64,000 nucleotides of DNA, from assembly GCF_030818655.1 (NCBI RefSeq), contig NZ_JAUTAN010000001.1, positions 3,472,001-3,536,000 of the forward strand, in the 5' to 3' direction. Positions 1 to 64,000 of the stretch are shown one piece after another. The DNA comes from Nocardioides zeae. GTDB lineage: Bacteria; Actinomycetota; Actinomycetes; Propionibacteriales; Nocardioidaceae. The notes beneath the pieces are model-generated. The model saw only the letters and a list, made by a program, of their open reading frames with translations. It was not told the origin of the DNA and did not search any database. Within the stretch, counting starts at the first letter, position 1, and every line of letters begins with the position of its first letter. Position numbers and translations under genes: made by a program.

Positions 1-723
1 GGAGAAGGAGTCCCGCAGCGGGTTCGTCGCGGCGTCGGCGGACAGCGCCGGCAGGCACGTCCCGGTGCTGGACCGCACGGCCTCGTCCGCATTGACGATC
101 GTGGCATCGAGGCTGCCGTCCGCGGCCCGGTCCGCGACCTCGATGCGCACCGGGAGCTCGATGGACGCGTCGTACCCGCCGTCACGGAACCCGCTGATCG
201 TTCCCTCGAGCACGGCCCCGGCGAACGTGCGCGCGACGATGGCGTCCTCCGCGACGCGCACGACGGGCCGCAGCTCGACGACCTTCCCGTCCTCGATCCG
301 CGCGCCGTAGATCTGCGAGGCGTAGGGCATGCCGTCGGCGACGACTGCTGAGTCCGAGTCGGCGTTCTCGGCGGTCACCTGGGCGGTCGCCGCCTCCGAG
401 AGCGGCACGACTCCCTCGCGGGTCCACAGCCCGCCACCTCCCCGCACGATCGCGCCGAAGCGGGCGTCGTCCCCGGGATCGGCCGGCAGCCGGACGGGGG
501 CTCCGTCAGCGAACAGGTCGCTGCAGGTGACGAGGCCGTCGTCGCCCCGCGTCCCCCCGGGACACACCTCCGACGCCTCGCTCTTCAGCGTGGGGACCGT
601 CGCGCGGTCGGGGTCGTTCGAGTCGCTGCCGCAGGCCGTGAGCGTGCCTGCGGCGAGCGCCGCGGTGACGGCCGCGACGGCGAGGCGGACGACGAGACGG
701 GTGGGGCGGGGGGTGGTTGCCAT
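1..723 (-). CDS. Putative secreted lipoprotein, 3' end outside window
   Basis: Partial gene: 241 codons are visible and the C-terminus lies beyond position 1. The protein opens with a basic N-region and a hydrophobic stretch, then the lipobox L28-T-A-C31 followed by GSDSND, so it should be lipid-anchored on the outer face of the membrane. The ATG at 723 is preceded by a clear GGAGGA ribosome site. The mature part is Asp/Gly/Ala-rich and mixes charged beta-like stretches without a family I recognise. It stands alone, with about 200 bp of unassigned sequence between it and the next gene. Function unknown; the lipoprotein call is firm. Confidence 0.75.
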   Translation of the reverse strand, partial: MATTPRPTRLVVRLAVAAVTAALAAGTLTACGSDSNDPDRATVPTLKSEASEVCPGGTRGDDGLVTCSDLFADGAPVRLPADPGDDARFGAIVRGGGGLWTREGVVPLSEAATAQVTAENADSDSAVVADGMPYASQIYGARIEDGKVVELRPVVRVAEDAIVARTFAGAVLEGTISGFRDGGYDASIELPVRIEVADRAADGSLDATIVNADEAVRSSTGTCLPALSADAATNPLRDSFS

Positions 724-928
724 GAGGTCCTCCGGTTCGTGGAAGCCGGGGCGGTTCAGTCCCGGCGACGCTTCGACGCGCGAGCCGGCGATGCGGTTCC
801 GACCTCGTTTCGCCGGACCACGCGCAGGCAGCCTGCACATTGTGGGGTGTGGCCGGCCTCGCGCTCGCTGCCGTGCCCGTGGTGGAGGGGTGACGTGTCC
901 GACACCACGCTGCGGGGCAGGCGTCCCG

Positions 929-1297
929 TCAGCAGGTCCCCGGCCGCTGCACCTGGTCGACCAGACGCTCGGGCGCCTGCAGGCAGTAGGAGTCGGTGAG
1001 CAGCTCGGCCAGCTCCTGCAGGTCGGTCGCGTCGTCGAGCACGAGGCCCACGGCGTTGCCGCCGACCACGAAGTAGGGCTCCCCCAGGTGGCGGAACGCC
1101 ATCACCTCGTCGGGCTCGGCGCGGAACGTGACGCGGAACAGCTGGTCCTCCCCGCCGAAGACGTGCGCGACCGTGCGCCCCGCGACGCGCCACCGCACGC
1201 CCGTCCACGCGTCCTCCTCGACGCACTCGGGGAACGCCGCGAGCACCGGGCGCAGGCGCGCCAGCAGCGTGGGCGGGACGTCGGGACGGCGGGCCAT
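929..1297 (-). CDS. MmcQ/YjbR family protein
   Basis: 122 residues. The pattern TGVRWRVAGRTVAHVFGG near the N-terminus, a central FRVTF strand, and the ending TDSYCLQAPERL fit the small MmcQ/YjbR family, whose members have a CyaY-like alpha/beta fold and sometimes bind DNA; the cellular role is generally unknown. I chose the ATG at 1297 because the family homology starts a few residues later (RRPDVPPTLL); the frame stays open further upstream but that part looks like a shadow of neighbouring DNA. Monocistronic. Confidence 0.7.
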   Translation of the reverse strand: MARRPDVPPTLLARLRPVLAAFPECVEEDAWTGVRWRVAGRTVAHVFGGEDQLFRVTFRAEPDEVMAFRHLGEPYFVVGGNAVGLVLDDATDLQELAELLTDSYCLQAPERLVDQVQRPGTC

Positions 1298-1429
1298 GGC
1301 GGCACGGTGCCACACGGGACCGACAGGTTCCGCGAAAGCCGTGCTCACGACCGATGACTCCGGGCCACCGCCGTGGTCTGCTCCCCCGACGCGGCCGACC
1401 GGCGGCCGCTCGCGACCCCGGAGCGCACC

Positions 1430-1855
1430 GTGACGACCCACATGAACACCTACCTGATCTTCGACGGCGAGACCCGCGCGGCGATGGAGCTCTACCAGTC
1501 GATCCTCGGCGGCACGCTCGACGTGATGACCTTCGGCGACATGGGCATGGAGGGTCCGGCGGCCGACGGCGTCATGCACGCGTTCCTCCACACGGACGGC
1601 GGCCTCCGCCTCATGGCGTCCGACGGCGGCCCCGACAACGAGGTCGTCCACGGGACGGACGTCGCGATCGCCCTCAACGGCGACGCGGAGGACGAGGCGA
1701 CGCTGCGCGGCTGGTACGACGCGTTCAGCGCGGCCGGGACCGTCGACGTACCGCTGGAGAAGCAGATGTGGGGCGCCCTCTTCGGCCAGGTCACGGACCC
1801 CTTCGGCATCGCCTGGATGTTCAACGTCGCCTCCGGGGACGAGCCGGGGGCCTGA
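1430..1855 (+). CDS. VOC/PhnB-like glyoxalase-fold protein
   Basis: About 141 residues of the PhnB-type branch of the vicinal oxygen chelate superfamily: the opening NTYLIFDGETRAAMELYQSI, central GGLRLMASD and the ending FGQVTDPFGIAWMFNV are typical. Family members are small dimeric metal-binding or degenerate proteins and the substrate cannot be inferred. The start is taken as GTG at 1430, with GGAG a short distance upstream; ATG at 1442 would also work. Stand-alone gene, convergent with the oxygenase gene on the other strand. Confidence 0.7.
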   Translation: MTTHMNTYLIFDGETRAAMELYQSILGGTLDVMTFGDMGMEGPAADGVMHAFLHTDGGLRLMASDGGPDNEVVHGTDVAIALNGDAEDEATLRGWYDAFSAAGTVDVPLEKQMWGALFGQVTDPFGIAWMFNVASGDEPGA

Positions 1856-1879
1856 GCGGCGCCCCCTCACCCGGCCCCC

Positions 1880-3109
1880 TCACCCGGGCAGCGCGCCGAC
1901 GGCGGGCTCGTCGTCGCCGAAGTAGTCCGCCATCACCCGCGCGACGACGTCCTCGCCCCACCGGTCGAGCCGGGCCTCGCCACCGGGGAGCCGCCGGTCG
2001 ATCCGGTAGCGCCACGTGTTCAGCCCCAGCACGCAGGCGTGCGCCCACGGCGGGCGCCACGGCAGCCCGAGGTCGCGCATCGACTCCCGCCCGAGGAACA
2101 GCGAGAGCATGCTCAGCGTCCGCTCCGCCTTCCACCGGCCGTGCGGCAGCGTGCGCAGCATCGCGACGATGTCCTGCGAGAGCCGCGCGCCGGCGGGCGT
2201 GACGTCGCCCTGGGCGAGCAGCACGTGGTAGTTGATCCGGTGCCGCTCCCGCTCGTCGTCGACCAGCCACTGCTCGTCGACGCCGAGGAGCCACCCGACG
2301 TACTTCCACAGGTGCATCACCGCGCGCGACTCCGCCGGCGTCACCGGTACGCCGAGCGCCCGGGCCCCGAGGAGCACGACGCCGTCGAAGAGGCCGAGCG
2401 TGCCGGCCTGGTCCGCCTGGTTGATGGGCAGGCCCCAGCGCTCGACGTCCCAGTGCTCCGTGAACCCGGCGTTGACCAGCGCGTGCATGGCGCGCACGTG
2501 CACGGTGAGCCGCCAGCCCTCGCCCCAGCGACCGTCGGCGTCGCGCTGGAGCGCGCCCGGCTGCGAGAGCGCGGCGGTCCACGTCTGCGTCTCGGCGAGC
2601 CGACGCCGGGTCGAGCCGCCGACGAGGCCGCCGGTGGCGACGAGCAGGTCGGGCGGCCCGCCGAAGCGGTAGCCGCCGATCAGCGACAGCTGCAGGAGCA
2701 CGTCGGCGGCGTTCTGCCCGAACCGCCGGTAGACGCGCGCCCCCTCCTCGACCAGCACGGGGTCGACCCACGACGGGGTGGCCTCCACGTGCGCGAGGAA
2801 CGCGCGCAGCGCCTCCGGCGCGTCCGGTACGGCGCGGATCCCGTCCGCGAGGGCCACCCGCAGCTGGCGGTGGGTGACGCGCCGCGGGTCGCCCGCGGGG
2901 AGACGCAGCGCGGCGGCGAGCCGGGCACCGACCTCGTCCTGCTCACCGAGGGCGGCGCCGATCCGGGCCATCAGGTCCTCGTCGACCTCGCGCACGCGGG
3001 CGACGACCCGCAAGGTGCGGCCGAGCCGGCGGCTGCGGGCCTCGGCGGCGCGGAAGCGGGAGGGCGGCGGGACGGGGGCGGTGAGCTCGGGCTGGAGGGA
3101 GGCGCTCAT
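1880..3109 (-). CDS. MpaB-type oxygenase (DUF2236 family)
   Basis: 409 residues resembling the DUF2236 family that includes fungal MpaB oxygenase and latex-clearing protein, mostly helical haem-binding enzymes acting on hydrophobic substrates. Family-type elements visible are the GGYRFGGPP segment, RLTVHVRAMHALV (a His-rich helix likely near haem) and MHLWKYVGWLLGVDE. No Tat or Sec signal is present, unlike secreted Lcp, so it is probably cytoplasmic. The start at 3109 (MSASLQP) was preferred over an upstream ATG because the latter lies inside the divergent promoter. It is divergent from a TetR regulator that probably controls it; the substrate is unknown. Confidence 0.75.
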   Translation of the reverse strand: MSASLQPELTAPVPPPSRFRAAEARSRRLGRTLRVVARVREVDEDLMARIGAALGEQDEVGARLAAALRLPAGDPRRVTHRQLRVALADGIRAVPDAPEALRAFLAHVEATPSWVDPVLVEEGARVYRRFGQNAADVLLQLSLIGGYRFGGPPDLLVATGGLVGGSTRRRLAETQTWTAALSQPGALQRDADGRWGEGWRLTVHVRAMHALVNAGFTEHWDVERWGLPINQADQAGTLGLFDGVVLLGARALGVPVTPAESRAVMHLWKYVGWLLGVDEQWLVDDERERHRINYHVLLAQGDVTPAGARLSQDIVAMLRTLPHGRWKAERTLSMLSLFLGRESMRDLGLPWRPPWAHACVLGLNTWRYRIDRRLPGGEARLDRWGEDVVARVMADYFGDDEPAVGALPG

Positions 3110-3119
3110 GCACGTCAGC

Positions 3120-3147
3120 CTGACGCGAGCGATCACTCGCCTACAAT
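3120..3147 (+). promoter_or_regulatory. Promoter and 16-bp dyad operator for the TetR/oxygenase pair
   Basis: The 44-bp divergent gap holds a near-perfect palindrome GCGAGCGATCACTCGC (3125-3140, 14 of 16 symmetric). It lies between a CTGACG -35-like box (3120-3125) and the -10 box TACAAT (3142-3147). The -10 ends six bases before the TetR start codon, so the transcript would be leaderless. A TetR dimer bound here would block its own promoter and probably that of the oxygenase gene. Confidence 0.6.
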
Positions 3148-3153
3148 TCGCGT

Positions 3154-3813
3154 ATGGACGCCGCGCGCCGGACCGCCTCGACGCAGCGACCCGTCCCTGG
3201 CCTGCGGAGACAGCCGCGCCAGCAGCGCTCGCGGGCGATGGTCGAGCGGATCGTCGCGGCCGCTCGCGTCGTGCTCACCGAGGACGGCTACGACGCGTTC
3301 TCCACCAACCGGGTCGCCGCCCGCGCCGACGTGAGCCCCGGCTCGCTCTACCAGTACTTCCCCGACAAGGCCGCCCTCGTCGACGTCCTCACCCAGCGCT
3401 GGATCGAGCAGGTGAGCGAGGACGTGACCCGCGTGCTCCTCGACCGCCTCGACGCGACCGGTCCCGCCATGGTCCGCTCCGCCGCCGACGCCCTGCTGAC
3501 CGCGCTCTCCGCCGACGTGGCGCTGCTGCGGCTCGTGTGGGAGGACCTGCCCGGGGCGCGCAACCTCGCGAGCCGGGAGCTGCTCGAGCGCCGCGTGCGG
3601 GACGTGCTCGCGGCGTACCTCGCCGTCCGCCTCCCCGCCCCCGACCGCCCCCGCGCCGCCCGCATGGCGTGGGTCGCCGTGCTGACGATGGAGTTCCTGA
3701 CGGTGCGGTTCGTGCTCGACCCCGACCCGCCGCTGACGCGGGAGGAGCTGCTGGACGAGGTGGTCGCCATGGGCGTCCGGTACGTCGCGGTCGAGCCGGA
3801 AACCTCCGGATGA
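3154..3813 (+). CDS. TetR family transcriptional regulator
   Basis: 219 residues. After a basic 27-residue leader comes a classic TetR N-terminal helix-turn-helix: IVAAARVVLTEDGYDAFSTN, then VAARADVSPGSLYQYFPDKAAL, with the family hallmark YQYFPDK. The C-terminal two thirds is an Ala/Leu-rich helical ligand and dimer domain. The ATG at 3154 coincides with the predicted transcription start, so translation is probably leaderless. It is divergent from the MpaB-type oxygenase and is likely its local repressor; the ligand is unknown. Confidence 0.85.
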   Translation: MDAARRTASTQRPVPGLRRQPRQQRSRAMVERIVAAARVVLTEDGYDAFSTNRVAARADVSPGSLYQYFPDKAALVDVLTQRWIEQVSEDVTRVLLDRLDATGPAMVRSAADALLTALSADVALLRLVWEDLPGARNLASRELLERRVRDVLAAYLAVRLPAPDRPRAARMAWVAVLTMEFLTVRFVLDPDPPLTREELLDEVVAMGVRYVAVEPETSG

Positions 3814-3894
3814 CGCCGCCCCGGCGCCGCGCCTAGGTTCAGGATCGCGCGGCGGCCGTGGGGTCCGTCGCCGGCCGAGGAGGAGGTGCGGGCG

Positions 3895-4782
3895 ATGGGG
3901 ACGTTCGTCGGGGCCGACGTCGAGGAGCTCCGCGCGCTCGCGGTCGAGCTCGAGGCGGGGGCCGGTGAGCTGCGGGACCTGTCGTCGGAGCTCTCCGGCG
4001 CGATCGCTGCGGCGGAGAGCTGGCAGGGCCCGGACGCCACCCGCTGCAAGGACGAGTGGGGCACCCTCGCGCGGAGCAGCATCACCGACGTCGCCGCGGC
4101 GCTCGACACGGCCGGGCGCATCGTCCGGCGCAACGCCGACGAGCAGGAGGGCGTCAGCAGCGCCGACTCGACGGCCCCGCAGGGCTACGGCTGGCTCTCC
4201 CTCGTGCCCGGCGGCATCGCGACCGCCACCGCGCTCACGAAGATCTGGGGCGCCGGGAAGGGCCTGCTGCAGCTGCGCGGGTTCTTCGACGCGCTGCGCC
4301 ACCCGGCGACCGGGTTCGGTGCGCTGACCCGCTTCGAGAAGGTGCGCGACGCGATCGAGGCGCTCCTCGCCACGCGCACGACCGGGATCATGGGCATGCT
4401 GTCGCGCCTCTCGCTGCCCCTCACCGCGCTCCAGGGCGCGTGGCAGGCGGTGGCCGGCACCGGGTACGACGGCTGGCGCGACACCGTCGGCCGCATCGTC
4501 GGCGGCGTCGGCGCGGTCGGTGCCGTCACCCTCCTCGTCGGAGGCACGGCGCTCGCGGCGCCCATCGCGACGGCGGCGGCGATCGGGGTCGCGGCCTACG
4601 GCGTGTGGAGCGCCGGCAACTACGTCTACGACAACCGCGCCGCGATCGGCCAGTTCGTCACCCGCGCCGCCGACGGCGTCGCCACCTGGGCCTCCGACCA
4701 GGCCTCCCGGGCGCTCGACGCGGCCCGCGACTGGGCCCGTGGCTTCCTCGGGCTCGGTCGCCCGGCGGCGGTGGGCTCGTGA
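3895..4782 (+). CDS. WXG100-type protein with C-terminal membrane-active region
   Basis: 295 residues. The first 95 or so look like a WXG100 (ESAT-6-like) helical hairpin with the turn motif SWQGPDA (W-x-G) and a long second helix ending in RRNADEQEG. The rest contains a Gly/Ala-rich amphipathic to hydrophobic region (VGGVGAVGAVTLLVGGTALA and the following AAPIATAAAIGVAAYG), reminiscent of long WXG/LXG effectors or membrane-inserting ESX substrates. The start ATG at 3895 has AGGAGG eight bases upstream. It overlaps the next gene by GTGA, so the trio 3895-5896 is translationally coupled. No toxin catalytic motif is recognised. Confidence 0.65.
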   Translation: MGTFVGADVEELRALAVELEAGAGELRDLSSELSGAIAAAESWQGPDATRCKDEWGTLARSSITDVAAALDTAGRIVRRNADEQEGVSSADSTAPQGYGWLSLVPGGIATATALTKIWGAGKGLLQLRGFFDALRHPATGFGALTRFEKVRDAIEALLATRTTGIMGMLSRLSLPLTALQGAWQAVAGTGYDGWRDTVGRIVGGVGAVGAVTLLVGGTALAAPIATAAAIGVAAYGVWSAGNYVYDNRAAIGQFVTRAADGVATWASDQASRALDAARDWARGFLGLGRPAAVGS

Positions 4783-5633
4783 GCGCCGTGAGCGCCGCCG
4801 TCACCGCGGAGCGCGGCGCCCCCGCCGACCTCGCGAGGCCGGTCGTCACCCTCACCGACGAGGAGCTGGCGGTGCTCGGCCACGCGGAGGGGCCGGCGGT
4901 GACGCCCTACCTGGCCGACCTCACCGGCGCGGTCCGCGACCAGGCGCTCGCGACGGCCCTGCGCGGGCTGCTGGCCCGCGGCATCGTCTCCCCACCCGGC
5001 GGCGACGGCGCGCCCGAGCTGCAGGGCGACCGCGTCGAGCTCGACCTGCTCGTGCGGCAGGACGTGCTCTCCGTGCTGACCCTGCGCCGGGCCGCCGGCA
5101 CCGTCGTCGCGGTGGCCCGCACCGGCGCCGCGGTGCAGGACTTCCTCTACGCCCACGTCGTCGCGGAGTTCGTGCTCGTCGAGCAGGTCGGCACCGACGG
5201 CCAGCACCGGTTCTCCCTCGCCCGTGCGGCGGACCTCGGCGCGCTCCTCGTCGGTGCGGTGCTGCACCCGGAGGCGGCGAGCGGTACGACGGGGGACCCG
5301 GTCACGCTCTCCGTCCCGGCGGGCGACGTCTCGGGCCCGGCGGCGGTCGCCGTCACGCCCCCGGCCCTCCTGGCGCAGCTGGGCACGGCCCACCTGCGCG
5401 CGGACGTCACGGTGCTGCGGGCCGGGTCGGGCGTCGGCGCCGACGGGCCCGGCGAGCTCCTCGGCCTGTTCACCGGCCCGCGCGGGTGCTGGGTGGCGCG
5501 CACCGCGGCCGGCAGCGGGCGGGTCCGGATCGCCCCCGTCGACGTCGAGCAGGTGCGCCGCGACGTACGGGCCCTGGCGGCGGACGCCGTCCCCACCCCC
5601 GAGAGCATCCCCGAGAGCGGAGACGCGCGATGA
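4779..5633 (+). CDS. EspG-like ESX-associated protein (tentative)
   Basis: 284 residues, beginning at a GTG that overlaps the stop of the preceding WXG gene. Features compatible with the EspG (PF14011) fold are the opening VTLTDEELAVLGHAEG, alternating beta strands and helices of similar size, and a central HVVAEFVLVEQVGTDGQHRF. EspG proteins are cytosolic chaperones that bind secreted PE/PPE or WXG partners in type VII secretion. Identification rests mainly on its position between two WXG100 genes and general pattern, so an unrelated cytosolic partner is possible. It is followed by a WXG100 gene with ATGA overlap. Confidence 0.5.
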   Translation: MSAVSAAVTAERGAPADLARPVVTLTDEELAVLGHAEGPAVTPYLADLTGAVRDQALATALRGLLARGIVSPPGGDGAPELQGDRVELDLLVRQDVLSVLTLRRAAGTVVAVARTGAAVQDFLYAHVVAEFVLVEQVGTDGQHRFSLARAADLGALLVGAVLHPEAASGTTGDPVTLSVPAGDVSGPAAVAVTPPALLAQLGTAHLRADVTVLRAGSGVGADGPGELLGLFTGPRGCWVARTAAGSGRVRIAPVDVEQVRRDVRALAADAVPTPESIPESGDAR

Positions 5634-5896
5634 GCAGCTTCCACGGCATGAACACCGAGCAGGTCACCGCGCTCGGCACCCGGATGACGGCCGTCGCCGA
5701 CCGGCTCCGCACCCTCGAGGCGACCCTCACCTCGCGCCTGCAGCAGGCCGCGTGGCAGGGCGCCGACCGGGAGCGCTTCGTGCAGGAGTGGGACGGGGCG
5801 TACGTCGCGTCCCTGCGCACCGCGGCCGCAGCGCTCGAGCAGGCCGCGGCGGTGGCCGCCGACAACGTGCGGGCGCAGGAGTCCGTCAGCGCCTGA
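5630..5896 (+). CDS. WXG100 family (ESAT-6-like) protein
   Basis: 88 residues, the standard size. It forms a two-helix hairpin with the diagnostic W-x-G turn (AAWQGADRERF) around residue 44 and a second helix rich in Ala and acidic residues; the usual C-terminal YxxxD/E export signal is not obvious. The start ATG overlaps the stop of the EspG-like gene (ATGA), so it is the third member of a coupled operon. Such proteins normally leave the cell as dimers through EccC-driven type VII secretion, but no ecc gene is present in the window. Confidence 0.8.
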   Translation: MSSFHGMNTEQVTALGTRMTAVADRLRTLEATLTSRLQQAAWQGADRERFVQEWDGAYVASLRTAAAALEQAAAVAADNVRAQESVSA

Positions 5897-5899
5897 GGT

Positions 5900-5944
5900 G
5901 TCGTGGCCTCAGCGCTACGGAAAACGGCCCGCTGGGGCCCCGAC
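5900..5944. terminator. Imperfect stem-loop at end of WXG operon, member of a repeat family
   Basis: Arms GTCGTGGCCTCAGCG (5900-5914) and CGCTGGGGCCCCGAC (5930-5944) pair with two mismatches around a loop containing GGAAAAC. It sits between convergent genes and may stop both. A second copy with the loop in the opposite orientation (TTTTCC) lies at 59305-59349, also between convergent genes. Confidence 0.6.
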
Positions 5945-6406
5945 TCAGGGCTGGGCGGGCGTCGGGCCCGGGTCGATCTTCTGGCCCGGGCGACCGAAGC
6001 GACGCAGGCTGTAGACGATCAGCCCCAGGGCGATCGCCGACGACGCGATGAACGTGATGCCGGTGCCGACACCGCCGAGGAGCCACCACGAGTCGCGGAC
6101 CGGCCACCAGCCGGGCGCCGGCGGACGCACGATCCAGAGCACGCCCAGGGCGGTCAGGCACAGTGCACCGAGCGTCGACATCGCGACGCGGAACCACGTC
6201 TCGACGCCCTCCGCGGCGGTGCGCATCGCCGCGCGCTCGATGGGGGCGAGGCGCCGCTCGGCCCACTCGTACTGCTGCGAGAGCACCGCCAGGCCGCCGA
6301 ACAGCATGAGCAGACCAGGGCCGGGCAGCACCAGGGCTGCGATGCCGCCGACCACCAGGGTCCATCCGACGATCTCGAGGGCGATCCGCTTGCCTGCTCC
6401 GCGCAC
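5945..6406 (-). CDS. PGPGW-domain membrane protein (TIGR02611-like)
   Basis: 153 residues with a hydrophobic N-terminal segment bearing the family signature ALVLPGPGLLMLFGGLAVLS, then the charged EWAERRL stretch, and two more membrane spans (MSTLGALCLTALGVLWIV; GTGITFIASSAIALGLIV). The family is common in actinobacteria and has no established function. The start at 6406 gives MRGAGKRIALEIVGWTLVVGG, a normal signal-anchor. Its stop touches the terminator-like repeat that separates it from the WXG operon. Confidence 0.7.
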   Translation of the reverse strand: MRGAGKRIALEIVGWTLVVGGIAALVLPGPGLLMLFGGLAVLSQQYEWAERRLAPIERAAMRTAAEGVETWFRVAMSTLGALCLTALGVLWIVRPPAPGWWPVRDSWWLLGGVGTGITFIASSAIALGLIVYSLRRFGRPGQKIDPGPTPAQP

Positions 6407-6472
6407 GGGTGAAGCCTGCCAGACAGCCGGGAACGGGGACCGGATTTCCGGCGGCGCCCTCGTCGTCCGCGG

Positions 6473-7195
6473 TCAGCCGGTGCCGAGGGCGCTCGCCGCG
6501 TCGGCCGCCAGCAGGAGGCCGACGATGGCGAGCACCCAGTAGACCGCGCCGTCCGTGACCCGACGCAGCCAGGCGGCGAGACGCGCGAGCGGCGCCTCGA
6601 CGCGGTCCCGGAGCGCGAGCCGCACCGCGAGGAGCAGGAGGGCCGGCGCCACCATCACCAGGGCGTAGGCCGCCACGACGCCGACGGTGCCCACCACCGG
6701 GAGGTCCGCCGCGGTGATGAGCCCGATGGCGGCGAGGAACGGCAGCATGCTCGCCACCTCGACGAGCACCGCGGCGAGGGCGACACCGACCACGACCCGG
6801 TACGACGCGTCGGCGCCCACCAGCCGCTCCGCCCAGGTGCCCGCCCGGTCGGCGGGCTGCTCGGGCGCGTGCCCCGGGCGTCGCCGCCACCACGCCAGCA
6901 CCTTGTCGCCCACGGCACCCGCCGCCAGCAGCACGACGCCGACGACGAGCTGTGCCCAGCGCAGCCAGGTCAGGTCGCCCAGGTCGAGCACGAGGTCGCG
7001 GAGCGCGCCTGCGCCGAGCACGAGCGTCACACCGACGGCGGCGTAGAAGCCACCGACGACGGCGAGGTACGCGGCGTACCGGCGCACGTCGACCCGCGGC
7101 GCCAGCAGGAGGAGGAGCGGCAGCACGAGCGTGCCGAGGCTCGTGCTGTCGACCAGCGCGAGGCCGGCCAGTGCGGCGAGGGTGACGGGGTCCAC
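6473..7195 (-). CDS. GAP/Sap-like membrane protein (sulfolipid-addressing family)
   Basis: 240 residues with about six membrane spans in two halves separated by a charged loop (RRRPGHAPEQPADRAGTW). The opening TLAALAGLALVDSTSLGTL and paired LVVGVVLL and LPVVGTVGVVAAYALVM segments resemble the GAP/SfLAP (PF11139) family, linked in mycobacteria to export of glycolipids. The GTG start at 7195 follows a TAGCGT -10-like box by seven bases, suggesting a leaderless message. No lipid biosynthesis genes are nearby, so the cargo is unknown. Confidence 0.65.
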   Translation of the reverse strand: MDPVTLAALAGLALVDSTSLGTLVLPLLLLLAPRVDVRRYAAYLAVVGGFYAAVGVTLVLGAGALRDLVLDLGDLTWLRWAQLVVGVVLLAAGAVGDKVLAWWRRRPGHAPEQPADRAGTWAERLVGADASYRVVVGVALAAVLVEVASMLPFLAAIGLITAADLPVVGTVGVVAAYALVMVAPALLLLAVRLALRDRVEAPLARLAAWLRRVTDGAVYWVLAIVGLLLAADAASALGTG

Positions 7196-7256
7196 GCGGC
7201 CGACGCTAGGCAGGCGGGGGTACGCCGCGGATCAGCCGATGGTCGGGGCCGGGGGG

Positions 7257-7301
7257 TCGTTGGTCGGGGCGTCGTTGGTCGGGGCGTCGTTGGTCGGGAT
7301 C
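7257..7301. repeat. Three tandem 15-bp repeats
   Basis: The unit TCGTTGGTCGGGGCG occurs at 7257-7271 and 7272-7286, with a third copy diverged in its last bases at 7287-7301. The array abuts the stop codon of the TauE/SafE-family gene and probably arose by slippage. No function is apparent. Confidence 0.8.
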
Positions 7302-8058
7302 AGAGCAGCATCGCGACGGCGGACCCCGTGCCGGCCACGACGATCGCGACGCGGAGACACGTGGCGGGGAGACGCTTGGCGATGCGGGCGCCGACGTAGC
7401 CCCCCAGGACGGAACCGACCGCCAGCAGTCCGACGACGCCCCAGTCGACGTCGGCCGTCAGGGCGAACACGACGCCGGCCGTGATGTTGGCGGCCATCAC
7501 CGTCAGCGTGCGGAGGGCACCCGCGACGTGGAGCTCGATGTCGAACGAGAGGGCCAGCACGGCGAGCATCATGACGCCGGCGCCGGCGCCGAAGTAGCCG
7601 CCGTACACCCCCACCAGGAGCACGCAGCCCACCACGAGCGGGGTGAGCCGGATCCGGGCCTCGCCGTCCTCGCCGCGGCGGTGGCGCAGCCACGCGGCGA
7701 TGCGGGGCTGCAGGGCCACGAGGACGCAGGTGCCGAGGATCAGCCACGGCACGATCGCCTCGAACACACCCGCGGGCAGGAGGACGAGCAGCGCGGCGCC
7801 ACCGATGCCTGCCACGGCGGTGAGGCAGAGGAGCTGCGCCGCGAGCCGCGGGTGGGCGCGGAGCTCGTCACGGAACCCGGCCGCCGCGCCGAGGCCGGCG
7901 GGGACCAGACCGATCGTGTTGCTGACGTTGGCGGTGACCGGCGGCAGGCCCACGGCGACCAGCACCGGGAAGGTCAGCAGGGAGGCGACGCCGACCGTCG
8001 ACGTCAGCACGCCACCGGCGAAGCCGGCGACCAGCACCCACAGCGCGTCCACGTCCAC
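7300..8058 (-). CDS. TauE/SafE (TSUP) family membrane transporter
   Basis: About 252 residues. The hydrophobic protein has seven or eight spans and the two TSUP half-repeats: VLVAGFAGGVLTSTVGVAS with the downstream NVSNTIGLVPAG, and GVYGGYFGAGAGVMML in the second half. The family exports or imports sulfite, sulfoacetate or related organosulfur anions; the substrate here is unknown. The start is set at GTG 8058 (VDVDALW), because further upstream the frame runs into a 72-bp palindrome and loses protein-like composition. Divergent from the Na+/H+ antiporter. Confidence 0.8.
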   Translation of the reverse strand: MDVDALWVLVAGFAGGVLTSTVGVASLLTFPVLVAVGLPPVTANVSNTIGLVPAGLGAAAGFRDELRAHPRLAAQLLCLTAVAGIGGAALLVLLPAGVFEAIVPWLILGTCVLVALQPRIAAWLRHRRGEDGEARIRLTPLVVGCVLLVGVYGGYFGAGAGVMMLAVLALSFDIELHVAGALRTLTVMAANITAGVVFALTADVDWGVVGLLAVGSVLGGYVGARIAKRLPATCLRVAIVVAGTGSAVAMLL

Positions 8059-8119
8059 CCGTCCCGTCGAAGCTCCCCGGAGGGCCCGTCGGGGATGGTG
8101 CCACGGCGGCCCCTCCCCG

Positions 8120-8191
8120 GTGTAACGCGGTGTCCGGGCGTCTGTGGAAGTGGTCGACCACCGCAGAAGTCGCCCGGACACCGCGTTACAC
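8120..8191. repeat. 72-bp palindromic element, copy 1
   Basis: The outer 21-bp arms are perfect inverted repeats (GTGTAACGCGGTGTCCGGGC plus one base, and its complement). The exact centre is the 12-bp palindrome GTGGTCGACCAC (8150-8161). A second copy of identical length and architecture lies at 23276-23347. This copy sits in the divergent gap between the TSUP and antiporter genes, so it could affect either promoter; as a single strand it would form a long hairpin. Confidence 0.85.
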
Positions 8192-8216
8192 GCGTGGGTG
8201 GGCGGACAATCGGCCC

Positions 8217-9899
8217 ATGGAGCAGCAGACCCTGACGCTCGTCGTGCTCGCGGTCGTGGCGATCGCCCTCGTCTCCATGGTCAGCAACCGGCTCGGCGTG
8301 GCGGCGCCGCTCCTGCTGCTGGCGGTGGGGGGCGTCGTCGGGCTGCTGCCCTTCGTGCCGGCCGTCGAGGTCGAGCCGGAGTGGATCCTCGCGGGCGTGC
8401 TGCCGCCGCTGCTCTACTCGGCGGCCGTGTCGATGCCGGCCATCGAGTTCCGGCGCGAGCTGCGCGCCATCAGCGGGCTGTCGGTCGTGCTGGTGCTGGC
8501 GAGCGCCCTCGTGCTGGGCTGGTTCTTCACGCTCGTCGTGCCCGGGCTCAGCTTCGCCTGGGGGGTCGCGCTCGGCGCCATCATGAGCCCGACCGACGCC
8601 GTCGCGACGTCCATCGTCAAGCGGTTCGGGATCAGCCCGCGCGTGGTCGCGATCCTCGAGGGCGAGGGGCTGCTCAACGACGCCACCGCGCTCGTGCTGC
8701 TGCGCGCGTCGGTCGCCGCAGCCGCCACCGGCTGGAGCGTGGGCGGGATCGCCCGCGACTTCGCCGTCGCCGTCGTCGTCGCGGCCGCCATCGGCGTCGT
8801 CGTGGGCCGGGTCAACCTGTGGCTGCGGGCCCGCACGCTGCAGGCTCCGGTCAACACGGCGCTGTCCCTCGCCGTACCCTTCACCGCCGCCCTCCCCGCC
8901 GAGCACCTCGGGGCGTCCGGGCTGGTCGCGGCGGTGGTCGCCGGCCTCGTCACCGGGACGGGCGCGCCCCGCGTGCTGAGCCCCCAGCACCGGTTGTCGG
9001 ACGCCGAGGTGTGGCGCACCGTGGAGGTGCTCCTCGAAGGCGCGATCTTCCTCGTCATGGGGCTCGAGCTCTTCGGGCTGCTCGTCGACCTCGACGAGGA
9101 CGACCACCACCTCGGCCGCACCGTGGCGATCGCGGCCGCCGCCCTGGCGATCGTGCTGCTCGTGCGGGCCGCCTTCGTCGCCCCGCTCCTGCTGGCCCTG
9201 TCCCGGCGCGCGCGGCGCGGGGCGGCCGTGCGCGACCGCGTCGACCGGATGCGGGAGCTGGCGGAGGACCCCGACCGGTTCGCCGCCGCCCTCACCGCGC
9301 GGGCGGAGAAGCACGCCCGGGGACGGCGCGGGGCGTCCCGGGTCGAGCGCCTGCGCCTCGAGCCGGAGCGCATCGAGCGCATCGGGGTGCGCGTACGGCG
9401 CCGGCTCGCCGACATCGACTACCTCATCGCCGAGCCGCTCGGCCCCCGCGAGGGCGCCGTCGTGGTGTGGGCGGGCCTGCGGGGCGCGGTCACGCTCGCC
9501 GCCGCCCAGACCCTGCCCGCCGACGCGCCCGACCGGTCGCTGCTCGTGTTCCTCGGGTTCCTCGTGGCCGCGGGCTCCCTCGTGGGGCAGGGCGCGACGA
9601 TCGGCTGGGTCGTGCGGCGCGTGCGACCCGCCGGCGTCGACCAGGCCGCGCTGGACCGGGACCGCCGGCAGCTCGTCGAGGTGCTCCGCGCGACCGCCGA
9701 GCGCCTCCAGCGGGACGCCGAGGCCGACGGCGCCGGCCCCGTCGACCGCGCCGACGTCATCGATGCCCAGCGCGGTGTGCTCCTCGACCTCGCCCGCGAG
9801 GGGGCCTTCGCGTCGTCGGCCGTGCGCGACGTGATGGCGGTGCTCGACGCCGACCAGATCAGCATCGAGCTCCGCCGCCGTCCGGTGGAGGACGTCTAG
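8217..9899 (+). CDS. CPA1-type Na+/H+ antiporter
   Basis: 560 residues with about 12 membrane spans in the first 330, then a charged cytoplasmic loop and a further span pair. The CPA1/NhaP-type core is evident in GVALGAIMSPTDAVATSIVK and ILEGEGLLNDATALVLL, the NDA region carrying the essential Asp of the ion site. GLRGAVTLAAAQTL near residue 430 is another family hallmark. The C-terminal tail has a coiled-coil-like helix. It exchanges cytoplasmic Na+ or K+ for H+ in pH and salt homeostasis. A GACAAT -10-like box six bases before the ATG suggests a leaderless transcript. Confidence 0.88.
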   Translation: MEQQTLTLVVLAVVAIALVSMVSNRLGVAAPLLLLAVGGVVGLLPFVPAVEVEPEWILAGVLPPLLYSAAVSMPAIEFRRELRAISGLSVVLVLASALVLGWFFTLVVPGLSFAWGVALGAIMSPTDAVATSIVKRFGISPRVVAILEGEGLLNDATALVLLRASVAAAATGWSVGGIARDFAVAVVVAAAIGVVVGRVNLWLRARTLQAPVNTALSLAVPFTAALPAEHLGASGLVAAVVAGLVTGTGAPRVLSPQHRLSDAEVWRTVEVLLEGAIFLVMGLELFGLLVDLDEDDHHLGRTVAIAAAALAIVLLVRAAFVAPLLLALSRRARRGAAVRDRVDRMRELAEDPDRFAAALTARAEKHARGRRGASRVERLRLEPERIERIGVRVRRRLADIDYLIAEPLGPREGAVVVWAGLRGAVTLAAAQTLPADAPDRSLLVFLGFLVAAGSLVGQGATIGWVVRRVRPAGVDQAALDRDRRQLVEVLRATAERLQRDAEADGAGPVDRADVIDAQRGVLLDLAREGAFASSAVRDVMAVLDADQISIELRRRPVEDV

Positions 9900-9920
9900 C
9901 GCGCCCCCGCCCCATCCCCC

Positions 9921-9971
9921 GGGACGTCATGCGAAGTGGCGGCCCCCGACCACCGGATCGCATGACGTCCC
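9921..9971. repeat. 51-bp palindromic element, copy 1
   Basis: The ends form inverted repeats GGGACGTCATGCGA and TCGCATGACGTCCC around a 23-bp GC-rich centre. The element lies between the converging stops of the antiporter and DrrB genes and may terminate both. A related 50-bp copy is at 42731-42780, again between convergent genes. Confidence 0.8.
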
Positions 9972-10018
9972 GCGGCCGCCGAGCACCCGCGAGCGGAGCG
10001 AGCGCAGAGGGCAGAGCG

Positions 10019-10825
10019 TCAGCGCGCCGCCGAGAGCCGGTACTGCCGCACGCTCAGCGGCACGAACACCACCAGGATGAGGCCGACCCAGATCAGCGTG
10101 TAGAGCGCCGGGTGCTGCATCGACCAGGCGTCGCCGACGGGCACCGACGGGTCGTAGTTGCCGAACAGCTCGCGGCACGCCTGGGTGAGCGTCGAGACGG
10201 GGTTCCACTCGACGAGGGTGCGGAGCACCCCGCTGAAGCTCTCGAGCGGGACGAACGCGTTGGACACGAAGGTCAGCGGCATGATGACGATGAACGACGC
10301 GTTGTTGATGACCTCGACGCTCGGCACCAGCAGACCGATGTAGGCCATCACCCAGCTGATCGCATAGGCGAACAGGAGCAGCAGCGCGAACCCGAGGACC
10401 GCGTCGACGGCGCCCTCGCGGATGCGCCACCCGATGAGCAGGCCGGTGAGCGCCATGATGATCAACGAGAGCACGTTGTAGACCACGTCGGAGGTCGTGC
10501 GCCCGATGAGCACCGCCGACGGCGACATCGGCAGCGACCGGAAGCGGTCGATGATGCCCTTCTGCATGTCCTCGGCCAGGCCGGCGCCCGTGAACGTCGC
10601 GCCGAACACGACGGTCTGGGCGAAGATGCCACCGATGAGGAACTCGCGGTAGCCGACCCCGCCCTCCGCGCCGATCGCGCCCTCGAAGACGAAGGCGAAC
10701 AGCAGGATGAACATGATCGGGCTGACGAGCACGAAGACGAGCACCTCGGGCACCCGCTTGATCTTGATGAGGTTGCGCTTGGTGACGACCCAGCCGTCGC
10801 TGGCGGTGCGGGCGAGGGAGCTCAT
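10019..10825 (-). CDS. ABC-2 type permease, DrrB-like
   Basis: 268 residues with six membrane segments. Typical DrrB-type elements are the N-terminal WVVTKRNLIKIKRVPEVLVF, the cytoplasmic EDMQKGIIDRFRSLPMSPSAVL loop, and FVSNAFVPLESFSGVLRTL before the last spans. It forms the membrane part of an exporter with the adjacent ATPase, whose stop overlaps its ATG (ATGA). DrrAB-like pumps export anthracyclines or lipids; here the substrate is unknown and no biosynthetic cluster is present. Confidence 0.85.
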   Translation of the reverse strand: MSSLARTASDGWVVTKRNLIKIKRVPEVLVFVLVSPIMFILLFAFVFEGAIGAEGGVGYREFLIGGIFAQTVVFGATFTGAGLAEDMQKGIIDRFRSLPMSPSAVLIGRTTSDVVYNVLSLIIMALTGLLIGWRIREGAVDAVLGFALLLLFAYAISWVMAYIGLLVPSVEVINNASFIVIMPLTFVSNAFVPLESFSGVLRTLVEWNPVSTLTQACRELFGNYDPSVPVGDAWSMQHPALYTLIWVGLILVVFVPLSVRQYRLSAAR

Positions 10826-11823
10826 CGGCCGGCCTCCTTCTCGGTGGTGCCGGCCGCGCCGGACGCAGTCGCGGACTCGTCGGCCACCGCACCGGTGAGC
10901 GACAGGAAGACGTCGTCGAGGGTCGGCCGGCGGAGCCCGACGTCGAGCAGCGCGATGGAGGAGCCTTCGAAGGCGTCGAGCACGCGCCGGAGCGCGGGCA
11001 CACCGTCGTCGACGGCCGCCGTGAGCGTGCGCCCGGTGTCGTCGGTCTGCACCTCGGCCCCGGCCATCGCGACGTCGGCCAGGATGGCGCGGGCGCGCTC
11101 GGCGTCGCCGCGCTCGCGCAGCACGGCCTCGATGCGCTCCCCGCCCACCTGGGCCTTGAGGTCGTCGGCGGTGCCGCGGGCGATCGCGCGGCCGTGGTCG
11201 ATGACGACGATGTCGTCGGCGAGGCGGTCGGCCTCCTCCAGGTACTGCGTCGTCAGCAGCAGCGTCGAGCCCGATCCCACCAGCTCGCGGATGACGTCCC
11301 ACATCTCGAGGCGGCTGCGCGGGTCGAGGCCCGTCGTCGGCTCGTCCAGGATGAGCACCGGCGGGGACGCGACGAGCGCCCCGGCCAGGTCGAGGCGGCG
11401 GCGCATGCCCCCGGAGTAGGTCTTCGAGGGCCGGTCGCCGGCGTCGGCGAGGGAGAAGCGCTCGAGCAGCTCCCGCGCGCGCTCACGCGCCCGGGCGCGG
11501 CCCAGCCCGTAGAGCCGGCCCACCATCTCCAGGTTCTCGAAGCCGGTCAGGTGCTCGTCGACCGCGGCGTACTGCCCCGAGAGACCGATCCGGCGCCGCA
11601 CCCCGTCGGGGTCGCCCACCACGTCGACACCCGCGACCTCGGCCCGGCCCCCGTCCGGCTTCAGCAGCGTCGCGAGGATGCGCACCGCCGTCGTCTTCCC
11701 CGCCCCGTTGGGGCCGAGGAGGCCCAGCACCGTGCCCTCGGGCACGGCGAGGTCGAGCCCCGCGAGGGCTCGGACCTCGCCGTACCTCTTCTCCAGGCCC
11801 TCTGCTCGGATCATCTCTGCCAT
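10822..11823 (-). CDS. ABC transporter ATP-binding protein, DrrA-like
   Basis: 333 residues with Walker A GPNGAGKTT (near residue 40), Q-loop, the signature SGGMRRRLDLA, Walker B VLILDEPTTGLD and the switch His replaced by Gln in LTTQYLEEAD. That LTTQYLEEADRLADDI segment is characteristic of the daunorubicin resistance DrrA subfamily. The C-terminal 100 residues (DAERARAILADVAM... RRPTLDDVFLSLTG) form the usual DrrA accessory domain. The start ATG 11823 has an AGGGGAAGGA-type ribosome site. Co-transcribed and coupled with the permease. Confidence 0.9.
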   Translation of the reverse strand: MAEMIRAEGLEKRYGEVRALAGLDLAVPEGTVLGLLGPNGAGKTTAVRILATLLKPDGGRAEVAGVDVVGDPDGVRRRIGLSGQYAAVDEHLTGFENLEMVGRLYGLGRARARERARELLERFSLADAGDRPSKTYSGGMRRRLDLAGALVASPPVLILDEPTTGLDPRSRLEMWDVIRELVGSGSTLLLTTQYLEEADRLADDIVVIDHGRAIARGTADDLKAQVGGERIEAVLRERGDAERARAILADVAMAGAEVQTDDTGRTLTAAVDDGVPALRRVLDAFEGSSIALLDVGLRRPTLDDVFLSLTGAVADESATASGAAGTTEKEAGR

Positions 11824-11901
11824 CGCGGTCCTTCCCCTGGGCGCGCACCACACGTGCGCGTCAGGATCACAGACCGCGGTGACAGTCCTGACTCATCGGT
11901 G

Positions 11902-11934
11902 GGTCAGGCCCAGGTCAGGCCCAGGTCAGGCCCA
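11902..11934. repeat. Three tandem 11-bp repeats over a stop codon
   Basis: The unit GGTCAGGCCCA is repeated three times exactly. The proximal copy contains the last codons and stop of the oxidoreductase gene that ends at 11926, so slippage has duplicated the gene end without changing the protein. Confidence 0.75.
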
Positions 11935-12774
11935 GGTGGGGACCGTCTGCGCGATCGTGCGCGGCGCGCGCCCCAGCAGGGTGGCGAGGTCGTCGCCGGT
12001 GCGAGCGAGCTCGCCGTCGAGGATGTTCTGGTCGGCGGCCACGAGGAAGCCGGCGGTGCCCTCGTCGAGCCCCGCTCCGAGGAGCACCTCGCGGTAGGTG
12101 TCGGCGGGGAGCGCGGCGTACGCGACCTCGCGACCGAGCACGTCCGCGAAGACGGCCGCGAGCTCGGCGTGGGTCCACGCCTCCTGGCCGACCAGCTCGT
12201 AGGCCGCACCGTCGTGGCCCTCGGAGGAGAGCACCACCGCGGCCGCCTCGGCGAGCTCGGCCCGCTCGACGCTGGAGACCCGGCCGTCGCCCGCCGCCGC
12301 GGCGACCTGGCCGCGCTCGGCCGCCTGGCCGAAGGCGGGGAGGTAGTTCTCGGTGTACCAGCCGTTGCGCAGGAACGTCCACGGCAGGCCGCTGGCCTCG
12401 ATGAGCTCCTCGGTGACCTTGTGCTCCGGCGCGACGACCAGCGTCGGGCTGTCCACGTTGGTCACCGACGTGTAGACGATCCGCGCCACGCCGGCGGCCT
12501 TCGCGGCCTCGACGACGTTGCCGTGCTGCCGCGCCCGCTGGCCGACCGCGCTCGAGGAGACGAGCAGCAGCACGTCACCCGCCGAGAGCACCGACGCGTC
12601 GACGTCGTCGTAGTCGAGACGGGCGGTGCGTACGCCGCGGTCCGCCAGCACCTGGAGCTTCGCCGTGTCACGGGCCGTGGCCAGGACGTCGCCCGGCGCG
12701 ACACCGCGCTCGAGCAGCTTCTCCACCACCAGTCGTCCGAGCTGTCCGCTCGCCGCCGTCACCACGATCGTCAT
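11926..12774 (-). CDS. NmrA-like NAD(P)-dependent quinone oxidoreductase, QorB-like
   Basis: 282 residues with an atypical short-chain dehydrogenase fold: nucleotide-binding TAASGQLGRLVVEKLLERG at the N-terminus, DYDDVDASVLSAGDVLLLVSS, the VYTSVTN strand and WTFLRNGWYTENYL. This matches the E. coli YtfG/QorB group, which reduces quinones with NADPH. An HxlR-type regulator is divergent immediately upstream, the same arrangement as ytfG-ytfH (qorB-qorR), which supports the assignment. The start has GAGGAGGA ten bases upstream. Confidence 0.8.
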   Translation of the reverse strand: MTIVVTAASGQLGRLVVEKLLERGVAPGDVLATARDTAKLQVLADRGVRTARLDYDDVDASVLSAGDVLLLVSSSAVGQRARQHGNVVEAAKAAGVARIVYTSVTNVDSPTLVVAPEHKVTEELIEASGLPWTFLRNGWYTENYLPAFGQAAERGQVAAAAGDGRVSSVERAELAEAAAVVLSSEGHDGAAYELVGQEAWTHAELAAVFADVLGREVAYAALPADTYREVLLGAGLDEGTAGFLVAADQNILDGELARTGDDLATLLGRAPRTIAQTVPTWA

Positions 12775-12908
12775 GTCGTTCCTCCTCTGTTCGCGCACCG
12801 CGCCGTGCGGTGCTGTTCGAGGGGCTCAACGAGGACGGGTCAGCAACCCTTCCCGCACGGGGGTACCGACTTTGAAGTGGGGTACCCACCCCCAGGTAAG
12901 GTAGGCCC

Positions 12909-13250
12909 ATGCCGCCGACGATCCCCCACCTCTCCGCCCTCGACACCGGCTGCCCCCACATGCGCCTCCTCGTCGAGCACGTGACGAGCAAGTGGGGACT
13001 GCTGGTGCTGCTGCAGCTCGACGGCCGCACCCTGCGGTGGAGCGAGCTCAAGCGAGCCATCCCCGGCGTCAGCGAGAAGATGCTGATCCAGACGCTGCAG
13101 ACCCTCGAGGCCGACGGCCTCGTGCTGCGGGCGGCCCGGCCCGTCGTGCCCCCGCACGTCGAGTACTCGCTCACCGACGCCGGCCACGACGCCGCCGCCC
13201 TCCTCGCCCCCCTCGCCCTCTGGGCGCAGGACCGCGTGCGGGAGGGCTGA
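12909..13250 (+). CDS. HxlR-type winged-helix regulator, QorR-like
   Basis: 113 residues, whole-length HxlR domain: CPHMRLLVEHVTSKWGLLVL, then WSELKRAIPGVSEKMLIQTL (recognition helix) and the wing EYSLTDAG. Cys15 sits where redox-sensing HxlR proteins such as QorR and HypR carry a reactive N-terminal Cys. It is divergent from the QorB-like reductase and probably represses it. A TAAGGT -10-like box (12897-12902) lies six bases before the ATG, implying a leaderless message. Two GGGTACC motifs at 12861 and 12880 are possible operator parts. Confidence 0.85.
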   Translation: MPPTIPHLSALDTGCPHMRLLVEHVTSKWGLLVLLQLDGRTLRWSELKRAIPGVSEKMLIQTLQTLEADGLVLRAARPVVPPHVEYSLTDAGHDAAALLAPLALWAQDRVREG

Positions 13251-13259
13251 GGCGGGGCG

Positions 13260-14351
13260 TCACGCCCCGGTCAGCCCCGGCAGCACCGCGGGGGTCGGGT
13301 GGTGCGCGACGCCCGCGTGCGGGTCGCGCGCGGCGACGCCCTCCACCCACGGCCCCACGTGCACCGTCGCCGCGACGAGCTTCGGCACCCCGTGGAGCAG
13401 GGCGTGCTGCGCCTCGTGGGCGAGGTCGTGCGCCGCCGCCAGGTCGAGGCCGGGGTCGGCGAGCACCGCCACCTCGGCGCGGAGCCGGTGCCCGGTCCAG
13501 CGCAGCCGGAGGTCCTCCACGCCCCGTACCCCCTCCACCGCCCTCAGCGACCGCAGGGCCGCGTCGGTCAGCGCCGGGTCGACGGCGTCGAGGAGCCGGC
13601 CGAGCACGTCACGGGCGGCGCCCACGAGCACGACGAGGATCATCGCCGTGATGACGAGGCCGACCACGGGGTCGGCGGCCGGCACGCCGAGCATCACGCC
13701 GACGGCGCCGACGAGCACCGCCAGCGACGTGAACCCGTCGGTGCGCGCGTGGTGGCCGTCCGCGACGAGCGCGGCCGAGCCGATGCGCCGTCCGGTGCGG
13801 ATCCGGTAGGCCGCCACCGCCTCGTTCCCCACGAACCCGATGAGGCCCGCGACCGCGACGGCCACCGGCGCCTCGACGGTCCGCGGGTGCAGCAGCCGGT
13901 CGATGCTCTGCCAGCCGGCGACCACCGCGGAGAGCGCGATCATCGCGACGACGAAGAGACCGGCGAGGTCCTCGGCACGCCCGAACCCGTAGGTGAAGCG
14001 CCGCGTCGGCGCCCGGCGCCCGAGGAGGAACGCGATCCACAGCGGCACCGCCGTGAGCGCGTCGGAGAAGTTGTGGACGGTGTCGGCCAGCAGCGCGACC
14101 GACCCCGTGAACGCGACGACGACCGCCTGCGCCAGCGCCGTCGCCAGCAGCACGGCCAGGCTGATCTTCAGCGTGCGGATCCCGACGGCGCTCGCCTCCA
14201 GCGCCGCGTCGAGGGAGTCGGCCGGGTCGTGGCTGTGCGGCCGCACGGCGTGGGCGAGGCGGGCGCGCCACCCGGGACGCGCCGGCCCGTGACCGTGACC
14301 GTGACCGTGGCCGTGACCGTGGCCGTGACCGTGGCCGTGGCCCGCGCTCAC
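13260..14351 (-). CDS. Cation diffusion facilitator (CDF) metal exporter
   Basis: 363 residues. The N-terminus is a run of about ten His-Gly pairs, a likely metal-collecting tail, encoded by a hexanucleotide microsatellite. Six spans follow, with the paired zinc-site motifs LLADTVHNFSDALTAV (span 2) and ADGHHARTDGFTSLAV (span 5), then a ferredoxin-like cytoplasmic domain (residues ~270-345). CDF proteins export Zn, Co, Fe or Ni by proton antiport. The gene overlaps the upstream ArsR-type repressor by four bases, so metal-induced co-expression is expected. The C-terminal tail is also His-containing. Confidence 0.88.
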   Translation of the reverse strand: MSAGHGHGHGHGHGHGHGHGHGPARPGWRARLAHAVRPHSHDPADSLDAALEASAVGIRTLKISLAVLLATALAQAVVVAFTGSVALLADTVHNFSDALTAVPLWIAFLLGRRAPTRRFTYGFGRAEDLAGLFVVAMIALSAVVAGWQSIDRLLHPRTVEAPVAVAVAGLIGFVGNEAVAAYRIRTGRRIGSAALVADGHHARTDGFTSLAVLVGAVGVMLGVPAADPVVGLVITAMILVVLVGAARDVLGRLLDAVDPALTDAALRSLRAVEGVRGVEDLRLRWTGHRLRAEVAVLADPGLDLAAAHDLAHEAQHALLHGVPKLVAATVHVGPWVEGVAARDPHAGVAHHPTPAVLPGLTGA

Positions 14352-14701
14352 CGCGCGCCCTCCGCGTGGTGCGCGGGGACCCCGCCGGCGGCGTGCTCGG
14401 CGTGGTGCAGCGCGTCGACGACGAGGGTGCGCACGTGGTCGTTCGCGAGGCGGTAGAACACCTGGTTGCCCTGCCGCCGCGTCGTCACCATCCGCCCCAT
14501 CCGCAGCTTCGCGAGGTGCTGCGAGACCGCGGCCTGCGGCTTGGCGACCCGCTCGGCCAGGTCGTTGACGCTCAGCTCGCCGTCGCGCAGCGCCGACAGC
14601 AGCCGCACGCGGGTGGCGTCGGCGAGCAGCCGGAAGATCTCGACGGCCAGGTCCACCTCGTCGTCGGCGGGACCCGCGACGACGCCTCTATCTGCACGCA
14701 T
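14348..14701 (-). CDS. ArsR/SmtB family metal-sensing repressor
   Basis: 117 residues. Winged-helix core: FRLLADATRVRLLSALRDGE, LAERVAKPQAAVSQHLAKL (recognition helix) and FYRLANDHVRTLVVDALHHAEH. The last helix carries the D-x-H...H-x-x-H/E set of an alpha-5 metal site as in CzrA/NmtR, while no CxC alpha-3 motif is present, so Zn, Ni or Co sensing is more likely than As. I place the start at the second ATG (14701), because TAGCAT lies six bases upstream, matching the leaderless pattern used elsewhere; the ATG at 14707 adds two residues. First gene of the operon with the CDF exporter. Confidence 0.85.
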   Translation of the reverse strand: MRADRGVVAGPADDEVDLAVEIFRLLADATRVRLLSALRDGELSVNDLAERVAKPQAAVSQHLAKLRMGRMVTTRRQGNQVFYRLANDHVRTLVVDALHHAEHAAGGVPAHHAEGAR

Positions 14702-14713
14702 GCGCATATGCTA
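14698..14713 (-). promoter_or_regulatory. Overlapping palindromes and -10 box at the ArsR promoter
   Basis: Three overlapping short palindromes, GCATGC, ATGCGCAT and GCATATGC, cover 14698-14711, and the minus-strand -10 box TAGCAT occupies 14713-14708. An ArsR-type dimer bound here would cover both the -10 and the start codon, giving simple autorepression relieved by metal. Confidence 0.45.
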
Positions 14714-14752
14714 AGGCGACTACCTGCCCCCGCCAACCCCTACGGTGGCCCC

Positions 14753-15466
14753 ATGCCTGCCGAGGTACGACGCGGCGCCGACGCCTTCCGCACCGTCACC
14801 GACGACCGCACGACCACCCACGCGTTCTCGTTCGGCGCCCACTACGACCCGGCCAACCTCGGGTTCGGCCCGCTGGTCGTCCACAACGACGACCGCGTGG
14901 CACCCGGTGGCGGCTACCCCGACCACCCGCACACCGACGTCGAGATCGTGACCTGGGTGCTCGACGGTGCCCTCACCCACACCGACACGGGCGACCCGGC
15001 GGGCGGCAGCGCGACGCTGGGAGCCGGGACCGTCCAGGTCACCAGCGCCGGCAGCGGCATCCGGCACAGCGAGCTCGTCGACCCCGACGCCGGCCCGACA
15101 CGCTTCCTCCAGGCCTGGGTGCGCCCCGACGCGCGTGGCGACCGGCCGCGCACCACGCGCGCCACCGTCGATCCCGCGGACCTCGCCGCCGGGCTCGTGC
15201 CCGTCGCAGGCGGCCCCGACGCGCCACCGGTCGGCACCCGCGGGGCCACGTTGTGGGTCGCGCGGCCGCGCCGCGGCGTACCCCTGCGGCTGCCCGACGC
15301 GCCCCTGCTCCACCTGTACGTCGCGCGTGGCGCGCTCGACGTTCCCGCAGCGCCAGGGCTCAGGGAGGGGGATGCCTGGCGGCTGCGGGACGCCGGCGAG
15401 ATCGACGTCGTACCCCAGGACGACCGCACGGAGCTCGCTGTGTGGTCGTTCGGAGCCGGTCGCTAG
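14753..15466 (+). CDS. Pirin family protein (bicupin)
   Basis: 237 residues. The N-terminal cupin contains the pirin signature: GFGPLVVHNDDRVAPGGGYP followed by DHPHTDVEIVTWVLDGALTH, providing the His/His/Glu metal ligands, and the GSGIRHSE motif. The second, degenerate cupin follows. Bacterial YhaK/YhhW-type pirins are iron-binding and some oxidise quercetin; others act in redox sensing. The start ATG 14753 is six bases downstream of TACGGT (14741-14746), so a leaderless message is likely. Divergent from the metal-resistance operon. Confidence 0.85.
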   Translation: MPAEVRRGADAFRTVTDDRTTTHAFSFGAHYDPANLGFGPLVVHNDDRVAPGGGYPDHPHTDVEIVTWVLDGALTHTDTGDPAGGSATLGAGTVQVTSAGSGIRHSELVDPDAGPTRFLQAWVRPDARGDRPRTTRATVDPADLAAGLVPVAGGPDAPPVGTRGATLWVARPRRGVPLRLPDAPLLHLYVARGALDVPAAPGLREGDAWRLRDAGEIDVVPQDDRTELAVWSFGAGR

Positions 15467-15630
15467 TCGGACGGGTCTGCGGCGACGACGGATTCGAGAC
15501 GCTCGTGCAACCGGGCACGCACCTCGTCGGGCGTCAGCTGCGCGCGGGCGCGCTGGTCACGGGCGATGACGACGCCGGTCGCGGTGACGCCGGCGAGACC
15601 GGCGAGGCCGAGCACCTTCCAGAGCTTCAC
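15463..15630 (-). CDS. Small single-span membrane protein of unknown function
   Basis: 55 residues from GTG 15630: a short basic start (VKLWKVLG), one Gly/Ala-rich hydrophobic span to VVIARDQRARAQ, then an acidic amphipathic tail (LTPDEVRARLHERLESVV). Its stop overlaps that of the pirin gene on the opposite strand. Longer in-frame versions read through obvious shadow sequence. Codon use fits a real gene, but the function is unknown. Confidence 0.55.
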   Translation of the reverse strand: MKLWKVLGLAGLAGVTATGVVIARDQRARAQLTPDEVRARLHERLESVVAADPSD

Positions 15631-15673
15631 GGGCCCAGTGTGCCTCGCCCCACCGACGGCGGCTCGGCTCGAC

Positions 15674-16102
15674 TCAGCCCAGCGCCGCCGGGTCCATCCA
15701 CATGACCTCCCAGATCTGGCCCTCCGGGTCACGGAACGACCACCCGAACATCGGGCCGTCGTCCTGCGGCTCGCCCGCCGGCGAGCCCCCGAGCGCCAGC
15801 GCCCGCTCGACGAGGGCCCGGACGTCGTCGGCGCTGCCCGCGGAGAGGCAGTAGAGCGCCCCGGTGCCGCTCGCGGGCGCGGTGGTGCCGTGGAACGAGT
15901 GGAAGTAGGCGTGCTCGAGGAACATCACGGACGTCAGCGCGTTGAGCTGCACCGACACGGCCCGGTCGTCGCTGAACGCCTCGTTGACGGTGAAGCCGAG
16001 CTCGCTCCAGAACGCGCGGGTGGCGGCCGGGTCGGCGACCGGGAGGTTGACGAAGAGCATCCGCTCGTTTGCCTGCTGCGGGGTGGGCTGCGTGGTGGTC
16101 AT
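15674..16102 (-). CDS. VOC (glyoxalase/bleomycin resistance) family protein
   Basis: 142 residues. Two beta-alpha-beta-beta-beta modules: RMLFVNLPVADPAATRAFWSELGF and the C-terminal GWSFRDPEGQIWEVMWMD, both hallmark VOC edges. A ribosome site AGGGGA precedes ATG 16102. It is divergent from an ECF sigma factor gene, an arrangement common for this VOC subgroup, and may be a member of that regulon (inference). Substrate unknown. Confidence 0.78.
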   Translation of the reverse strand: MTTTQPTPQQANERMLFVNLPVADPAATRAFWSELGFTVNEAFSDDRAVSVQLNALTSVMFLEHAYFHSFHGTTAPASGTGALYCLSAGSADDVRALVERALALGGSPAGEPQDDGPMFGWSFRDPEGQIWEVMWMDPAALG

Positions 16103-16171
16103 GGTGGGGATCCCCTCGTGGTGCGGCCCCTCGTGGGCCGGTCACGTGCTCCGACCGGGCGACCGGCGCCC

Positions 16172-16196
16172 ACTCATCGGCCCCGGACCGATGAGT
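16172..16196. promoter_or_regulatory. 9-bp inverted repeat in the VOC/sigma-factor divergent gap
   Basis: ACTCATCGG (16172-16180) and CCGATGAGT (16188-16196) form a perfect dyad with a 7-bp spacer, midway between the two divergent genes. It is a plausible operator for an unidentified regulator; no repressor gene is adjacent. Confidence 0.45.
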
Positions 16197-16257
16197 TCCG
16201 GGCCCCGGTGGGGTCATGATGGTCGTCCGTCCCTGTCCCACCCCCCAGGAGCGCCCG

Positions 16258-17253
16258 GTGACCACCGACCTGACCACGGAGCTCGACGACTTCGACGCCC
16301 TGACCGCGCGCTACCGCCGCGAGCTCCTCGCGCACTGCTACCGGATGAGCGGGTCGACCCACGAGGCGGAGGACCTCGTGCAGGAGACCTTCCTCCGCGC
16401 CTGGAAGGCGTCGCGCAGCTTCGAGGGCCGCAGCTCGGTGCGCACCTGGCTCTACCGCATCGCCACGAACGTCTGCCTCACCAACCTCGAGAGCAAGCCC
16501 CGGCGACCGCTGCCGAGCGCCCTCGGCACGCCGGAGGCGACCGTCGGCGAGCTCGCCCCCGACGCCGAGGTCCCGTGGCTGGAGCCCGTGCCCGACGCGG
16601 CGGTCGTCGTCGCTGAGCGGGACTCGATCCGCCTCGCGTTCGTCGCGGCGCTCCAGCACCTGCCGGCCCGTCAGCGCGCGGTGCTGATCCTCCGCGACGT
16701 GCTCCGCTGGACCGCGAAGGAGACCGCCGCCGCGCTCGACACGTCGGTCGCCGCGGTGAACTCGGCCCTCCAGCGCGCGCACGCCCAGCTGCAGCAGCAG
16801 GGCCTCACCGACGAGACCGTGGCGGAGGACCTCAACCCCGCCCAGCAGCGGCTCCTCGACCGCTACGTCGACGCCTTCTGGCGCAAGGACCTCACCGCGA
16901 TCGTCGAGCTCCTGACCACCGAGGCGAGCTGGGAGATGCCGCCCTTCACCGGCTGGTACGTCGGCGCGGACGTCATCGCCGAGCTCATCGGCACGAAGTG
17001 CCCGGGCGGCGGCTACGACATGCCGATGGTGCGCACGGACGCCAACGGCGCGCCGGCCTTCGGTCTCTACATGCGCACCCCCGCCGGCCACTTCGAGCCC
17101 TTCCACCTGCAGGTGCTCGACCTCGACGGGGACCGCGTGCGCCACGTCAGCGCCTTCTTCGACACCCGGCTGTTCGCGACGTTCGGGCTCCCGCCCCGGC
17201 TGCCGGCCGACCACGTCCCGGGTGCCGACCCGGTGACCGCGGGCACGCCGTGA
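16258..17253 (+). CDS. ECF sigma factor with C-terminal SnoaL-like domain (TIGR02960/SigG type)
   Basis: 331 residues. Sigma region 2 is at residues 12-80 (AHCYRMSGSTHEAEDLVQETFLR, then RTWLYRIATNVCL). Region 4 is at about 120-180 (LPARQRAVLILRDVLRWTAKETAAALDTSVAAVNSALQRA is one block). A 130-residue SnoaL/NTF2-like domain follows (LDRYVDAFWRKDLTAIVELL ... FFDTRLF). This layout is that of M. tuberculosis SigG-type ECF factors, where the extra domain replaces a classical anti-sigma factor in controlling activity. The GTG start at 16258 has AGGAG seven bases upstream. It overlaps the next gene by GTGA. Confidence 0.82.
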   Translation: MTTDLTTELDDFDALTARYRRELLAHCYRMSGSTHEAEDLVQETFLRAWKASRSFEGRSSVRTWLYRIATNVCLTNLESKPRRPLPSALGTPEATVGELAPDAEVPWLEPVPDAAVVVAERDSIRLAFVAALQHLPARQRAVLILRDVLRWTAKETAAALDTSVAAVNSALQRAHAQLQQQGLTDETVAEDLNPAQQRLLDRYVDAFWRKDLTAIVELLTTEASWEMPPFTGWYVGADVIAELIGTKCPGGGYDMPMVRTDANGAPAFGLYMRTPAGHFEPFHLQVLDLDGDRVRHVSAFFDTRLFATFGLPPRLPADHVPGADPVTAGTP

Positions 17254-17828
17254 CCGTCGGCGACCTGGCCGTCCCGGTCGAGGTCGCCCTGCTGGAGCGT
17301 GCGCTGGCGTGGACCGGCGGCCGGCTCGCGACCGTCGAGCCGCACCACCTCGCGCTCCCGACGCCGTGCGCCGGGTGGACGCTCGAGCAGCTGCTCGCCC
17401 ACATGGAGGACGGCCTCGACGCGTTCAGCGAGGCCGCCGCCGGCTTCGTCGTGCCCCTGCCGCCGCCACGGCTGCCCGAGCACCCGGTGCCGCTCGTGAC
17501 CGTGCTGCAGGCGAAGGCCTGCGCGTTGCTGGGCTCGTGGTCACGACCGACGCTTCCCGCCGTGCGCACGGGGTCGGCGCACCTGGCGGCAGGCACGCTC
17601 GTCGCCACGGCGGCCCTCGAGATCACCGTGCACGGCTGGGACGTCGCCGCCACCGTCGACGCCCGGCGCCCCCTGCCGCCCGAGGACCTCGCGCGGGCGC
17701 TGCTCCCGGTCGCCGGCGCCGTCGTCACGCCGCAGGACCGGCCCCACCGGTTCGGCTCCCCGGTGCCGCCGGCGCCGACCGCGTCGTACGCCGCCCGGCT
17801 CGTCGGGTTCCTCGGCCGGCGGCCCTGA
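17250..17828 (+). CDS. TIGR03086-type DinB/maleylpyruvate isomerase-fold protein
   Basis: 192 residues. The opening LLERALAWTGGRLATV, then LPTPCAGWTLEQLLAHMED and the late EITVHGWDVAAT show the four-helix DinB-like metal site (His in LLAHM and HGWD) of the mycothiol-dependent maleylpyruvate isomerase superfamily, TIGR03086 branch. The family is frequent in mycothiol-producing actinobacteria; the reaction is not known for this branch. Translationally coupled to the sigma factor, so it may act in the same response. Confidence 0.75.
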   Translation: MTVGDLAVPVEVALLERALAWTGGRLATVEPHHLALPTPCAGWTLEQLLAHMEDGLDAFSEAAAGFVVPLPPPRLPEHPVPLVTVLQAKACALLGSWSRPTLPAVRTGSAHLAAGTLVATAALEITVHGWDVAATVDARRPLPPEDLARALLPVAGAVVTPQDRPHRFGSPVPPAPTASYAARLVGFLGRRP

Positions 17829-17834
17829 CGTCCG

Positions 17835-18188
17835 TCAGCGCTCGGACCACACCCCCAGCTCGTTGCCGGTGGGGTCGGTGAAGTGGAACCGGCGGCCACC
17901 GGGGAAGGAGTACGGGCCCTGCGTCACCGTTCCGCCCGCCGCCTCCACCGCGGCCAGGGTGGCGTCGAGGTCGGCCGAGTAGAGCAGCACGAGCGGGCGA
18001 CCCGGACGCTCGTCGTCCAGCGCGAGGCCGCCGCCCTCGTGGTCGCTGCCGGGATCGTCGTGGAAGCCCGTGTAGCCCGGCCCGTAGCTCGTCGTGCGCC
18101 AGCCGAACGCGTCGGCGTAGAAGCTCGTCGAGGCACCGAGGTCGCCGACGGACAGCTCGACGTAGTCGATCGTGTGGTGGAGAGGCAT
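17835..18188 (-). CDS. VOC family protein
   Basis: 117 residues, a single-domain glyoxalase-like protein: TIDYVELSVGDLGASTSFYA at the start, a central LVLLYSADLDATLAAVEAAG, and the terminal RFHFTDPTGNELGVWSE carrying the second-strand Glu. It is convergent with the TIGR03086 gene and presumably a detoxification or binding protein. The -10-like TACGGT six bases upstream of ATG 18188 suggests another leaderless message. Confidence 0.78.
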   Translation of the reverse strand: MPLHHTIDYVELSVGDLGASTSFYADAFGWRTTSYGPGYTGFHDDPGSDHEGGGLALDDERPGRPLVLLYSADLDATLAAVEAAGGTVTQGPYSFPGGRRFHFTDPTGNELGVWSER

Positions 18189-18224
18189 GCGACGACCGTA
18201 GGCCGTGCCGCCGACAGCTCTCGG

Positions 18225-18602
18225 CTACCAGCCGACGAGCACCCGCACCTGGTCGGCGAGGCCGACCGGGTCGAACGGCTTGGCGATGACGCCCGCCACG
18301 GCGAGGTCCGCCCAGGGCTCCGGCTCGCCGGGCACCGTCAGCTTCGCCGTCACCAGCACGATGGGGATGTCGGCGGTCGCCGGGTCCCCCAGCAGGGTCG
18401 CCGCTGCAGCCAGGCCGTCCATCTCCGGCATCATCACGTCCATCAGCACGACGGACGGCCGGTGCTCCCGCGCCGCTGCGACCGCCTCGCGCCCGTCGGT
18501 CGCCGTCACGACCCGCCAGCCGGCGAACGACGTCAGCGCCAGCTCGACGAGGAGCCGGATGTCGTCGTCGTCGTCCACGACGAGCGCGAGGGGGGAGGTC
18601 AT
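18225..18602 (-). CDS. Single-domain response regulator (CheY-like)
   Basis: 125 residues comprising only a receiver domain: acidic pocket VVDDDDDI, phospho-acceptor Asp55 in VVLMDVMMPEMDG, the conserved Thr/Lys pair in VLVTAKL and AKPFDP. There is no output domain, so it must signal through protein contact, for example as a phosphate shuttle or sink. It is the last gene of a four-gene coupled set headed by the hybrid-looking sensor kinase gene, overlapping the GNAT-like gene by ATGA. Confidence 0.85.
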   Translation of the reverse strand: MTSPLALVVDDDDDIRLLVELALTSFAGWRVVTATDGREAVAAAREHRPSVVLMDVMMPEMDGLAAAATLLGDPATADIPIVLVTAKLTVPGEPEPWADLAVAGVIAKPFDPVGLADQVRVLVGW

Positions 18603-19171
18603 CGACCCTGGAAGTCCGCCGCGACGTACGTCTGCGTGTCGAGCGTGCTCATCGTCGCGCCTCCGGACCGGTCGAGTATCGCCACGATACCGGCCTCCAG
18701 CTGGAGCTGGTCGCGGTTGAAGGAGCACATGTCCCAGACGCAGACCGCCTGCTCGGCCCGGAGGCGCTCGACGATCGTCTCGACCATGGACTCGAAGGCG
18801 CGGTGCCGGTGGAAGCGCGGGTCGACCAGCGTGAAGCCGAGGTAGTAGACCGCGGAGCGCGCGGACTCCTCGGGGAAGCGCGCGGCGTAGTACTCCGGGC
18901 TGATCCAGACGATCGCGTCGAGCTGGTTGGTGAACGTCGAGATGCCCACGATGGCCCCGTCGGGGTCGATCGCGACGTACTTGTCGACGCGCTCGTCCGC
19001 CATCTCCTCGGCGAACTCCTCGTGGGTGAGCACGTGGCGCGCCGCCGCCAGCACCCGCAGCGGACCGAACGCCGCCTCGTAGAGGCCGTAGAGCCGCGCC
19101 ACCTCCTCCGGGGAGGCGCCCAGCGCGGACCGTCGCTCGACCCGCACGGCGACCCGTTCCGCGCCGCTCAC
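18599..19171 (-). CDS. GNAT-like acyltransferase-fold protein (tentative)
   Basis: 190 residues. Pattern suggests an acetyltransferase fold: an N-terminal helix pair (SPEEVARLYGLYEAAFGPLR), strands DKYVAIDPDGAIVGISTFTN, YYLGFTLVDPRFHRHRAFES (the position of the acetyl-CoA loop, but lacking the strict R/Q-x-x-G-x-G/A) and a final strand-rich part. The missing canonical loop makes catalysis uncertain. GTG 19171 overlaps the decarboxylase stop. Its coupling to an arginine decarboxylase invites the idea of agmatine or polyamine modification or binding, but that is inference. Confidence 0.5.
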   Translation of the reverse strand: MSGAERVAVRVERRSALGASPEEVARLYGLYEAAFGPLRVLAAARHVLTHEEFAEEMADERVDKYVAIDPDGAIVGISTFTNQLDAIVWISPEYYAARFPEESARSAVYYLGFTLVDPRFHRHRAFESMVETIVERLRAEQAVCVWDMCSFNRDQLQLEAGIVAILDRSGGATMSTLDTQTYVAADFQGR

Positions 19172-19695
19172 CACGCGGCGCCCCAGCCCCTGGCCTCGTA
19201 CGCCGCGACGACGACCGCGCAGACCGGCAGGTCGTCGCAGTGCACGCCCACGATCTCCTGGTGGATCTCCCCCACCGGGATCCCGCGCCGCTCGGCCATG
19301 TCGGTCAGCGTCAGCCGGATCAGCTCCTGCACCGACTCCGAGCTGCCGCCGTGGTGCTCGACGAAGTAGCCACCCTTCTCGCCCCCGTGGGTCCACCCGA
19401 TGCCGGCCCAGGCGGACGCCCCGCGCAGCTCGGCGTGGGCCACGGACAGCACGCAGTAGAGGCGATCGCCGTGCGTGGCCGGGAACGGGCTGTGGTCGCC
19501 GCGACGGATCTCCGCGCTCGGCGGCACGACCGAGGAGAGGGGGATGAGGTTGAGGTCGCCCACGCCCGCGGCGTGCAGCGCGTCGTCGAAGGCCGACAGG
19601 GGGGTCTGTCCGGTGCCGGTCGCGGACCGCACCGAGATGACCAGGGGCGCTCCCCCACCGCTCGGCGTGGTGGGGGCGTCGTCGTGGGGACTCAC
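19168..19695 (-). CDS. Pyruvoyl-dependent arginine decarboxylase
   Basis: 175 residues. The self-processing site is visible as NLIPLSSVVPP: cleavage between Ser54 and Ser55 turns Ser55 into the pyruvoyl cofactor, as in the archaeal and chlamydial PvlArgDC family. Other family elements are the start VISVRSATGTG, the Asn49 of the DLN turn, HAELRGASAWAGIGW, and the catalytic-acid strand GGYFVEHHG. The product is agmatine plus CO2, consuming a proton. The GTG start lies one base beyond the sensor kinase stop. The cofactor type is rare among actinobacterial decarboxylases in my experience, which makes its regulatory setting notable. Confidence 0.85.
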   Translation of the reverse strand: MSPHDDAPTTPSGGGAPLVISVRSATGTGQTPLSAFDDALHAAGVGDLNLIPLSSVVPPSAEIRRGDHSPFPATHGDRLYCVLSVAHAELRGASAWAGIGWTHGGEKGGYFVEHHGGSSESVQELIRLTLTDMAERRGIPVGEIHQEIVGVHCDDLPVCAVVVAAYEARGWGAAW

Positions 19696-19696
19696 T

Positions 19697-21802
19697 TCAC
19701 TCCTCGCTGCTCGTGCTGGACGCAGCCGACGCCGCGCCGTCGCCGCCGGCATCGGTGCCGGCGGACCGGGGGAGGGTAAACCAGAAGGTCGTGCCGACAC
19801 CGACCTCGCTGGTCACCCAGATCCGACCTTTCATCTGGTGGACGATCTCGCGGGTGATCGCGAGGCCGAGGCCCATCCCGCCCTCGCGGCGGACGTCGGA
19901 CGAGTCGACCTGCCGGAACCGCTCGAAGACGGCCTCGATCTGGGCCTCGGGGATGCCGCGGCCCTGGTCGTGGACGCCCACCACCACCTCGTCGCCGGTC
20001 CCGTCGGCCGTGACCCTGACCTCGGTGCCGGGCTCCGAGAACTTCAGCGCGTTGCCCACGAGGTTCGTGATCACCTGCCCGAACCGGCCCTCGTCGGCGA
20101 CGACCACGGAGTCGTCCGCGGCCGCGGTGACGCGGATGCACCGCGCGTCGGCGAGCGCGTCGACCGCCCCCAGCCCGTCGGCGATCAGGGCGTCGACCCG
20201 GTGGGGGACGATCTGCATCGGCATCTGGCCGGAGCTCAGGCGCTCGACGTCGAGGATGTCGTTGACGAGGCGGCCGAGCCGCTCCGAGTTCTCGGTGGCC
20301 ATGCGCAGGAGGCGGGGGCCGGGCGCCGGCAGCGGCCCGGCGACCCCGTCGTCCAGCATCTGCAGGCTGCCCTGGATCGCGGTGAGCGGGGTGCGCAGCT
20401 CGTGGCCCACCACCGAGAGGAACTGGCGCTTCATCCGCTCCACCTCGCGCCGCTGCGTGGCGTCACGGAAGGCCACGACGGCGCCGCTGACGGACCCGTC
20501 GTCCTCGAGGATCGGGCTGGCGGTGATCTCGACCTCGAGCCGCACGCCGTCGCCCCGCACGTAGACGTCGTCCTCCGAGGCCGTCGTGCTCCCCAGCTGG
20601 ATGGCCTCGGTGATGTAGCAGGCCACGAGCGGGTCCTCCGCGCCCTCCAGGTCGGTGTGGAACAGCGTGTGCGCGTGGGTGGTGCGGTCCAGCTCGCCGT
20701 CGAGGCCCAGCATCTCCCGCGCGGAGCGGTTCATCAGCGTGATCCGCCCCTCCCGGTCCACCGCGTAGATGCCGTCGCCGACGCTGTCGATGAGGGCGCT
20801 GCGCTCCCGCAGCAGGTGGCGCAGGTCCCCGGTCTGGGCGTCGACCGTGCGCTCGAGGCCCCGGCGGAGCGCGTGGTTCTCGGAGATGAGGAGCATCTGC
20901 CGGGCTGCGGCCGACATCACGAGGACGAGCCAGAGCATGCCCGTGCCGGTCCGGACGTCGCGGGGGACACCCGCGACGATCTGGATGACGCCGGCGCCGA
21001 GGATGATCGCGAAGACCGCACCGGTGCTGGCGATGCCGCCGGGCCGCCGTCGCCGCTCGCGCCGGCCCGCACGCCCGGGCACCGCGGTCGCGACGGCGAT
21101 CGTCAGGTAGCCGAGGATCCAGCCCAGGTCGGTCCACGTGCCGAAGACGTAGGACCCCTCGGCGTCGAGCACGGCGTAGTGCAGGTCGCCCACGGCGTAG
21201 CAGAAGAAGCCGATCATCAGCAGGGCGAGCGCCGAGCGGTCCACCTCGTCGGCGCGGAGGAGCTGGCTCGCCGCGGCGGTCACGACGATGACGTCGAGCA
21301 CCGGGATCACGAGCACGACGGCCCGCTCGAGACCGCCGCCCTGCGTCGAGGCGAGGAGCTGGGAGTAGACGAGCGCGCTCGCGATGATGAGGGCCGCGCA
21401 GCCGCCGACGACCCCGTCGAGGATGCGCGTCGTGGCCTCCGTGCGCGAGAGCTTCTCCTGCGGGAAGAGGAGGATGCCGACGATCGCGATGAGCAGGGCG
21501 ACGCCGATGGTGGCGTCGACGGCGGGACCGCCGAGCGAGCCACCCACCAGCACCGCGACGACGCCGTTGCCGGCCGCGGCGATCGTGGCCGCGACGGCGA
21601 GCATCGACCAGGCACGACGGCGGGGACCGGCGCTCCCCGCGGCGCGGATGAAGCAGCCCACCGCGGCGACGAGGCCCGCGGCCAGCAGGAAGACGGTGGC
21701 GACGTTCGGGTGCGGGTGCCCGGTGCTCAGCACGACGACAGCGGTCAACGCGAGGGCACCCAGGGCGACGACGGCCGCCACGTGCCCACGAGAATTGCCC
21801 AC
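19697..21802 (-). CDS. Polytopic PAS sensor histidine kinase
   Basis: 701 residues from GTG 21802. The first 320 residues hold about ten membrane spans, resembling an integral-membrane sensor of the MASE kind. Then a coiled-coil linker, a PAS domain (LIDSVGDGIYAVDREGRIT onward, ~333-445), and a HisKA/HATPase core: phospho-acceptor His at about 467 in VVGHELRTPLTAIQGS, N box ITNLVGNALKFS, G1 DQGRGIP, G2 GGMGLGLAI. It is the first gene of the coupled set with the arginine decarboxylase and receiver. The signal is unknown; the multi-span module suggests a membrane or small-molecule cue. Confidence 0.87.
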   Translation of the reverse strand: MGNSRGHVAAVVALGALALTAVVVLSTGHPHPNVATVFLLAAGLVAAVGCFIRAAGSAGPRRRAWSMLAVAATIAAAGNGVVAVLVGGSLGGPAVDATIGVALLIAIVGILLFPQEKLSRTEATTRILDGVVGGCAALIIASALVYSQLLASTQGGGLERAVVLVIPVLDVIVVTAAASQLLRADEVDRSALALLMIGFFCYAVGDLHYAVLDAEGSYVFGTWTDLGWILGYLTIAVATAVPGRAGRRERRRRPGGIASTGAVFAIILGAGVIQIVAGVPRDVRTGTGMLWLVLVMSAAARQMLLISENHALRRGLERTVDAQTGDLRHLLRERSALIDSVGDGIYAVDREGRITLMNRSAREMLGLDGELDRTTHAHTLFHTDLEGAEDPLVACYITEAIQLGSTTASEDDVYVRGDGVRLEVEITASPILEDDGSVSGAVVAFRDATQRREVERMKRQFLSVVGHELRTPLTAIQGSLQMLDDGVAGPLPAPGPRLLRMATENSERLGRLVNDILDVERLSSGQMPMQIVPHRVDALIADGLGAVDALADARCIRVTAAADDSVVVADEGRFGQVITNLVGNALKFSEPGTEVRVTADGTGDEVVVGVHDQGRGIPEAQIEAVFERFRQVDSSDVRREGGMGLGLAITREIVHQMKGRIWVTSEVGVGTTFWFTLPRSAGTDAGGDGAASAASSTSSEE

Positions 21803-21887
21803 AGCCGGCCGACCTTCCCTCCGCCCCGTGGGGCCATGGTGACACGTCCGGCGACACCTGGCCGCAGGACCGTGATGGAGTGGGTGC

Positions 21888-23210
21888 GTGCGCACCCCGC
21901 TGCCCGACTACCTGACCGAGGTGCTGGAGGTCTGCGGCACCGACTCCAGCGGCGAGCTCGCCGCCTACATCCCGGAGCTCGCCGCCGCTGATCCCGACCG
22001 GCTCGCGCTCGGCCTCTGCACCGTCGACGGCACGGGGTACGCCGTCGGCGACGACGCCGTCCGCTTCTCGATCCAGTCCATCTCGAAGCCGTTCGCCTAC
22101 GCGCTCGCCCTCGCCGACCTCGGCCTCGACGCCGTGCTCGCCAAGGTCGGCGTCGAGCCCTCGGGCGAGGCCTTCAACGAGCTGTCGCTCGAGGAGGACT
22201 CCGGTCGTCCGCTCAACCCGATGATCAACGCGGGCGCGATCACCGTGCACGCACTGGTGGGCATGGACCGGGTACGGCGCGGGTTCGCCGCCTTCGCCGG
22301 CCGCGAGCTCGCGGTGGACGACGAGGTCAGCTCCTCCGAGCTCGCCACCGCCGACCGCAACCGCGCGATCGCCTACATGCTGCGCAACCACGGCATCGTC
22401 GAGGACGATCCGCAGGAGGTCGTCGCGGGCTACACGGAGCAGTGCTCGCTGCTCGTCGACGTCGCCGACCTGGCCGCGATGGCCGCGACGCTGGCCAACG
22501 GCGGCGTCCAGCCCGTCACGGGCGAGGAGGTCGTGCCCCGCTGGGTGGCCCGGCAGGTGCTGAGCGTGATGGCGACCTGCGGGATGTACGACGCCGCGGG
22601 CGACTGGTTCACCACCGTCGGCATCCCCGCCAAGTCGGGCGTCTCCGGCGGGCTCATCGGCGCGCTGCCGGGACGCGCCGGGCTCGCCGTCTTCTCCCCC
22701 CGCCTCGACCAGCACGGCAACTCGGTCCGCGGCGTGCAGGTCTTCGAGCGGCTCTCCACCGACATGGGCATGCACCTCATGGAGGTGCCGCCTCCCGCCC
22801 GCTCGCTGGTGCGCGAGCGGGCTCCCCTGCCCACGGGCGACGGTCACGGCGAGGTGTTCGAGCTCCAGGGGTCGGTCGACTTCGTCGGCATGGAGCGCTT
22901 CCTCCGCGAGCTCGCCGACGAGGCCCCGAGCGAGTCGGCCGTCGTCCTGGACCTGACGCGGGTCCACGAGGTGCGCGACGTCGGTCGGCGCATGCTGCTC
23001 GAGGGCGCCCGCCGCCTCAGCCTCGACGGCCACCGGGTCGAGTTCGTCGACCCCGACGGCATGCTCGCCGCCTTCCCCGACGGCGACTCCGGCCCGGGCG
23101 AGGGCGACGCGGACGGCGACGGTCGCCCGGACGGCGCCGAGTCGGCCGCCGACGACCCGTTGGTCGACGTCGGCGACGGGATCCAGGCGCGCGTGCGGCG
23201 GCGCCGGTAG
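21888..23210 (+). CDS. glsA: Glutaminase with C-terminal STAS domain
   Basis: 440 residues. Residues 1-305 are a serine-dependent beta-lactamase-fold glutaminase: S64-I-S-K67 in FSIQSISKPFAYA gives nucleophile and base, MINAGAI provides the Asn, YTEQCSLLV the Tyr, and AKSGVSGG the oxyanion region. Glutamine is hydrolysed to glutamate and ammonia. Residues ~325-400 form a STAS-like domain (VFELQGSVDF, VVLDLTRVHEVRDVG), a known fusion in actinobacterial and some other glutaminases, likely regulatory. The acidic tail is low-complexity. It is divergent from the kinase-decarboxylase operon across 85 bp, so shared control is plausible. Confidence 0.88.
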   Translation: MRTPLPDYLTEVLEVCGTDSSGELAAYIPELAAADPDRLALGLCTVDGTGYAVGDDAVRFSIQSISKPFAYALALADLGLDAVLAKVGVEPSGEAFNELSLEEDSGRPLNPMINAGAITVHALVGMDRVRRGFAAFAGRELAVDDEVSSSELATADRNRAIAYMLRNHGIVEDDPQEVVAGYTEQCSLLVDVADLAAMAATLANGGVQPVTGEEVVPRWVARQVLSVMATCGMYDAAGDWFTTVGIPAKSGVSGGLIGALPGRAGLAVFSPRLDQHGNSVRGVQVFERLSTDMGMHLMEVPPPARSLVRERAPLPTGDGHGEVFELQGSVDFVGMERFLRELADEAPSESAVVLDLTRVHEVRDVGRRMLLEGARRLSLDGHRVEFVDPDGMLAAFPDGDSGPGEGDADGDGRPDGAESAADDPLVDVGDGIQARVRRRR

Positions 23211-23275
23211 GCGGGTCGGCTCCGGCCCCCTCCCGTCCCTCCCCTCCGTCTCGCCCCTCCTCCTCACCCCTCCTC

Positions 23276-23347
23276 GTGTAACGCGGTGTTCGTGCTACTA
23301 GTGCGGTGGTCGACCACTGCTCCAGTAGCCCGGACACCGCGTTACAC
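23276..23347. repeat. 72-bp palindromic element, copy 2
   Basis: Same length and layout as the element at 8120-8191: outer arms begin GTGTAACGCGGTGT and end with the complement, and the centre is GGTCGACC. In this copy symmetry extends almost through the whole arm (GCTACT and AGTAGC at the inner part). It lies between the glutaminase stop and a downstream co-directional gene and could terminate the glutaminase message. Confidence 0.85.
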
Positions 23348-23374
23348 GGGGGCCGGACGACGCAGCCTGCGAGG

Positions 23375-24013
23375 ATGCCCACCGTGGATGCCTACAGCCT
23401 CACCCTCCCGGGCGCGGTCGACCTCACGCGCACGGGCGACCTCTGGCTCTTCCGCGGCCGCTCGGGCGCCGACCGCGCGATCCGGGCGGTCACGAACGCC
23501 CCCGTCAACCACGTCGGCATGGCCGTCGTGCTCGAGGACATGCCACCGCTCATGTGGCACGCGGAGCTCGGCAAGGGCCTGCTCGACGTCTGGACGGGCA
23601 GCCACCACCGCGGCGTCCAGCTCCACGACCTGCGGGACGCGGTCGAGCAGTGGTGCGGCCGCTACGAGCAGCACGCGTGGCTGCGCCAGCTCGACGTGCC
23701 GGGCGCGGGTGACAGCGGCGTGACGCCGGAGATGGAGGCGGCGGTGCTCCGCACCATCGCGCGGCTCGACGGCACCCCGTTCCCGGCCACGGCGGCGCTG
23801 GCGGGCCGGTGGGCGCGCGGCCGGCTGCGGCGTACGGCGCGGGTGGAGGAGACCTACTGCGCCGAGGTGGTGGCCGCGACGTACCAGGCCATGGGCCTCC
23901 TCGAAGGCGAGCGCCCGACGAACTACTACGACCCCGGCAAGTTCTGGTCGGGCGACCACCTCGACCTGCAGCAGGGCGCGACGCTGGGCACCGAGATCGC
24001 CGTCCGGGTCTGA
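23375..24013 (+). CDS. Permuted papain-like hydrolase (YiiX/YebB C92-type)
   Basis: 212 residues. The order of motifs is that of circularly permuted NlpC/P60-like enzymes: DLWLFRGRSGADRAIRAVTN leading to NHVGMAVVL (catalytic His on the first strands) and, near residue 165, ETYCAEVVAATYQAMGLL (catalytic Cys preceding a helix). Such proteins are thought to hydrolyse amide or thioester bonds of lipids or peptides. No signal peptide, so likely cytoplasmic. The ATG 23375 is preceded by GCGAGG. No functional partner is apparent nearby. Confidence 0.65.
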   Translation: MPTVDAYSLTLPGAVDLTRTGDLWLFRGRSGADRAIRAVTNAPVNHVGMAVVLEDMPPLMWHAELGKGLLDVWTGSHHRGVQLHDLRDAVEQWCGRYEQHAWLRQLDVPGAGDSGVTPEMEAAVLRTIARLDGTPFPATAALAGRWARGRLRRTARVEETYCAEVVAATYQAMGLLEGERPTNYYDPGKFWSGDHLDLQQGATLGTEIAVRV

Positions 24014-24098
24014 GTCACCGCGGCGCGTCGGGAACACACGGCGCCGCCGCGTGTTGGGCACGGGGAACGGACGATCCCGACCACCCCAGGAGCAACCT

Positions 24099-25019
24099 GT
24101 GCCCTCCTCGCACGACGCCCTCGACCTCGGCCCCCTCACCCTCGGCGGCAACGTCTTCGGCTGGACCGCCGACCGCGACGCCTCGTTCGCGGTGCTCGAC
24201 GCCTGGCTGGAGGCCGGCGGACGCTCGATCGACACGGCCGACATGTATCCCCAGTGGGTCGACGGCCGCTCCATCGGCGACTCCGAGCGGATCATCGGCG
24301 CGTGGGTGGCCGACCGCGGCGTGCGCGACCAGGTCGTCATCGCCACGAAGGTCGGCCAGGGCGACGGTCGCGAGGGGCTCGCCCCCGACAACGTCCGCCG
24401 CGCGCTCGAGGAGTCGCTCGAGCGGCTCCAGACGGACCGGGTGGACCTCTACTACGCGCACGTCGACGACGACGCGGTCCCGCAGGAGGAGTACGTCGCG
24501 GCCTTCGGCGCCCTCGTCGCGGAGGGCAAGGCGCTCCACCTGGGCGCCTCCAACTTCGCGCCCGCCCGGCTCCGCTCGGCGGTGGCCATCGCCGCCGAGG
24601 CAGGCGTCACCCCGTTCACCGTGAGCCAGGACCGCTGGAACCTCCTCGCGCGCGAGATCGAGGCCGAGCTCGTGCCCACGCTCGCGGAGCTGGGGATCAG
24701 CGAGTCGCCGTACTCCGCCCTCGCCAGCGGCTTCCTCACCGGCAAGTACACCCCCGGCGCCACCGTCGACTCCCCGCGGGCGGGCACCGCGGCCGGGTAC
24801 GCCGAGAAGCCCGGCGCCGACCGGGTCCTCGCCGCCCAGCGGGAGATCGCCCAGGCCCACGGCGTCACGCCCACGGCCGTCGCCCTGGCCTGGCTGCGCG
24901 CGCAGCCCGTCGTCTCGGCGCCGATCGCGAGCGCCCGCAGCGTCGAGCAGCTGCCCGCGCTGGTGGAGGCGCTGACGCTCGAGCTGGGCGCGGACGAGGT
25001 CGCGGCGCTCACCGTCTGA
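24099..25019 (+). CDS. Aldo/keto reductase
   Basis: 306 residues, a complete (beta/alpha)8 AKR. The tetrad is visible as Asp and Tyr in SIDTADMYPQWVDGRSIGDS, Lys in VVIATKVGQ and His in DLYYAHVDD; the cofactor-site elements LGASNFAPARL, SPYSALASGFLTGKY and PIASARSVEQL follow. It should reduce carbonyls with NADPH. GTG 24099 has AGGAG at the proper distance. Substrate unknown; monocistronic by appearance. Confidence 0.88.
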   Translation: MPSSHDALDLGPLTLGGNVFGWTADRDASFAVLDAWLEAGGRSIDTADMYPQWVDGRSIGDSERIIGAWVADRGVRDQVVIATKVGQGDGREGLAPDNVRRALEESLERLQTDRVDLYYAHVDDDAVPQEEYVAAFGALVAEGKALHLGASNFAPARLRSAVAIAAEAGVTPFTVSQDRWNLLAREIEAELVPTLAELGISESPYSALASGFLTGKYTPGATVDSPRAGTAAGYAEKPGADRVLAAQREIAQAHGVTPTAVALAWLRAQPVVSAPIASARSVEQLPALVEALTLELGADEVAALTV

Positions 25020-25049
25020 GGTCGTGGCGCCAGCGCGTCGACCGCCGCG

Positions 25050-25970
25050 TCAGGCCGTGCTCCGGCTCCGCCGTCGTCCGCCCGGGGGCTGGTCCCGTCC
25101 CCGGGCCCGGGCGCGGAACGTGGCCGGCGTCGTGGCGGTCCGGTGCGCGAAGTACTTCACGAAGTTGCTCGTGTCGGGGAAGCCGAGCCGCGCGGCGATC
25201 CGCTCCACCGGCTGGTCCTCGTGGGTGAGCAGCCGTTTGGCCTCGAGCACCACCCGCTGGTCGATGAACTCCTTCGCACCCACTCCGGTAGCGGTGATGG
25301 TCGCTCGGCGCAGGGTTCGCGAGGAGTAGCCGAGCTCCCGGGCGTAGTGCTCGACGTCGCGGTGCTGGACGAAGCCGACCTCCACCAGCCTGCGGAAGGC
25401 GAGGAACGGCTCGGAGTGCTCCGGCGCGGCCGCCGTGCCGAGCTGGCCGCTGGGGTCGGTGAGCCGGAGCAGGAGCGCCGCCAGGAGATGGTGCAGCACC
25501 GGAAGTCGCACGTGGCTGTGTCGGGGCAGCGACTCGAACTCGAGGCGCAGGTGATCGAGCGAGCGGACGGTTGCCGCGGCGCTCTCGCTGTCGGGTGTCC
25601 ACAGGGTGCGCCCGAAGGGGTCACCGACGCCGGCGGCACTGGCCGCAGAGGGGTCGAGGGCTTCCTCGCGGAACAGGACCAGGGCTCCGTCGACGCCGCT
25701 GAGGTCGCCGAAGCGCTGCACCTGCCCGGGTCGGACCCACAACCACGATCCGGCGCCCACCGCGTACTCGCGGAAGTCGACGGTGTGCACCATCTCGCCA
25801 CCGTCCAAGTGCAGCAGCAGGTGGAACTCGGGTCGTTCGGTGCGGCGGCCGACTCCCCGCCTCGCCATGCGTCGCCTCAGCTGCTCGAGGGTGACCACCT
25901 CGAGGAGGTCCCCACCCGCGCCGGCTGCGTAGGGCACTCGCTGCACATCGGGATGTCCGTTTCTCACCAT
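25050..25970 (-). CDS. AraC family transcriptional regulator
   Basis: 306 residues. An N-terminal cupin-like sensing domain (RPEFHLLLHLDGGEMVHTVDF, WLWVRPGQVQRFGDL) is followed by a long linker and the C-terminal double helix-turn-helix: VEHYARELGYSSRTLRR, then AKRLLTHEDQPVERIAARLGFPDTSNFVKYF. The sequence FVKYFAHRTATTPATFR is the classical AraC end. ATG 25970 has AAGGGA six bases upstream. Divergent from the DsbA/FrnE gene, which it probably regulates. Confidence 0.87.
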   Translation of the reverse strand: MVRNGHPDVQRVPYAAGAGGDLLEVVTLEQLRRRMARRGVGRRTERPEFHLLLHLDGGEMVHTVDFREYAVGAGSWLWVRPGQVQRFGDLSGVDGALVLFREEALDPSAASAAGVGDPFGRTLWTPDSESAAATVRSLDHLRLEFESLPRHSHVRLPVLHHLLAALLLRLTDPSGQLGTAAAPEHSEPFLAFRRLVEVGFVQHRDVEHYARELGYSSRTLRRATITATGVGAKEFIDQRVVLEAKRLLTHEDQPVERIAARLGFPDTSNFVKYFAHRTATTPATFRARARGRDQPPGGRRRSRSTA

Positions 25971-26117
25971 CAGGAGTCCCTTCGTCACCTCGTGACGGTC
26001 GACGTCGACTTCTACCGTAGTGAGTGTCCGGAACACCCGGGCAACTGCTACCGCCGAGCACCCGCCGGCGGATCGCCACTCCGTCGTCGAACCCGACGTG
26101 ACCCGCAGGAGACCGAT

Positions 26118-26753
26118 ATGAACCAGGTACAGATCACCTACGCCTTCGACGCCTACTGCGGCTGGTGCTACGGCTTCGGGCCGACCGTCCGGGCGTTCGC
26201 CGCCGAGAATGCCGACCGGGTGGACATCCGGGTCCTCTCCGGTGGGCTCTTCTCCGGCGACCGCGCACAGCCGATCGGCGCCTTCCCCCACATCCCGGAG
26301 GCCAACAAGCGGATCAGCGACCTGACCGGCGTCGAGTTCGGCGCCGCCTACGAGCGGGTCCTCGCCGACGGCACCCTGGTGATGGACTCCGCCGACGCAG
26401 CCGCCGGCCTGGTTGCCCTGCGCCGGCAGCGGCCCGACGCGGTGCTCGAGCTCGCCGGAGCGGTCCAGCGCGCCTGGTACCTCGACGGCCGCAGCCTCTC
26501 CGACCCCGGGGTCTACCGCGACATCGCCGCGAGCCACGACATCGACCCCGACGCCGTCGGCGACGCACTCACCGACCCGTCGGTCCGTGTCGAGGCCGAG
26601 CGGGACGTGCGCCAGGTCCGCCAGCTCGGGGTGGACCACTACCCCACCCTGCTGCTCCACACCGGCGACGGCCTCCAGCAGCTCGGCGGACCGGTCTCCG
26701 GCGCCGCGGCCCTGACCGCCGCGCTCGACCAGCACCTCGCGCGCGCCCGGTAG
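26118..26753 (+). CDS. DsbA family FrnE-like thiol oxidoreductase
   Basis: 211 residues of the DsbA fold: strand QITYAFDAYCGWCYGF with the active-site C14-G-W-C17, a helical insertion, and the cis-proline loop GVDHYPTLLLHT. The CxWCYG motif and absence of a signal peptide place it with cytoplasmic DsbA-like proteins of the FrnE/YwbO type, implicated in oxidative stress or as isomerase-like factors. ATG 26118 has GCAGGAGA upstream. Divergent from the AraC regulator; a hairpin downstream separates it from the tRNA. Confidence 0.85.
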   Translation: MNQVQITYAFDAYCGWCYGFGPTVRAFAAENADRVDIRVLSGGLFSGDRAQPIGAFPHIPEANKRISDLTGVEFGAAYERVLADGTLVMDSADAAAGLVALRRQRPDAVLELAGAVQRAWYLDGRSLSDPGVYRDIAASHDIDPDAVGDALTDPSVRVEAERDVRQVRQLGVDHYPTLLLHTGDGLQQLGGPVSGAAALTAALDQHLARAR

Positions 26754-26889
26754 TCCGACGCGACCCCACCGCAGAGCAGACCCGCTCCCCGAGCGTGGCG
26801 TTGACGCGGGACCCGTGGAGCCCGTGCGCGGCGCCCGGAACGCAGCCGGACCAGGAGGCGCTCTGTGCAGATCGGTGCACAACGCACGA

Positions 26890-26917
26890 GGCCCACCTGC
26901 ATTTCTGCAGGTGGGCC
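26890..26917. terminator. Perfect 12-bp stem, 4-nt loop hairpin
   Basis: GGCCCACCTGCA (26890-26901), loop TTTC, and TGCAGGTGGGCC (26906-26917). It is positioned right after the 3' end of the minus-strand tRNA-Leu and after the plus-strand frnE-like gene, so it may serve both. There is no long U tract. Confidence 0.75.
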
Positions 26918-26921
26918 ACTG

Positions 26922-27005
26922 TGCGCGAGGGGGGAGTTGAACCCCCACGCCCTTTCGGGCACACGGACCTGAACCGTGCGCGTCTGCCTATTCCGCCACT
27001 CGCGC
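26922..27005 (-). tRNA. tRNA-Leu (anticodon CAG)
   Basis: 84 nt class II tRNA on the minus strand. The acceptor stem GCGCGAG pairs with CTCGCGC; the D arm contains TGGCGGAATAGGCAGACGC; the anticodon loop is TTCAGGT with anticodon CAG reading CUG. The long variable arm (TGCCCGAAAGGGCG) is typical of leucine tRNA and the T arm is GGGGGTTCAACTCCCCC. CCA is not encoded. The neighbouring fhaA reproduces the actinobacterial tRNA-Leu/fhaA arrangement. Confidence 0.95.
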
Positions 27006-27018
27006 GTGAAGCCGGGCA

Positions 27019-27048
27019 AACGTATCCCAGCCCCCCGCCGATCCCCAA
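27019..27048 (-). promoter_or_regulatory. Promoter of tRNA-Leu
   Basis: On the minus strand a TTGGGG -35 (27048-27043) and TACGTT -10 (27024-27019) are separated by 18 bp, placing the transcription start about 6-8 bases before the mature tRNA end. Confidence 0.6.
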
Positions 27049-27227
27049 ACCGAGCACGGTCCCGGCTGGACCCCCACCGCCGTGGGAGACGGCCCCGCCA
27101 CCCCGCCATGGTTACGATCGGCACCACCCGCCACCGAGCGCGGGGGCGGCTGCGTGCCCGCACGCCGCGAGCAGACCGACGGACGACGAGTGGTCCCGCC
27201 CGACGGGCGTGGCGGAGGAGGTGGGTG

Positions 27228-27947
27228 ATGAGCGGAGGCTTCCAGCGTTTCGAGAGCCGCCTGGAGTCCATGATCTCCGGCGTGTTCGCCCGCGCCTTCC
27301 GCAGCGCCGTCCAGCCCGTCGAGATCTCGGCGGCGCTGCAGCGCGAGGTCGACAACAACGCCCAGATCCTGAGCCGCGACCGGCGCCTCGTGCCCAACGA
27401 CTTCCACGTCGAGCTCTCCCGCACCGACCTGGACCGGTTGGGCCCCTACGCGTCGACGCTGTCCCAGGAGATGGCCGACAGCCTGCGCGACCACGCGGAC
27501 GCGCAGTCCTACGTGTTCCCGGGCCCCGTGCAGATCAGCTTCGAGGTCGCCGAGGACCTCCCCACGGGTCGCCTCCGCGTGCGGAGCCGCGCCCAGGCGA
27601 AGGTCACGAGCAACGCGACGAACACGCAGGTGGGTCGCGCGACGGCGTACCTCGAGATCAACGGCACCCGGCACCCCCTCACCCCGCCCGGAGCGGTGGT
27701 GGGCCGGGGCACCGACGCCGACGTGCGCATCAACGACCCGGGCGTGAGCCGCCGCCACATCGAGTTCCGGGTGGGGAGCAGCCAGCACGGCGGCCCCCTC
27801 CAGGTGTCGGTCGTGGACCTCGGCTCGACGAACGGCATGCTGGTCGACGGCCAGAAGGTCGCCCAGTCTCCGCTCGACGACGGCTCGGTGGTGCGGATCG
27901 GCAACACGACGATGACGGTGCGCCTGGTCGCGGAGGGAGCCCGATGA
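27228..27947 (+). CDS. fhaA: FhaA: DUF3662 and FHA domain protein
   Basis: 239 residues. An N-terminal DUF3662 domain (FQRFESRLESMISGVFARAF ... PVEISAALQREVDNNAQ) is joined by a rather short linker to a C-terminal FHA domain with phosphothreonine-binding motifs VVGRGTDADVRI, SRRHIEF and DLGSTNGMLVDG. In mycobacteria FhaA binds phosphorylated MviN/PbpA and modulates peptidoglycan synthesis. ATG 27228 has GGAGGAGG upstream. First gene of the fhaA-pknB series, about 220 bp after the divergent tRNA; a TACGAT -10-like box is at 27113-27118. Confidence 0.92.
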   Translation: MSGGFQRFESRLESMISGVFARAFRSAVQPVEISAALQREVDNNAQILSRDRRLVPNDFHVELSRTDLDRLGPYASTLSQEMADSLRDHADAQSYVFPGPVQISFEVAEDLPTGRLRVRSRAQAKVTSNATNTQVGRATAYLEINGTRHPLTPPGAVVGRGTDADVRINDPGVSRRHIEFRVGSSQHGGPLQVSVVDLGSTNGMLVDGQKVAQSPLDDGSVVRIGNTTMTVRLVAEGAR

Positions 27948-28417
27948 GCGAGCTGACCCTGTTCCTGCTGCGGTGCGGCTACCTGGCGATCCTCTGGATC
28001 TTCGTGCTCGCCGCCGTCTCGGTGGTGCGCGCCGACATGTTCGGCACGCGCGTGCCGGCGACGCCGAAGACGAAGGCCGGCCCGAAGGGCAAGGCGCCGA
28101 AGCAGCCCCCGCCGCGCCGCCGGGGCGCGCCGACCCACGTCATCGTGGTGCAGGGCGTCAACGCCGGGGCGCGCGCCGAGCTCGACGGGCGACCGATCCT
28201 CATCGGCCGCGGGAACGACGCGGCGATCCGCCTCGATGACGACTACGTCTCCACCCGCCACGCGCGGATCGCGCAGTCGGGGGACCAGTGGTTCGTCGAG
28301 GACCTGGGCTCCACCAACGGCACCTACGTCGGCACGGCGCGCATCTCGCAGCCGACCACGCTCACGCTCGGCGCCCAGGTGCGGATCGGCAAGACCATTC
28401 TCGAGCTGAGGAAGTAG
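27944..28417 (+). CDS. fhaB: FhaB (FipA-type) membrane-anchored FHA protein
   Basis: 157 residues. One N-terminal span (LTLFLLRCGYLAILWIFVLA then AVSVVRAD), a Lys/Pro-rich linker (PKTKAGPKGKAPKQPPPRRR) and a C-terminal FHA domain with ILIGRGNDAAIRLDDDYVST, RHARI and DLGSTNGTYVGT. The family links Ser/Thr kinases PknA/B to cell division proteins such as FtsZ/FtsQ. ATG overlaps the fhaA stop (ATGA). Confidence 0.92.
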   Translation: MSELTLFLLRCGYLAILWIFVLAAVSVVRADMFGTRVPATPKTKAGPKGKAPKQPPPRRRGAPTHVIVVQGVNAGARAELDGRPILIGRGNDAAIRLDDDYVSTRHARIAQSGDQWFVEDLGSTNGTYVGTARISQPTTLTLGAQVRIGKTILELRK

Positions 28418-28423
28418 GCCGCC

Positions 28424-30091
28424 GTGACGAGCACTCCCGACGGTCCCCGCACTCCCCGCGACCCGGGCGACCGGGACGACCAGGACGACAGCACCCGCGA
28501 GGTGCCGACGATCCGTCCGGGGGCCTCCCCCGAGGACCAGGCGTTCGCCCCCGCCGCGGACGACACCGCCCCCCGTCCCGTCATCCCGGCGGAGCCGGAG
28601 CCCGAGGAGCGCGTCGACTACACGGAGATCGGCCCCAACGAGACCACGGGCGAGGTGCCCGCGGTCCCCGGCGACCGGGTCGGGCTCCACCTCGACTTCT
28701 CGGCGGTCTCCGACGTGGGCCGGGTGCGCAAGGACAACCAGGACTCCGGGTACGCCGGCCCCCACCTCCTCGCCGTCTGCGACGGTGTCGGCGGCGCGGC
28801 CCGCGGTGACATCGCCTCGAGCACGGCCATCAGCCAGCTGCGCAAGCTGGACGACGGGCCCGCCGACGACCTCCTCGGCCAGGTCGCGGGCGGCCTGCTG
28901 CGCGCGCACAACCGCATCGGCGAGCTCGTCGACGACGACCCCAGCCTCAACGGCACCAGCACGACCGCGACGGTCGGCGTCTTCGACGGCGCCCGGCTCG
29001 GGGTCGCCCACGTGGGCGACAGCCGGGCCTACCTGGTGCGCTCCGGCGAGATCACGCAGCTCACGAAGGACCACACCTTCGTGCAGAGCCTCATCGACGA
29101 GGGCCGGATCACCGAGGCGGAGGCGCGGACGCACCCGCACCGCAACCTCATCCTCAAGGCCCTCGACGGCGTCCACGAGACCGACCCCGACCTCTTCCTG
29201 GTCGACCTCGCCGAGGGCGACCGGCTCCTGCTCTGCAGCGACGGGGCGTGCGGCGTGCTCGACGACGACCGTCTGCTCGACATCCTCGGGTCCGGCACCC
29301 CCGACTTCGCCGCCATCGAGCTCGTGCGAGCCAGCCTCGAGGCGGGCAGCACCGACAACGTGACCTGCGTGGTCGCCGACGTCACCCGGCAGCCCGTGGA
29401 GACCGAGCCCCTGCTCGTCGGGGCCGCGGCCGACCTGCCGCGCCGCGCCAGCGGGCTCACCGGCCTCTTCCGGGGCCACCGCTCCGGTGACACGGGCGAG
29501 ATGGAGCCGGTGCAGGCGACGATCCCGCCCGACGTCGGCTGGGCGATCCCGAGCGACCCCATCGACCCCGAGGCGGCGCGCTACGCGCCCCTGCCGCCCC
29601 GCCGGTTCGTGTGGGTCAAGCGCTTCTTCTGGCTGGTCGTCGTCGCCGGTCTCCTCGCCGCGGCGGTCGGGGCGGGCTACGGCTTCCTCCAGGGCCGCTA
29701 CTACGTCGGCGTGCAGGACGGCGAGGTCGTCGTCTACCGCGGCTTCGACTACAGCCTGGCCGGGTTCTCGCTGCAGGACGCCGTCGAGGGCACCGACATC
29801 TCGATCGAGGACGTCGAGGCGGTCAACCCCCGCCTCGCGGACGCGATCCAGGACGGCCTGCCCGTCCACGACGACGTCGACAGCGCCAAGGAGGAGTTCG
29901 AGCGGCGCTGGACGACGGCCCTCGAGGACGCCGAGGCCGCGGGCACCACCGGCGGCGGCTCGGGCGAGGAGGCCCCGGGCCAGACGCCCGGCGAGACCGA
30001 GGACATGCCGTCCTCCCCGACGTCGGGCCCCACCTCCGCTCCGACCGCCGAGCTGCAGTCCGCCGGCGCCGACTCGCGCGAGGTCGGCTGA
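28424..30091 (+). CDS. pstP: PP2C-type Ser/Thr phosphatase PstP
   Basis: 555 residues. After an acidic disordered leader of about 85 residues comes the PP2C domain: SAVSDVGRVRKDNQDSG, LLAVCDGVGGAARGDIASS (metal-binding Asp), VAHVGDSRAYLVRSGEITQL, LLLCSDGACGVLDDD and STDNVTCVV. A membrane span lies near residues 400-420 (FFWLVVVAGLLAAAVGAGYG), followed by an extracytoplasmic region and a Pro/Thr/Ser tail. It reverses phosphorylation by PknA/PknB. The leader is longer than in the mycobacterial protein; the GTG at 28424, six bases after the fhaB stop, is supported by spacing. Confidence 0.92.
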   Translation: MTSTPDGPRTPRDPGDRDDQDDSTREVPTIRPGASPEDQAFAPAADDTAPRPVIPAEPEPEERVDYTEIGPNETTGEVPAVPGDRVGLHLDFSAVSDVGRVRKDNQDSGYAGPHLLAVCDGVGGAARGDIASSTAISQLRKLDDGPADDLLGQVAGGLLRAHNRIGELVDDDPSLNGTSTTATVGVFDGARLGVAHVGDSRAYLVRSGEITQLTKDHTFVQSLIDEGRITEAEARTHPHRNLILKALDGVHETDPDLFLVDLAEGDRLLLCSDGACGVLDDDRLLDILGSGTPDFAAIELVRASLEAGSTDNVTCVVADVTRQPVETEPLLVGAAADLPRRASGLTGLFRGHRSGDTGEMEPVQATIPPDVGWAIPSDPIDPEAARYAPLPPRRFVWVKRFFWLVVVAGLLAAAVGAGYGFLQGRYYVGVQDGEVVVYRGFDYSLAGFSLQDAVEGTDISIEDVEAVNPRLADAIQDGLPVHDDVDSAKEEFERRWTTALEDAEAAGTTGGGSGEEAPGQTPGETEDMPSSPTSGPTSAPTAELQSAGADSREVG

Positions 30092-30093
30092 CG

Positions 30094-31500
30094 ATGTCGC
30101 AGGTCACCTCCGCATCCCCCGACCAGTTCGTGCACCGGTCCCGCCGGGGCGCCGAGCTCTTCCTCCTGCTCCTGGCCCTCGGCGTCGGGGCCGGCGCCTA
30201 CGCGGCGGTCGGTCTCGGCATCGAGGGCGAGGTCCCGCCCGACATGATCGGCTACACGGGCTGGCTGGCCGTGCTGATGATCGCCGCGCACGTGGCGATC
30301 CGCATGACGGCGCAGTACGCCGACCCGATCCTGCTCCCCGTCGTCGCCGCCCTCAACGGGCTCGGCCTCGCGGTGATCCACCGGCTCGACCTGGCCAACA
30401 ACAGCAACTTCGCCCGCCAGCAGCTGATCTGGATGACCCTCGGCGTGGTGCTGTTCATCCTGACCATCACCCTGCTGCGCGACCACCGGGTGCTGCAGCG
30501 CTACACCTACACCTCGGGCCTCCTGGCGATCGGCCTGCTGCTGCTGCCGATGATGCCGCTCATCGGCAACGAGGTGCGGGGCGCCCGCATCTGGATCAAC
30601 GTCGCCGGCTTCTCCTTCCAGCCGGGCGAGATCGCGAAGCTGCTGCTCGTCATCACCTTCGCGGGCTACCTCGTGCTGCACCGCGACGCGCTGGCGCTCG
30701 CGGGCCGCCGCCTGCTGTTCGTCGACCTGCCGCGCGGCCGCGACCTCGGCCCGATCCTCGGCATGTGGCTCGTCAGCCTCGGCATCCTCGTCTTCCAGCG
30801 CGACCTCGGCTCGTCGCTCATGTTCTTCGGCATGTTCCTGGTGCTGCTGTACGTCGCGACGGAGCGCCCGGGCTGGCTCGTCGTGGGCGGCGGGCTGTTC
30901 GTCGCCGGCGCCTTCCTCGGCTACCAGGCCTTCAGCCACGTGCGGAACCGCTTCGAGATCTGGCTCTCACCGTTCGACTACGTCGACCGCACGCCCGGCA
31001 GCGGGCAGCTCGTCGAGTCGATGTTCGGCATGGCGTGGGGCGGCCTGATCGGCCGCGGCTTCGGCGAGGGGCAGCCCTGGCGCATCCCGTTCGCGGAGTC
31101 CGACTTCATCGTGGGCGCCATCGGCGAGGAGCTCGGCCTGACGGGCGTCATGGCCGTCATCCTGCTGTTCGCGATCATCGTGGAGCGGGGCCTGCGCACG
31201 GCGCTGGTCTGCCGCGACGGCTTCGGCAAGCTGGTCGCGACCGGCCTCGCCACGATCGTCGCGCTCCAGGTGTTCGTCGTCGTGGGCGGCGTGACCACCC
31301 TGATCCCGCTGACCGGTCTGACCACCCCGTTCCTGTCCTACGGCGGCTCCTCCCTCGTCGCCAACTGGGTGCTCGTCGGCCTCCTGCTGCGCATCTCCGA
31401 CCAGGCCCGCCGCCCGCTCCCGGGCGTCGAGGAGCCCTACGGCACCTACGACTCCGGCGCCGACGAGGCCACCCAGGTGGTCAAGGTGGTGAAGCCGTGA
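30094..31500 (+). CDS. rodA: RodA/FtsW SEDS peptidoglycan polymerase
   Basis: 468 residues, about 12 spans. SEDS features: GARIWINVAGFSFQPGEIAK, FQRDLGSSLMFFGMFLVLLY (catalytic Asp region on the extracellular side), SDFIVGAIGEELGLTG and the final TTPFLSYGGSSLVANW. It polymerises glycan strands from lipid II together with the class B PBP encoded next. The ATG 30094 is three bases after the pstP stop. Confidence 0.93.
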   Translation: MSQVTSASPDQFVHRSRRGAELFLLLLALGVGAGAYAAVGLGIEGEVPPDMIGYTGWLAVLMIAAHVAIRMTAQYADPILLPVVAALNGLGLAVIHRLDLANNSNFARQQLIWMTLGVVLFILTITLLRDHRVLQRYTYTSGLLAIGLLLLPMMPLIGNEVRGARIWINVAGFSFQPGEIAKLLLVITFAGYLVLHRDALALAGRRLLFVDLPRGRDLGPILGMWLVSLGILVFQRDLGSSLMFFGMFLVLLYVATERPGWLVVGGGLFVAGAFLGYQAFSHVRNRFEIWLSPFDYVDRTPGSGQLVESMFGMAWGGLIGRGFGEGQPWRIPFAESDFIVGAIGEELGLTGVMAVILLFAIIVERGLRTALVCRDGFGKLVATGLATIVALQVFVVVGGVTTLIPLTGLTTPFLSYGGSSLVANWVLVGLLLRISDQARRPLPGVEEPYGTYDSGADEATQVVKVVKP

Positions 31501-32960
31501 ACAAGCCGATCCGCACCGTGGGCGTGTTCTGCATGCTCCTCTTCATCGCACTGCTGGCGCAGTCGACGAACCTGCAGTTCTTCCGCTCCGGCGAGCTCAA
31601 CGACCGCCCCGAGAACCGCCGCGTGCAGGAGGCCCGCTTCTCGGCCGAGCGCGGCTCGATCCTCGCGGGCGACACGGAGATCGCGCTCAGCGTGCCGGTG
31701 GACGACCGCTACCTCTACCAGCGGCAGTACCCGGTGGCGGCGCAGTACGCGCACATGACCGGATGGTTCTACTTCGGTGGCGCCTCGGGCCTGGAGCGCG
31801 CCGAGAACCGGGTGCTCTCCGGCGACGACCCCAGCCTCTTCGTCAACCAGCTCTCCGACCTGCTCGCCAACCGCAACCCGGCCGGCAGCAACGTCGGCCT
31901 CACCATCGACCCCGACGTGCAGCAGGTCGCCTACGACCAGCTGGCCGCCCAGGGCGACGAGGTGCAGGGGGCCGTCGTGGCGCTCGAGCCCAGCACGGGC
32001 CGGATCCTGGCCTCGGTCTCGCTGCCGACCTACGACCCCAACCAGCTGGCGCTGCGCGACGTCACGCAGGTCCAGGAGAACTACCAGGCGCTGTACGACG
32101 ACGAGGCGAACCCGCTGACCAACCGCGCCGTGGCGACCACCCTCCCGCCCGGCTCGACGTTCAAGCTGGTCACGGCCGCGGCGTACCTGGAGGACCACCC
32201 CGACGTCGACGCGAACACGCAGGTGCCGGGCGGCAGCAGCTACGAGCTGCCGGGCACCAGCACGTCGATCGCGAACGGCGGGCGCTCCTGCGGCGAGACC
32301 ACCGTCTCGCTCTCCCAGGCGATGGAGCAGTCGTGCAACACGACGTTCCTGCAGCTGGCGGTCGAGGAGGGCCAGGAGGGCATGACCGAGGTCGCCGACG
32401 CCTTCGGGTTCAATGCGGACCCGGCGGAGGACTACCCGGGCACCGCCGCGTCGGCGTACCCCGAGAACGCCTCCGACGACCTCCTCGCGAAGTCGGGCAT
32501 CGGCCAGCAGGACGTGCGCGCCACGCCCCTGCAGATGGCGATGGTGGCGGCCACGATCGCCAACGACGGCGTGCTCATGGAGCCCTACCTGATCGACCGG
32601 ATCACCTCGCCCGACGGCGAGACCATCACGCGGCACGAGCCGGAGGAGCGGGCCGAGGTCGTCTCCTCGCGCACCGCCGGGATCCTGCAGGAGCTGATGG
32701 TCAACACCGTCGAGCAGGGCACCGCCCGGCAGGCCCGCATCGACGGCGTCGAGGTCGGCGGCAAGACCGGCACGGCGGAGAACTGCGACGGCTGCCGGCC
32801 GTACGCCTGGTTCGTGTCCTACGGCGAGCGTGACGGCCAGCAGGTCGCCGTCGCCGTGATGCTGCAGAACGTCTCGCCGAACGTGTCGATCTCCGGTGGC
32901 GGCCTCGGTGGCCCCATCGCGAAGGCCGTCATGGAGCAGGCACTGGGAGTGGGAGAGTGA
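31497..32960 (+). CDS. pbpA: Class B penicillin-binding protein PbpA
   Basis: 487 residues. An N-terminal anchor (TVGVFCMLLFIALLAQS) precedes a non-catalytic dimer domain with ERGSILAGD and the transpeptidase domain: Ser in LPPGSTFKLV (~220), SxN as SCN (~279) and KTG in GGKTGTAEN (~422). It cross-links peptide stems of new peptidoglycan, paired with RodA. GTG overlaps the rodA stop. The sequence CNTTF and paired Cys in NCDGC are extracytoplasmic and could form a disulfide. Confidence 0.92.
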   Translation: MNKPIRTVGVFCMLLFIALLAQSTNLQFFRSGELNDRPENRRVQEARFSAERGSILAGDTEIALSVPVDDRYLYQRQYPVAAQYAHMTGWFYFGGASGLERAENRVLSGDDPSLFVNQLSDLLANRNPAGSNVGLTIDPDVQQVAYDQLAAQGDEVQGAVVALEPSTGRILASVSLPTYDPNQLALRDVTQVQENYQALYDDEANPLTNRAVATTLPPGSTFKLVTAAAYLEDHPDVDANTQVPGGSSYELPGTSTSIANGGRSCGETTVSLSQAMEQSCNTTFLQLAVEEGQEGMTEVADAFGFNADPAEDYPGTAASAYPENASDDLLAKSGIGQQDVRATPLQMAMVAATIANDGVLMEPYLIDRITSPDGETITRHEPEERAEVVSSRTAGILQELMVNTVEQGTARQARIDGVEVGGKTGTAENCDGCRPYAWFVSYGERDGQQVAVAVMLQNVSPNVSISGGGLGGPIAKAVMEQALGVGE

Positions 32961-34489
32961 CGATGGACCCGAACAGCCCCGAGCGCTTCGCCGACGACGC
33001 GCGCCGCTACCGCCTCGACGCGCGCGTCGCGACCGGCGGCATGGGGGAGGTGTGGCGCGCGACCGACACCGTGCTCGGTCGTGTCGTCGCGGTCAAGATC
33101 CTCAAGGCGGAGTACGCCGACGACCCCACCTTCCGCGGACGCTTCGAGACCGAGGCCCGCAACGCCGCCGCGCTCTTCCACCCCAACGTGGCCGGCATCT
33201 TCGACTTCGGCCAGTCGGCGACGTCCGACGGGTCGGGCTCGACGCGGCCGTACCTCGTCATGGAGCTCGTCGACGGCCAGCCGCTCTCGGCGCTGCTGCG
33301 CCCCGACCAGCCGATGGACCCGGCGATCGTCGTCGACATCATGGCCCAGGCCGCGGACGGCATCGGCGCCGCGCACCGCGCCGGCATCGTGCACCGCGAC
33401 GTGAAGCCCGCGAACCTGCTGGTGACGCCGGACCGCACCGTGAAGATCACCGACTTCGGCATCGCCCGGGCGGCCGACGGGCTGGCGCTCACCCAGACCG
33501 GCATGGTCATGGGCACGCCGCAGTACATCTCGCCCGAGCAGGCGCAGGGCATGACGGCCGGACCGGCCGCCGACGTCTACTCGCTCGGCGTCGTCGCCTT
33601 CGAGTGCCTCGCCGGCCGGCGCCCGTTCGTCGCCGAGACGGCCGTGGCCACCGCCCTGGCCCACCTCCGCGACCCCGTGCCCGACCTGCCGGGGAACGTG
33701 CCGCCGGGGCTCGCGAGCGTCGTACGGCGCGCGATGGCCAAGAAGCCGGAGGAGCGGTTCGCCGACGGGTCCGAGCTCGCGCGCGCCCTGCGCGACCCCT
33801 CGTCGGTCGCGGCGCCCGTCGCCGCACCGGCCGAGCCCGCACCGACCCAGGCCACGCAGGTGCTGGGGGGCGCGGCGGTCCCGGCCGCCGCGGCCGCTGC
33901 CACCGCGGTCCCGCCCACCGGGGCCGCCGCCGTCGTCACCGAGGAGACGACCGAGCCCGACGAGCCCCGCAGGAAGCCGGTGCTGCCGTGGGTGGCGGGC
34001 GTGCTCGCCCTGCTGCTCGTCGCCGCGCTCGTCTGGATCTTCGTCGCGACGGGCGGCGGGGACGACGAGGACCCGGTCGCGCCGCCGACGGAGACCTCCT
34101 CCGCGCCGCCGCCGAGCTCGACGACCTCGGAGCCCACGACGTCGGAGCCCACGAGCGAGACGACCTCGACGGGTCCGGAGACGTTCGACCTCGACGTCGA
34201 CTCCTACCGCGGGCGGAACGTCAACGAGGTGCGCGACGAGCTGCGGGACCAGTTCGGCCTCGAGGTCACGCGGGAGGAGATCGAGAACGACGGCTCCCAG
34301 GTGCCCAACACCGTCAGCGACATCATCCCGTCGTCCGGCCTCACCGAGGGCGACGCGGTGACGGTCCGCTTCTGGGGCCCCGAGCCGGAGCCCGAGCCGA
34401 CCGAGACCCAGCCGACCGAGACCGAGCCGACGGAGACCGAGCCGACCCTGCCCGTCCCGACCGACACCGCGACCACCGAAGCACCGTGA
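32957..34489 (+). CDS. pknA: Ser/Thr protein kinase, PknA-like, with one PASTA-like repeat
   Basis: 510 residues. Kinase domain 17-280 with glycine loop ATGGMGEVW, Lys47 in VVAVKIL, catalytic HRDVKPANLL (~145), ITDFGIARA (~165) and the activation loop GLALTQTGMVMGTPQYISPEQ. A Pro/Ala linker precedes a membrane span near 343-362 (WVAGVLALLLVAALVWIFVA). The external part holds Thr/Ser/Pro stretches and a PASTA-like module (SYRGRNVNEVRDELRDQFGL ... VSDIIPSSGLTEGDAVTVRF), which mycobacterial PknA lacks. GTG 32957 overlaps the pbpA stop. Phosphorylates cell-division and wall enzymes. Confidence 0.9.
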   Translation: MTMDPNSPERFADDARRYRLDARVATGGMGEVWRATDTVLGRVVAVKILKAEYADDPTFRGRFETEARNAAALFHPNVAGIFDFGQSATSDGSGSTRPYLVMELVDGQPLSALLRPDQPMDPAIVVDIMAQAADGIGAAHRAGIVHRDVKPANLLVTPDRTVKITDFGIARAADGLALTQTGMVMGTPQYISPEQAQGMTAGPAADVYSLGVVAFECLAGRRPFVAETAVATALAHLRDPVPDLPGNVPPGLASVVRRAMAKKPEERFADGSELARALRDPSSVAAPVAAPAEPAPTQATQVLGGAAVPAAAAAATAVPPTGAAAVVTEETTEPDEPRRKPVLPWVAGVLALLLVAALVWIFVATGGGDDEDPVAPPTETSSAPPPSSTTSEPTTSEPTSETTSTGPETFDLDVDSYRGRNVNEVRDELRDQFGLEVTREEIENDGSQVPNTVSDIIPSSGLTEGDAVTVRFWGPEPEPEPTETQPTETEPTETEPTLPVPTDTATTEAP

Positions 34490-34557
34490 GGAACCCGGAC
34501 CGTGTCTGACCCGAGGTACTCGCCCCCGCGCCCCGCGGTGGGCCCGGAGGGAGAGCG

Positions 34558-36333
34558 ATGACGGACGCCGACAGCCCGACCCTGGTGGGCGGGCGCTACG
34601 AGCTCGGTGGGCTGCTGGGCCGCGGCGGCATGGCCGAGGTGCGCAAGGGCACCGACACGCGGCTCGGCCGCGTCGTGGCCGTCAAGCGCCTCCGCACCGA
34701 CCTCGCGAGCGACGCGACCTTCCAGGCGCGCTTCCGTCGCGAGGCGCAGTCGTCGGCGTCGCTCAACCACCCCTCGATCGTGTCGACCTACGACACGGGC
34801 GAGGAGATCTCCGACGACGGCGTCGCGCAGCCCTACATCGTCATGGAGTTCGTGGCGGGCCGCACGCTGCGCGACGTGCTCCGCGAGGGCCGCAAGATCC
34901 TGCCCGAGCGCGCCCTGGAGATCACGAGCGGCGTGCTCTCGGCCCTCGACTACAGCCACCGCGCCGGCATCATCCACCGCGACATCAAGCCCGGGAACGT
35001 CATGCTCACGCCGAGCGGCGACGTGAAGGTGATGGACTTCGGCATCGCCCGCGCCATCTCCGAGGCCTCCTCGACGATGACGCAGACGGCGGCCGTCGTC
35101 GGCACGGCGCAGTACCTCTCCCCCGAGCAGGCCCGCGGCGAGGTCGTCGACTCGCGCTCCGACGTCTACTCCGCCGGCTGCCTGCTCTACGAGCTGCTCA
35201 CCGGCCGTCCGCCGTTCGTGGGCGACTCCCCCGTCGCGGTGGCCTACCAGCACGTGCGGGAGCAGGCCCAGCGTCCCTCCGAGCTCGACCCGACGCTGGC
35301 GCCCGAGATCGACCAGATCGTCATGAAGTCGCTCGCCAAGCGCGTCGAGGACCGCTACCAGAGCGCGGCGCAGATGCGCAGCGACATCGAGCGCTACCTC
35401 GCGGGCCGGCCCGTGCAGGCCCCGGCCATCCCCGAGGAGGCCGAGCAGCCGACCGCCGGTGCGACCCCCGCCGTACCGCCGCCGACGCGGCGCGTGCCCG
35501 AGACGGCCGACCCGGAGCGCGGGCCGCGGCGCGGTCCGTGGATCGCGGCCATCGTGGCGCTGCTCATCGCGCTGATCCTCGTGGCCGTGTGGTTCGTCAA
35601 CCGGGTGGACCTCTTCGAGGACCCGCCGACCGACAAGGCCATCCCCGACGTCGCGGGCGAGACCCAGGACGTGGCGCGCGCCGAGCTGGCCGACGCGGGA
35701 TTCCGTGTCGCCGGCCAGGTGGAGCCGCAGACGAGCGACACGGTCGAGGAGGGTCTCGTCATCGGCACGGATCCGTCCGGCGACACCTTCGCGGACCCCG
35801 GGACGACCATCACGCTCATCGTCTCCACCGGACCGGAGACGGTGATGCTGCCCGACGTCACGGGCGACACGTGCGAGGAGGCGCTCGCGCAGCTCAGCGA
35901 GTTCGATGCGCGGTGCGAGTACGTGCCCTCCGACGAGGAGAGGGACACGATCGTCGCCATGGACCCCGAGGGCGGGAACGGCGGCGAGTTCGCCCCCGGC
36001 ACCGTGGTCACGCTCCAGATGTCGGAGGGCCCGAAGCAGGTCCCGAACGTGGTGGGGTCCACGCGCACCGAGGCCGAGGAGGCCATCCGGGCCCAGGGCT
36101 TCGTGCCCGATGCCATCCCGACGCTGGACGAGACGAAGGCGTTCGGCGAGGTCGTCCGCCAGTCGCCCGGCGAGGGCCGCACCCTCAGCCAGGGCGACAC
36201 GGTGACGATCGTCTACAACAACTACCGGGAGCCGGAGCCGCCCCCGGAGACGACGGAGCCCCCGGCCACCGAGCCCCCCGCCACCGAGGAGCCCGACCCC
36301 GGTGACGGCGGCGGTGGCGGACTGATCCCCTGA
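34558..36333 (+). CDS. pknB: PASTA-domain Ser/Thr kinase PknB
   Basis: 591 residues. Kinase domain 12-275: GRGGMAEVRKG, Lys43, IIHRDIKPGNVMLTP, VMDFGIARA and activation-loop VVGTAQYLSPEQARGEVVDS. A juxtamembrane segment is followed by one span (~327-347) and three extracellular PASTA repeats (starting AIPDVAGETQDVARAEL, MLPDVTGDTCEEALAQL and QVPNVVGSTRTEAEEAI), ending in a Pro/Thr/Glu tail. PASTA domains bind muropeptides or lipid II, coupling wall status to phosphorylation. It has its own GGAGGGAGAG ribosome site 68 bp after pknA. A strong hairpin follows. Confidence 0.93.
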   Translation: MTDADSPTLVGGRYELGGLLGRGGMAEVRKGTDTRLGRVVAVKRLRTDLASDATFQARFRREAQSSASLNHPSIVSTYDTGEEISDDGVAQPYIVMEFVAGRTLRDVLREGRKILPERALEITSGVLSALDYSHRAGIIHRDIKPGNVMLTPSGDVKVMDFGIARAISEASSTMTQTAAVVGTAQYLSPEQARGEVVDSRSDVYSAGCLLYELLTGRPPFVGDSPVAVAYQHVREQAQRPSELDPTLAPEIDQIVMKSLAKRVEDRYQSAAQMRSDIERYLAGRPVQAPAIPEEAEQPTAGATPAVPPPTRRVPETADPERGPRRGPWIAAIVALLIALILVAVWFVNRVDLFEDPPTDKAIPDVAGETQDVARAELADAGFRVAGQVEPQTSDTVEEGLVIGTDPSGDTFADPGTTITLIVSTGPETVMLPDVTGDTCEEALAQLSEFDARCEYVPSDEERDTIVAMDPEGGNGGEFAPGTVVTLQMSEGPKQVPNVVGSTRTEAEEAIRAQGFVPDAIPTLDETKAFGEVVRQSPGEGRTLSQGDTVTIVYNNYREPEPPPETTEPPATEPPATEEPDPGDGGGGGLIP

Positions 36334-36340
36334 CGCACCC

Positions 36341-36371
36341 GAGCCCCCCGCCCGATCCGGGCGGGGGGCTC
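36341..36371 (+). terminator. Terminator of the fhaA-pknB operon
   Basis: Perfect 14-bp arms GAGCCCCCCGCCCG (36341-36354) and CGGGCGGGGGGCTC (36358-36371) around ATC, eight bases past the pknB stop, extended by pairing of flanking GCACCC and GGGTGC. It lacks a U tract, as is usual in actinobacteria. Confidence 0.8.
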
Positions 36372-36408
36372 GTGCGTGGGTGCGACCGCGGCGTACCGGG
36401 GCGGGAGG

Positions 36409-37185
36409 TCAGCCCAGCGGCTCGGCGAGCTGGACGTCGAGGAGGCCGCGGTACTCGCTGGCGACGAGGTCGTCGTCCTCCTGCATCTCCCAGCCCACGG
36501 CGATGCGCGGGTCGGCGGCCTGCTCCCGGTAGGTGTCGATGGTGGGGTCGTCGTCGATCGCGGTCTCGAGCGTGGTCGGGTCGCCGATGGCGGAGATGAC
36601 GTAGGGCTGCGGGTAGGCGATGCCCTGGAGGAGGATCGCGTTGCCCTGGCACTTGATGCCCGTCGTCGTGACGATGCGCTGGCCCTGGATCGTGATGGCC
36701 TCGGCGCCGCCCGCCCACAGCGCGTTGACGACCGTCTGGATGTCCTGCTGGTGCACGACGTGCAGGTTCTGGTTGAGGTCGGACGACTCACGGACCGACA
36801 GCGGGGCGTCGCTCAGCGTGATGGTGACGCCGGAGCCGGCGACCTCGGTGAGGCCGGCCGGGGCACGCAGGGTCTCCACCTGGCTCTGCAGGTCGTCGAC
36901 CTGGGCGTCGCCGAGGCCCTCCGAGAGCTGCTGCACCTCGCGGTCGAGGTCGTTGACCCGCTCCGTCAGCGCCTCCGCCTGGGCGGCCTCGTTGCTGACG
37001 AGGCCCGCGAGGTCCTGGTAGCGCCCCGGACGGAGGTCCGTGCCATCGCTGCTGAGGGCGCTCGTGACGAACAGCCCGCCCGAGAGGAGCAGCACCACGG
37101 GGGTGCCCCAACGCCACGACCGGGGACGCGGGCGCGGTGCGCGCGACGCGTCGCTCGGCGGGCTCGGGTGAGGACCGGGGGGCAC
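36409..37185 (-). CDS. DUF881 family membrane protein (Rv0012-like)
   Basis: 258 residues from GTG 37185. A basic start, one N-terminal span (WRWGTPVVLLLSGGLFVTSA), then a long coiled coil (LVSNEAAQAEALTERVNDL ...) and a C-terminal globular DUF881 domain (GSGVTITLSDAPLS, VHQQDIQTVVNALWAGGAEA, IKCQGNAILLQG). Position between pknB and crgA matches Rv0012 of M. tuberculosis. Predicted role in envelope or division; distantly like ComEA/FtsL-type coiled-coil proteins but unproven. A TAGCGT box lies seven bases upstream of the start. Confidence 0.85.
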   Translation of the reverse strand: MPPGPHPSPPSDASRAPRPRPRSWRWGTPVVLLLSGGLFVTSALSSDGTDLRPGRYQDLAGLVSNEAAQAEALTERVNDLDREVQQLSEGLGDAQVDDLQSQVETLRAPAGLTEVAGSGVTITLSDAPLSVRESSDLNQNLHVVHQQDIQTVVNALWAGGAEAITIQGQRIVTTTGIKCQGNAILLQGIAYPQPYVISAIGDPTTLETAIDDDPTIDTYREQAADPRIAVGWEMQEDDDLVASEYRGLLDVQLAEPLG

Positions 37186-37248
37186 GACGACTACGCTAGC
37201 CCGCGGCGTGCGAACCTGCACGACCGCGTCGTCCGACGAGGAGATGTC

Positions 37249-37860
37249 GTGAGCAAGTCCCAGTCCGATCCCGAGAGCACCTCGGAGGCCGCGGAGACGT
37301 CGGCCGCGACGTCGAAGACGAAGCGCGCGTCGAAGGCGTCCGCGAAGGACACGACGCCCGCGACGGCGTCCGCTCCGGGCGGTCTGCGTGGTCGCCTGCA
37401 GAGCCGGCGTGACCCGCTCGCCGGTGAGCGTCCCCCGCTGCTCAGCGTGCGGTTCGTGCTCATGGTGCTGCTCGTCGTCGCCGGCATCGCGTGGATCGCC
37501 CTGACGTGGCGCTCGCTCGGCCTCGACAACTACGACCAGTGGGGCCTCATCCCCGCCGAGGAGAAGCCGCGGCGCTGGGTCTGGGAGCTGGGGCTGTGGA
37601 ACTACGCGATCGGCTTCGGCGCGATCCTGCTGGGCCTCGTCGTCGGCGCCCACCGCTCCACCCCGCTCGGCCGCGGCAACGGCGTGGTCGTCGGCATGCT
37701 CGCCTGCTTCGGCATCGGCCTGGTGTGGATCTGCACGTTCTACCTCTTCGCCGACGACATCTCGTCGATCTGGGTCTTCGGAGCCCTCGGCCAGTGGAAC
37801 CTCGTCGTCGGCATCGCGTTCATGGCGGTCGGGTTCTCCTACGCCACCAAGTGGGAGTAG
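37249..37860 (+). CDS. crgA: CrgA-type cell division protein with two CrgA-like modules
   Basis: 203 residues, about twice the usual ~90. After a Ser/Thr/Lys-rich cytoplasmic head of 65 residues there are four spans in two similar pairs: module 1 has GIAWIALTW ... LGLWNYAIGFGAILLG and module 2 has GLVWICTFY ... LGQWNLVVGIAFMAVG, ending ATKWE as CrgA normally does. CrgA recruits and stabilises FtsI/FtsW/PBPA at the septum. Start GTG 37249 with GAGGAG upstream. Divergent from the DUF881 gene. Confidence 0.85.
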   Translation: MSKSQSDPESTSEAAETSAATSKTKRASKASAKDTTPATASAPGGLRGRLQSRRDPLAGERPPLLSVRFVLMVLLVVAGIAWIALTWRSLGLDNYDQWGLIPAEEKPRRWVWELGLWNYAIGFGAILLGLVVGAHRSTPLGRGNGVVVGMLACFGIGLVWICTFYLFADDISSIWVFGALGQWNLVVGIAFMAVGFSYATKWE

Positions 37861-37881
37861 CCCTCCCCCACGCGTCCTGAC

Positions 37882-37917
37882 GACGACGCCGGCCCGCACC
37901 CGCGGGCCGGCGTCGTC
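37882..37917 (+). terminator. crgA terminator hairpin
   Basis: Perfect 16-bp arms GACGACGCCGGCCCGC (37882-37897) and its complement (37902-37917) with loop ACCC, then CGCATTT. It lies 21 bases after crgA. Confidence 0.85.
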
Positions 37918-37949
37918 CGCATTTCCGCCCGGTCGTGGACGGCGAGCGG

Positions 37950-38049
37950 GCCGGCACTTTCCCCGGTCGACCGGGGAAAGTGTCACTTAGACCATCAAAC
38001 TTGATGGTCTAAGCGGCGTGTTCCCCGGTCGACCGGGGAAAGTGCCGCC
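37950..38049. repeat. Nested ~98-bp palindrome built from three palindromes
   Basis: Left part: perfect 28-bp palindrome 37955-37982 with core CCCCGGTCGACCGGGG flanked by CACTTT and AAAGTG. Centre: a 13-bp-arm hairpin CTTAGACCATCAA / TTGATGGTCTAAG (37986-37998, 38001-38013), unusually AT-rich. Right part: 20-bp palindrome TTCCCCGGTCGACCGGGGAA (38021-38040). Left and right palindrome centres are each exactly 31 bp from the central axis, so the whole block is one large palindrome with few mismatches. It separates the crgA terminator from two DnaA boxes. Confidence 0.9.
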
Positions 38050-38052
38050 GAG

Positions 38053-38084
38053 TTATCCACAGGGGTTATCCACAGTGTGGAGAA
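38053..38084. promoter_or_regulatory. Cluster of DnaA boxes
   Basis: Two perfect TTATCCACA boxes on the plus strand (38053-38061 and 38066-38074, starts 13 bp apart) and one inverted box TGTGGAGAA (38076-38084, one mismatch). The neighbouring cell-wall kinase cluster is near the replication origin in many actinobacteria, but no dnaA or dnaN gene is in the window, so this is more likely a DnaA-titrating or regulatory site than oriC itself. Confidence 0.65.
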
Positions 38085-38106
38085 CTTACACGCGTGTGAT
38101 TCGACC

Positions 38107-39033
38107 TCAGACGAGCTCGGCCACGCGGAGCGCGACCAGCCCGATCACGACCGCCGCGATGGCGAGCAGGCCGCTCGCCTGCCACAGCAGCCGGTTCCTG
38201 CGGGGGGCCAGCACGATCACCCCGGCCGCCGCGATGCCGCCCAGGAGACCGCCGAGGTGGCCCTGCCAGGAGATGCCGCTGCCGCCGGCGACGGTGATGA
38301 CGACGTTGAGACCGAGCCAGAGCGCGAGCTGCCGGGGATCGCCACCGACCCGCAGCACGACGACGAGCGCCGCGCCGATGAGCCCGAAGATCGCGCCGGA
38401 GGCGCCGAGGGTCGAGGAGTAGGGCTCGGAGAGCCACATGACGGCCGCCGAGCCGGCGAGCAGCGAGATCCCGTAGATGGCGAGGAACCGCCACCGACCC
38501 GTCACGCGCTCGACGAACGGGCCGAGGAAGTAGAGGGCGAGCATGTTGCCCGCGATGTGCCAGATGGCGACGTGGGAGAAGCCGCTCGTCACCAGCTGCC
38601 AGAAGGCGCCCGTGGTGACGCCCTCCGTCCACGACCCGTTGGGCGCGAAACCGCAGGCGGTGGCGTTGGAGATGTCGACGTACACCTGCCCCCCGCCCGC
38701 CTCGCACGCCCCCCGGGGCGTCAGCAGGAGGAGGCGGCCGAGCGCGCTGTTCGCGCCGCCGGCCGCGAGGAGGGCGACGAAGACGGCCGCGTTGAGCGCG
38801 ATGAGCACGTACGACGTGAGCTCGGGCCGCGCCGTGCGTTCACCCCCGAAGGGAGCCGTGGGACGGCGGATGCTCCGCTGGCCCTCGGCGACGCACTCGG
38901 GGCACTGGAAGCCGACGGAGGCGTCCCGCATGCAGTCGGGGCAGATGTGTCGCCCGCAGCGCTGGCACGCGATGTGCGACTCCCGGCCGGGGTGGCGGTA
39001 GCAGACCGGCACCCCGGCCGGGACGCCGTTCAC
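38107..39033 (-). CDS. Rhomboid family intramembrane serine protease with zinc-ribbon-like head
   Basis: 308 residues. The N-terminal 55 residues carry paired Cys/His (CYRHPGRESHIACQRCGR, HICPDCM, CPECV), a B-box-like zinc module common to actinobacterial rhomboids. The protease domain has FSHVAIWHIAGNMLALY, the catalytic Ser in TLGASGAIFGLIGAA and the His in SWQGHLGGLLGG. About seven spans. GTG 39033 overlaps the ppiA stop. The substrate is unknown; the gene pairs with ppiA in this chromosomal neighbourhood in many relatives. Confidence 0.9.
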   Translation of the reverse strand: MNGVPAGVPVCYRHPGRESHIACQRCGRHICPDCMRDASVGFQCPECVAEGQRSIRRPTAPFGGERTARPELTSYVLIALNAAVFVALLAAGGANSALGRLLLLTPRGACEAGGGQVYVDISNATACGFAPNGSWTEGVTTGAFWQLVTSGFSHVAIWHIAGNMLALYFLGPFVERVTGRWRFLAIYGISLLAGSAAVMWLSEPYSSTLGASGAIFGLIGAALVVVLRVGGDPRQLALWLGLNVVITVAGGSGISWQGHLGGLLGGIAAAGVIVLAPRRNRLLWQASGLLAIAAVVIGLVALRVAELV

Positions 39034-39557
39034 GAGCGGGTGATCTCCACCGACTCGATGACGACCGGCTCGACCGGGCGGTCGCCGGCGGCGGTCTTGG
39101 TGGTGCCGATCGCGTCGACGACCTTCTTCGACTCCTCGTCGACGACCTCGCCGAAGATCGTGTGCTTGCGGTTCAGCCACGCGGTCGGCGTCGTGGTGAT
39201 GAAGAACTGCGAGCCGTTGGTGCCCTTGCCCATGCGGGTGCCGGCGTTCGCCATGGCGAGCAGGTAGGGCTTGTCGAAGACGAGCTCCGGGTGGATCTCG
39301 TCGTCGAAGGTGTAGCCCGGGCCGCCGGTGCCGGTGCCGAGCGGGCAACCGCCCTGGATCATGAAGCCGTCGATGACCCGGTGGAAGCCGAGGCCGTCGT
39401 AGTACGGCACGCCGCTGCGACCGGCGTCGTCCTTGTAGTCCTTCGTGCCCTCGGCGAGCCCGACGAAGTTGTCGACCGTCTTCGGCGCGTGGTTGGGGAA
39501 GAGCGTCACGACGATGTCGCCGCGGTTCGTCTTCAGGGTGGCCTTGAGGTCAGCCAT
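39030..39557 (-). CDS. ppiA: Cyclophilin-type peptidyl-prolyl cis-trans isomerase
   Basis: 175 residues, cytosolic cyclophilin. Core motifs: FPNHAPKTVDNFVGLAEG, the catalytic-site strand YYDGLGFHRVIDGFMIQGG, YLLAMANAGTRMGKGTNGSQFFITT and LNRKHTIFGEV. The Arg of FHRVI and the QFF pair are present, so it should be active. ATG 39557 has a GGAAAGGCT-type site upstream. It corresponds to Rv0009 in the M. tuberculosis order. Confidence 0.93.
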   Translation of the reverse strand: MADLKATLKTNRGDIVVTLFPNHAPKTVDNFVGLAEGTKDYKDDAGRSGVPYYDGLGFHRVIDGFMIQGGCPLGTGTGGPGYTFDDEIHPELVFDKPYLLAMANAGTRMGKGTNGSQFFITTTPTAWLNRKHTIFGEVVDEESKKVVDAIGTTKTAAGDRPVEPVVIESVEITRS

Positions 39558-39751
39558 GTCAGCCTTTCCGTTCGTCTGCTCGGACGGCCGTTCCGCCGCC
39601 CACGCAATGCTCGCACGCACGCGCAACGCCGTGGAGCGCGGATCTGCGCGGCTGCGCGGGACGGCCCGGGGAACCGGTCCGGGACGCAGGTGTAGGCCCC
39701 GGCTTGGCACGGCATGATCGAATGAGTCGAACGCGACGAGAGAGGACTGTG

Positions 39752-40405
39752 ATGGGCTTCCGGAAGAAGAAGACGATCCTCGAGCAGGCGCACGAGAAGG
39801 CGAGCGAGCTCGCCGACACCGTGCGGCCCCAGATCGAGGCCGCGGTCGAGGCCGCGAAGGAGAAGTCGGCCCCGGTGATCGCCGAGGCGCGCGAGAAGGC
39901 GGCGCCGCACATCGCCGACGGCAAGGCGAAGGCCGCGGCCACCGCGGGTGCCGCTGCGGCTGCTGCTGCGCCGTACGTCGCGCAGGGCCGCGCGAAGGTG
40001 ATCGACGGCAAGGACCTGGCGGCGGGCAAGGCGCTGGCCGGTCTGCAGAAGGCCGAGGCGAAGGTCGCCGACCTGCAGAGCGACCCGCCGAAGAAGAAGG
40101 GCCGCCTGCGCAAGCTGGTGCTCTTCTCCCTGCTCGCGGGCGGCGCCGCGTTCGCGGTGAAGAAGCTGACGAGCAGCGGTGGCGACAACTGGCAGTCGAC
40201 CTACACGCCGCCCCCGCCGCCGGCTCCGGCCAGCAACCCGGCGACGAAGCCGGCTGCCGCGGCCGACCCCGACGCCCCCCAGGCCGACGAGAACGGTGGC
40301 GCCGGCCCGGGCGAGGCGCTCGCCGACTCGGCCGAGCAGCCCCACCCCGTCACCACGCCGGACGACCCGGCCGAGGTCGTCGAGATCAAGGACGACAAGG
40401 CCTGA
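39752..40405 (+). CDS. Ala/Lys-rich coiled-coil protein with one membrane span
   Basis: 217 residues. The first 115 residues are a Lys/Glu/Ala amphipathic helix repeat (EQAHEKASELADTVRPQIEA, EAAKEKSAPVIAEAREKAAP), reminiscent of late-embryogenesis or apolipoprotein-like helices; then KKKGRLRKLVLFSLLAGGAA forms a short span, and a Pro/Ala/Asp-rich tail ends the protein. DUF5324-like proteins of streptomycetes share this layout, but I am not certain of family membership. AGAGAGGA precedes ATG 39752. Function unknown. Confidence 0.65.
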   Translation: MGFRKKKTILEQAHEKASELADTVRPQIEAAVEAAKEKSAPVIAEAREKAAPHIADGKAKAAATAGAAAAAAAPYVAQGRAKVIDGKDLAAGKALAGLQKAEAKVADLQSDPPKKKGRLRKLVLFSLLAGGAAFAVKKLTSSGGDNWQSTYTPPPPPAPASNPATKPAAAADPDAPQADENGGAGPGEALADSAEQPHPVTTPDDPAEVVEIKDDKA

Positions 40406-40423
40406 GCCAGGCCCGCACGGCAC

Positions 40424-40458
40424 GAACGGCCGCCCCGATCCGATCGGGGCGGCCGTTC
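40424..40458 (+). terminator. Long GC-rich hairpin
   Basis: 17-bp arms GAACGGCCGCCCCGATC (40424-40440) and its complement (40442-40458), 20 bases after the coiled-coil gene and ahead of the convergent DUF3817 gene. It ends with TTCTG and can serve both strands. Confidence 0.82.
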
Positions 40459-40497
40459 TGCGTCGTGGGGTGGGCCGGCGGTGCGCCGCGGCCCGCG

Positions 40498-40908
40498 TCA
40501 GACCGTCGGGCTCGTGGTGGCGCCCGGGGCGAGCTCGTCGGCGTACTCCTTGCGGACCCGCTTCGTCGCCCGGTGCTCGGCCCAGAAGGACAGGACGGGG
40601 ATGGTGCCGCAGAGGAGCGTGACGACGGTGAAGCCCGGCTCCCACAGCGCCTTGCGCGCGAGGAGGAACGCCGTCACGAGGAAGATCATGTAGAGCCAGC
40701 CGTGCGCCACGCCCAGGTAGTGCGTGATGTCCTCGCCGAGCTGCTGGGGGCCGGAGCCGGGGGTGACCCAGTCCGGGGTGCTGGGGATGAAGCCCCACAT
40801 CGACGAGCCGTCGAAGTTCGCCAGCGGGACGCCGACGAGGATCAGCACGACCAGGAGGATGCCGACGATCGTGGCCATGACGCGGTAACGGAGCAGGGTG
40901 CCTCTCAC
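40498..40908 (-). CDS. DUF3817 family membrane protein
   Basis: 136 residues with three spans: LRYRVMATIVGILLVVLILV, then HYLGVAHGWLYMIFLVTAFL with the family's HGWLYM signature, and FTVVTLLCGTIPVLSFWAEH. DUF3817 is widespread in actinobacteria next to SURF1-like genes; the role is unknown, perhaps in respiratory complex assembly. ATG 40908 overlaps the stop of the SURF1 gene by four bases. Confidence 0.85.
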   Translation of the reverse strand: MRGTLLRYRVMATIVGILLVVLILVGVPLANFDGSSMWGFIPSTPDWVTPGSGPQQLGEDITHYLGVAHGWLYMIFLVTAFLLARKALWEPGFTVVTLLCGTIPVLSFWAEHRATKRVRKEYADELAPGATTSPTV

Positions 40909-41750
40909 GAGGACGACGCTACTGCGGTTTCCTGAGCGTCCTCCGCCGGGTCGGTGCGCTCCTCGTCACCCGGCTCGGGCGCCTCGTCGGCCGCCCGCGC
41001 GCGGTCGACCTCGTCGCGGGCGAAGCGCCACCAGACGAAGGCCGCGAAGGCTGCGAAGACCCACCACTCGATGGCGTAGAGCAGGTTGCGCAGGCTCGTG
41101 TTCGGCGCGACCTCGGGGACCTGGTCGGGGGTCACGGCCCGCAGCCCGTCGGCCGCCGCGTTGTCGGCGGCGACGCCGGTCTCGCCGTCGATGTCGAGCA
41201 CGAGGTAGCCCGGGTAGATCTCCGCGTCGACGAGCCGCACGACGTCCGCGAGGCGCAGCTGGGGCAGCACGCGGTCGGTCGGGTCGTCGTCGACGGCACC
41301 CGTGCCCTCACCGGGCTGCAGCCAGCCGGCACCGGTGACGGTGCCCGCGGCCGGCGGGGCGGCGTCGGGGTCGGTCGTCCAGCCCCGCACCACGGGCAGC
41401 AGGGCCCCGTCACCGTCCGTCGTCGCGACCGGCGTGACGATCCAGCTGCCCGCCACGCCGTCCACCCTCCGGTCGTCGACGAGGAAGGTGAGGTCGTCGC
41501 GCCACGTGCCCTCGACCTCGGCGGGCGCGCCCACGTCGGCGCCCGGGAAGCCCTCACCGGGCACCAGCAGGTCGGCCAGCGGAGCCGGGTCCTGGGTGCT
41601 CACCTCGGCGGCCGCACGCTCGCGGTGGGCCTGCCACGCGCCGTACTGCCACAGCCCCAGCGACAGCGCCACCGTCACGGCGACGACGCCGAGCAGGTGG
41701 AGCGGCCAGACGCGCGGCCGCAGCACCGGGTGGAGGCGGGACGGGGACAC
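40905..41750 (-). CDS. SURF1-like cytochrome oxidase assembly protein
   Basis: 281 residues. Typical SURF1 architecture: N-terminal span (WPLHLLGVVAVTVALSLGLWQ) with the GLWQ hallmark, an extracytoplasmic beta-rich domain (VEGTWRDDLTFLVDDRRVDG, PVVRGWTTD) and a C-terminal span (LLYAIEWWVFAAFAAFVWWR) with the NLLYAIEWWVFA signature. SURF1 assists haem a insertion in cytochrome c oxidase subunit I. The GTG start at 41750 is six bases downstream of TACTCT, suggesting leaderless expression; a longer N-terminus is unlikely. Confidence 0.88.
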   Translation of the reverse strand: MSPSRLHPVLRPRVWPLHLLGVVAVTVALSLGLWQYGAWQAHRERAAAEVSTQDPAPLADLLVPGEGFPGADVGAPAEVEGTWRDDLTFLVDDRRVDGVAGSWIVTPVATTDGDGALLPVVRGWTTDPDAAPPAAGTVTGAGWLQPGEGTGAVDDDPTDRVLPQLRLADVVRLVDAEIYPGYLVLDIDGETGVAADNAAADGLRAVTPDQVPEVAPNTSLRNLLYAIEWWVFAAFAAFVWWRFARDEVDRARAADEAPEPGDEERTDPAEDAQETAVASSS

Positions 41751-41821
41751 GGACCAAGAGTACGGACCGGCTCGGCCGGGCCTGCGACGCGCACGACGAC
41801 CCATCTGACAGAATCGCGCTC

Positions 41822-42604
41822 GTGGAGCCAGGAGTCGCGGGGGACGGCAGCCCGGATCGTCGTGCCCTCGTCGTCGAGGACGATGCCGACATCCGGTCGT
41901 TGATCGACCTGACGTTGTCGGCCCAGGGGTTCGTGATCCGCACGGCGGCGACCGGGCGCGACGGGCTCCAGCTCGCCCGCGAGTGGGAGCCCGACCTCAT
42001 CACCCTCGACCTCGGCCTGCCGGGCATCGACGGTCTCGAGGTGTGCCGGCGCGTCCGGGAGTTCTCCGACGCCTACCTGGTGGTGGTCTCCGCCCGCCAG
42101 GACGAGGTCGACCGGCTCATGGCGCTGCAGACCGGCGCCGACGACTTCCTGGTCAAGCCCTTCAGTCCCCGCGAGCTCCAGGCGCGCGTCACCGCGATGT
42201 TCCGTCGTCCGCGCAGCGCGCCGACGGGCCCGACGGCCGAGCCGGCCGCGAGCGGCGGCGAGCCGGTCGTGCTCGGTGGCATCGTCGTGCCCGAGGGTCA
42301 CGAGGTGCTGCAGCACGGCGTCGTCGGGATCGACGTCGACGGCCGGCGCGCGTTCGTCGAGGACGCGGAGGTCGACCTGACGCGCACCGAGTTCGACCTG
42401 CTCACCCACCTCATGCGCACGCCCGCCCGCGTGTGGACCCGCGAGGCGCTCCTGCGCACCGTGTGGGGCAACGACTGGGTCGGCGACTCGCACCTCGTCG
42501 AGGTCCACATCGGCAACCTGCGCCGCAAGCTCACCCAGGCCTCGGGCGACAAGTCGATCATCCACACGGTGCGGGGCGTCGGCTACCGCATGTCGGCTGC
42601 CTGA
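41822..42604 (+). CDS. OmpR/PhoB-type response regulator
   Basis: 260 residues. Receiver domain: acidic pair in ALVVEDDADI, phospho-acceptor Asp63 in LITLDLGLPGIDG, Lys in FLVKPFSPREL. After a flexible linker and a PEGHEVL strand region, a winged-helix effector domain has LTRTEFDLLTHLMRTPARVW, VWGNDWVGDSHLVEVHIGNL and HTVRGVGYRM. No sensor kinase gene is adjacent, so it is an orphan by location. GTG 41822 follows a CAGAAT box by seven bases. Confidence 0.88.
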   Translation: MEPGVAGDGSPDRRALVVEDDADIRSLIDLTLSAQGFVIRTAATGRDGLQLAREWEPDLITLDLGLPGIDGLEVCRRVREFSDAYLVVVSARQDEVDRLMALQTGADDFLVKPFSPRELQARVTAMFRRPRSAPTGPTAEPAASGGEPVVLGGIVVPEGHEVLQHGVVGIDVDGRRAFVEDAEVDLTRTEFDLLTHLMRTPARVWTREALLRTVWGNDWVGDSHLVEVHIGNLRRKLTQASGDKSIIHTVRGVGYRMSAA

Positions 42605-42625
42605 CCGCTCGCTCATCCCTGAGCC

Positions 42626-42942
42626 GCGCCGGGGCCGTGAAATGTGCGGCTGAGGCAGGCCCCGCACGAACCGAGCTGCACCAGGCGCACAGTTCCGACC
42701 CCTGGCCCGGCCCTGCCCCGGCCCGCCCGCCGGACGTCATACGCAGCCGTCGCCCGGGGCACCGGACCGCATGACGTCCCGGTACGGCGCGCATCCACCC
42801 GCGGCGTACCCAGGAATCGGCCCGTCTCGAACGCGGCCCATCCGGCACGGCCCCGCGCCGGGGCCGTGAGATGTGCAGCTGAGACAGGTCCCGCACGATC
42901 CGAGCTCCACCAAGCGCACAGTTCCGACCCCCGCCCCGGCCC
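42626..42942. repeat. Two direct copies of an 88-bp repeat
   Basis: Copies at 42626-42713 and 42855-42942 (229 bp apart) agree at roughly 78 of 88 positions; each starts GCGCCGGGGCCGTGA and contains GCGCACAGTTCCGACCCC near its end. They flank the 50-bp palindrome at 42731. The convergent gap 42605-43092 contains no credible gene. Confidence 0.8.
42731..42780. repeat. About 50-bp palindromic element, copy 2
   Basis: Ends GGACGTCATACG and CGCATGACGTCC pair with one mismatch around a GC-rich centre. It is related to the element at 9921-9971 and likewise lies between converging genes. Confidence 0.75.
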
Positions 42943-42989
42943 GCCCGACTCCCGCCCCCAAGGCCCGCAGACAAGGCCCGCAGACGAGA

Positions 42990-43028
42990 CCGACGGGCGG
43001 CAGGACTCGAGGTCCCGCCGCCCGTCGG
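42990..43028. terminator. Hairpin near the end of the aldolase operon
   Basis: CCGACGGGCGGC (42990-43001) pairs with GCCGCCCGTCGG (43017-43028), and inside it GGAC pairs with GTCC around a short TCGAG loop. It is about 65 bases past the minus-strand aldolase stop, with the 13-bp tandem repeats in between. Confidence 0.65.
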
Positions 43029-43079
43029 CGTCGGTGCGCGGCGTCGGTGTGCGGCGTCGGTGTGCGGCGTCGGTGTGCG
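43028..43079. repeat. Four tandem 13-bp repeats
   Basis: The unit GCGTCGGTGTGCG occurs three times exactly (43041-43079), with one diverged copy before it (43028-43040). A likely slippage product downstream of the aldolase gene. Confidence 0.8.
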
Positions 43080-43092
43080 GCGAGGCCGCGGC

Positions 43093-43836
43093 TCACGCCT
43101 CGGCGAGGATGCCCTCCATCAGCGCCTTCGGCGCGGTGAAGCCCTGCACGATCGCCTCGTGCACCATCTGCAGCGCGATGAACGCGGCACCGTGCTCGAC
43201 GGCGAGGCGCTTCTCGGCCTCGGACCAGGCGGGGAGCACCCACGGCTTGTCGGCGGCCTCGGCGAGCTTCGCGATGTGCGCGATGTCGGCGAAGTCCTCC
43301 TCGCTGCGCGCGTAGTGCCCGCGCCCGCGGCGCAGCGACAGGTCGGTGGGGCCGATGAAGACGCCGTCGACGGTGTCGAGCGCCAGGATCGCCTCGGCGT
43401 CGTCGAACGCGCCCGCGTCCTCGATCATCGGGAAGACGAGGGTGGTGGCGTCGGCGTTGCGGTACCACTCCTCCGAGAACCCGCCGTAGCCCACGGTGCG
43501 GCCGCCGGCCGCGCTGCGGTCGCCGAGGGGCGGGAACTTCGCGTAGCTCGTGATCAGCCGCGCGTGCTCGACGTTCTCGATGTGCGGGATGATCACGCCG
43601 TCGGCGCCGAAGTCGAGCGCCTGCTGGATCGGGCCGCGCTCGGGCACGAGCACCTTCGCGAGCACCTTCAGGCCGAGGCCCTTGAGCACGGGCAGGAAGC
43701 GCTCGAGCGTCTCGAGGTCGAACGGGCCGTGCTCGATGTCGAGGATGACGAAGTCGTAGCCGAGCTTCGCCACGATCTCCGCCACCGCGGTGTTCGAGTC
43801 GGAGAGCCAGGCACCCAGCTGCGGGGTCGTGGTCAT
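43093..43836 (-). CDS. HpcH/HpaI family aldolase
   Basis: 247 residues, a (beta/alpha)8 metal-dependent class II aldolase of the HpaI/GarL family: DFVILDIEHGPFDLETLERF (catalytic His), a helix with RGPIQQALDFGADGVIIPH, the metal Glu in VFPMIEDAGAFDDA and Asp/Gly in VFIGPTDLSLRRG. Family members cleave 2-oxo-3-deoxy acids to pyruvate or tartronate semialdehyde plus an aldehyde; the substrate here is unknown. Last gene of the transporter-LysR-amidase operon, separated from the hydrolase by 59 bases and having AAAGGACC upstream. Confidence 0.85.
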   Translation of the reverse strand: MTTTPQLGAWLSDSNTAVAEIVAKLGYDFVILDIEHGPFDLETLERFLPVLKGLGLKVLAKVLVPERGPIQQALDFGADGVIIPHIENVEHARLITSYAKFPPLGDRSAAGGRTVGYGGFSEEWYRNADATTLVFPMIEDAGAFDDAEAILALDTVDGVFIGPTDLSLRRGRGHYARSEEDFADIAHIAKLAEAADKPWVLPAWSEAEKRLAVEHGAAFIALQMVHEAIVQGFTAPKALMEGILAEA

Positions 43837-43895
43837 GGGGAGGTCCTTTCGGGGAACGTGCGGGGTCGGGTACGGCGCGGGCTCGCGCCGGCCGC

Positions 43896-44684
43896 TCACG
43901 CGATGCGGTAGCGGCGGTTGGCCAGGCTGGGGTTGCTCGCGCGCACCACGCCGGTGCGGGCGGTGTCGACGTCGAAGACGGTCACGTCGACTGCCTCGGC
44001 GAGCTCGGCGAGCACGGTGCCCATCGGGTCGACGGCGACGGCGGAGCCGATGCCCATCGGCGGCGCCTGGGAGACGCCGGCGACGAAGACGGTGTTCTCG
44101 ATGGCGCGGGCGAGCAGGAGCGTCTTCCAGTGGTACTCCTTGCGCGGGCCCGGCACCCACGAGGCGGGGTAGAGCACCACGTCGGCGCCCGCGTCGACGA
44201 CGCGGCGGGCCGCCTCGGGGAAGCGCAGGTCGTAGCAGGTCAGCAGGCCCACGGTGACCCCGTCGACCTCGAACGTCTCGGGGGCGTCGAGGTCGCCGGG
44301 GCAGATGAACTCCGACTCCCGGTAGCCGAACGCGTCGTAGAGGTGCTGCTTCCGGTACGCCGCGACGCGCTGCCCGTCGGCGTCGAGCACGAGCAGCGAG
44401 TTGTAGGCCCGGTCCGGGTCGGGCGAGGTCTCGACGAGGCCGAAGACGATCGCGACGCCGTGCTCCTTGGCGAGCTGGGCGACCTGGCCCGCGAACGGAC
44501 CGTCGAGCGGCTCGGCGGCGGCGACGAAGTCCCGCGACATGGCCGGCAGCTCGAACATCGCGAACTCGGGGAAGACGAGCAGGTCCGCCCCGCGGGCGAC
44601 CGCCACCTCGGCGAGGCGGGCCATCTGCGCGAGGTTGGCCTCCTTGTCCTCGGTGGTCAGCATCTGGCAGAGCGCGATCCTCAT
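43896..44684 (-). CDS. Carbon-nitrogen hydrolase (nitrilase superfamily)
   Basis: 262 residues. The Glu-Lys-Cys triad is visible: Glu in LLVFPEFAMFEL, Lys in AAYRKQHLYDAFGYRESEF, Cys in VGLLTCYDLRFPEAARR. The HLYDAFGYRES segment places it near the Nit-type omega-amidases and deaminated-glutathione amidases. It hydrolyses an amide or carbamoyl group to acid plus ammonia. ATG overlaps the LysR stop (ATGA), so all three genes of the end of this operon are expressed together. Confidence 0.88.
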   Translation of the reverse strand: MRIALCQMLTTEDKEANLAQMARLAEVAVARGADLLVFPEFAMFELPAMSRDFVAAAEPLDGPFAGQVAQLAKEHGVAIVFGLVETSPDPDRAYNSLLVLDADGQRVAAYRKQHLYDAFGYRESEFICPGDLDAPETFEVDGVTVGLLTCYDLRFPEAARRVVDAGADVVLYPASWVPGPRKEYHWKTLLLARAIENTVFVAGVSQAPPMGIGSAVAVDPMGTVLAELAEAVDVTVFDVDTARTGVVRASNPSLANRRYRIA

Positions 44685-45724
44685 GCGCTGTTCTCCTCTC
44701 GGGAGCGGAACGGGACGGTGGACGACGCGGGTGCGTCGGGGACGGCCAGCCACGGGTCGTCGCCGTCGCGGTGGCTGTGGCGACCCTCGGCCGCGAGCGC
44801 GTCCTGGTAGGCCGGCATCCAGGGCCGCTCGGCGTCGGCGTCCCGCTGGTAGGCGGCGACGACGACGTCGAGGAAGCGCTGGACCTCCGGGGTGGCGCGC
44901 TCGGGGTGCCAGACCAGGTAGGCCGTCGCCGTGAGGCGGGGCTCCACGATCGGGCGGTAGACCACGTTGGGCAGCCGGGTCGCGGCGAGCGACCGCGGCA
45001 GGAACGAGACGCCGGCGCCCGCCGCGACCATGCCGATGTGGTCGAGGTAGGAACCGGCCGCGACGGGCCCGCGGGGCGAGAACCCTGCCTTCATGCACGC
45101 CACCACGAGGGCGTCGTGCACCTCCGGCGCGGCGTGGCGGGGGATGGTGATGATCTGCTCGTGGCGCAGGTCCGCGACCGCGACCTCCGTGCGCTCGGCC
45201 AGCGGGTGGTCGGCGGGCAGGGCGAGGAGGTACGGCTCGGCGTACAGCTCCACGCAGGAGAAGCCCTTGTCGGTGTGGCGGGTGTAGAGCACCGCCACGT
45301 CCTGCCGCCCGCCCTCGAGCTCCTCGAGGATCTGCACGGTGGTCGAGTAGGTGATGGGGAGGTCCACCCGCGGCGAGGCGTCGCGGAACTCCTTGATCAC
45401 CGCCGGCAGGTGCCCGTAGACGAGCGCGCGGGTCAGCGCGACGCGCACCCGGCCGAGCTCCCCGGCCTGGAGCTCGTTGAGCAGGCCCTCGAGGCCGTGC
45501 ACCTGCTCGAGCACCGAGCGGCACCGCAGGTAGAACTCCCGCCCGGCCGCCGTCACGGTGAACGGGCGCGTGGAGCGGTCGAGCAGCTGGATGCCGAGGT
45601 CGGACTCCAGCCGGATGATCTGCTGGCTGAGGGCGGGCTGGCTGATGAAGAGCTGCTCCGCGGCCGTGCGGAAGCTCTGGGCGTCGACGAGCGACACGTA
45701 CATCTCGAGCCGTCGGGTCTCCAC
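44681..45724 (-). CDS. LysR family transcriptional regulator
   Basis: 347 residues, longer than the typical 300 because of a 45-residue C-terminal tail rich in His/Asp. HTH at 1-60: LEMYVSLVDAQSFRTAAEQL, FISQPALSQQIIRLESDLGI, LLDRSTRPFTVTAAG. The effector domain follows (GRVRVALTRALVYGHLPAVI, GGRQDVAVLYTRHTDKGF, GAGVSFLPRS). It sits in the middle of the same-strand operon, three bases after the ABC ATPase gene, rather than divergent as is usual, so it must be controlled by the operon promoter. Confidence 0.88.
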   Translation of the reverse strand: METRRLEMYVSLVDAQSFRTAAEQLFISQPALSQQIIRLESDLGIQLLDRSTRPFTVTAAGREFYLRCRSVLEQVHGLEGLLNELQAGELGRVRVALTRALVYGHLPAVIKEFRDASPRVDLPITYSTTVQILEELEGGRQDVAVLYTRHTDKGFSCVELYAEPYLLALPADHPLAERTEVAVADLRHEQIITIPRHAAPEVHDALVVACMKAGFSPRGPVAAGSYLDHIGMVAAGAGVSFLPRSLAATRLPNVVYRPIVEPRLTATAYLVWHPERATPEVQRFLDVVVAAYQRDADAERPWMPAYQDALAAEGRHSHRDGDDPWLAVPDAPASSTVPFRSREENSA

Positions 45725-45727
45725 GGG

Positions 45728-47404
45728 TCAGCCGGCCAGACGCTGGGCGCGGCGCTGCGCCTGCAGGTCGGGGTCGGGCACCGGGGCCGCGGCGATGAGA
45801 CGACGGGTGTAGTCCTCCTGCGGGGAGTCGAGCACCCGCGCGGTCGGCCCCTGCTCGACGACCCGGCCGTGCTGCAGCACGACGACGGAGGTCGCGAGCT
45901 GCTCGACGACCGAGAGGTCGTGGGTGATGAAGAGGCAGGAGAACCCGTGCTCGCGCTGCAGGTCGGAGAACAGGTCGAGCACCGCCGCCTGCACCGACAC
46001 GTCGAGCGCCGAGGTCGGCTCGTCGGCGACGAGCAGGCGCGGGTTGGTCGCCATCGCGCGGGCGATGCCGACGCGCTGGCGCTGGCCGCCGGAGAGCTCG
46101 TGGGGGTAGCGGTCCACCCACTCCTTCGGCAGCCGCACGTCGTCGAGCAGCTCCTGCGCGCGGGCCCGGCACGCCTTCGTGCTCGTCAGCTTGCCCGTCC
46201 AGCGCAGGGGGTCGGTGATCGACCGGCCGATGGTGCGGCGGGGGTCGAGCGAGGACGCGGGGTCCTGGAACACCATGGAGACCTGCGAGCGGATGTGCAC
46301 GAGGTCGGCCCGGGACCCGGCGGACACGTCGCGCCCGCCGACCTCCATCCGGCCCGCGGCGACGGGGAGCAGCCCCATCGCGAGGCGGCCGATGGTCGAC
46401 TTGCCCGAGCCCGACTCGCCGACGAGGCCGACGATCTCGCCGGGCGCGACGCTGATGTCGAGGTCGTGGCCGGCCCGGAAGCCGGCCTTGCGCCACGAGC
46501 CCGGGTACTCGATGGCGACGCCCTCGAGCTCCAGCACGGGCGGCGCCGAGCGGTCGGCGACGGCGGAGCTCGTCGTACCGGAGCCGAGGCGCGGGACGGC
46601 CTCGAGCAGGGCCTTCGTGTAGTCGTGCTGGGGTCGGCCGAACAGCTCGCGCGACGGGGCCGTCTCGACGACGCGGCCGTCGCGCATGACGACCACGCGG
46701 TCGGAGACGTCGGCGACGACGCCCATGTCGTGCGTGATGATGAGGACGCCCATGCCGGTGCGCTGCTGCAGCTCGCGCACCAGGTCGAGGATCTCGGCCT
46801 GGACCGTCACGTCGAGCGCCGTCGTCGGCTCGTCGGCGATGAGGAGCCGGGGCTCCGAGGCCATCGCCATCGCGATCATGGCGCGCTGCCGCTGCCCGCC
46901 GGAGAGCTGGTGGGGGTAGTGCTTCACCTTCTCCTCGGGGTGCGGCATGTGCACCTGCCGCAGCAGGGCGACGGCCTTCTCGGCGGCCTCCGCCTTGGAG
47001 ACGTCCCGGTGGCTGCGGATCGCCTCCGCGAGGTGGTGCCCGATCGTGTAGACCGGGTTCAGGGCCGTCATCGGCTCCTGGAAGATGACGGCGACGTCGC
47101 GGCCGCGCACCTGCCGCAGCCGCTTCTCGCTCGCCCCGACGAGCTCCTCCCCGTCGAGACGGATGGAGCCGGTACGGCGCGCGTTCTCCGGCAGCAGGTC
47201 CAGGACCGCCATCGCGGTGACCGACTTGCCCGAACCGGACTCGCCCACGAGGGCGACGGTCTCCCCGGGCGCGACGGAGAAGCTGATGCCGTGGGTGACG
47301 GCCTTCCACTTCCTGCCGCCGCCGAACTCGACGGACACGTCGTCGATCTCCAGCAGCGCCGTCGCGGGCGGCGGCGGGGCCTTCTCGAGCACGGGCTGGG
47401 TCAT
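45728..47404 (-). CDS. Peptide/opine-type ABC transporter, fused double ATPase
   Basis: 558 residues with two complete DppD/DppF-type nucleotide-binding domains. NBD1: GESGSGKSVTAMAV, FQEPMTALNPVYTIG, HQLSGGQRQRAMIAMAMA, LLIADEPTTALDVTVQ. NBD2: GESGSGKSTIGRLA, FQDPASSLDPRRTIG, HELSGGQRQRVGIARAMA, LLVADEPTSALDVSVQ. Fusion of both ATPases in one chain (as in GsiA/YejF) is common for nickel, peptide and opine importers. ATG overlaps the dppC-type stop. Confidence 0.92.
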   Translation of the reverse strand: MTQPVLEKAPPPPATALLEIDDVSVEFGGGRKWKAVTHGISFSVAPGETVALVGESGSGKSVTAMAVLDLLPENARRTGSIRLDGEELVGASEKRLRQVRGRDVAVIFQEPMTALNPVYTIGHHLAEAIRSHRDVSKAEAAEKAVALLRQVHMPHPEEKVKHYPHQLSGGQRQRAMIAMAMASEPRLLIADEPTTALDVTVQAEILDLVRELQQRTGMGVLIITHDMGVVADVSDRVVVMRDGRVVETAPSRELFGRPQHDYTKALLEAVPRLGSGTTSSAVADRSAPPVLELEGVAIEYPGSWRKAGFRAGHDLDISVAPGEIVGLVGESGSGKSTIGRLAMGLLPVAAGRMEVGGRDVSAGSRADLVHIRSQVSMVFQDPASSLDPRRTIGRSITDPLRWTGKLTSTKACRARAQELLDDVRLPKEWVDRYPHELSGGQRQRVGIARAMATNPRLLVADEPTSALDVSVQAAVLDLFSDLQREHGFSCLFITHDLSVVEQLATSVVVLQHGRVVEQGPTARVLDSPQEDYTRRLIAAAPVPDPDLQAQRRAQRLAG

Positions 47405-48237
47405 CGGTTGCTCCTCGACTTCGGGTCGAGCCCCGAGCGCAGGGCGTCGCCGACCAGGCCGAAGGCCAGGATCGTCAGCACCACGAAGGCTCCGGGCACG
47501 AGCAGGACGTGCGGGTCGCTGGACAGGTAGCGCTGGCCCTGGGCCACCATCGAGCCCCACGAGGGGGTGGGCGGCACGACGCCGAGCCCGAGGTAGCTGA
47601 GGCCGGACTCGAGCAGGATCGCGGTCGCGATGGTGAGCGAGACCTGCACGATGAGCGGGGCGGAGATGTTGGGGAGGATGACGCCGAACAGCCGGGTGCG
47701 GGTCGGGGCGCCGAAGGCGGTGGCCGCCTCGACGAACTCGAGCCGCTTCACCGAGATGACCTGCCCGTAGGCGATGCGGGCGAACGTCGGGGCGAAGAGC
47801 ACGCCCATCGCCGCGATGAGGGTGCCGGTGCCGGGACCCCGGAGGGTCACGGCCAGCAGCACCAGGATGATCGGCGGGAACGCGAGCAGCACGTCGACGA
47901 CGACCCGCATCGTGATGACCTCGACGATGCCGCCGAAGTAGCCGCCGAGGAGCCCGAGCAGGGTGCCGAGCACCATCGACACGACGGTCGCGCCGAGCGC
48001 GATGAGCAGCTCGACCCGGGCGCCGTAGATGATCCGGCTGAGGATGTCGCGGCCCAGCTCGTCGGTGCCGAGGACGTGCGCTCCGCCGGGGCCGGCGAGG
48101 CGGTTGGCCACGTCCTGCGCGAGCGGGTCGGCCGGCGCCAGCAGCGGGGCGGCCAGGAGGACGACGAGCATGAGGCCGACGTACAGCAGGGCGGCGAGCC
48201 GCAGCGGGGTCAGCGCGTGAGCCAGACGGCGTCGCAT
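47401..48237 (-). CDS. DppC-type ABC transporter permease
   Basis: 278 residues. N-terminal span, periplasmic loop GTDELGRDILSRIIYGARVE (the DppC signature), and five further spans including the EAA loop EFVEAATAFGAPTRTRLFGVILPN that contacts the ATPase, then SYLGLGVVPPTPSWGSMVA. Works with the DppB-type gene ending two bases upstream. Confidence 0.92.
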   Translation of the reverse strand: MRRRLAHALTPLRLAALLYVGLMLVVLLAAPLLAPADPLAQDVANRLAGPGGAHVLGTDELGRDILSRIIYGARVELLIALGATVVSMVLGTLLGLLGGYFGGIVEVITMRVVVDVLLAFPPIILVLLAVTLRGPGTGTLIAAMGVLFAPTFARIAYGQVISVKRLEFVEAATAFGAPTRTRLFGVILPNISAPLIVQVSLTIATAILLESGLSYLGLGVVPPTPSWGSMVAQGQRYLSSDPHVLLVPGAFVVLTILAFGLVGDALRSGLDPKSRSNR

Positions 48238-48238
48238 G

Positions 48239-49189
48239 TCAGCGCCTCACTCTCGGGTCGAGCACCCCGTAGAGCACGTCGACGATGATGTTGATGGACA
48301 CGAAGAGCACGGCGATGGTGATGACGACGCCCTGCACGACGGGGTAGTCGCGGGCCGTCACCGCGTCGACCAGCAGGCTGGAGAGCCCGGGGTAGCTGAA
48401 GACCCGCTCGACGAGCACCGTCGAGCCGAGCAGCGTGCCGACCCCGATGCCGACCGTGGTCACGACCGGGTTGAGCGAGTTGCGCAGCACGTACTTCCGG
48501 AAGACCGTCCGGCGCGACAGGCCGAGGGACCGCGCCGTACGGACCCAGTCCTGGTGGAGCATCTCGAGCACCGCGGAGCGGGTCATGCGGGCCACGGTCG
48601 AGGCGAAGCCGACGGCCAGTGCGATCGCCGGCATGACGAGCAGCTGTGCGTGGCGGGCCGGGTCGTCGCCCCACTCCGTGAACCCGCCGGCGGGCAGCAG
48701 CCCGAGCTTCAGCGAGAACAGGAGCACGAGGAGCGCACCGAAGACGAACACCGGGAGCGCGACGCCGATCGACGTCAGCACCGAGGTGACGGAGTCGAAC
48801 CAGCCGCCCCGGCGGGCCGCCAGCGCGCCCCACGGCACGCCGACGACGACCGCGATGAGGGTGGCCAGGCCGACGAGCTCGAGCGTCCGAGGGAGACGCT
48901 CGCCGATCGCCTCGGAGACGGCCTGGCCGTTGCGGAACGACTCCCCGAGGTCGCCGGTGAGGGCGCCGGAGAGGAACTGCCAGTACTGCGTCAGCAGCGG
49001 CTGGTCGAGCCCGAGCTGCTCCCGCACGCGGGCCACCGCGTCGGGGGTCGCGGAGCCGCCGTCGCCCTGCGAGAGCAGGAGCATCGCCGGGTCACCGGGC
49101 ACCAGGTGCAGGGCCAGGAAGATGAGCGTCAGGACCAGGAGGACGAGTCCGACACCCACCCCGATCCTGCGCAGCACGTACGTGGTCAC
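48239..49189 (-). CDS. DppB-type ABC transporter permease
   Basis: 316 residues. Signature start YVLRRIGVGVGLVLLVLTLI, loop LVPGDPAML, LGLDQPLLTQYWQFLSGAL then GDLGESF, and the EAA motif DWVRTARSLGLSRRTVFRKY followed by VLRNSLNPVVTTVG. Six spans. Located between the solute-binding protein gene (25 bp gap) and the DppC-type gene. Confidence 0.92.
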   Translation of the reverse strand: MTTYVLRRIGVGVGLVLLVLTLIFLALHLVPGDPAMLLLSQGDGGSATPDAVARVREQLGLDQPLLTQYWQFLSGALTGDLGESFRNGQAVSEAIGERLPRTLELVGLATLIAVVVGVPWGALAARRGGWFDSVTSVLTSIGVALPVFVFGALLVLLFSLKLGLLPAGGFTEWGDDPARHAQLLVMPAIALAVGFASTVARMTRSAVLEMLHQDWVRTARSLGLSRRTVFRKYVLRNSLNPVVTTVGIGVGTLLGSTVLVERVFSYPGLSSLLVDAVTARDYPVVQGVVITIAVLFVSINIIVDVLYGVLDPRVRR

Positions 49190-49214
49190 GACAGGTTCCT
49201 CTCCGACGCTGTTC

Positions 49215-50780
49215 TCAGCGCTCGATGGAGGTGTTCGCCAGCGTGTAGCCGCTGAAGAACGTGTGGAAGCCGGGCAGGTTGGTGAAGCCCTCGACGTCGT
49301 CGCTGTAGGCCCAGGCCTGGTCGCGGGTGTCGATCGAGGCGAACGGGACGTCGGTCGCGACGAGGTCGAACGCCTCCTCGTACGCCGCGGCGCGGGTCTC
49401 GTCGTCCGTCGCCCGCAGGCCGTCGGTCAGGGCCGCGGCGATCTCCTCGTTCGCGTAGCCGAAGCTGCGGTTGAAGTTGTCGGGGCCCTGGACGAAGGAC
49501 AGCAGGTAGATCGGGTTGGTGACGATGCCGACGTCGCCGGACACGGCGAGGTCGTAGTCGCCGGCCGCGCCCTTCTCGAGGCGGCCCGACCAGTCGGGGG
49601 CGTCGAGGGTGACGTCGATGCCGACCGCCTGCAGGTCCTGCTGCACCGAGAGCGCGGTGTCCTGGAGGAAGGTGTACTGCGACGTCGCGAGCAGCGTCGC
49701 GGAGAAGCCGTCGGGGTAGCCGGCCTCGGCCAGCAGCTCCTTCGCGCGGTCGGGGTCGTAGCTCCACAGCTCGTCGCCGAGGCCCTCGAGGGCGGGGTCG
49801 TCGGAGGTGACGACGCCCTCGAGCGGCTCGCCGTGGCTCTGGAAGGCGGCGGTCAGCGCGTTGTCGCGGTTGATCGCGTAGGCCACGGCCTCGCGCACCA
49901 GCGGGTCGGCGAAGGGGCCGTCGGTGGCGTTGAACTGCACGTACTGGAACGGGCCCGGCTGCGCGGCGAGCTCGACGCCGTCGGTGCTGCCGACGCGGTC
50001 GAAGTTCTCCCAGGTGACGTAGTCGATCATGTCGACGTCGCCGCTCACGAGCGCGTTCGCCCGGGCGTCGCCGTCGGGGTAGTAGGCCACGTCGATCTCG
50101 TCGAGCGCGACGTCGGCGGCGTCGTAGAAGCCGTCGAACTTCGCGAGCGTCATGCCGACGCCCTCGTTCTGCTCCTCGATCTCGAACGGGCCGGCGCCCA
50201 CGATGTTGGGCGTGTCGGCGTTGAGGCTCGCGTCGGGCACGATCGCGGCGGTCGGCACGGCCAGGAACTCGAGGAACGCGTTGTTCGGCGCCTCGAGCGT
50301 GACGGTGACCTGGGTGTCGCTGTCGGCGGTGATGGACGCGATGTCCTGGAGTCCCGCGATGAGGGTCGAGCCGTTGGCGGGGTCCGCGTAGTACTCCAGC
50401 GAGTTCTTCACGTTGGTCGCCGTCAGCGGCGAGCCGTCGGAGAACGTCAGGCCCTCGTGGAGCGTGAAGACGTACGTCGTCGGGTCCGGCGTCTCGACCG
50501 ACGCGGCGAGGCCGGGGACGAGCTCGCCGTCCTCGTCGAGCGTCATGAGCCCGCGGTGGATGAGCGTCAGGACGAAGTTGGTGGCGGAGCCCTGCCAGAC
50601 GCCGGTCGTGAGGGTGACGGGCTCGGCGGACAGGCCGAAGCGGAGCGTGCCGGGGTCGTCGGAGCTGCCGGAGCCGCCGCCGCAGGCGGCGAGCGTCATC
50701 GAGGCGACGGCGGCCGCCGTGAGCGCTGCCGTGCGGGGACGGGCCGCGGCGCGGAGCCGGGACGTGAGGGAGGTGCGCAT
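49215..50780 (-). CDS. Family 5 solute-binding lipoprotein
   Basis: 521 residues with a lipobox L30-A-A-C33 followed by GGGSGSS. Mature SBP_bac_5 features: LRFGLSAEPVTLTTGVWQGS, TYVFTLHEGLTFSDGSPLTA, GAGPFEIEEQNEGVGMTL, and FADPLVREAVAYAINRDNAL. Such proteins bind peptides, opines, glutathione or nickel for ABC uptake. It is the first gene of the operon; the promoter region lies in 50781-50945. Ligand unknown, but the downstream amidase and aldolase suggest an amide-containing carbon compound. Confidence 0.9.
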   Translation of the reverse strand: MRTSLTSRLRAAARPRTAALTAAAVASMTLAACGGGSGSSDDPGTLRFGLSAEPVTLTTGVWQGSATNFVLTLIHRGLMTLDEDGELVPGLAASVETPDPTTYVFTLHEGLTFSDGSPLTATNVKNSLEYYADPANGSTLIAGLQDIASITADSDTQVTVTLEAPNNAFLEFLAVPTAAIVPDASLNADTPNIVGAGPFEIEEQNEGVGMTLAKFDGFYDAADVALDEIDVAYYPDGDARANALVSGDVDMIDYVTWENFDRVGSTDGVELAAQPGPFQYVQFNATDGPFADPLVREAVAYAINRDNALTAAFQSHGEPLEGVVTSDDPALEGLGDELWSYDPDRAKELLAEAGYPDGFSATLLATSQYTFLQDTALSVQQDLQAVGIDVTLDAPDWSGRLEKGAAGDYDLAVSGDVGIVTNPIYLLSFVQGPDNFNRSFGYANEEIAAALTDGLRATDDETRAAAYEEAFDLVATDVPFASIDTRDQAWAYSDDVEGFTNLPGFHTFFSGYTLANTSIER

Positions 50781-51147
50781 GGGGTCCTCTCGGGGGTGTG
50801 CAGATCGGCTCGGGGGGTGCCGACGTGAACCGCCTTCGAACCGAGCGTGAGGCGGAGGGGTCGAGAGGACTATGCGCGGCCCGCAACATATGCGTCCAAT
50901 AGATCTACTGCGGAGCAGAATAAGGATCCGCTTATGTAATGGTGCCGTCACAGACCCGCAACCGGGCGGTCACAGCGAGGAGCGGACGACGTCGGTCCGG
51001 TGTCGCGGTCGTTAACCCCGCAGGTCAGCGTTGTGAGGGGGCGTCTCGACGGCCCCTCGTCCCGACAGGTGGTGGCGCCGGTCACGCGCCCGCGACCGGC
51101 GTCACACCGCGGCGTGCCGGCGGGTCAGCTGGTGGACGCACGGAGCC
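50781..51147. other. Intergenic region between eutC and the uptake operon, with an AT-rich promoter zone
   Basis: No credible gene. The part 50885-50942 is strikingly AT-richer than its surroundings and contains the dyad ATAAGGATCCGCTTAT (50920-50935) and the palindrome TAGATCTA (50900-50907), possible LysR-type or other operator sites for the divergent-looking start of the transporter operon. The part 50946-51147 is ordinary GC-rich sequence with nothing I can name. Confidence 0.55.
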
Positions 51148-51909
51148 TCAGGAGAGCGCGACCGGTCCGTCCGCGGCCGCGTCGAGCGAGCGCGACGTGT
51201 CCTTGAGCCGCACGCCCGACTCCCCCAGCTCGCGCGCGCCGGCCACGAGGGCGTCGACGATGCGGGCGGCGTGGTCGTGGTCGAGCCCGTCGGGCGGGTG
51301 CACGTTGGAGATGCAGTTCCGCTCGGAGTCGCGGCGCCCGGGGCGCGGGTGGTGGGTCAGGTAGATGCCGAGGCTGCTCGGCACGGACAGGCCGGGCCGC
51401 TCGCCCACGAGCACCAGCAGCGTCTCGACGCCGAGGTGGGCGCCCACGTGGTCGCCGAGGGCGACGCGGGCGTTGGTGGCGACGACGAGCGGCGCCAGCG
51501 AGTAGCGCGGCGTCAGGCGCTCGACCAGCGCGGCGACCAGCGCGGGCGCGTGGTCGGTCAGCGCCTGGCCCGAGAGCCCGTCGGCGAGCACGATCCCGAT
51601 GTCGGCCCCGGTGTCCCGCGGGAGGTGGTCGAGCTCGCGGGGCTGACGTCCGAGGTCGGGGCGGCGCAGGTACTCGCCGCGGTCGCCGACCCGGCTGGCC
51701 ACCAGCAGCGGCGTACCGAGGCCACGGGACTCGAGGTCCGCCACCAGGGCGTCGATGTCGACGGGCACGTGCACGGCGTCGCGCGCCTGGGCGTGGGCCG
51801 CGCGGAAGGCGAGCACGTCGCCCAGCGCCATCGTGTCGCCGGCGCGGCCGAGGCCGATCCGCGACTGGGTGGTGCGCCGGAGGGCGGCCCAGAAGTCGTC
51901 GTCGCTCAT
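51148..51909 (-). CDS. eutC: Ethanolamine ammonia-lyase small subunit
   Basis: 253 residues. Typical EutC: FWAALRRTTQSRIGLGRAGD, VLAFRAAHAQARDAVHVPVD, adenosylcobalamin-site parts GADIGIVLADGLSGQAL and LVVATNARVALGDHVG, VLVGERPGLSVPSSLGIYLT, and the two conserved Cys/Asn of ERNCISNVHPPDGL. With EutB it converts ethanolamine to acetaldehyde and ammonia using adenosylcobalamin. It overlaps eutB by ATGA. Shorter N-terminus than the E. coli protein, which lacks the encapsulation extension needed for microcompartments; none is encoded here. Confidence 0.93.
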   Translation of the reverse strand: MSDDDFWAALRRTTQSRIGLGRAGDTMALGDVLAFRAAHAQARDAVHVPVDIDALVADLESRGLGTPLLVASRVGDRGEYLRRPDLGRQPRELDHLPRDTGADIGIVLADGLSGQALTDHAPALVAALVERLTPRYSLAPLVVATNARVALGDHVGAHLGVETLLVLVGERPGLSVPSSLGIYLTHHPRPGRRDSERNCISNVHPPDGLDHDHAARIVDALVAGARELGESGVRLKDTSRSLDAAADGPVALS

Positions 51910-53318
51910 GCGCCGGCTCCCAGCGTGCGGAGCACCGAGGTGCTCGGGTCGACGGGCAGCACCCGCCCGCTCTCCGACATGAGGCCGCAGCGGGTCAGCC
52001 ACTCCTCGAACTCCGGCGCGGGGCGCGTGCCGAACAGGTCGCGGGCGTAGAGGGCGTCGTGGAAGCCGAGGCTCTGGTAACCGAGCATCACGTCGTCGGC
52101 GCCCGGCACGCAGATGACGAAGCCGACGCGGGCCGCGGCGAGGAGCGTCAGCAGCACGTCCATGTCGTCCTGGTCGGCCTCGGTGTGGTTGGTGTAGCAG
52201 ACGTCGGCGCCCATCTGCAGGCCCAGCAGCTTGGCGCAGAAGTGGTCCTCGAGACCGGCGCGGACGACCTGCTTGCCGTCGTAGAGGTACTCGGGACCGA
52301 TGAACCCGACCACCGTGTTGATGAGGAACGGGTCGAGGTCGCGGGCCACGGCGTACGCCCGGGCCTCCAGCGTCTGCTGGTCGACGGGACGCCCCTCGGT
52401 GCCGAGGTGGGCGTCGGCGGAGAGCACGGAGCCCTGGCCGGTCTCGAGGTACATGACGTTGTCGCCGACGGTGCCGCGGCGTAGCGAGCGCGCGGCCTCG
52501 TTGGCCTCCCGGAGCAGCTCGAGCGTGACGCCGAAGCCCTCGTTGGCGCCCTGCGTGCCGGCGATGGACTGGAAGACGAGGTCGACCGGGGCGCCCGCCT
52601 CGATGAGCCCGATCGAGGTGGTGACGTGGGTGAGCACGCACGACTGGGTCGGGATCTCGTAGCGCTGCCGCACGTCGTCGAGGAGGTGCAGCAGGTCGCT
52701 GACCGCCTGTGGGGAGTCGGTCGCCGGGTTGATGCCGATGACCGCGTCGCCCGCGCCGAGCAGGAGCCCGTCGAGCGTGGCCGCCGTGATGCCGCGGGGG
52801 TCGTCGGTCGGGTGGTTGGGCTGCAGCCGGGTGGAGAGGCGTCCCGGGAGGCCGACGGTCGTGCGGAACGCCGTCGTCACCTGCACGGCGCGCGCGACGG
52901 TGACGAGGTCCTGGTTGCGCATCAGCTTGCTGACCGCGGCGACCATCTCGGGCGTCAGCGCCCAGCGGATGCCCGCCAGGCGCTCGGCGGCGTCGTCGCG
53001 GGTGACGGTGTCGAGGAGCCAGTCCCGCAGGCCGCCGACGGTGAGGTGGGAGATCTGCCGGTACGCCGCGGCGTCGTGCTGCTCGAGGACGAGGCGCGTG
53101 ACGTCGTCGGTCTCGGCGGGCACGAGCAGCTCGGTGAGGAAGAGGTCGAGCGGCACGTCGGCCAGCGCCCACTGCGCGGCGGCCCGCTCGGCGTCGGTCT
53201 CCGCCGCGCACCCGGCGAGCTCGTCGCCCGAGCGGCGCGGCGACGCCTTGGCCATGAGGTCGACGAGGTGGCCGAAGGTGTAGGTCGTCGGCCCGAGGGT
53301 CTGTCGGAACACGGTCAC
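51906..53318 (-). CDS. eutB: Ethanolamine ammonia-lyase large subunit
   Basis: 470 residues, the TIM-barrel catalytic subunit. Recognisable are the opening YTFGHLVDLMAKASPRRSGD, LRDWLLDTVTRDD, RLSTRLQPNHPTDDPRG, DAVIGINPATDSPQAV, PVDLVFQSIAGTQGANEGFG, MYLETGQGSVLSADAHLG and GADVCYTNHTEADQDDMDVL. GTG 53318 follows a TACGGT -10-like box by six bases, so expression may be leaderless. No eutA reactivase, permease or shell gene is nearby. Immediately upstream is the 31-bp repeat array. Confidence 0.93.
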   Translation of the reverse strand: MTVFRQTLGPTTYTFGHLVDLMAKASPRRSGDELAGCAAETDAERAAAQWALADVPLDLFLTELLVPAETDDVTRLVLEQHDAAAYRQISHLTVGGLRDWLLDTVTRDDAAERLAGIRWALTPEMVAAVSKLMRNQDLVTVARAVQVTTAFRTTVGLPGRLSTRLQPNHPTDDPRGITAATLDGLLLGAGDAVIGINPATDSPQAVSDLLHLLDDVRQRYEIPTQSCVLTHVTTSIGLIEAGAPVDLVFQSIAGTQGANEGFGVTLELLREANEAARSLRRGTVGDNVMYLETGQGSVLSADAHLGTEGRPVDQQTLEARAYAVARDLDPFLINTVVGFIGPEYLYDGKQVVRAGLEDHFCAKLLGLQMGADVCYTNHTEADQDDMDVLLTLLAAARVGFVICVPGADDVMLGYQSLGFHDALYARDLFGTRPAPEFEEWLTRCGLMSESGRVLPVDPSTSVLRTLGAGA

Positions 53319-53345
53319 CCTGCGACCGTAGGCCGGTCCTGTCAC

Positions 53346-53385
53346 CCGCGTGTTACACGCGGCAGTCCATGCGTGGATCCATGCA
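53346..53385. promoter_or_regulatory. Two short dyads upstream of eutB
   Basis: CCGCGTG-TTA-CACGCGG (53346-53362) is a perfect 7-bp inverted repeat, and TGCGTGGATCCATGCA (53370-53385) is symmetric at 14 of 16 positions. They lie just upstream of the predicted eutB -10 box, where a repressor or activator would bind. Confidence 0.45.
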
Positions 53386-53414
53386 CCATCGGACGGGGTG
53401 CTTATGGAGGCCGC

Positions 53415-53663
53415 GTCGAGTTGGGTCGGACGGCGCGGCGTGTGCGTCGAGTTGGGTCGGACGGCGCGGCGTGAGCGTCGAGTTGGGTCGGACGGCGCGG
53501 CGTGAGCGTCGAGTTGGGTTCTCCGGCGGCACGAGCGCGAACTGCGCGCCGCCGTACGACCCAACTCGATGGATCTGCCGCGCCGTACAACCCAGCTCGA
53601 CGGATCTGCCGCGCCGTACAACCCAACTCGACGGCTCTGCCGCGCAGTCCGACCCAACTCGAC
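53415..53663. repeat. Head-to-head array of eight 31-bp repeats
   Basis: The 12-mer GTCGAGTTGGGT starts at 53415, 53446, 53477 and 53508 on the plus strand. Its complement ends at matching sites starting 53559, 53590, 53621 and 53652. All steps are exactly 31 bp. The conserved unit is GTCGAGTTGGGT, three variable bases, ACGGCGCGGC, then six variable bases; plus-side units end GTGAGC, minus-side units AGATCC, so each half is homogeneous and distinct. There are no spacers. The array lies between the divergent eutB and HAD genes. Confidence 0.92.
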
Positions 53664-53681
53664 GCAGGTACGGTCGCCCGC

Positions 53682-54341
53682 GTGGACCACCAGCAGCCCC
53701 CGCACCATGCCGTGTTCGACTTCGACGGGGTGCTGGTGCGGCGCGACTCGACGGTCGAGCTGCTGCGCCGCCGCTTCCGGCGGCGGCCCTGGCTCCTGCC
53801 GCTCGCGCTCGGCCCGCTGACCGCGTACGCCGCGACCATCGCCACCCCGCCCCTCCAGGCGCCCGCGTCCCGGGTCGTCGTGCGGGCCGCCCTCGCCGGC
53901 ACGACCCGCGCCCGCGTCGAGGCCTCGGGGCGGGCGCTCGGCGCCGAGCTGGCCGGCGACGACCGCTGGCGCGTCGACGCGGCCGTCGAGGCCGTCCGCG
54001 CGCACCTCGCCGAGGGCGCCGTCACCGTCGTCTCGGCGGGCCTCGACATCACGGTCCGCGCCTATCTCGACGCCCTCGACCTCCACGACGTCGCCGTCGT
54101 CGCCTCCCGCCTCGACGGCCGGCTCGGCGGGGTGCAGCTCACGGACCACACGTACGGCGCGGCCAAGGTCGTGCGCGCCGCCGCGGCCGGGCTGCACCGC
54201 TGGGACGTGGCCTACACCGACGCCGCGTCCGACTTCCCGCTGCTCGCGCCCGCCCGACGCAGGGTGCTCGTCAACGCCCGGCCCTCGGTCGTCGCCGCCG
54301 CCCGCCTCCGCTGGCCCGACGTCGAGGTCGTCACCTGGTGA
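53682..54341 (+). CDS. HAD-superfamily hydrolase (HAD-IB-like)
   Basis: 219 residues. Motif I HAVFDFDGVLVRRDSTVEL with nucleophile Asp13 and acid Asp15, motif II Ser in VTVVSAGLDITVRAYL, Lys in YGAAKVVRAA, motif IV DVAYTDAASDFPLL. The cap is a short helical insertion after residue 25. The pattern is nearest to phosphoserine phosphatase-like HAD-IB enzymes; substrate unknown. GTG 53682 follows TACGGT (53669-53674) by seven bases. It is divergent from eutBC across the repeat array and convergent with the GntR gene. Confidence 0.75.
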   Translation: MDHQQPPHHAVFDFDGVLVRRDSTVELLRRRFRRRPWLLPLALGPLTAYAATIATPPLQAPASRVVVRAALAGTTRARVEASGRALGAELAGDDRWRVDAAVEAVRAHLAEGAVTVVSAGLDITVRAYLDALDLHDVAVVASRLDGRLGGVQLTDHTYGAAKVVRAAAAGLHRWDVAYTDAASDFPLLAPARRRVLVNARPSVVAAARLRWPDVEVVTW

Positions 54342-55068
54342 CGTCGGCCTCCACCTCGAACACGGCACGGTCCGAGCGGTAGACGTCGCGGGCGAACTCC
54401 ACGCAGCGCCCGTCCGCGTCGTACGCCGACCGCTCCAGCCGCGTCCCCGGCGTCGCGGCGACCGCATCGAGCAGCCGGCACGACTCGTCGTCGAGCACGA
54501 CGGAGGCCAGCGTGGCGCGCGCGGTGGTGACCACCACGCCGTACGTCGCGGCGAGCAGCTCCCACAGCGAGCCCGTCAGGTCCGCCTCGAGGAGGCCCGG
54601 CGTCAGCGCGACGGGGAAGACGGAGGTCTCGAGCGCGATGGCCTCGCCGTCGGCGCTGCGGCGGCGGCGCACGACGTGGACGGGCGCCCCGGGGACGAGG
54701 CCGAGCGCGGTGGCGGCGGCGGTGTCCGCCTCGCCCACCTCGGCCGACAGCACGACCGCCGTGGGGGTCCGGCCGCCGCGCTCGACCTCGCGGCTGAAGC
54801 TGCCGATGCGGAAGACGTGCCGCTGCTCGGCGACGAAGGTGCCGCGGGGGGTGCGACGGTAGACGTAGCCCTCGTTCGCGAGGACCGTGAGCGCGTGGCG
54901 GGCCGTCATCCGCGAGACCCCGTGGAGCTCGGACAGCTCGCGCTCCGAGGGCACCAGCGTGTGCGGCGCGAGCTCGTCCTCGACGATGCGTCGGCGCAGG
55001 TCAGCGGCTATCTCGGCGTACCGCGGCACGCCCCCGCGCGGGGTCGGGGAGGACGCGGTCGGGGGCAC
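54331..55068 (-). CDS. GntR/HutC family regulator with UTRA domain
   Basis: 245 residues. An N-terminal winged helix (RYAEIAADLRRRIVEDELAP, VPSERELSELHGVSRMTARH, GYVYRRTPRGTFVAE) and a C-terminal UTRA ligand domain (ADTAAATALGLVPGAPVHVV, EAIALETSVFPVAL, LERSAYDADGRCVEFARDVY). GTG 55068 is six bases after TACCTT (minus strand), so the leaderless start is favoured over GTG 55029. It is divergent from the glycerol-type operon and probably binds the palindrome in the gap. Confidence 0.87.
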   Translation of the reverse strand: MPPTASSPTPRGGVPRYAEIAADLRRRIVEDELAPHTLVPSERELSELHGVSRMTARHALTVLANEGYVYRRTPRGTFVAEQRHVFRIGSFSREVERGGRTPTAVVLSAEVGEADTAAATALGLVPGAPVHVVRRRRSADGEAIALETSVFPVALTPGLLEADLTGSLWELLAATYGVVVTTARATLASVVLDDESCRLLDAVAATPGTRLERSAYDADGRCVEFARDVYRSDRAVFEVEADVTR

Positions 55069-55110
55069 CGCCGCAAGGTAGCACTTGCGCCAGGCTTGGC
55101 CTAGGGCGCA

Positions 55111-55122
55111 TGGTATATACCA
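55111..55122. promoter_or_regulatory. Perfect 12-bp palindrome, likely GntR operator
   Basis: TGGTATATACCA lies between the GntR gene and the kinase operon, 27 bp before the kinase start. HutC-type GntR proteins recognise GGT-N4-ACC-like palindromes. The AT-rich centre may also form part of the operon promoter. Confidence 0.75.
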
Positions 55123-55148
55123 ACTACCGACCACCCGAGGAGCTGCCG

Positions 55149-56600
55149 ATGCACGTGCTGGCGATCGACCAGGGCACCTCCGGCACCAAGGCCGTCGTGG
55201 TCGCCCCCGACGGGACCGCGGTCGCCGCGGCCGAGGTCGCCCACGCGCCGCGCCACCTCGCGGAGCGGGGCGTCGAGCACGACCCGCTGGTCATCTGGCA
55301 GGCGGTCGTCGACACCGGCCGGCGGGCGCTCGCCGCGGCCGCCCTGCCCGACGGCGCCCTCGCCGCCGTGGCGCTGGCCAACCAGGGCGAGACCGTGCTC
55401 GCCTGGGACCGCGCGACCGGCACGCCCCTCTCCCCCGCGATCGTCTGGCAGGACCGCCGGGCCGCCGGCGTCACCGACGCGCTGCGGGCCCGGGGGGCGG
55501 CGGACGAGGTCGCGCGCCGTACCGGCCTCGTGCTCGATCCCTACTTCTCCGCCCCCAAGCTGCGCTGGCTACGCGACCACGTCACGCGCGACGGCGTCGT
55601 GACGACGCTCGACACCTGGCTGGTCCACCGGCTCTGCGGGGCGTTCGTCACCGACGTCTCGACCGCCGGTCGCTCGATGCTCACCACGCTGGACGACCCC
55701 ACCGGCTGGGACCCCGACCTGCTCGACCTCCTCGGGCTCGGCGACGAGGAGCTCCCCGCGATCGTCGCCAGCGACGACGTCGTCGGCACCACCGACGTCT
55801 TCGGCCCGCGCGTGCCCGTCACCGGCCTGGTCGTCGACCAGCAGGCGGCACTCCTCGCCCAGGGCTGCTGGGACGCGGGCACCGTCAAGTGCACCTTCGG
55901 CACCGGCGCCTTCCTGCTGGCGCAGACGGGGACGGACCCCGTCCTGTCGTCGAGCGGGCTCACCACGTCGCCGGCCTGGCGGCTGCGCGACGAGACGCGC
56001 TTCTGCGTCGACGGCCAGGTCTACACGGCGGCCTCGGCGGTCGACTGGCTCGCCGGTCTCGGCGTGCTCGCCGGCGCGAGCGAGGTCGACGCCGTGGCCG
56101 CCGACGACGCCGGCGGGGTGCAGTTCGTCCCCGCCCTCACCGGGCTCGCCGCCCCGTGGTGGCAGCCGGGCGCGACCGCGTCGCTCACCGGCCTGCGCCT
56201 CGGCACCGGCCGCGGCGAGGTGGTGCGCGCCGTCGTCGAGGGCGTCGCCGCCTCCGTCGCCCACCTGCTCGAGGCCGTCCGCCACGACGGCGCCCCCGTG
56301 GCGAGCCTGCGCGTCGACGGCGGCCTCACCCGCTCCCACGTGCTCGTGCAGGCGCTCGCCGACCGGGTGCAGGTGCCCGTCGAGGTCCACCCCTCCGCCC
56401 ACGCCACCCCGCTGGGGGCGGCGGTCGCGGCCCGGCTCGGTCTCGACGCCGCCCTCACGCCCGCCGAGGCGCTGCCCCGCGTCGTACCGAGCCGTGTCGT
56501 CCACCCCACCTGGTCCCCCGACCGGGCCGCGTCCGAGCAGCAGCGCTGGCACGACGCCGCCGCGCTCGTGGCCCGCACCGAACGAACGGAGCACCCGTGA
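55149..56600 (+). CDS. glpK: FGGY kinase, glycerol kinase-like
   Basis: 483 residues. Two actin-fold ATPase domains: MHVLAIDQGTSGTKAVVVAP, PLSPAIVWQDRRAAGVTDAL, YFSAPKLRWLRDHV and ATP-site KCTFGTGAFLLAQTG, GLAAPWWQPGATASLTGL, DGGLTRSHVLVQALADRV. The pattern VLDPYFSAPKLRW is glycerol kinase-like, though the usual WLDxRT is WQDRR, so another polyol is possible. It makes sn-glycerol 3-phosphate (or analogue) for the next two enzymes. ATG 55149 has GAGGAGCTG upstream; the gene overlaps the next by GTGA. Confidence 0.82.
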   Translation: MHVLAIDQGTSGTKAVVVAPDGTAVAAAEVAHAPRHLAERGVEHDPLVIWQAVVDTGRRALAAAALPDGALAAVALANQGETVLAWDRATGTPLSPAIVWQDRRAAGVTDALRARGAADEVARRTGLVLDPYFSAPKLRWLRDHVTRDGVVTTLDTWLVHRLCGAFVTDVSTAGRSMLTTLDDPTGWDPDLLDLLGLGDEELPAIVASDDVVGTTDVFGPRVPVTGLVVDQQAALLAQGCWDAGTVKCTFGTGAFLLAQTGTDPVLSSSGLTTSPAWRLRDETRFCVDGQVYTAASAVDWLAGLGVLAGASEVDAVAADDAGGVQFVPALTGLAAPWWQPGATASLTGLRLGTGRGEVVRAVVEGVAASVAHLLEAVRHDGAPVASLRVDGGLTRSHVLVQALADRVQVPVEVHPSAHATPLGAAVAARLGLDAALTPAEALPRVVPSRVVHPTWSPDRAASEQQRWHDAAALVARTERTEHP

Positions 56601-58027
56601 CCACCCCCTCTCCCGCAGGTACGCCGCGTCGCGTCGACGTCGACGTCGCCGTCATCGGTGGCGGCGTCGTCGGGTCGGCGATCGCCCGCCGCCTGGCGGG
56701 CGCCGACCTGCGCGTCGCGATCGTCGAGGCCCGCAGCGACGTGGGCGACGGCACCAGCAAGGCCAACACCGCGATCCTCCACACGGGCTTCGACGCGAGC
56801 CCGGGCACGGTGGAGTCGCGGCTGGTCGCCGAGGGCTACCACCTCCTCGGCGACTTCGCCGAGGAGACCGGCATCCCCGTCGAGCGCACCGGTGCGCTCC
56901 TCGTCGCCTGGAGCGAGGAGGAGCTCGTCGCCCTGCCGGGGCTGCGGGAGAAGGCGCGGAGGAACGGGTACGACGCGTGCGCGATCGTCTCCGCCGCCGA
57001 GGTCTACGACGCCGTGCCCTCGCTCGGCCCCGGAGCGCTCGGCGGGCTCACGGTCCCGGACGAGTCGATCATCTGCACGTGGTCGACCACGATCGCCCTG
57101 GCCACCGACGCGGTGGCGCGCGGAGCCGAGGTGCTGCTCGAGCACCGGGTGACGGCCGCCGAGCCGACGCCGGACGGCACGCTGCTGCGCACCACGGGCG
57201 GCGACGTGCACGCCCGGTGGGTCGTCAACGCGGCCGGGCTGCACGCCGACACCATCGACGGGCTGTTCGGGCACGACCGCTTCACGGTGACGCCGCGCCG
57301 GGGCGAGCTGTTCGTCTTCGACAAGCTCGCCCGGCCGCTGGCGCCCCTCATCGTGCTGCCCGTGCCCTCGTCCCGGGGCAAGGGCGTGCTGGTGAGCCCG
57401 ACGGTCTACGGCAACGTCATGCTCGGGCCCACCGCCGAGGACCTCGACGACAAGACCGCGACCGGCACCTCCGCGGCGGGCTTCGCCTTCCTGCGCGAGA
57501 AGGGCGAGCGGATCATGCCGACCCTCTTCGACGAGGAGGTCACGACGACCTACGCCGGCCTCCGCGCCGCCGTGCCGGGCGGCGACTACCTGCTCGAGCG
57601 CGACGACGAGCGGCGCTACGTGCTCGTCGGCGGCATCCGCTCGACGGGCCTGACGGCGTGCATCGCGATCGCCGAGCACGTCGCGGGCCTGCTCGCCGCG
57701 GGTGGCGTCGACGTCGGGCTGCGGGACGACCTGCCGGCACCGCCGCGGATCCCGAACATCGGCGAGGCCGGCCTGCGGCCCTACGCCGACGCCGAGCGGA
57801 TCGCCACCGACCCGGCCTACGGCCACGTCGTCTGCTTCTGCGAGCGCGTCACGGCGGGCGAGGTGCGGGACGCCTTCGACTCGACCCTCCCGCCCCGCGA
57901 CATGGACGGTCTCCGCCGTCGTACCCGCCTCATGAACGGCCGCTGCCAAGGCTTCTTCTGCGGCGCCGACGCCCAGGCCGCGCTCGAGACGCGCGGCGCC
58001 AGCCTCCTCGCAGGAGCCGACCGATGA
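56597..58027 (+). CDS. FAD-dependent glycerol-3-phosphate dehydrogenase-like, with BFD [2Fe-2S] domain
   Basis: 476 residues. FAD-binding Rossmann start VDVAVIGGGVVGSAIARRLA, then DGTSKANTAILHTGFDASPG, GGDVHARWVVNAAGLHADTI, GGIRSTGLTACIAIAEHVAG. At the C-terminus a bacterioferritin-associated-ferredoxin-like domain has two Cys pairs, CFCERVTAGEV and NGRCQGFFCGAD. This is the GlpA/TM1432 type, which oxidises glycerol 3-phosphate and passes electrons to a partner flavoprotein. GTG overlaps the kinase stop. Confidence 0.85.
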   Translation: MTTPSPAGTPRRVDVDVAVIGGGVVGSAIARRLAGADLRVAIVEARSDVGDGTSKANTAILHTGFDASPGTVESRLVAEGYHLLGDFAEETGIPVERTGALLVAWSEEELVALPGLREKARRNGYDACAIVSAAEVYDAVPSLGPGALGGLTVPDESIICTWSTTIALATDAVARGAEVLLEHRVTAAEPTPDGTLLRTTGGDVHARWVVNAAGLHADTIDGLFGHDRFTVTPRRGELFVFDKLARPLAPLIVLPVPSSRGKGVLVSPTVYGNVMLGPTAEDLDDKTATGTSAAGFAFLREKGERIMPTLFDEEVTTTYAGLRAAVPGGDYLLERDDERRYVLVGGIRSTGLTACIAIAEHVAGLLAAGGVDVGLRDDLPAPPRIPNIGEAGLRPYADAERIATDPAYGHVVCFCERVTAGEVRDAFDSTLPPRDMDGLRRRTRLMNGRCQGFFCGADAQAALETRGASLLAGADR

Positions 58028-59304
58028 CCGTCCCTGCCACCGCGCACGCCACCGCGCCGCCGACCCGCGCCGACGTCGTCGTCGTGGGGGGCGGGCCCTC
58101 CGGCCTCACCGCGGCCGCCGCCCTCGCCGAGGCCCTCGGGCCGGCGGCCACCGTGCTCGTGCTCGACCGCGAGCGCGAGGCCGGGGGGATCCCGCGGCAC
58201 AGCGACCACACGGGGTACGGCATCCGCGACCTCCACCGCGTGCTGCGCGGCCCCGCGTACGCCCGGGTGCTCGTCGACCGCGCCCGCGAGGCCGGTGTCA
58301 TCGTCGAGACCCGCGCGATGGTGACCGGCTGGGCGGGCGACCGCGCGCTCGAGGTCACCGCGCCGACCGGGCGCCGCGTGGTCGAGGCCGGCGCGGTCGT
58401 GCTCGCCACCGGCGCCCGCGAGCGGGCCCGCCCGGCGCGGCACATCCCCGGCGACAGGCCCGACGGGGTGCTCACGACCGGGCAGCTGCAGAACCTGGTC
58501 CACCTGCACCACCGCCCCGTCGGCGAGCGCGCGGTCGTCATCGGCGGCGAGCTCGTCAGCTGGTCGGCCGTCCTCACGCTCCGCGAGGCCGGCTGCCGCA
58601 CGGTCGCGATGGTCACCGAGCACGAGCGCTCGGAGTCGTACGCCGCGTTCCGCCTCCTCGGCCGCCTCGCCCTCCGCGTGCCGGTCCTCGCCCGCAGCCG
58701 GGTCGTCGCCATCGAGGGGCGCGGACGCGTCACGGGCGTCGTGGTCGAGGACGGGGCGGGCGCGCGCCGTACCGTCCCCTGCGACGTCGTCGTCACCACC
58801 GGCGACTGGATCCCGGACCACGAGCTCGCCCGGTCCGGTGGGCTCGAGCTCGACCGGGGCACGCGGGGCCCGCTGGTCGACGCCGGGCTGCGCACCACCG
58901 CGCCGGGCGTCTTCGCCGTCGGGAACCTGCTGCACCCCGTCGACACCGCGGACGTGGCGGCGATCGACGGCCGGCAGGTCGTGCCGGCGGTGGTGGAGTG
59001 GCTGGGACAGGACGCCGGGCCGGGCTCCCTGTCCGGCGTGCGTCTGCGGGTGGAGTCACCCCTGCGCTGGGTGGCGCCGCAGGTGGTCGATCCTGCCGGT
59101 CCGGCCCCGGCCCGAGGTCGGCTGCTGCTCTGGACCGACACCTGGGTGGAGCGCCCCCGCGTCGAGGCCGTGCAGGACGGTCGGGTCGTCGGCACGCGCC
59201 GCCTGCCCTGGCCGGCGGCCCCCGGTCGGGTGTTCCGGGTGCCGAGCGCGATCCTCGACGCCGCGCGGCCCGACGGCGGGGACGTCACGCTGCGGCTCGC
59301 CTGA
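58024..59304 (+). CDS. NAD(P)/FAD-dependent oxidoreductase, partner flavoprotein
   Basis: 426 residues. FAD motif ADVVVVGGGPSGLTAAAALA, GRRVVEAGAVVLATGARERA, a second dinucleotide site VIGGELVSWSAVLTLREAG, and GLRTTAPGVFAVGNLLHPVD. The family is the HcnB/OoxA-like group that accompanies GlpA-type dehydrogenases; the extra C-terminal 100 residues are unusual and beta-rich. It probably transfers electrons from the [2Fe-2S] partner to NAD or a quinone (inference). The third usual partner, a small DUF1667 protein, is absent. ATGA overlap with the preceding gene. Confidence 0.8.
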   Translation: MTVPATAHATAPPTRADVVVVGGGPSGLTAAAALAEALGPAATVLVLDREREAGGIPRHSDHTGYGIRDLHRVLRGPAYARVLVDRAREAGVIVETRAMVTGWAGDRALEVTAPTGRRVVEAGAVVLATGARERARPARHIPGDRPDGVLTTGQLQNLVHLHHRPVGERAVVIGGELVSWSAVLTLREAGCRTVAMVTEHERSESYAAFRLLGRLALRVPVLARSRVVAIEGRGRVTGVVVEDGAGARRTVPCDVVVTTGDWIPDHELARSGGLELDRGTRGPLVDAGLRTTAPGVFAVGNLLHPVDTADVAAIDGRQVVPAVVEWLGQDAGPGSLSGVRLRVESPLRWVAPQVVDPAGPAPARGRLLLWTDTWVERPRVEAVQDGRVVGTRRLPWPAAPGRVFRVPSAILDAARPDGGDVTLRLA

Positions 59305-59349
59305 GTCGTGGCCCCAGCGCGCTGTTTTCCGTGGCGCTGGGGCCACGAC
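59305..59349. terminator. Hairpin between convergent genes, repeat-family member
   Basis: Perfect 16-bp arms GTCGTGGCCCCAGCGC (59305-59320) and its complement (59334-59349) with an internal TTTTCC. It follows the flavoprotein stop directly and faces the glycosyltransferase stop. A related element is at 5900-5944, and one half-site at about 25021-25036. Confidence 0.8.
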
Positions 59350-59378
59350 GCGGAGCAGCGACAGGGACCAGGCCCCCG

Positions 59379-60695
59379 TCAGGCCACCCCAGCGGCCTGA
59401 CGACGGCGTACCTGCTCCTCGACGTCGTCGACGAACCCCACCGGTCCCGGCGACGTCGCGATGGCGTCGCCGATGGCGCGGCTCGCGCGGGCGTACGACG
59501 GGTCGCCGAGGATCCGCTGCACCGCCGCGCGCACCTGGGCGACCGTCGGCGTGCTGGTGCCCAGCCGGATCCCCGCTCCCGACCACGCGACACGGGCCGA
59601 CGTCTCGACCTTGTCCTCGGAGTCGCCGGCGACCACGACGGGGACGCCGTGCTGGAGGGCGTGGTGCAGGCCGCCGTACCCACCGTTCGTCACGAGCACG
59701 TCAGTGAGCGGCAGCAGCTTGTCGTAGGGCAGGAACTCGCCGACGTGCAGGCGCCCGGGTTGCGGCGCGAGGCCGACCAGGGCCTCCGACAGCGCCGCGA
59801 CGGGACGGCCCCCGGTGGTGACGACGACGTCCACGTCGAGGTCGCCGAGGGCCTCGACCGTCGGTCGCACCAGCTCGCCGAAGTCGGTGTTCGCCACCGT
59901 CCCCTGGGTGACGTGGACGACCGGGCGGTGCTTGCCGAGCTCGGCGAACCACGGCGGCGCCTCCAGGCCGCTCTGCTCGACGCGGGTCATGGGGCCGTAG
60001 TACCGCAGCGACTCCGGCGCGTCGCTCCGCGGGAACTCGAACGCCGGGACGGTGAACTGCGCGATGAGGTCCGCGCTGCGCAGGATGTCCATGAAGAACC
60101 GGCCCCGGAGCGCCGGCGCCCCCATGCCGGCGAGCATCCGGTCGGCCGCCCGGTGCACGGGGCGCAGCACGACCCGCGTCGCGACCGCGGTGAGCACGGC
60201 GTTGCGCAGCCGGTTGGGCAGCGTCCGGCGCAGCGGCGTGATCCCGAGACCGTACGGCGGCGTGTCCCGGCTCGAGAGACCGAGCGGGATGATGCCGCAC
60301 ATCGCGACGAAGGGACGCTGCTCCGGCGCCAGGCGGTGGAGGGCCTGCACACCGACGAAGGTGGGCTCGTGCAGCACGACGTCGGTCGGCTCCTCCTCCA
60401 GCATCGCGAGCAGGGTCTGCCCGGCGAGCGGCGCCGGGGCGAAGAACGCCTGCTCCACGCCGGAGTTGATGGCGTCGCGACCGCGCTTGCGGTCGCCGGC
60501 GCCGAGCTCGTCGAGGGTGTCCGCCGCCGGCGGGAGCGGCACGAAGTCGACGCCGGCTGCCCGCACCATCGGGGCATAGCGCGCGCCCGTCAGCATCCGC
60601 ACCCGCCACCCCCGCGCCTGGAGCTCGGCGGCGACGACCAGGAGGGGCCGCACGTGCCCCTCGGCCGGCATGCTGCAGATGACGGCAGTGGACAC
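59379..60695 (-). CDS. GT1-type glycosyltransferase (MGT/UGT-like)
   Basis: 438 residues with the GT-B fold: N-terminal AVICSMPAEGHVRPLLVVAA, LPPAADTLDEL, and C-terminal donor domain VVHVTQGTVANTDFGELVRP, LHVGEFLPYDKLLPLTDVLV, TNGGYGGLHHALQHGVPVVV. The family glycosylates small lipophilic acceptors such as macrolides. GTG 60695 has GGAGG upstream. A divergent TetR gene and a dyad in between suggest drug-inducible expression; the acceptor is unknown. Confidence 0.88.
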   Translation of the reverse strand: MSTAVICSMPAEGHVRPLLVVAAELQARGWRVRMLTGARYAPMVRAAGVDFVPLPPAADTLDELGAGDRKRGRDAINSGVEQAFFAPAPLAGQTLLAMLEEEPTDVVLHEPTFVGVQALHRLAPEQRPFVAMCGIIPLGLSSRDTPPYGLGITPLRRTLPNRLRNAVLTAVATRVVLRPVHRAADRMLAGMGAPALRGRFFMDILRSADLIAQFTVPAFEFPRSDAPESLRYYGPMTRVEQSGLEAPPWFAELGKHRPVVHVTQGTVANTDFGELVRPTVEALGDLDVDVVVTTGGRPVAALSEALVGLAPQPGRLHVGEFLPYDKLLPLTDVLVTNGGYGGLHHALQHGVPVVVAGDSEDKVETSARVAWSGAGIRLGTSTPTVAQVRAAVQRILGDPSYARASRAIGDAIATSPGPVGFVDDVEEQVRRRQAAGVA

Positions 60696-60717
60696 GGGAC
60701 CTCCAGGTTCATTCGAT

Positions 60718-60730
60718 ACCCCAATGGGGT
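60718..60730. promoter_or_regulatory. Dyad ACCCCAATGGGGT between glycosyltransferase and TetR genes
   Basis: A 5-bp-arm palindrome with 3-bp centre, surrounded by AT-rich sequence, 27 bp before the TetR start. A TAGCCT box (60746-60751) is six bases before GTG 60758, so the TetR message is likely leaderless and the dyad can block both promoters. Confidence 0.55.
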
Positions 60731-60757
60731 TTTAGATACACAGAGTAGCCTGAGTCA

Positions 60758-61399
60758 GTGCCCGAAAGGAAGAAGCGCACCTACGACAACTCGCGTCGCA
60801 GCGCCCAGGCCAGGCTGACACGCGCCGAGGTCCACCGGGCGGCGTTCCGGTTGTTCGGCGAGCAGGGCTACGCGGCCACCTCCCTCCCCCAGATCGCCGC
60901 CGCCGCCGGCGTGTCCGTCGAGACCGTCCGCAAGATGGGTCCCAAGAGCGGGCTGCTCGACGGTGCACGCGAGGTCGCCGTCTTCGACGAGAGCGGCGTC
61001 GACGAGGTGCTGGACACGACGTTCCTCCGCTCGGTCGCCGCGCAGGAGGACCTCGCCGGTGCGGTCGAGGTGCTGGTCGACTTCTACGCCACCTCCAACC
61101 ACCGGGCCGCCGCCTTCTGGCAGGCGTGGCGCGCCGCCGCGGCCGGCGACCCCGTGGTCGCCGCCGCCTGGGAGCGCGAGATGGCCTCGGCGCACGGCGC
61201 GTTCCGCACCGGCATCGCGTACGCCGCGGGCCGCGGCTGGCTGCGGGAGGACGTGTCGGCCGAGGAGCTCGCCGCGACGCTCTGGGTGCTGGCTGCCAGC
61301 GAGACCTACACGCGCCTGACGGTCGACGCCGGGTTCACCGACGACGACTACCGGTCGTGGCTGCGCCGGATGCTGCTCGAGCAGCTCGCTCCGCGCTGA
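60758..61399 (+). CDS. TetR family transcriptional regulator
   Basis: 213 residues. HTH: RLTRAEVHRAAFRLFGEQGY, AATSLPQIAAAAGVSVETVR; the usual YxYF motif is replaced by KMGPKSGLL. The C-terminal part is a helical ligand domain (AFWQAWRAAAAGDPVVAAAW, EELAATLWVLAASETYTRL). Probably represses the divergent glycosyltransferase gene. Confidence 0.85.
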   Translation: MPERKKRTYDNSRRSAQARLTRAEVHRAAFRLFGEQGYAATSLPQIAAAAGVSVETVRKMGPKSGLLDGAREVAVFDESGVDEVLDTTFLRSVAAQEDLAGAVEVLVDFYATSNHRAAAFWQAWRAAAAGDPVVAAAWEREMASAHGAFRTGIAYAAGRGWLREDVSAEELAATLWVLAASETYTRLTVDAGFTDDDYRSWLRRMLLEQLAPR

Positions 61400-61570
61400 G
61401 CGTGCCCGCCCTGGCGCGGGTCCCGGCACCGGTCCTGGACACGTGACTCCGACACCGGGCCCCGAACTGGGACGTTGGTGCAGCCGGCTCGGCGTCGGGC
61501 CTCCCCCAACCGCACAGCTCCGCCCGGGTCGATCGAGCCAGCGACCCCGGCCCCTTGCGATCATCGACGC

Positions 61571-62209
61571 ATGGACGGGAACGGGGAGCGCGAGCAGCGC
61601 CTGGAAGGCCTGGCGATGCAGCTGGAGGCCGGCTTCGACGAGGACTGGCTCCGCACGGGACCTCCGCGCCGCATCTACGAGCGCACGGTCGGCCACGCGA
61701 CGTACCTCGGGGGCGACATCGAGCGGTCAGCGCCACTCTGCGCGCTGGCGGTCGAGGTCCCGGCTGCGGACGGCTCCGACCTGGTCGTCATGGTGCTGCT
61801 CCAGGACGACGAGGCTCGGTGGACCCTGTCGGCGTTCGACATCGACCACGTCCCCGACGGGTTCCTCGGTGGCGCGGCTCGCCGGGCGCTCGTCACCGCG
61901 CCGTACTCCCGGCCGATCCACCACGTGCTCGCGGGTGGACGCATCCGTATCGACCTGCTGCAGGTCCGCGCAGACATCGCATCCTGCACCCTCGACGGTC
62001 GGCCGGTAGCGGTGACCGAACGCGGGACGGTGCTCGTCGTCGGTGCGCACGGCGGTGTCCTGCGCTTCGGGCGCGAGGACGACACGGAGGTCTGGCGGGG
62101 CACGCTCGACGAGGCCGACCGCCTCGGCGGCGGGCCGGTCTGGGACGAGCGGGACCGCGCCGACGGAGATCTCGGCGACATCGTCAGCATCGTCTCCGAC
62201 CACCGCTGA
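61571..62209 (+). CDS. Hypothetical protein of unknown function
   Basis: 212 residues from ATG 61571, acidic, with alternating strands and no membrane span. Visible features are RRIYERTVGHATYLGGDIER, LVVMVLLQDDEARWTLSAFD and VLVVGAHGGVLRFGREDDTE. I do not recognise the family; a longer in-frame reading from 61475 looks like non-coding sequence. No obvious ribosome site; a GATCAT -10-like box lies close upstream. Convergent with the SulP gene. The 170 bp before it, from 61400, contains nothing I can name. Confidence 0.55.
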   Translation: MDGNGEREQRLEGLAMQLEAGFDEDWLRTGPPRRIYERTVGHATYLGGDIERSAPLCALAVEVPAADGSDLVVMVLLQDDEARWTLSAFDIDHVPDGFLGGAARRALVTAPYSRPIHHVLAGGRIRIDLLQVRADIASCTLDGRPVAVTERGTVLVVGAHGGVLRFGREDDTEVWRGTLDEADRLGGGPVWDERDRADGDLGDIVSIVSDHR

Positions 62210-62234
62210 CCCGGACCGGGCCGGGCCACCCGCC

Positions 62235-63740
62235 TCAGTGCTCGCCCAGCCGCCCGGTGAGCCGCTCGTGCCGGTCGGCGCTCGCGCCGACGAGCCCGAC
62301 GATCTCCACGGCGGTCCCGCGCCGCTCGTACTTCGTCGTGATCGCGTCCAGCGCCGCCACCGACGACGCGTCCCAGACGCGGGCCGCGCTGAGGTCGATG
62401 ACGACCCGCGCGGGGTCGTCCGCGTAGGCGAACTGCCGCGTCAGGTCGTTGCTGGAGGCGAAGAAGAGCTCGCCGGTGACCCGGTACGACGCGGTGTCGC
62501 CCACCACCACCCGCTCGGTCTCCGTCAGGTGGGCCACCCGCCGGGCGAACAGCACCATCGCCACCAGCACGCCGACGCCCACGCCGACCGCCAGGTTGTG
62601 GGTCCACAGCGTCACCGCGACGGTCGCCACCATGACCGCGGTCTCCGAGCGCGGCATCCGACGGAGCGTCGCGGGCCGCACGCTGTGCCAGTCGAACGTG
62701 CCGACCGCGACCATGACCATCACGGCCACGAGCGCCGCCATGGGGATGAGGGCGACGACGTCGCCGAAGCCGACGACCAGCACGAGCAGGAAGACGCCGG
62801 CCAGGAAGGTGGAGAGGCGCGTGCGGGCGCCCGAGACCTTCACGTTGATCATCGTCTGGCCGATCATGGCGCAGCCGCCCATCCCGCCGAAGAAGCCCGT
62901 GACGACGTTCGCCGCGCCCTGGCCCCAGGCCTCGCGGGTCTTGTCGGAGCCCGTGTCGGTGATGTCGTCGACCAGCTTGGCGGTCAGCAGCGACTCCAGC
63001 AGGCCGACGAGCGCCATCGCCAGCGCGTAGGGCGCGATGACCTCGAGCGTCGCCAGCGTCCACGGCACGTCGGGCACGAACCACGACGGCAGGCTGTCGG
63101 GCAGCCGGCCCTGGTCCCCCACGTCGGGCACCCCCACCGACCCGACCACGGTGAACGCCGTCAGCGCCACGATCGCGACCAGGGGCGCCGGCACCACCGC
63201 GCTCACGTGCGGCAGCCCCACGATGACGGCGATGCCGACGGCGGTCATCGGGTAGACCGCCCAGGGCACGTCGACGAGGTGCTCGAGCTGCGCGACGAAG
63301 ATGAGGATCGCCAGCGCGTTGACGAACCCGACCATCACCGAGCGCGGCACGAACCGCATCAGCCGCGCCACCCCGAGCAGCGCCAGCACGACCTGCAGCA
63401 GGCCGCCCAGCAGCACCGTCGCGATGAGGTAGTCGAACCCGTGGTCCCGCATCACGGGCGCGATCACGAGGGCGACCGCCCCCGTGGCGGCCGAGATCAT
63501 CGCGGGCCGGCCCCCGAGGAACGAGATCGCGACGGCCATCGTGAACGAGGCGAAGAGGCCGACCCGCGGGTCGACGCCGGCGATGATCGAGAACGAGATG
63601 GCCTCGGGGATGAGCGCGAGCGCCACGACGAGACCGGCGAGCACCTCGGTGCGCAGCAGGCGGGGCGAGCGCAGGGCGGCGCGCACGGTGGGCGCCCCGT
63701 CGCTCGGCACGGGCGCGGTGGGCACGGGTGCGTTCGACAC
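62235..63740 (-). CDS. SulP family anion transporter with STAS domain
   Basis: 501 residues from GTG 63740. The transport domain has about 12-14 spans: LAGLVVALALIPEAISFSII (family signature near the N-terminus), GRPAMISAATGAVALVIAPV, ANVVTGFFGGMGGCAMIGQT. The C-terminal STAS domain (~395-500) has VVIDLSAARVWDASSVAALD and the coil-like end. SulP carriers move sulfate, bicarbonate or dicarboxylates; the substrate is undetermined. Divergent from a MerR gene, with the shared palindrome in between. Confidence 0.88.
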   Translation of the reverse strand: MSNAPVPTAPVPSDGAPTVRAALRSPRLLRTEVLAGLVVALALIPEAISFSIIAGVDPRVGLFASFTMAVAISFLGGRPAMISAATGAVALVIAPVMRDHGFDYLIATVLLGGLLQVVLALLGVARLMRFVPRSVMVGFVNALAILIFVAQLEHLVDVPWAVYPMTAVGIAVIVGLPHVSAVVPAPLVAIVALTAFTVVGSVGVPDVGDQGRLPDSLPSWFVPDVPWTLATLEVIAPYALAMALVGLLESLLTAKLVDDITDTGSDKTREAWGQGAANVVTGFFGGMGGCAMIGQTMINVKVSGARTRLSTFLAGVFLLVLVVGFGDVVALIPMAALVAVMVMVAVGTFDWHSVRPATLRRMPRSETAVMVATVAVTLWTHNLAVGVGVGVLVAMVLFARRVAHLTETERVVVGDTASYRVTGELFFASSNDLTRQFAYADDPARVVIDLSAARVWDASSVAALDAITTKYERRGTAVEIVGLVGASADRHERLTGRLGEH

Positions 63741-63797
63741 GGCGGGCTCCGTTCGGCAGGGTGAGGGGCAGTACGGCGGGCGCCGCGTCCGCATCGA

Positions 63798-63816
63798 CCC
63801 TAACGTTGCGTGAGGG
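63798..63816. promoter_or_regulatory. MerR-type dyad overlapping the promoter
   Basis: CCCTAACGTTGCGTGAGGG is symmetric at 16 of 19 positions (CCCTnACGnnnCGTnAGGG), a typical actinobacterial MerR-family operator shape. It lies in the 113-bp gap between the SulP gene and the MerR gene and includes a TAACGT -10-like box. Confidence 0.65.
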
Positions 63817-63853
63817 TTGAGACCGCACCCGCGAGGAAGTGAGCCCGACCACC

Positions 63854-64000
63854 ATGAGCGACCCGCTCGGTAGCAGCGACCCGCCCGCCGTCATGCACAT
63901 CGGCGAGGTCGCCGCCCGGACGGAGCTGTCGCTCCGCAGCCTGCGGCACTGGGAGGAGGTCGGGCTGCTCCAGCCGTCGGGACGCACCGAGGGCGGGTTC
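63854..64000 (+). CDS. MerR family regulator, N-terminal part
   Basis: Partial gene: 49 codons visible, cut by the window end. The winged-helix start is clear: VMHIGEVAARTELSLRSLRH followed by WEEVGLLQPSGRTEGGF. The effector domain is outside the window, so the signal is unknown. ATG 63854 is chosen, with GAGGAAG upstream; an in-frame GTG at 63839 is possible. Probably regulates itself and the divergent SulP gene. Confidence 0.8.
   Translation, partial: MSDPLGSSDPPAVMHIGEVAARTELSLRSLRHWEEVGLLQPSGRTEGGF

Follow-up and report, generated by a model that had tools for sequence, protein, structure and literature searches.

Small dispersed palindromes are common in bacteria, and their origin, their growth and the upkeep of likeness among their copies are poorly known. 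For REP elements, evolution by gene conversion was reportedly proposed in a 1988 review. MIRUs, actinobacterial repeats found in mycobacteria, are intergenic, tandem and oriented with the neighbouring gene, and REP13E12 is known from M. tuberculosis. The integron attC motif reads GTTRRRY; a resemblance of the repeat described below to attC was dropped by reasoning only. REPs with a CGTC tag, which have no dedicated transposase, come from five phyla with most from alpha-Proteobacteria, and rarely form clusters (PMC3733652).

Here we describe an array of 31-bp units that lies between eutB and the gene of a HAD-like hydrolase in Nocardioides zeae, within a window (the whole stretch of DNA analysed) of 64,000 nucleotides. 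We compare it with further copies in the same genome (G000; chromosome of 4.38 Mb, one contig) and in two sister species (G216 and G217). The array is probably a solitary member of a dispersed palindromic family specific to the Nocardioides zeae group, whose arms have expanded in 31-bp units. No report of this repeat family was found in the literature searched.

Like REP and BIME elements, the family consists of dispersed extragenic palindromes in many copies, with head-to-head dimers lying mostly downstream of coding regions. It differs from them in having arms of about 25 bp, against the 8–9-bp stem and 4–5-nt loop given in the REP description, and in that the arms appear to grow as 31-bp tandem arrays. 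Short dispersed extragenic palindromes in head-to-head pairs near stop codons are what a classical REP or BIME mobilised by a RAYT transposase would look like. This reading is nevertheless extremely improbable: the conserved GTAG tag is absent, and the Y1_Tnp profile (PF01797) found no RAYT in any of 16 genomes (G000, G216, G217 and 13 congeners), with the control positive in 5 of 14 known genomes including E. coli.

The 31-bp unit is mostly preceded by C, giving CGTC as in the CGTC REPs, but the minimal form of the family has a 26-bp stem with CGTC paired at its foot, not the unpaired tag of the definition. The BOX elements of Streptococcus pneumoniae are likewise dispersed and modular, with variable inner tandem modules and an enrichment between convergent genes; in BOX, however, distinct boxA and boxC ends flank boxB(n), whereas here one unit in opposite orientations builds both arms (PMC3049150). 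MIRUs insert at start codons with a coupled ORF (PMC12548453), while the present element is a palindrome found mostly behind stop codons. CRISPR arrays share regular repeats of about 30 bp, but unique spacers are absent here and the 4–6 variable bases are largely common within an array. For RAYT-associated REPs, CGTC REPs, BOX, MIRU and CRISPR alike, defining features that were tested here are thus missing from the family.

Array layout and predicted fold

The array spans 254 bp and consists of four plus-strand and then four minus-strand 31-bp units placed head to head. The plus arm (53415–53519, plus strand; core GTCGAGTTGGGTCGGACGGCGCGGC) has full units starting at 53415, 53446 and 53477 and a truncated unit at 53508–53519, while the minus arm (53545–53663, minus strand; usual core GTCGAGTTGGGTTGTACGGCGCGGC) has a truncated inner unit reaching 53570 and full units ending at 53601, 53632 and 53663. 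The innermost unit is truncated in both arms, so that each holds three full units and one partial, and the centre, or loop, that separates them (53520–53544) includes remnants of the truncated inner units. These starts and ends, with their constant 31-bp period, bear out the eight repeats of the initial annotation, four direct and four inverted over about 250 bp, and the units are directly adjacent with no spacers, as it had also stated. It further gave each half its own unit ends, GTGAGC against AGATCC; this holds in general, with one exception in each arm (plus arm GTGTGC, GTGAGC, GTGAGC; minus arm AGAGCC, AGATCC, AGATCC).

The arms (53413–53533 and 53545–53665) show 79% complementarity, with 11 nt between them. 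Allowing at most one mismatch, the 10-base core has 8 matches in the window, all within the array, against 3.3 expected, and none of 100 shuffles reached 8. Other short tandem repeats of the window lie at 14287–14339 (12-bp units), 34388–34469 (15-bp) and 43026–43082 (13-bp).

The plus strand of 53380–53700 is predicted to fold as one long hairpin (z = −12.7), in agreement with the very long hairpin proposed initially. The array itself folds strongly (z = −18.1) but its plus arm alone hardly at all (z = −1.1), and therefore the structure stems from the head-to-head layout. A search of Rfam with 53300–53760 gave sub-threshold microRNA models only, the best, a microRNA hairpin model, scoring 40.4 bits against a cut-off of 142.

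The gene models come from a home-made codon-usage caller, and their starts are rough for that reason. The neighbours were confirmed as EutB and EutC on the minus strand and HAD on the plus strand, which places the array where the initial annotation had put it. The start of the eutB gene (51906–53318, minus strand) lies some 95 bp from the array, and the gene is transcribed away from it; the HAD-like hydrolase gene (53682–54341, plus strand), with its start at 53682 (GTG) or at 53712 as called, also runs away from the array. The gap is hence divergent, with both gene starts adjoining the array.

A dispersed family

The 12-base core has 141 exact matches in G000 (69 on the plus and 72 on the minus strand), against 0 for a reversed-pattern control, and the 25-bp core has 230 with at most two mismatches. 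We analysed the window and 41 further stretches of G000, taken from among the matches listed; further loci, chiefly with the older core only, may exist. All 42 loci, which were chosen for their units, carry them, and once the older core variant GTCGAGTTGTCAYGTACGCCGCGGC is included they hold 286 units (at most five mismatches). The initial annotation had proposed a search for the repeat elsewhere in the genome, taking a scatter over unrelated loci as the mark of a passive repeat, and such a scatter is what the matches show.

Outside G000 the family is narrowly distributed. The repeat was found in 3 of 294 family genomes and in 3 of 196 genus genomes, G000 being counted in both. The exact pattern of the older core matched only Nocardioides zeae JCM 30728 (6 stretches) in the named genome collection, which may lack genomes near that of the window. 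The search for a phage origin of the array gave no phage match. A plasmid origin was rejected: ten plasmid records match 33–34 bases of the loop only, five of them inside Caballeronia HlyD genes, and these matches were judged to be chance. As a separate observation, a further repeated word, approximately GAAAACGCGGAC, recurs in the spacers between plus and minus arrays at four loci (L048, L055, L057 and L078).

Comparison with sister species

At the orthologous eutB-HAD gap the element measures 97 bp in G216, 124 bp in G217 and 254 bp in G000, and the two shorter forms carry the older core. The eutB-side flank (53319–53412), on the other hand, is conserved while the array differs: of its 94 aligned bases, 88 are identical to the window in G216 and 81 in G217. 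These data bear directly on the proposal of a multi-site operator of eutB/eutC or of the HAD gene, in which proteins would be stacked every three helical turns. A period of 31 bp does approximate three turns, the array lies between two promoters, and all three species have units in this gap. However, the same units occur at dozens of other loci, their core and number differ between sister species next to a conserved flank, and the conservation upstream of eutB that would have supported regulation does not extend to six other Nocardioides, whose eutB orthologues have no unit within about 1.5 kb. The operator is accordingly a very unlikely explanation. In these six (L088–L093) the window query matches the eutB part only, which makes conservation of the HAD neighbour improbable there.

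Among the options raised initially (an operator, an RNA element or a passive repeat hot spot), the last is the best supported, and the array most likely represents passive DNA rather than a switch that controls eutB. It had been added that a unit number varying between strains with no effect on transcription would point the same way; of this, the variation in number is seen, between species.

Shorter forms occur at other loci as well. Array-bearing loci among those fetched from G216 or G217 match 29 of the 42 G000 loci, a figure in which conserved presence is over-sampled since the sister loci were fetched for carrying units. Of the 13 unmatched loci, 10 could be placed in G216, where three have no units (L035, L037 and L048), one has a remnant (L038) and six have shorter forms. 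The simplest of these is found at L070, where the three units per arm of G000 correspond to a perfect 26-bp hairpin in G216 (−54.6 kcal/mol, z −10.2). Mean units per arm amount to 4.03 in G000, 2.60 in G216 and 2.09 in G217, and spacing is exactly 31 bp in 200/215, 60/64 and 23/37 cases, respectively. The three unit-free G216 sites, which could be losses instead of original absence, show by eye no clear target-site duplication of the kind left by a MITE; the transposase search covered PF01797 only. At one locus an array is present in all three species (L039 in G000, L074 in G216, L137 in G217), with a DUF222 gene in G216 only.

The two cores are unevenly distributed as well. The ratio of newer to older core is 234:49 in G000, 94:9 in G216 and 24:46 in G217, the older core making up 49/286, 9/104 and 46/71 of the units. 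In 53 G000 arrays of at least three units, the older core stands in the last position 23 times, in the first position 7 times and in an inner position 9 times. Different loci of G000 share a mean core identity of 0.864 (0.87 in a separate calculation), whereas between G000 and G216 it is 0.836 for orthologous and 0.817 for non-orthologous arms. Cores are thus more alike within a genome than between orthologous sites, a pattern which, as far as sequence comparison can tell, is concerted evolution. Gene conversion would account for it most simply; alternatively, one binding protein common to the sites may exert the same selection on all of them. The four variable bases have an identity of 0.72 within arrays and 0.44 between arrays, which fits local tandem duplication. 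The 31-bp step, on the other hand, is kept at dozens of loci despite differing last 4–6 bases, a constancy that simple slippage fails to explain.

These comparisons suggest the following course for the passive family. The ancestral element would be a near-perfect REP-like palindrome of about 50–57 bp, its arm measuring about 25 bp, which non-coding gaps tolerate and which as a rule begins 2–15 nt past a stop codon. Tandem duplication of a 31-bp unit (the 25-bp core plus about 6 bp), by slippage or unequal exchange, would then lengthen each arm and turn the palindrome into two head-to-head arrays, a growth that seems to have gone furthest in the lineage of the window. Recombination in the form of gene conversion could carry variants between loci of one genome, whereby a newer core (GTTGGGT..CGGCGCGGC) would have taken the place of most copies of an older one (GTTGTCA..CGCCGCG), at the eutB-HAD gap in both arms. 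We infer the mobility and the conversion of the repeat from sequence, and the order of palindrome first and arm expansion later from a comparison that has no outgroup to fix the direction. The initial annotation, in which the halves were amplified separately after inversion, comes close to this course, but the comparisons favour a short palindrome as the start and not an inverted array.

Position relative to genes

Arrays of at least two units follow a rule of position. Among the loci fetched, a same-strand gene ends 0–15 nt upstream of 38/57 arrays in G000, 16/31 in G216 and 15/25 in G217 (three arrays, two in G000 and one in G216, that overlap a called gene end at −27 nt are excluded from the 38, 16 and 15), against 4.5%, 5.8% and 6.3% of random non-coding positions in the same loci. 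Plus units precede minus units in all 33 clusters that have both orientations. Clusters with no DUF222 neighbour lie in convergent, codirectional and divergent gaps 18, 9 and 3 times in G000 (array-free gaps of the same loci: 18, 108 and 21), 7, 5 and 4 times in G217 (array-free: 12, 55 and 12) and 3, 7 and 3 times in G216 (array-free: 19, 69 and 15). The window copy is therefore atypical, as one of the three divergent-gap clusters among the G000 loci fetched. Pairs of arrays 0.3–1.5 kb apart were considered as mobile cassettes flanking a gene and rejected, most pairs being explained by each array having its own upstream stop codon.

Such a rule would also be expected if the palindrome were a selected element of gene 3' ends, that is, a bidirectional terminator, a stabiliser of mRNA 3' ends or a REP-like translational brake, of which the arrays would be longer versions. 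In its favour stand the proximity to stop codons, the convergent excess in G000 (18/30 clusters against 18/147 array-free gaps) and G217 (7/16 against 12/79), and the very stable hairpin of the minimal form. E. coli REPs at most 15 nt from a stop codon stall ribosomes (PMC12306157). Against it, the loci fetched from G216 show no convergent excess (3/13 against 19/103), and the one minimal form examined, the L070 site of G216, is followed by no T-run and hence by no U-tract of an intrinsic terminator, although U-less terminators are possible. Five same-orientation arrays folded alone gave z-scores of −0.2 to −4.4, slightly better than shuffles; units are missing from three orthologous G216 gaps, the repeat finds no match in 193 of 196 genus genomes, and the window copy lies between divergent starts with no called gene end. 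We regard selection at 3' ends as a possible explanation, though a minority one. A family role at gene 3' ends is possible, and so, judging from position and predicted fold, is the RNA element of the initial annotation for copies just 3' of genes, an annotation whose interpretation as a whole is partly supported.

DUF222 neighbours

Among the loci fetched, a DUF222-like gene follows directly behind the multi-unit array in 17/57 cases in G000, 15/31 in G216 and 9/25 in G217. Nine of ten such neighbours scanned exceed the Pfam cut-off for DUF222, and the sequence of the tenth (L059) relates it to the others. Multi-copy DUF222 genes directly behind arrays recall REP13E12, with the difference that arrays of the present family also stand alone, as in the window. 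The repeats could be cis partners that DUF222 proteins (13E12-type, HNH-like) bind or cleave, and cutting by these proteins would drive conversion and growth in a homing-like pair that needs no RAYT. We hold this reading to be tentative and rather unlikely, its DUF222 link being a lead and not a demonstration.

Several observations speak for such a partnership. The best DUF222 paralogue of the own genome is closer than the same-locus orthologue in 22 of 24 comparisons, which set the best of several proteins against one, although in these 22 the other genome's best protein, too, is lower. By eye, 47 of 49 DUF222 proteins carry the HNH-looking C-terminal words RRHHR or CDQHH, which define two subfamilies (the other two break off where the fetched stretch ends). 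In the congener G189, which has no 31-bp repeat, a different tandem array of 22-bp units, approximately CAGTCACTTTYGCACCAYCGAC, precedes 9 of 12 DUF222 genes in 2–3 copies (L153–L163). Four of these arrays begin no more than about 10 nt from the stop codon that precedes them. The 22-bp unit was found in 4 of 147 genus genomes and is absent from G000. It shares 14 of 22 bases with the 31-bp core, a score reached by 23 of 1500 shuffles, so that a homology of the two, judged on this alignment, is suggestive only.

Other results weaken the case. A stricter HNH motif matched none of the 49 proteins, the Pfam HNH profile (PF01844) appeared below its cut-off in 2 of 6 (E 0.04 and 0.09), and NCBIfam gave no name for the five tried. 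Mean paralogue identity is barely above that between genomes (0.671 against 0.651 in group 1). In each genome a DUF222 gene is missing directly behind more than half of the arrays, among them the array at the window's site in all three species. DUF222 itself was present in all 14 Nocardioides genomes searched, the number of matches per genome ranging from 2 to 29. The idea that DUF222 genes carry such arrays in general was rejected, since at 40 loci of six other congeners the arrays are absent (two low-complexity matches and one weak 17-bp match), in a survey that placed several starts by default close to the profile match and may have missed a leader.

Two side observations concern the DUF222 genes themselves. 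The DnaA-box-like word TCCACAG/CTGTGGA occurs in 66 of 109 DUF222 leaders and in 32 of 464 leaders of neighbouring genes across 11 Nocardioides genomes, a rough contrast given that copies within a genome are related and that some DUF222 leaders span 350 bases and controls at most 250; it is found in 0/10 DUF222 leaders of G230 and 0/4 of G170. Clusters of DnaA boxes as the purpose of the array tails were rejected, boxes of the form searched lying near only 4 of 69 multi-unit arrays. A stretch of G217 (L152, 2484–3933) in which no gene was called is perhaps a decayed copy, the matched loci L031 and L128 carrying a DUF222 gene.

Significance

The three sister species present different stages at the same addresses, from no element through a single perfect palindrome and short arms to long head-to-head arrays, so that growth and the genome-wide replacement of cores can be traced step by step.

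A wider possibility, which we consider doubtful, is that multi-copy DUF222 proteins with HNH-like ends have, in at least two Nocardioides lineages, different arrays (31-bp and 22-bp) as their cis partners; the proteins would recognise the units, and their cuts would lead to fixed-step growth and conversion. If so, repeat and nuclease would co-evolve genome-wide as a homing-like counterpart of REP and RAYT, and solitary arrays such as that of the window would be non-autonomous copies. Were the DUF222 link true, it would hint at what a widespread protein family of actinobacteria does and add a second kind of enzyme–repeat partnership to that of REP and RAYT.
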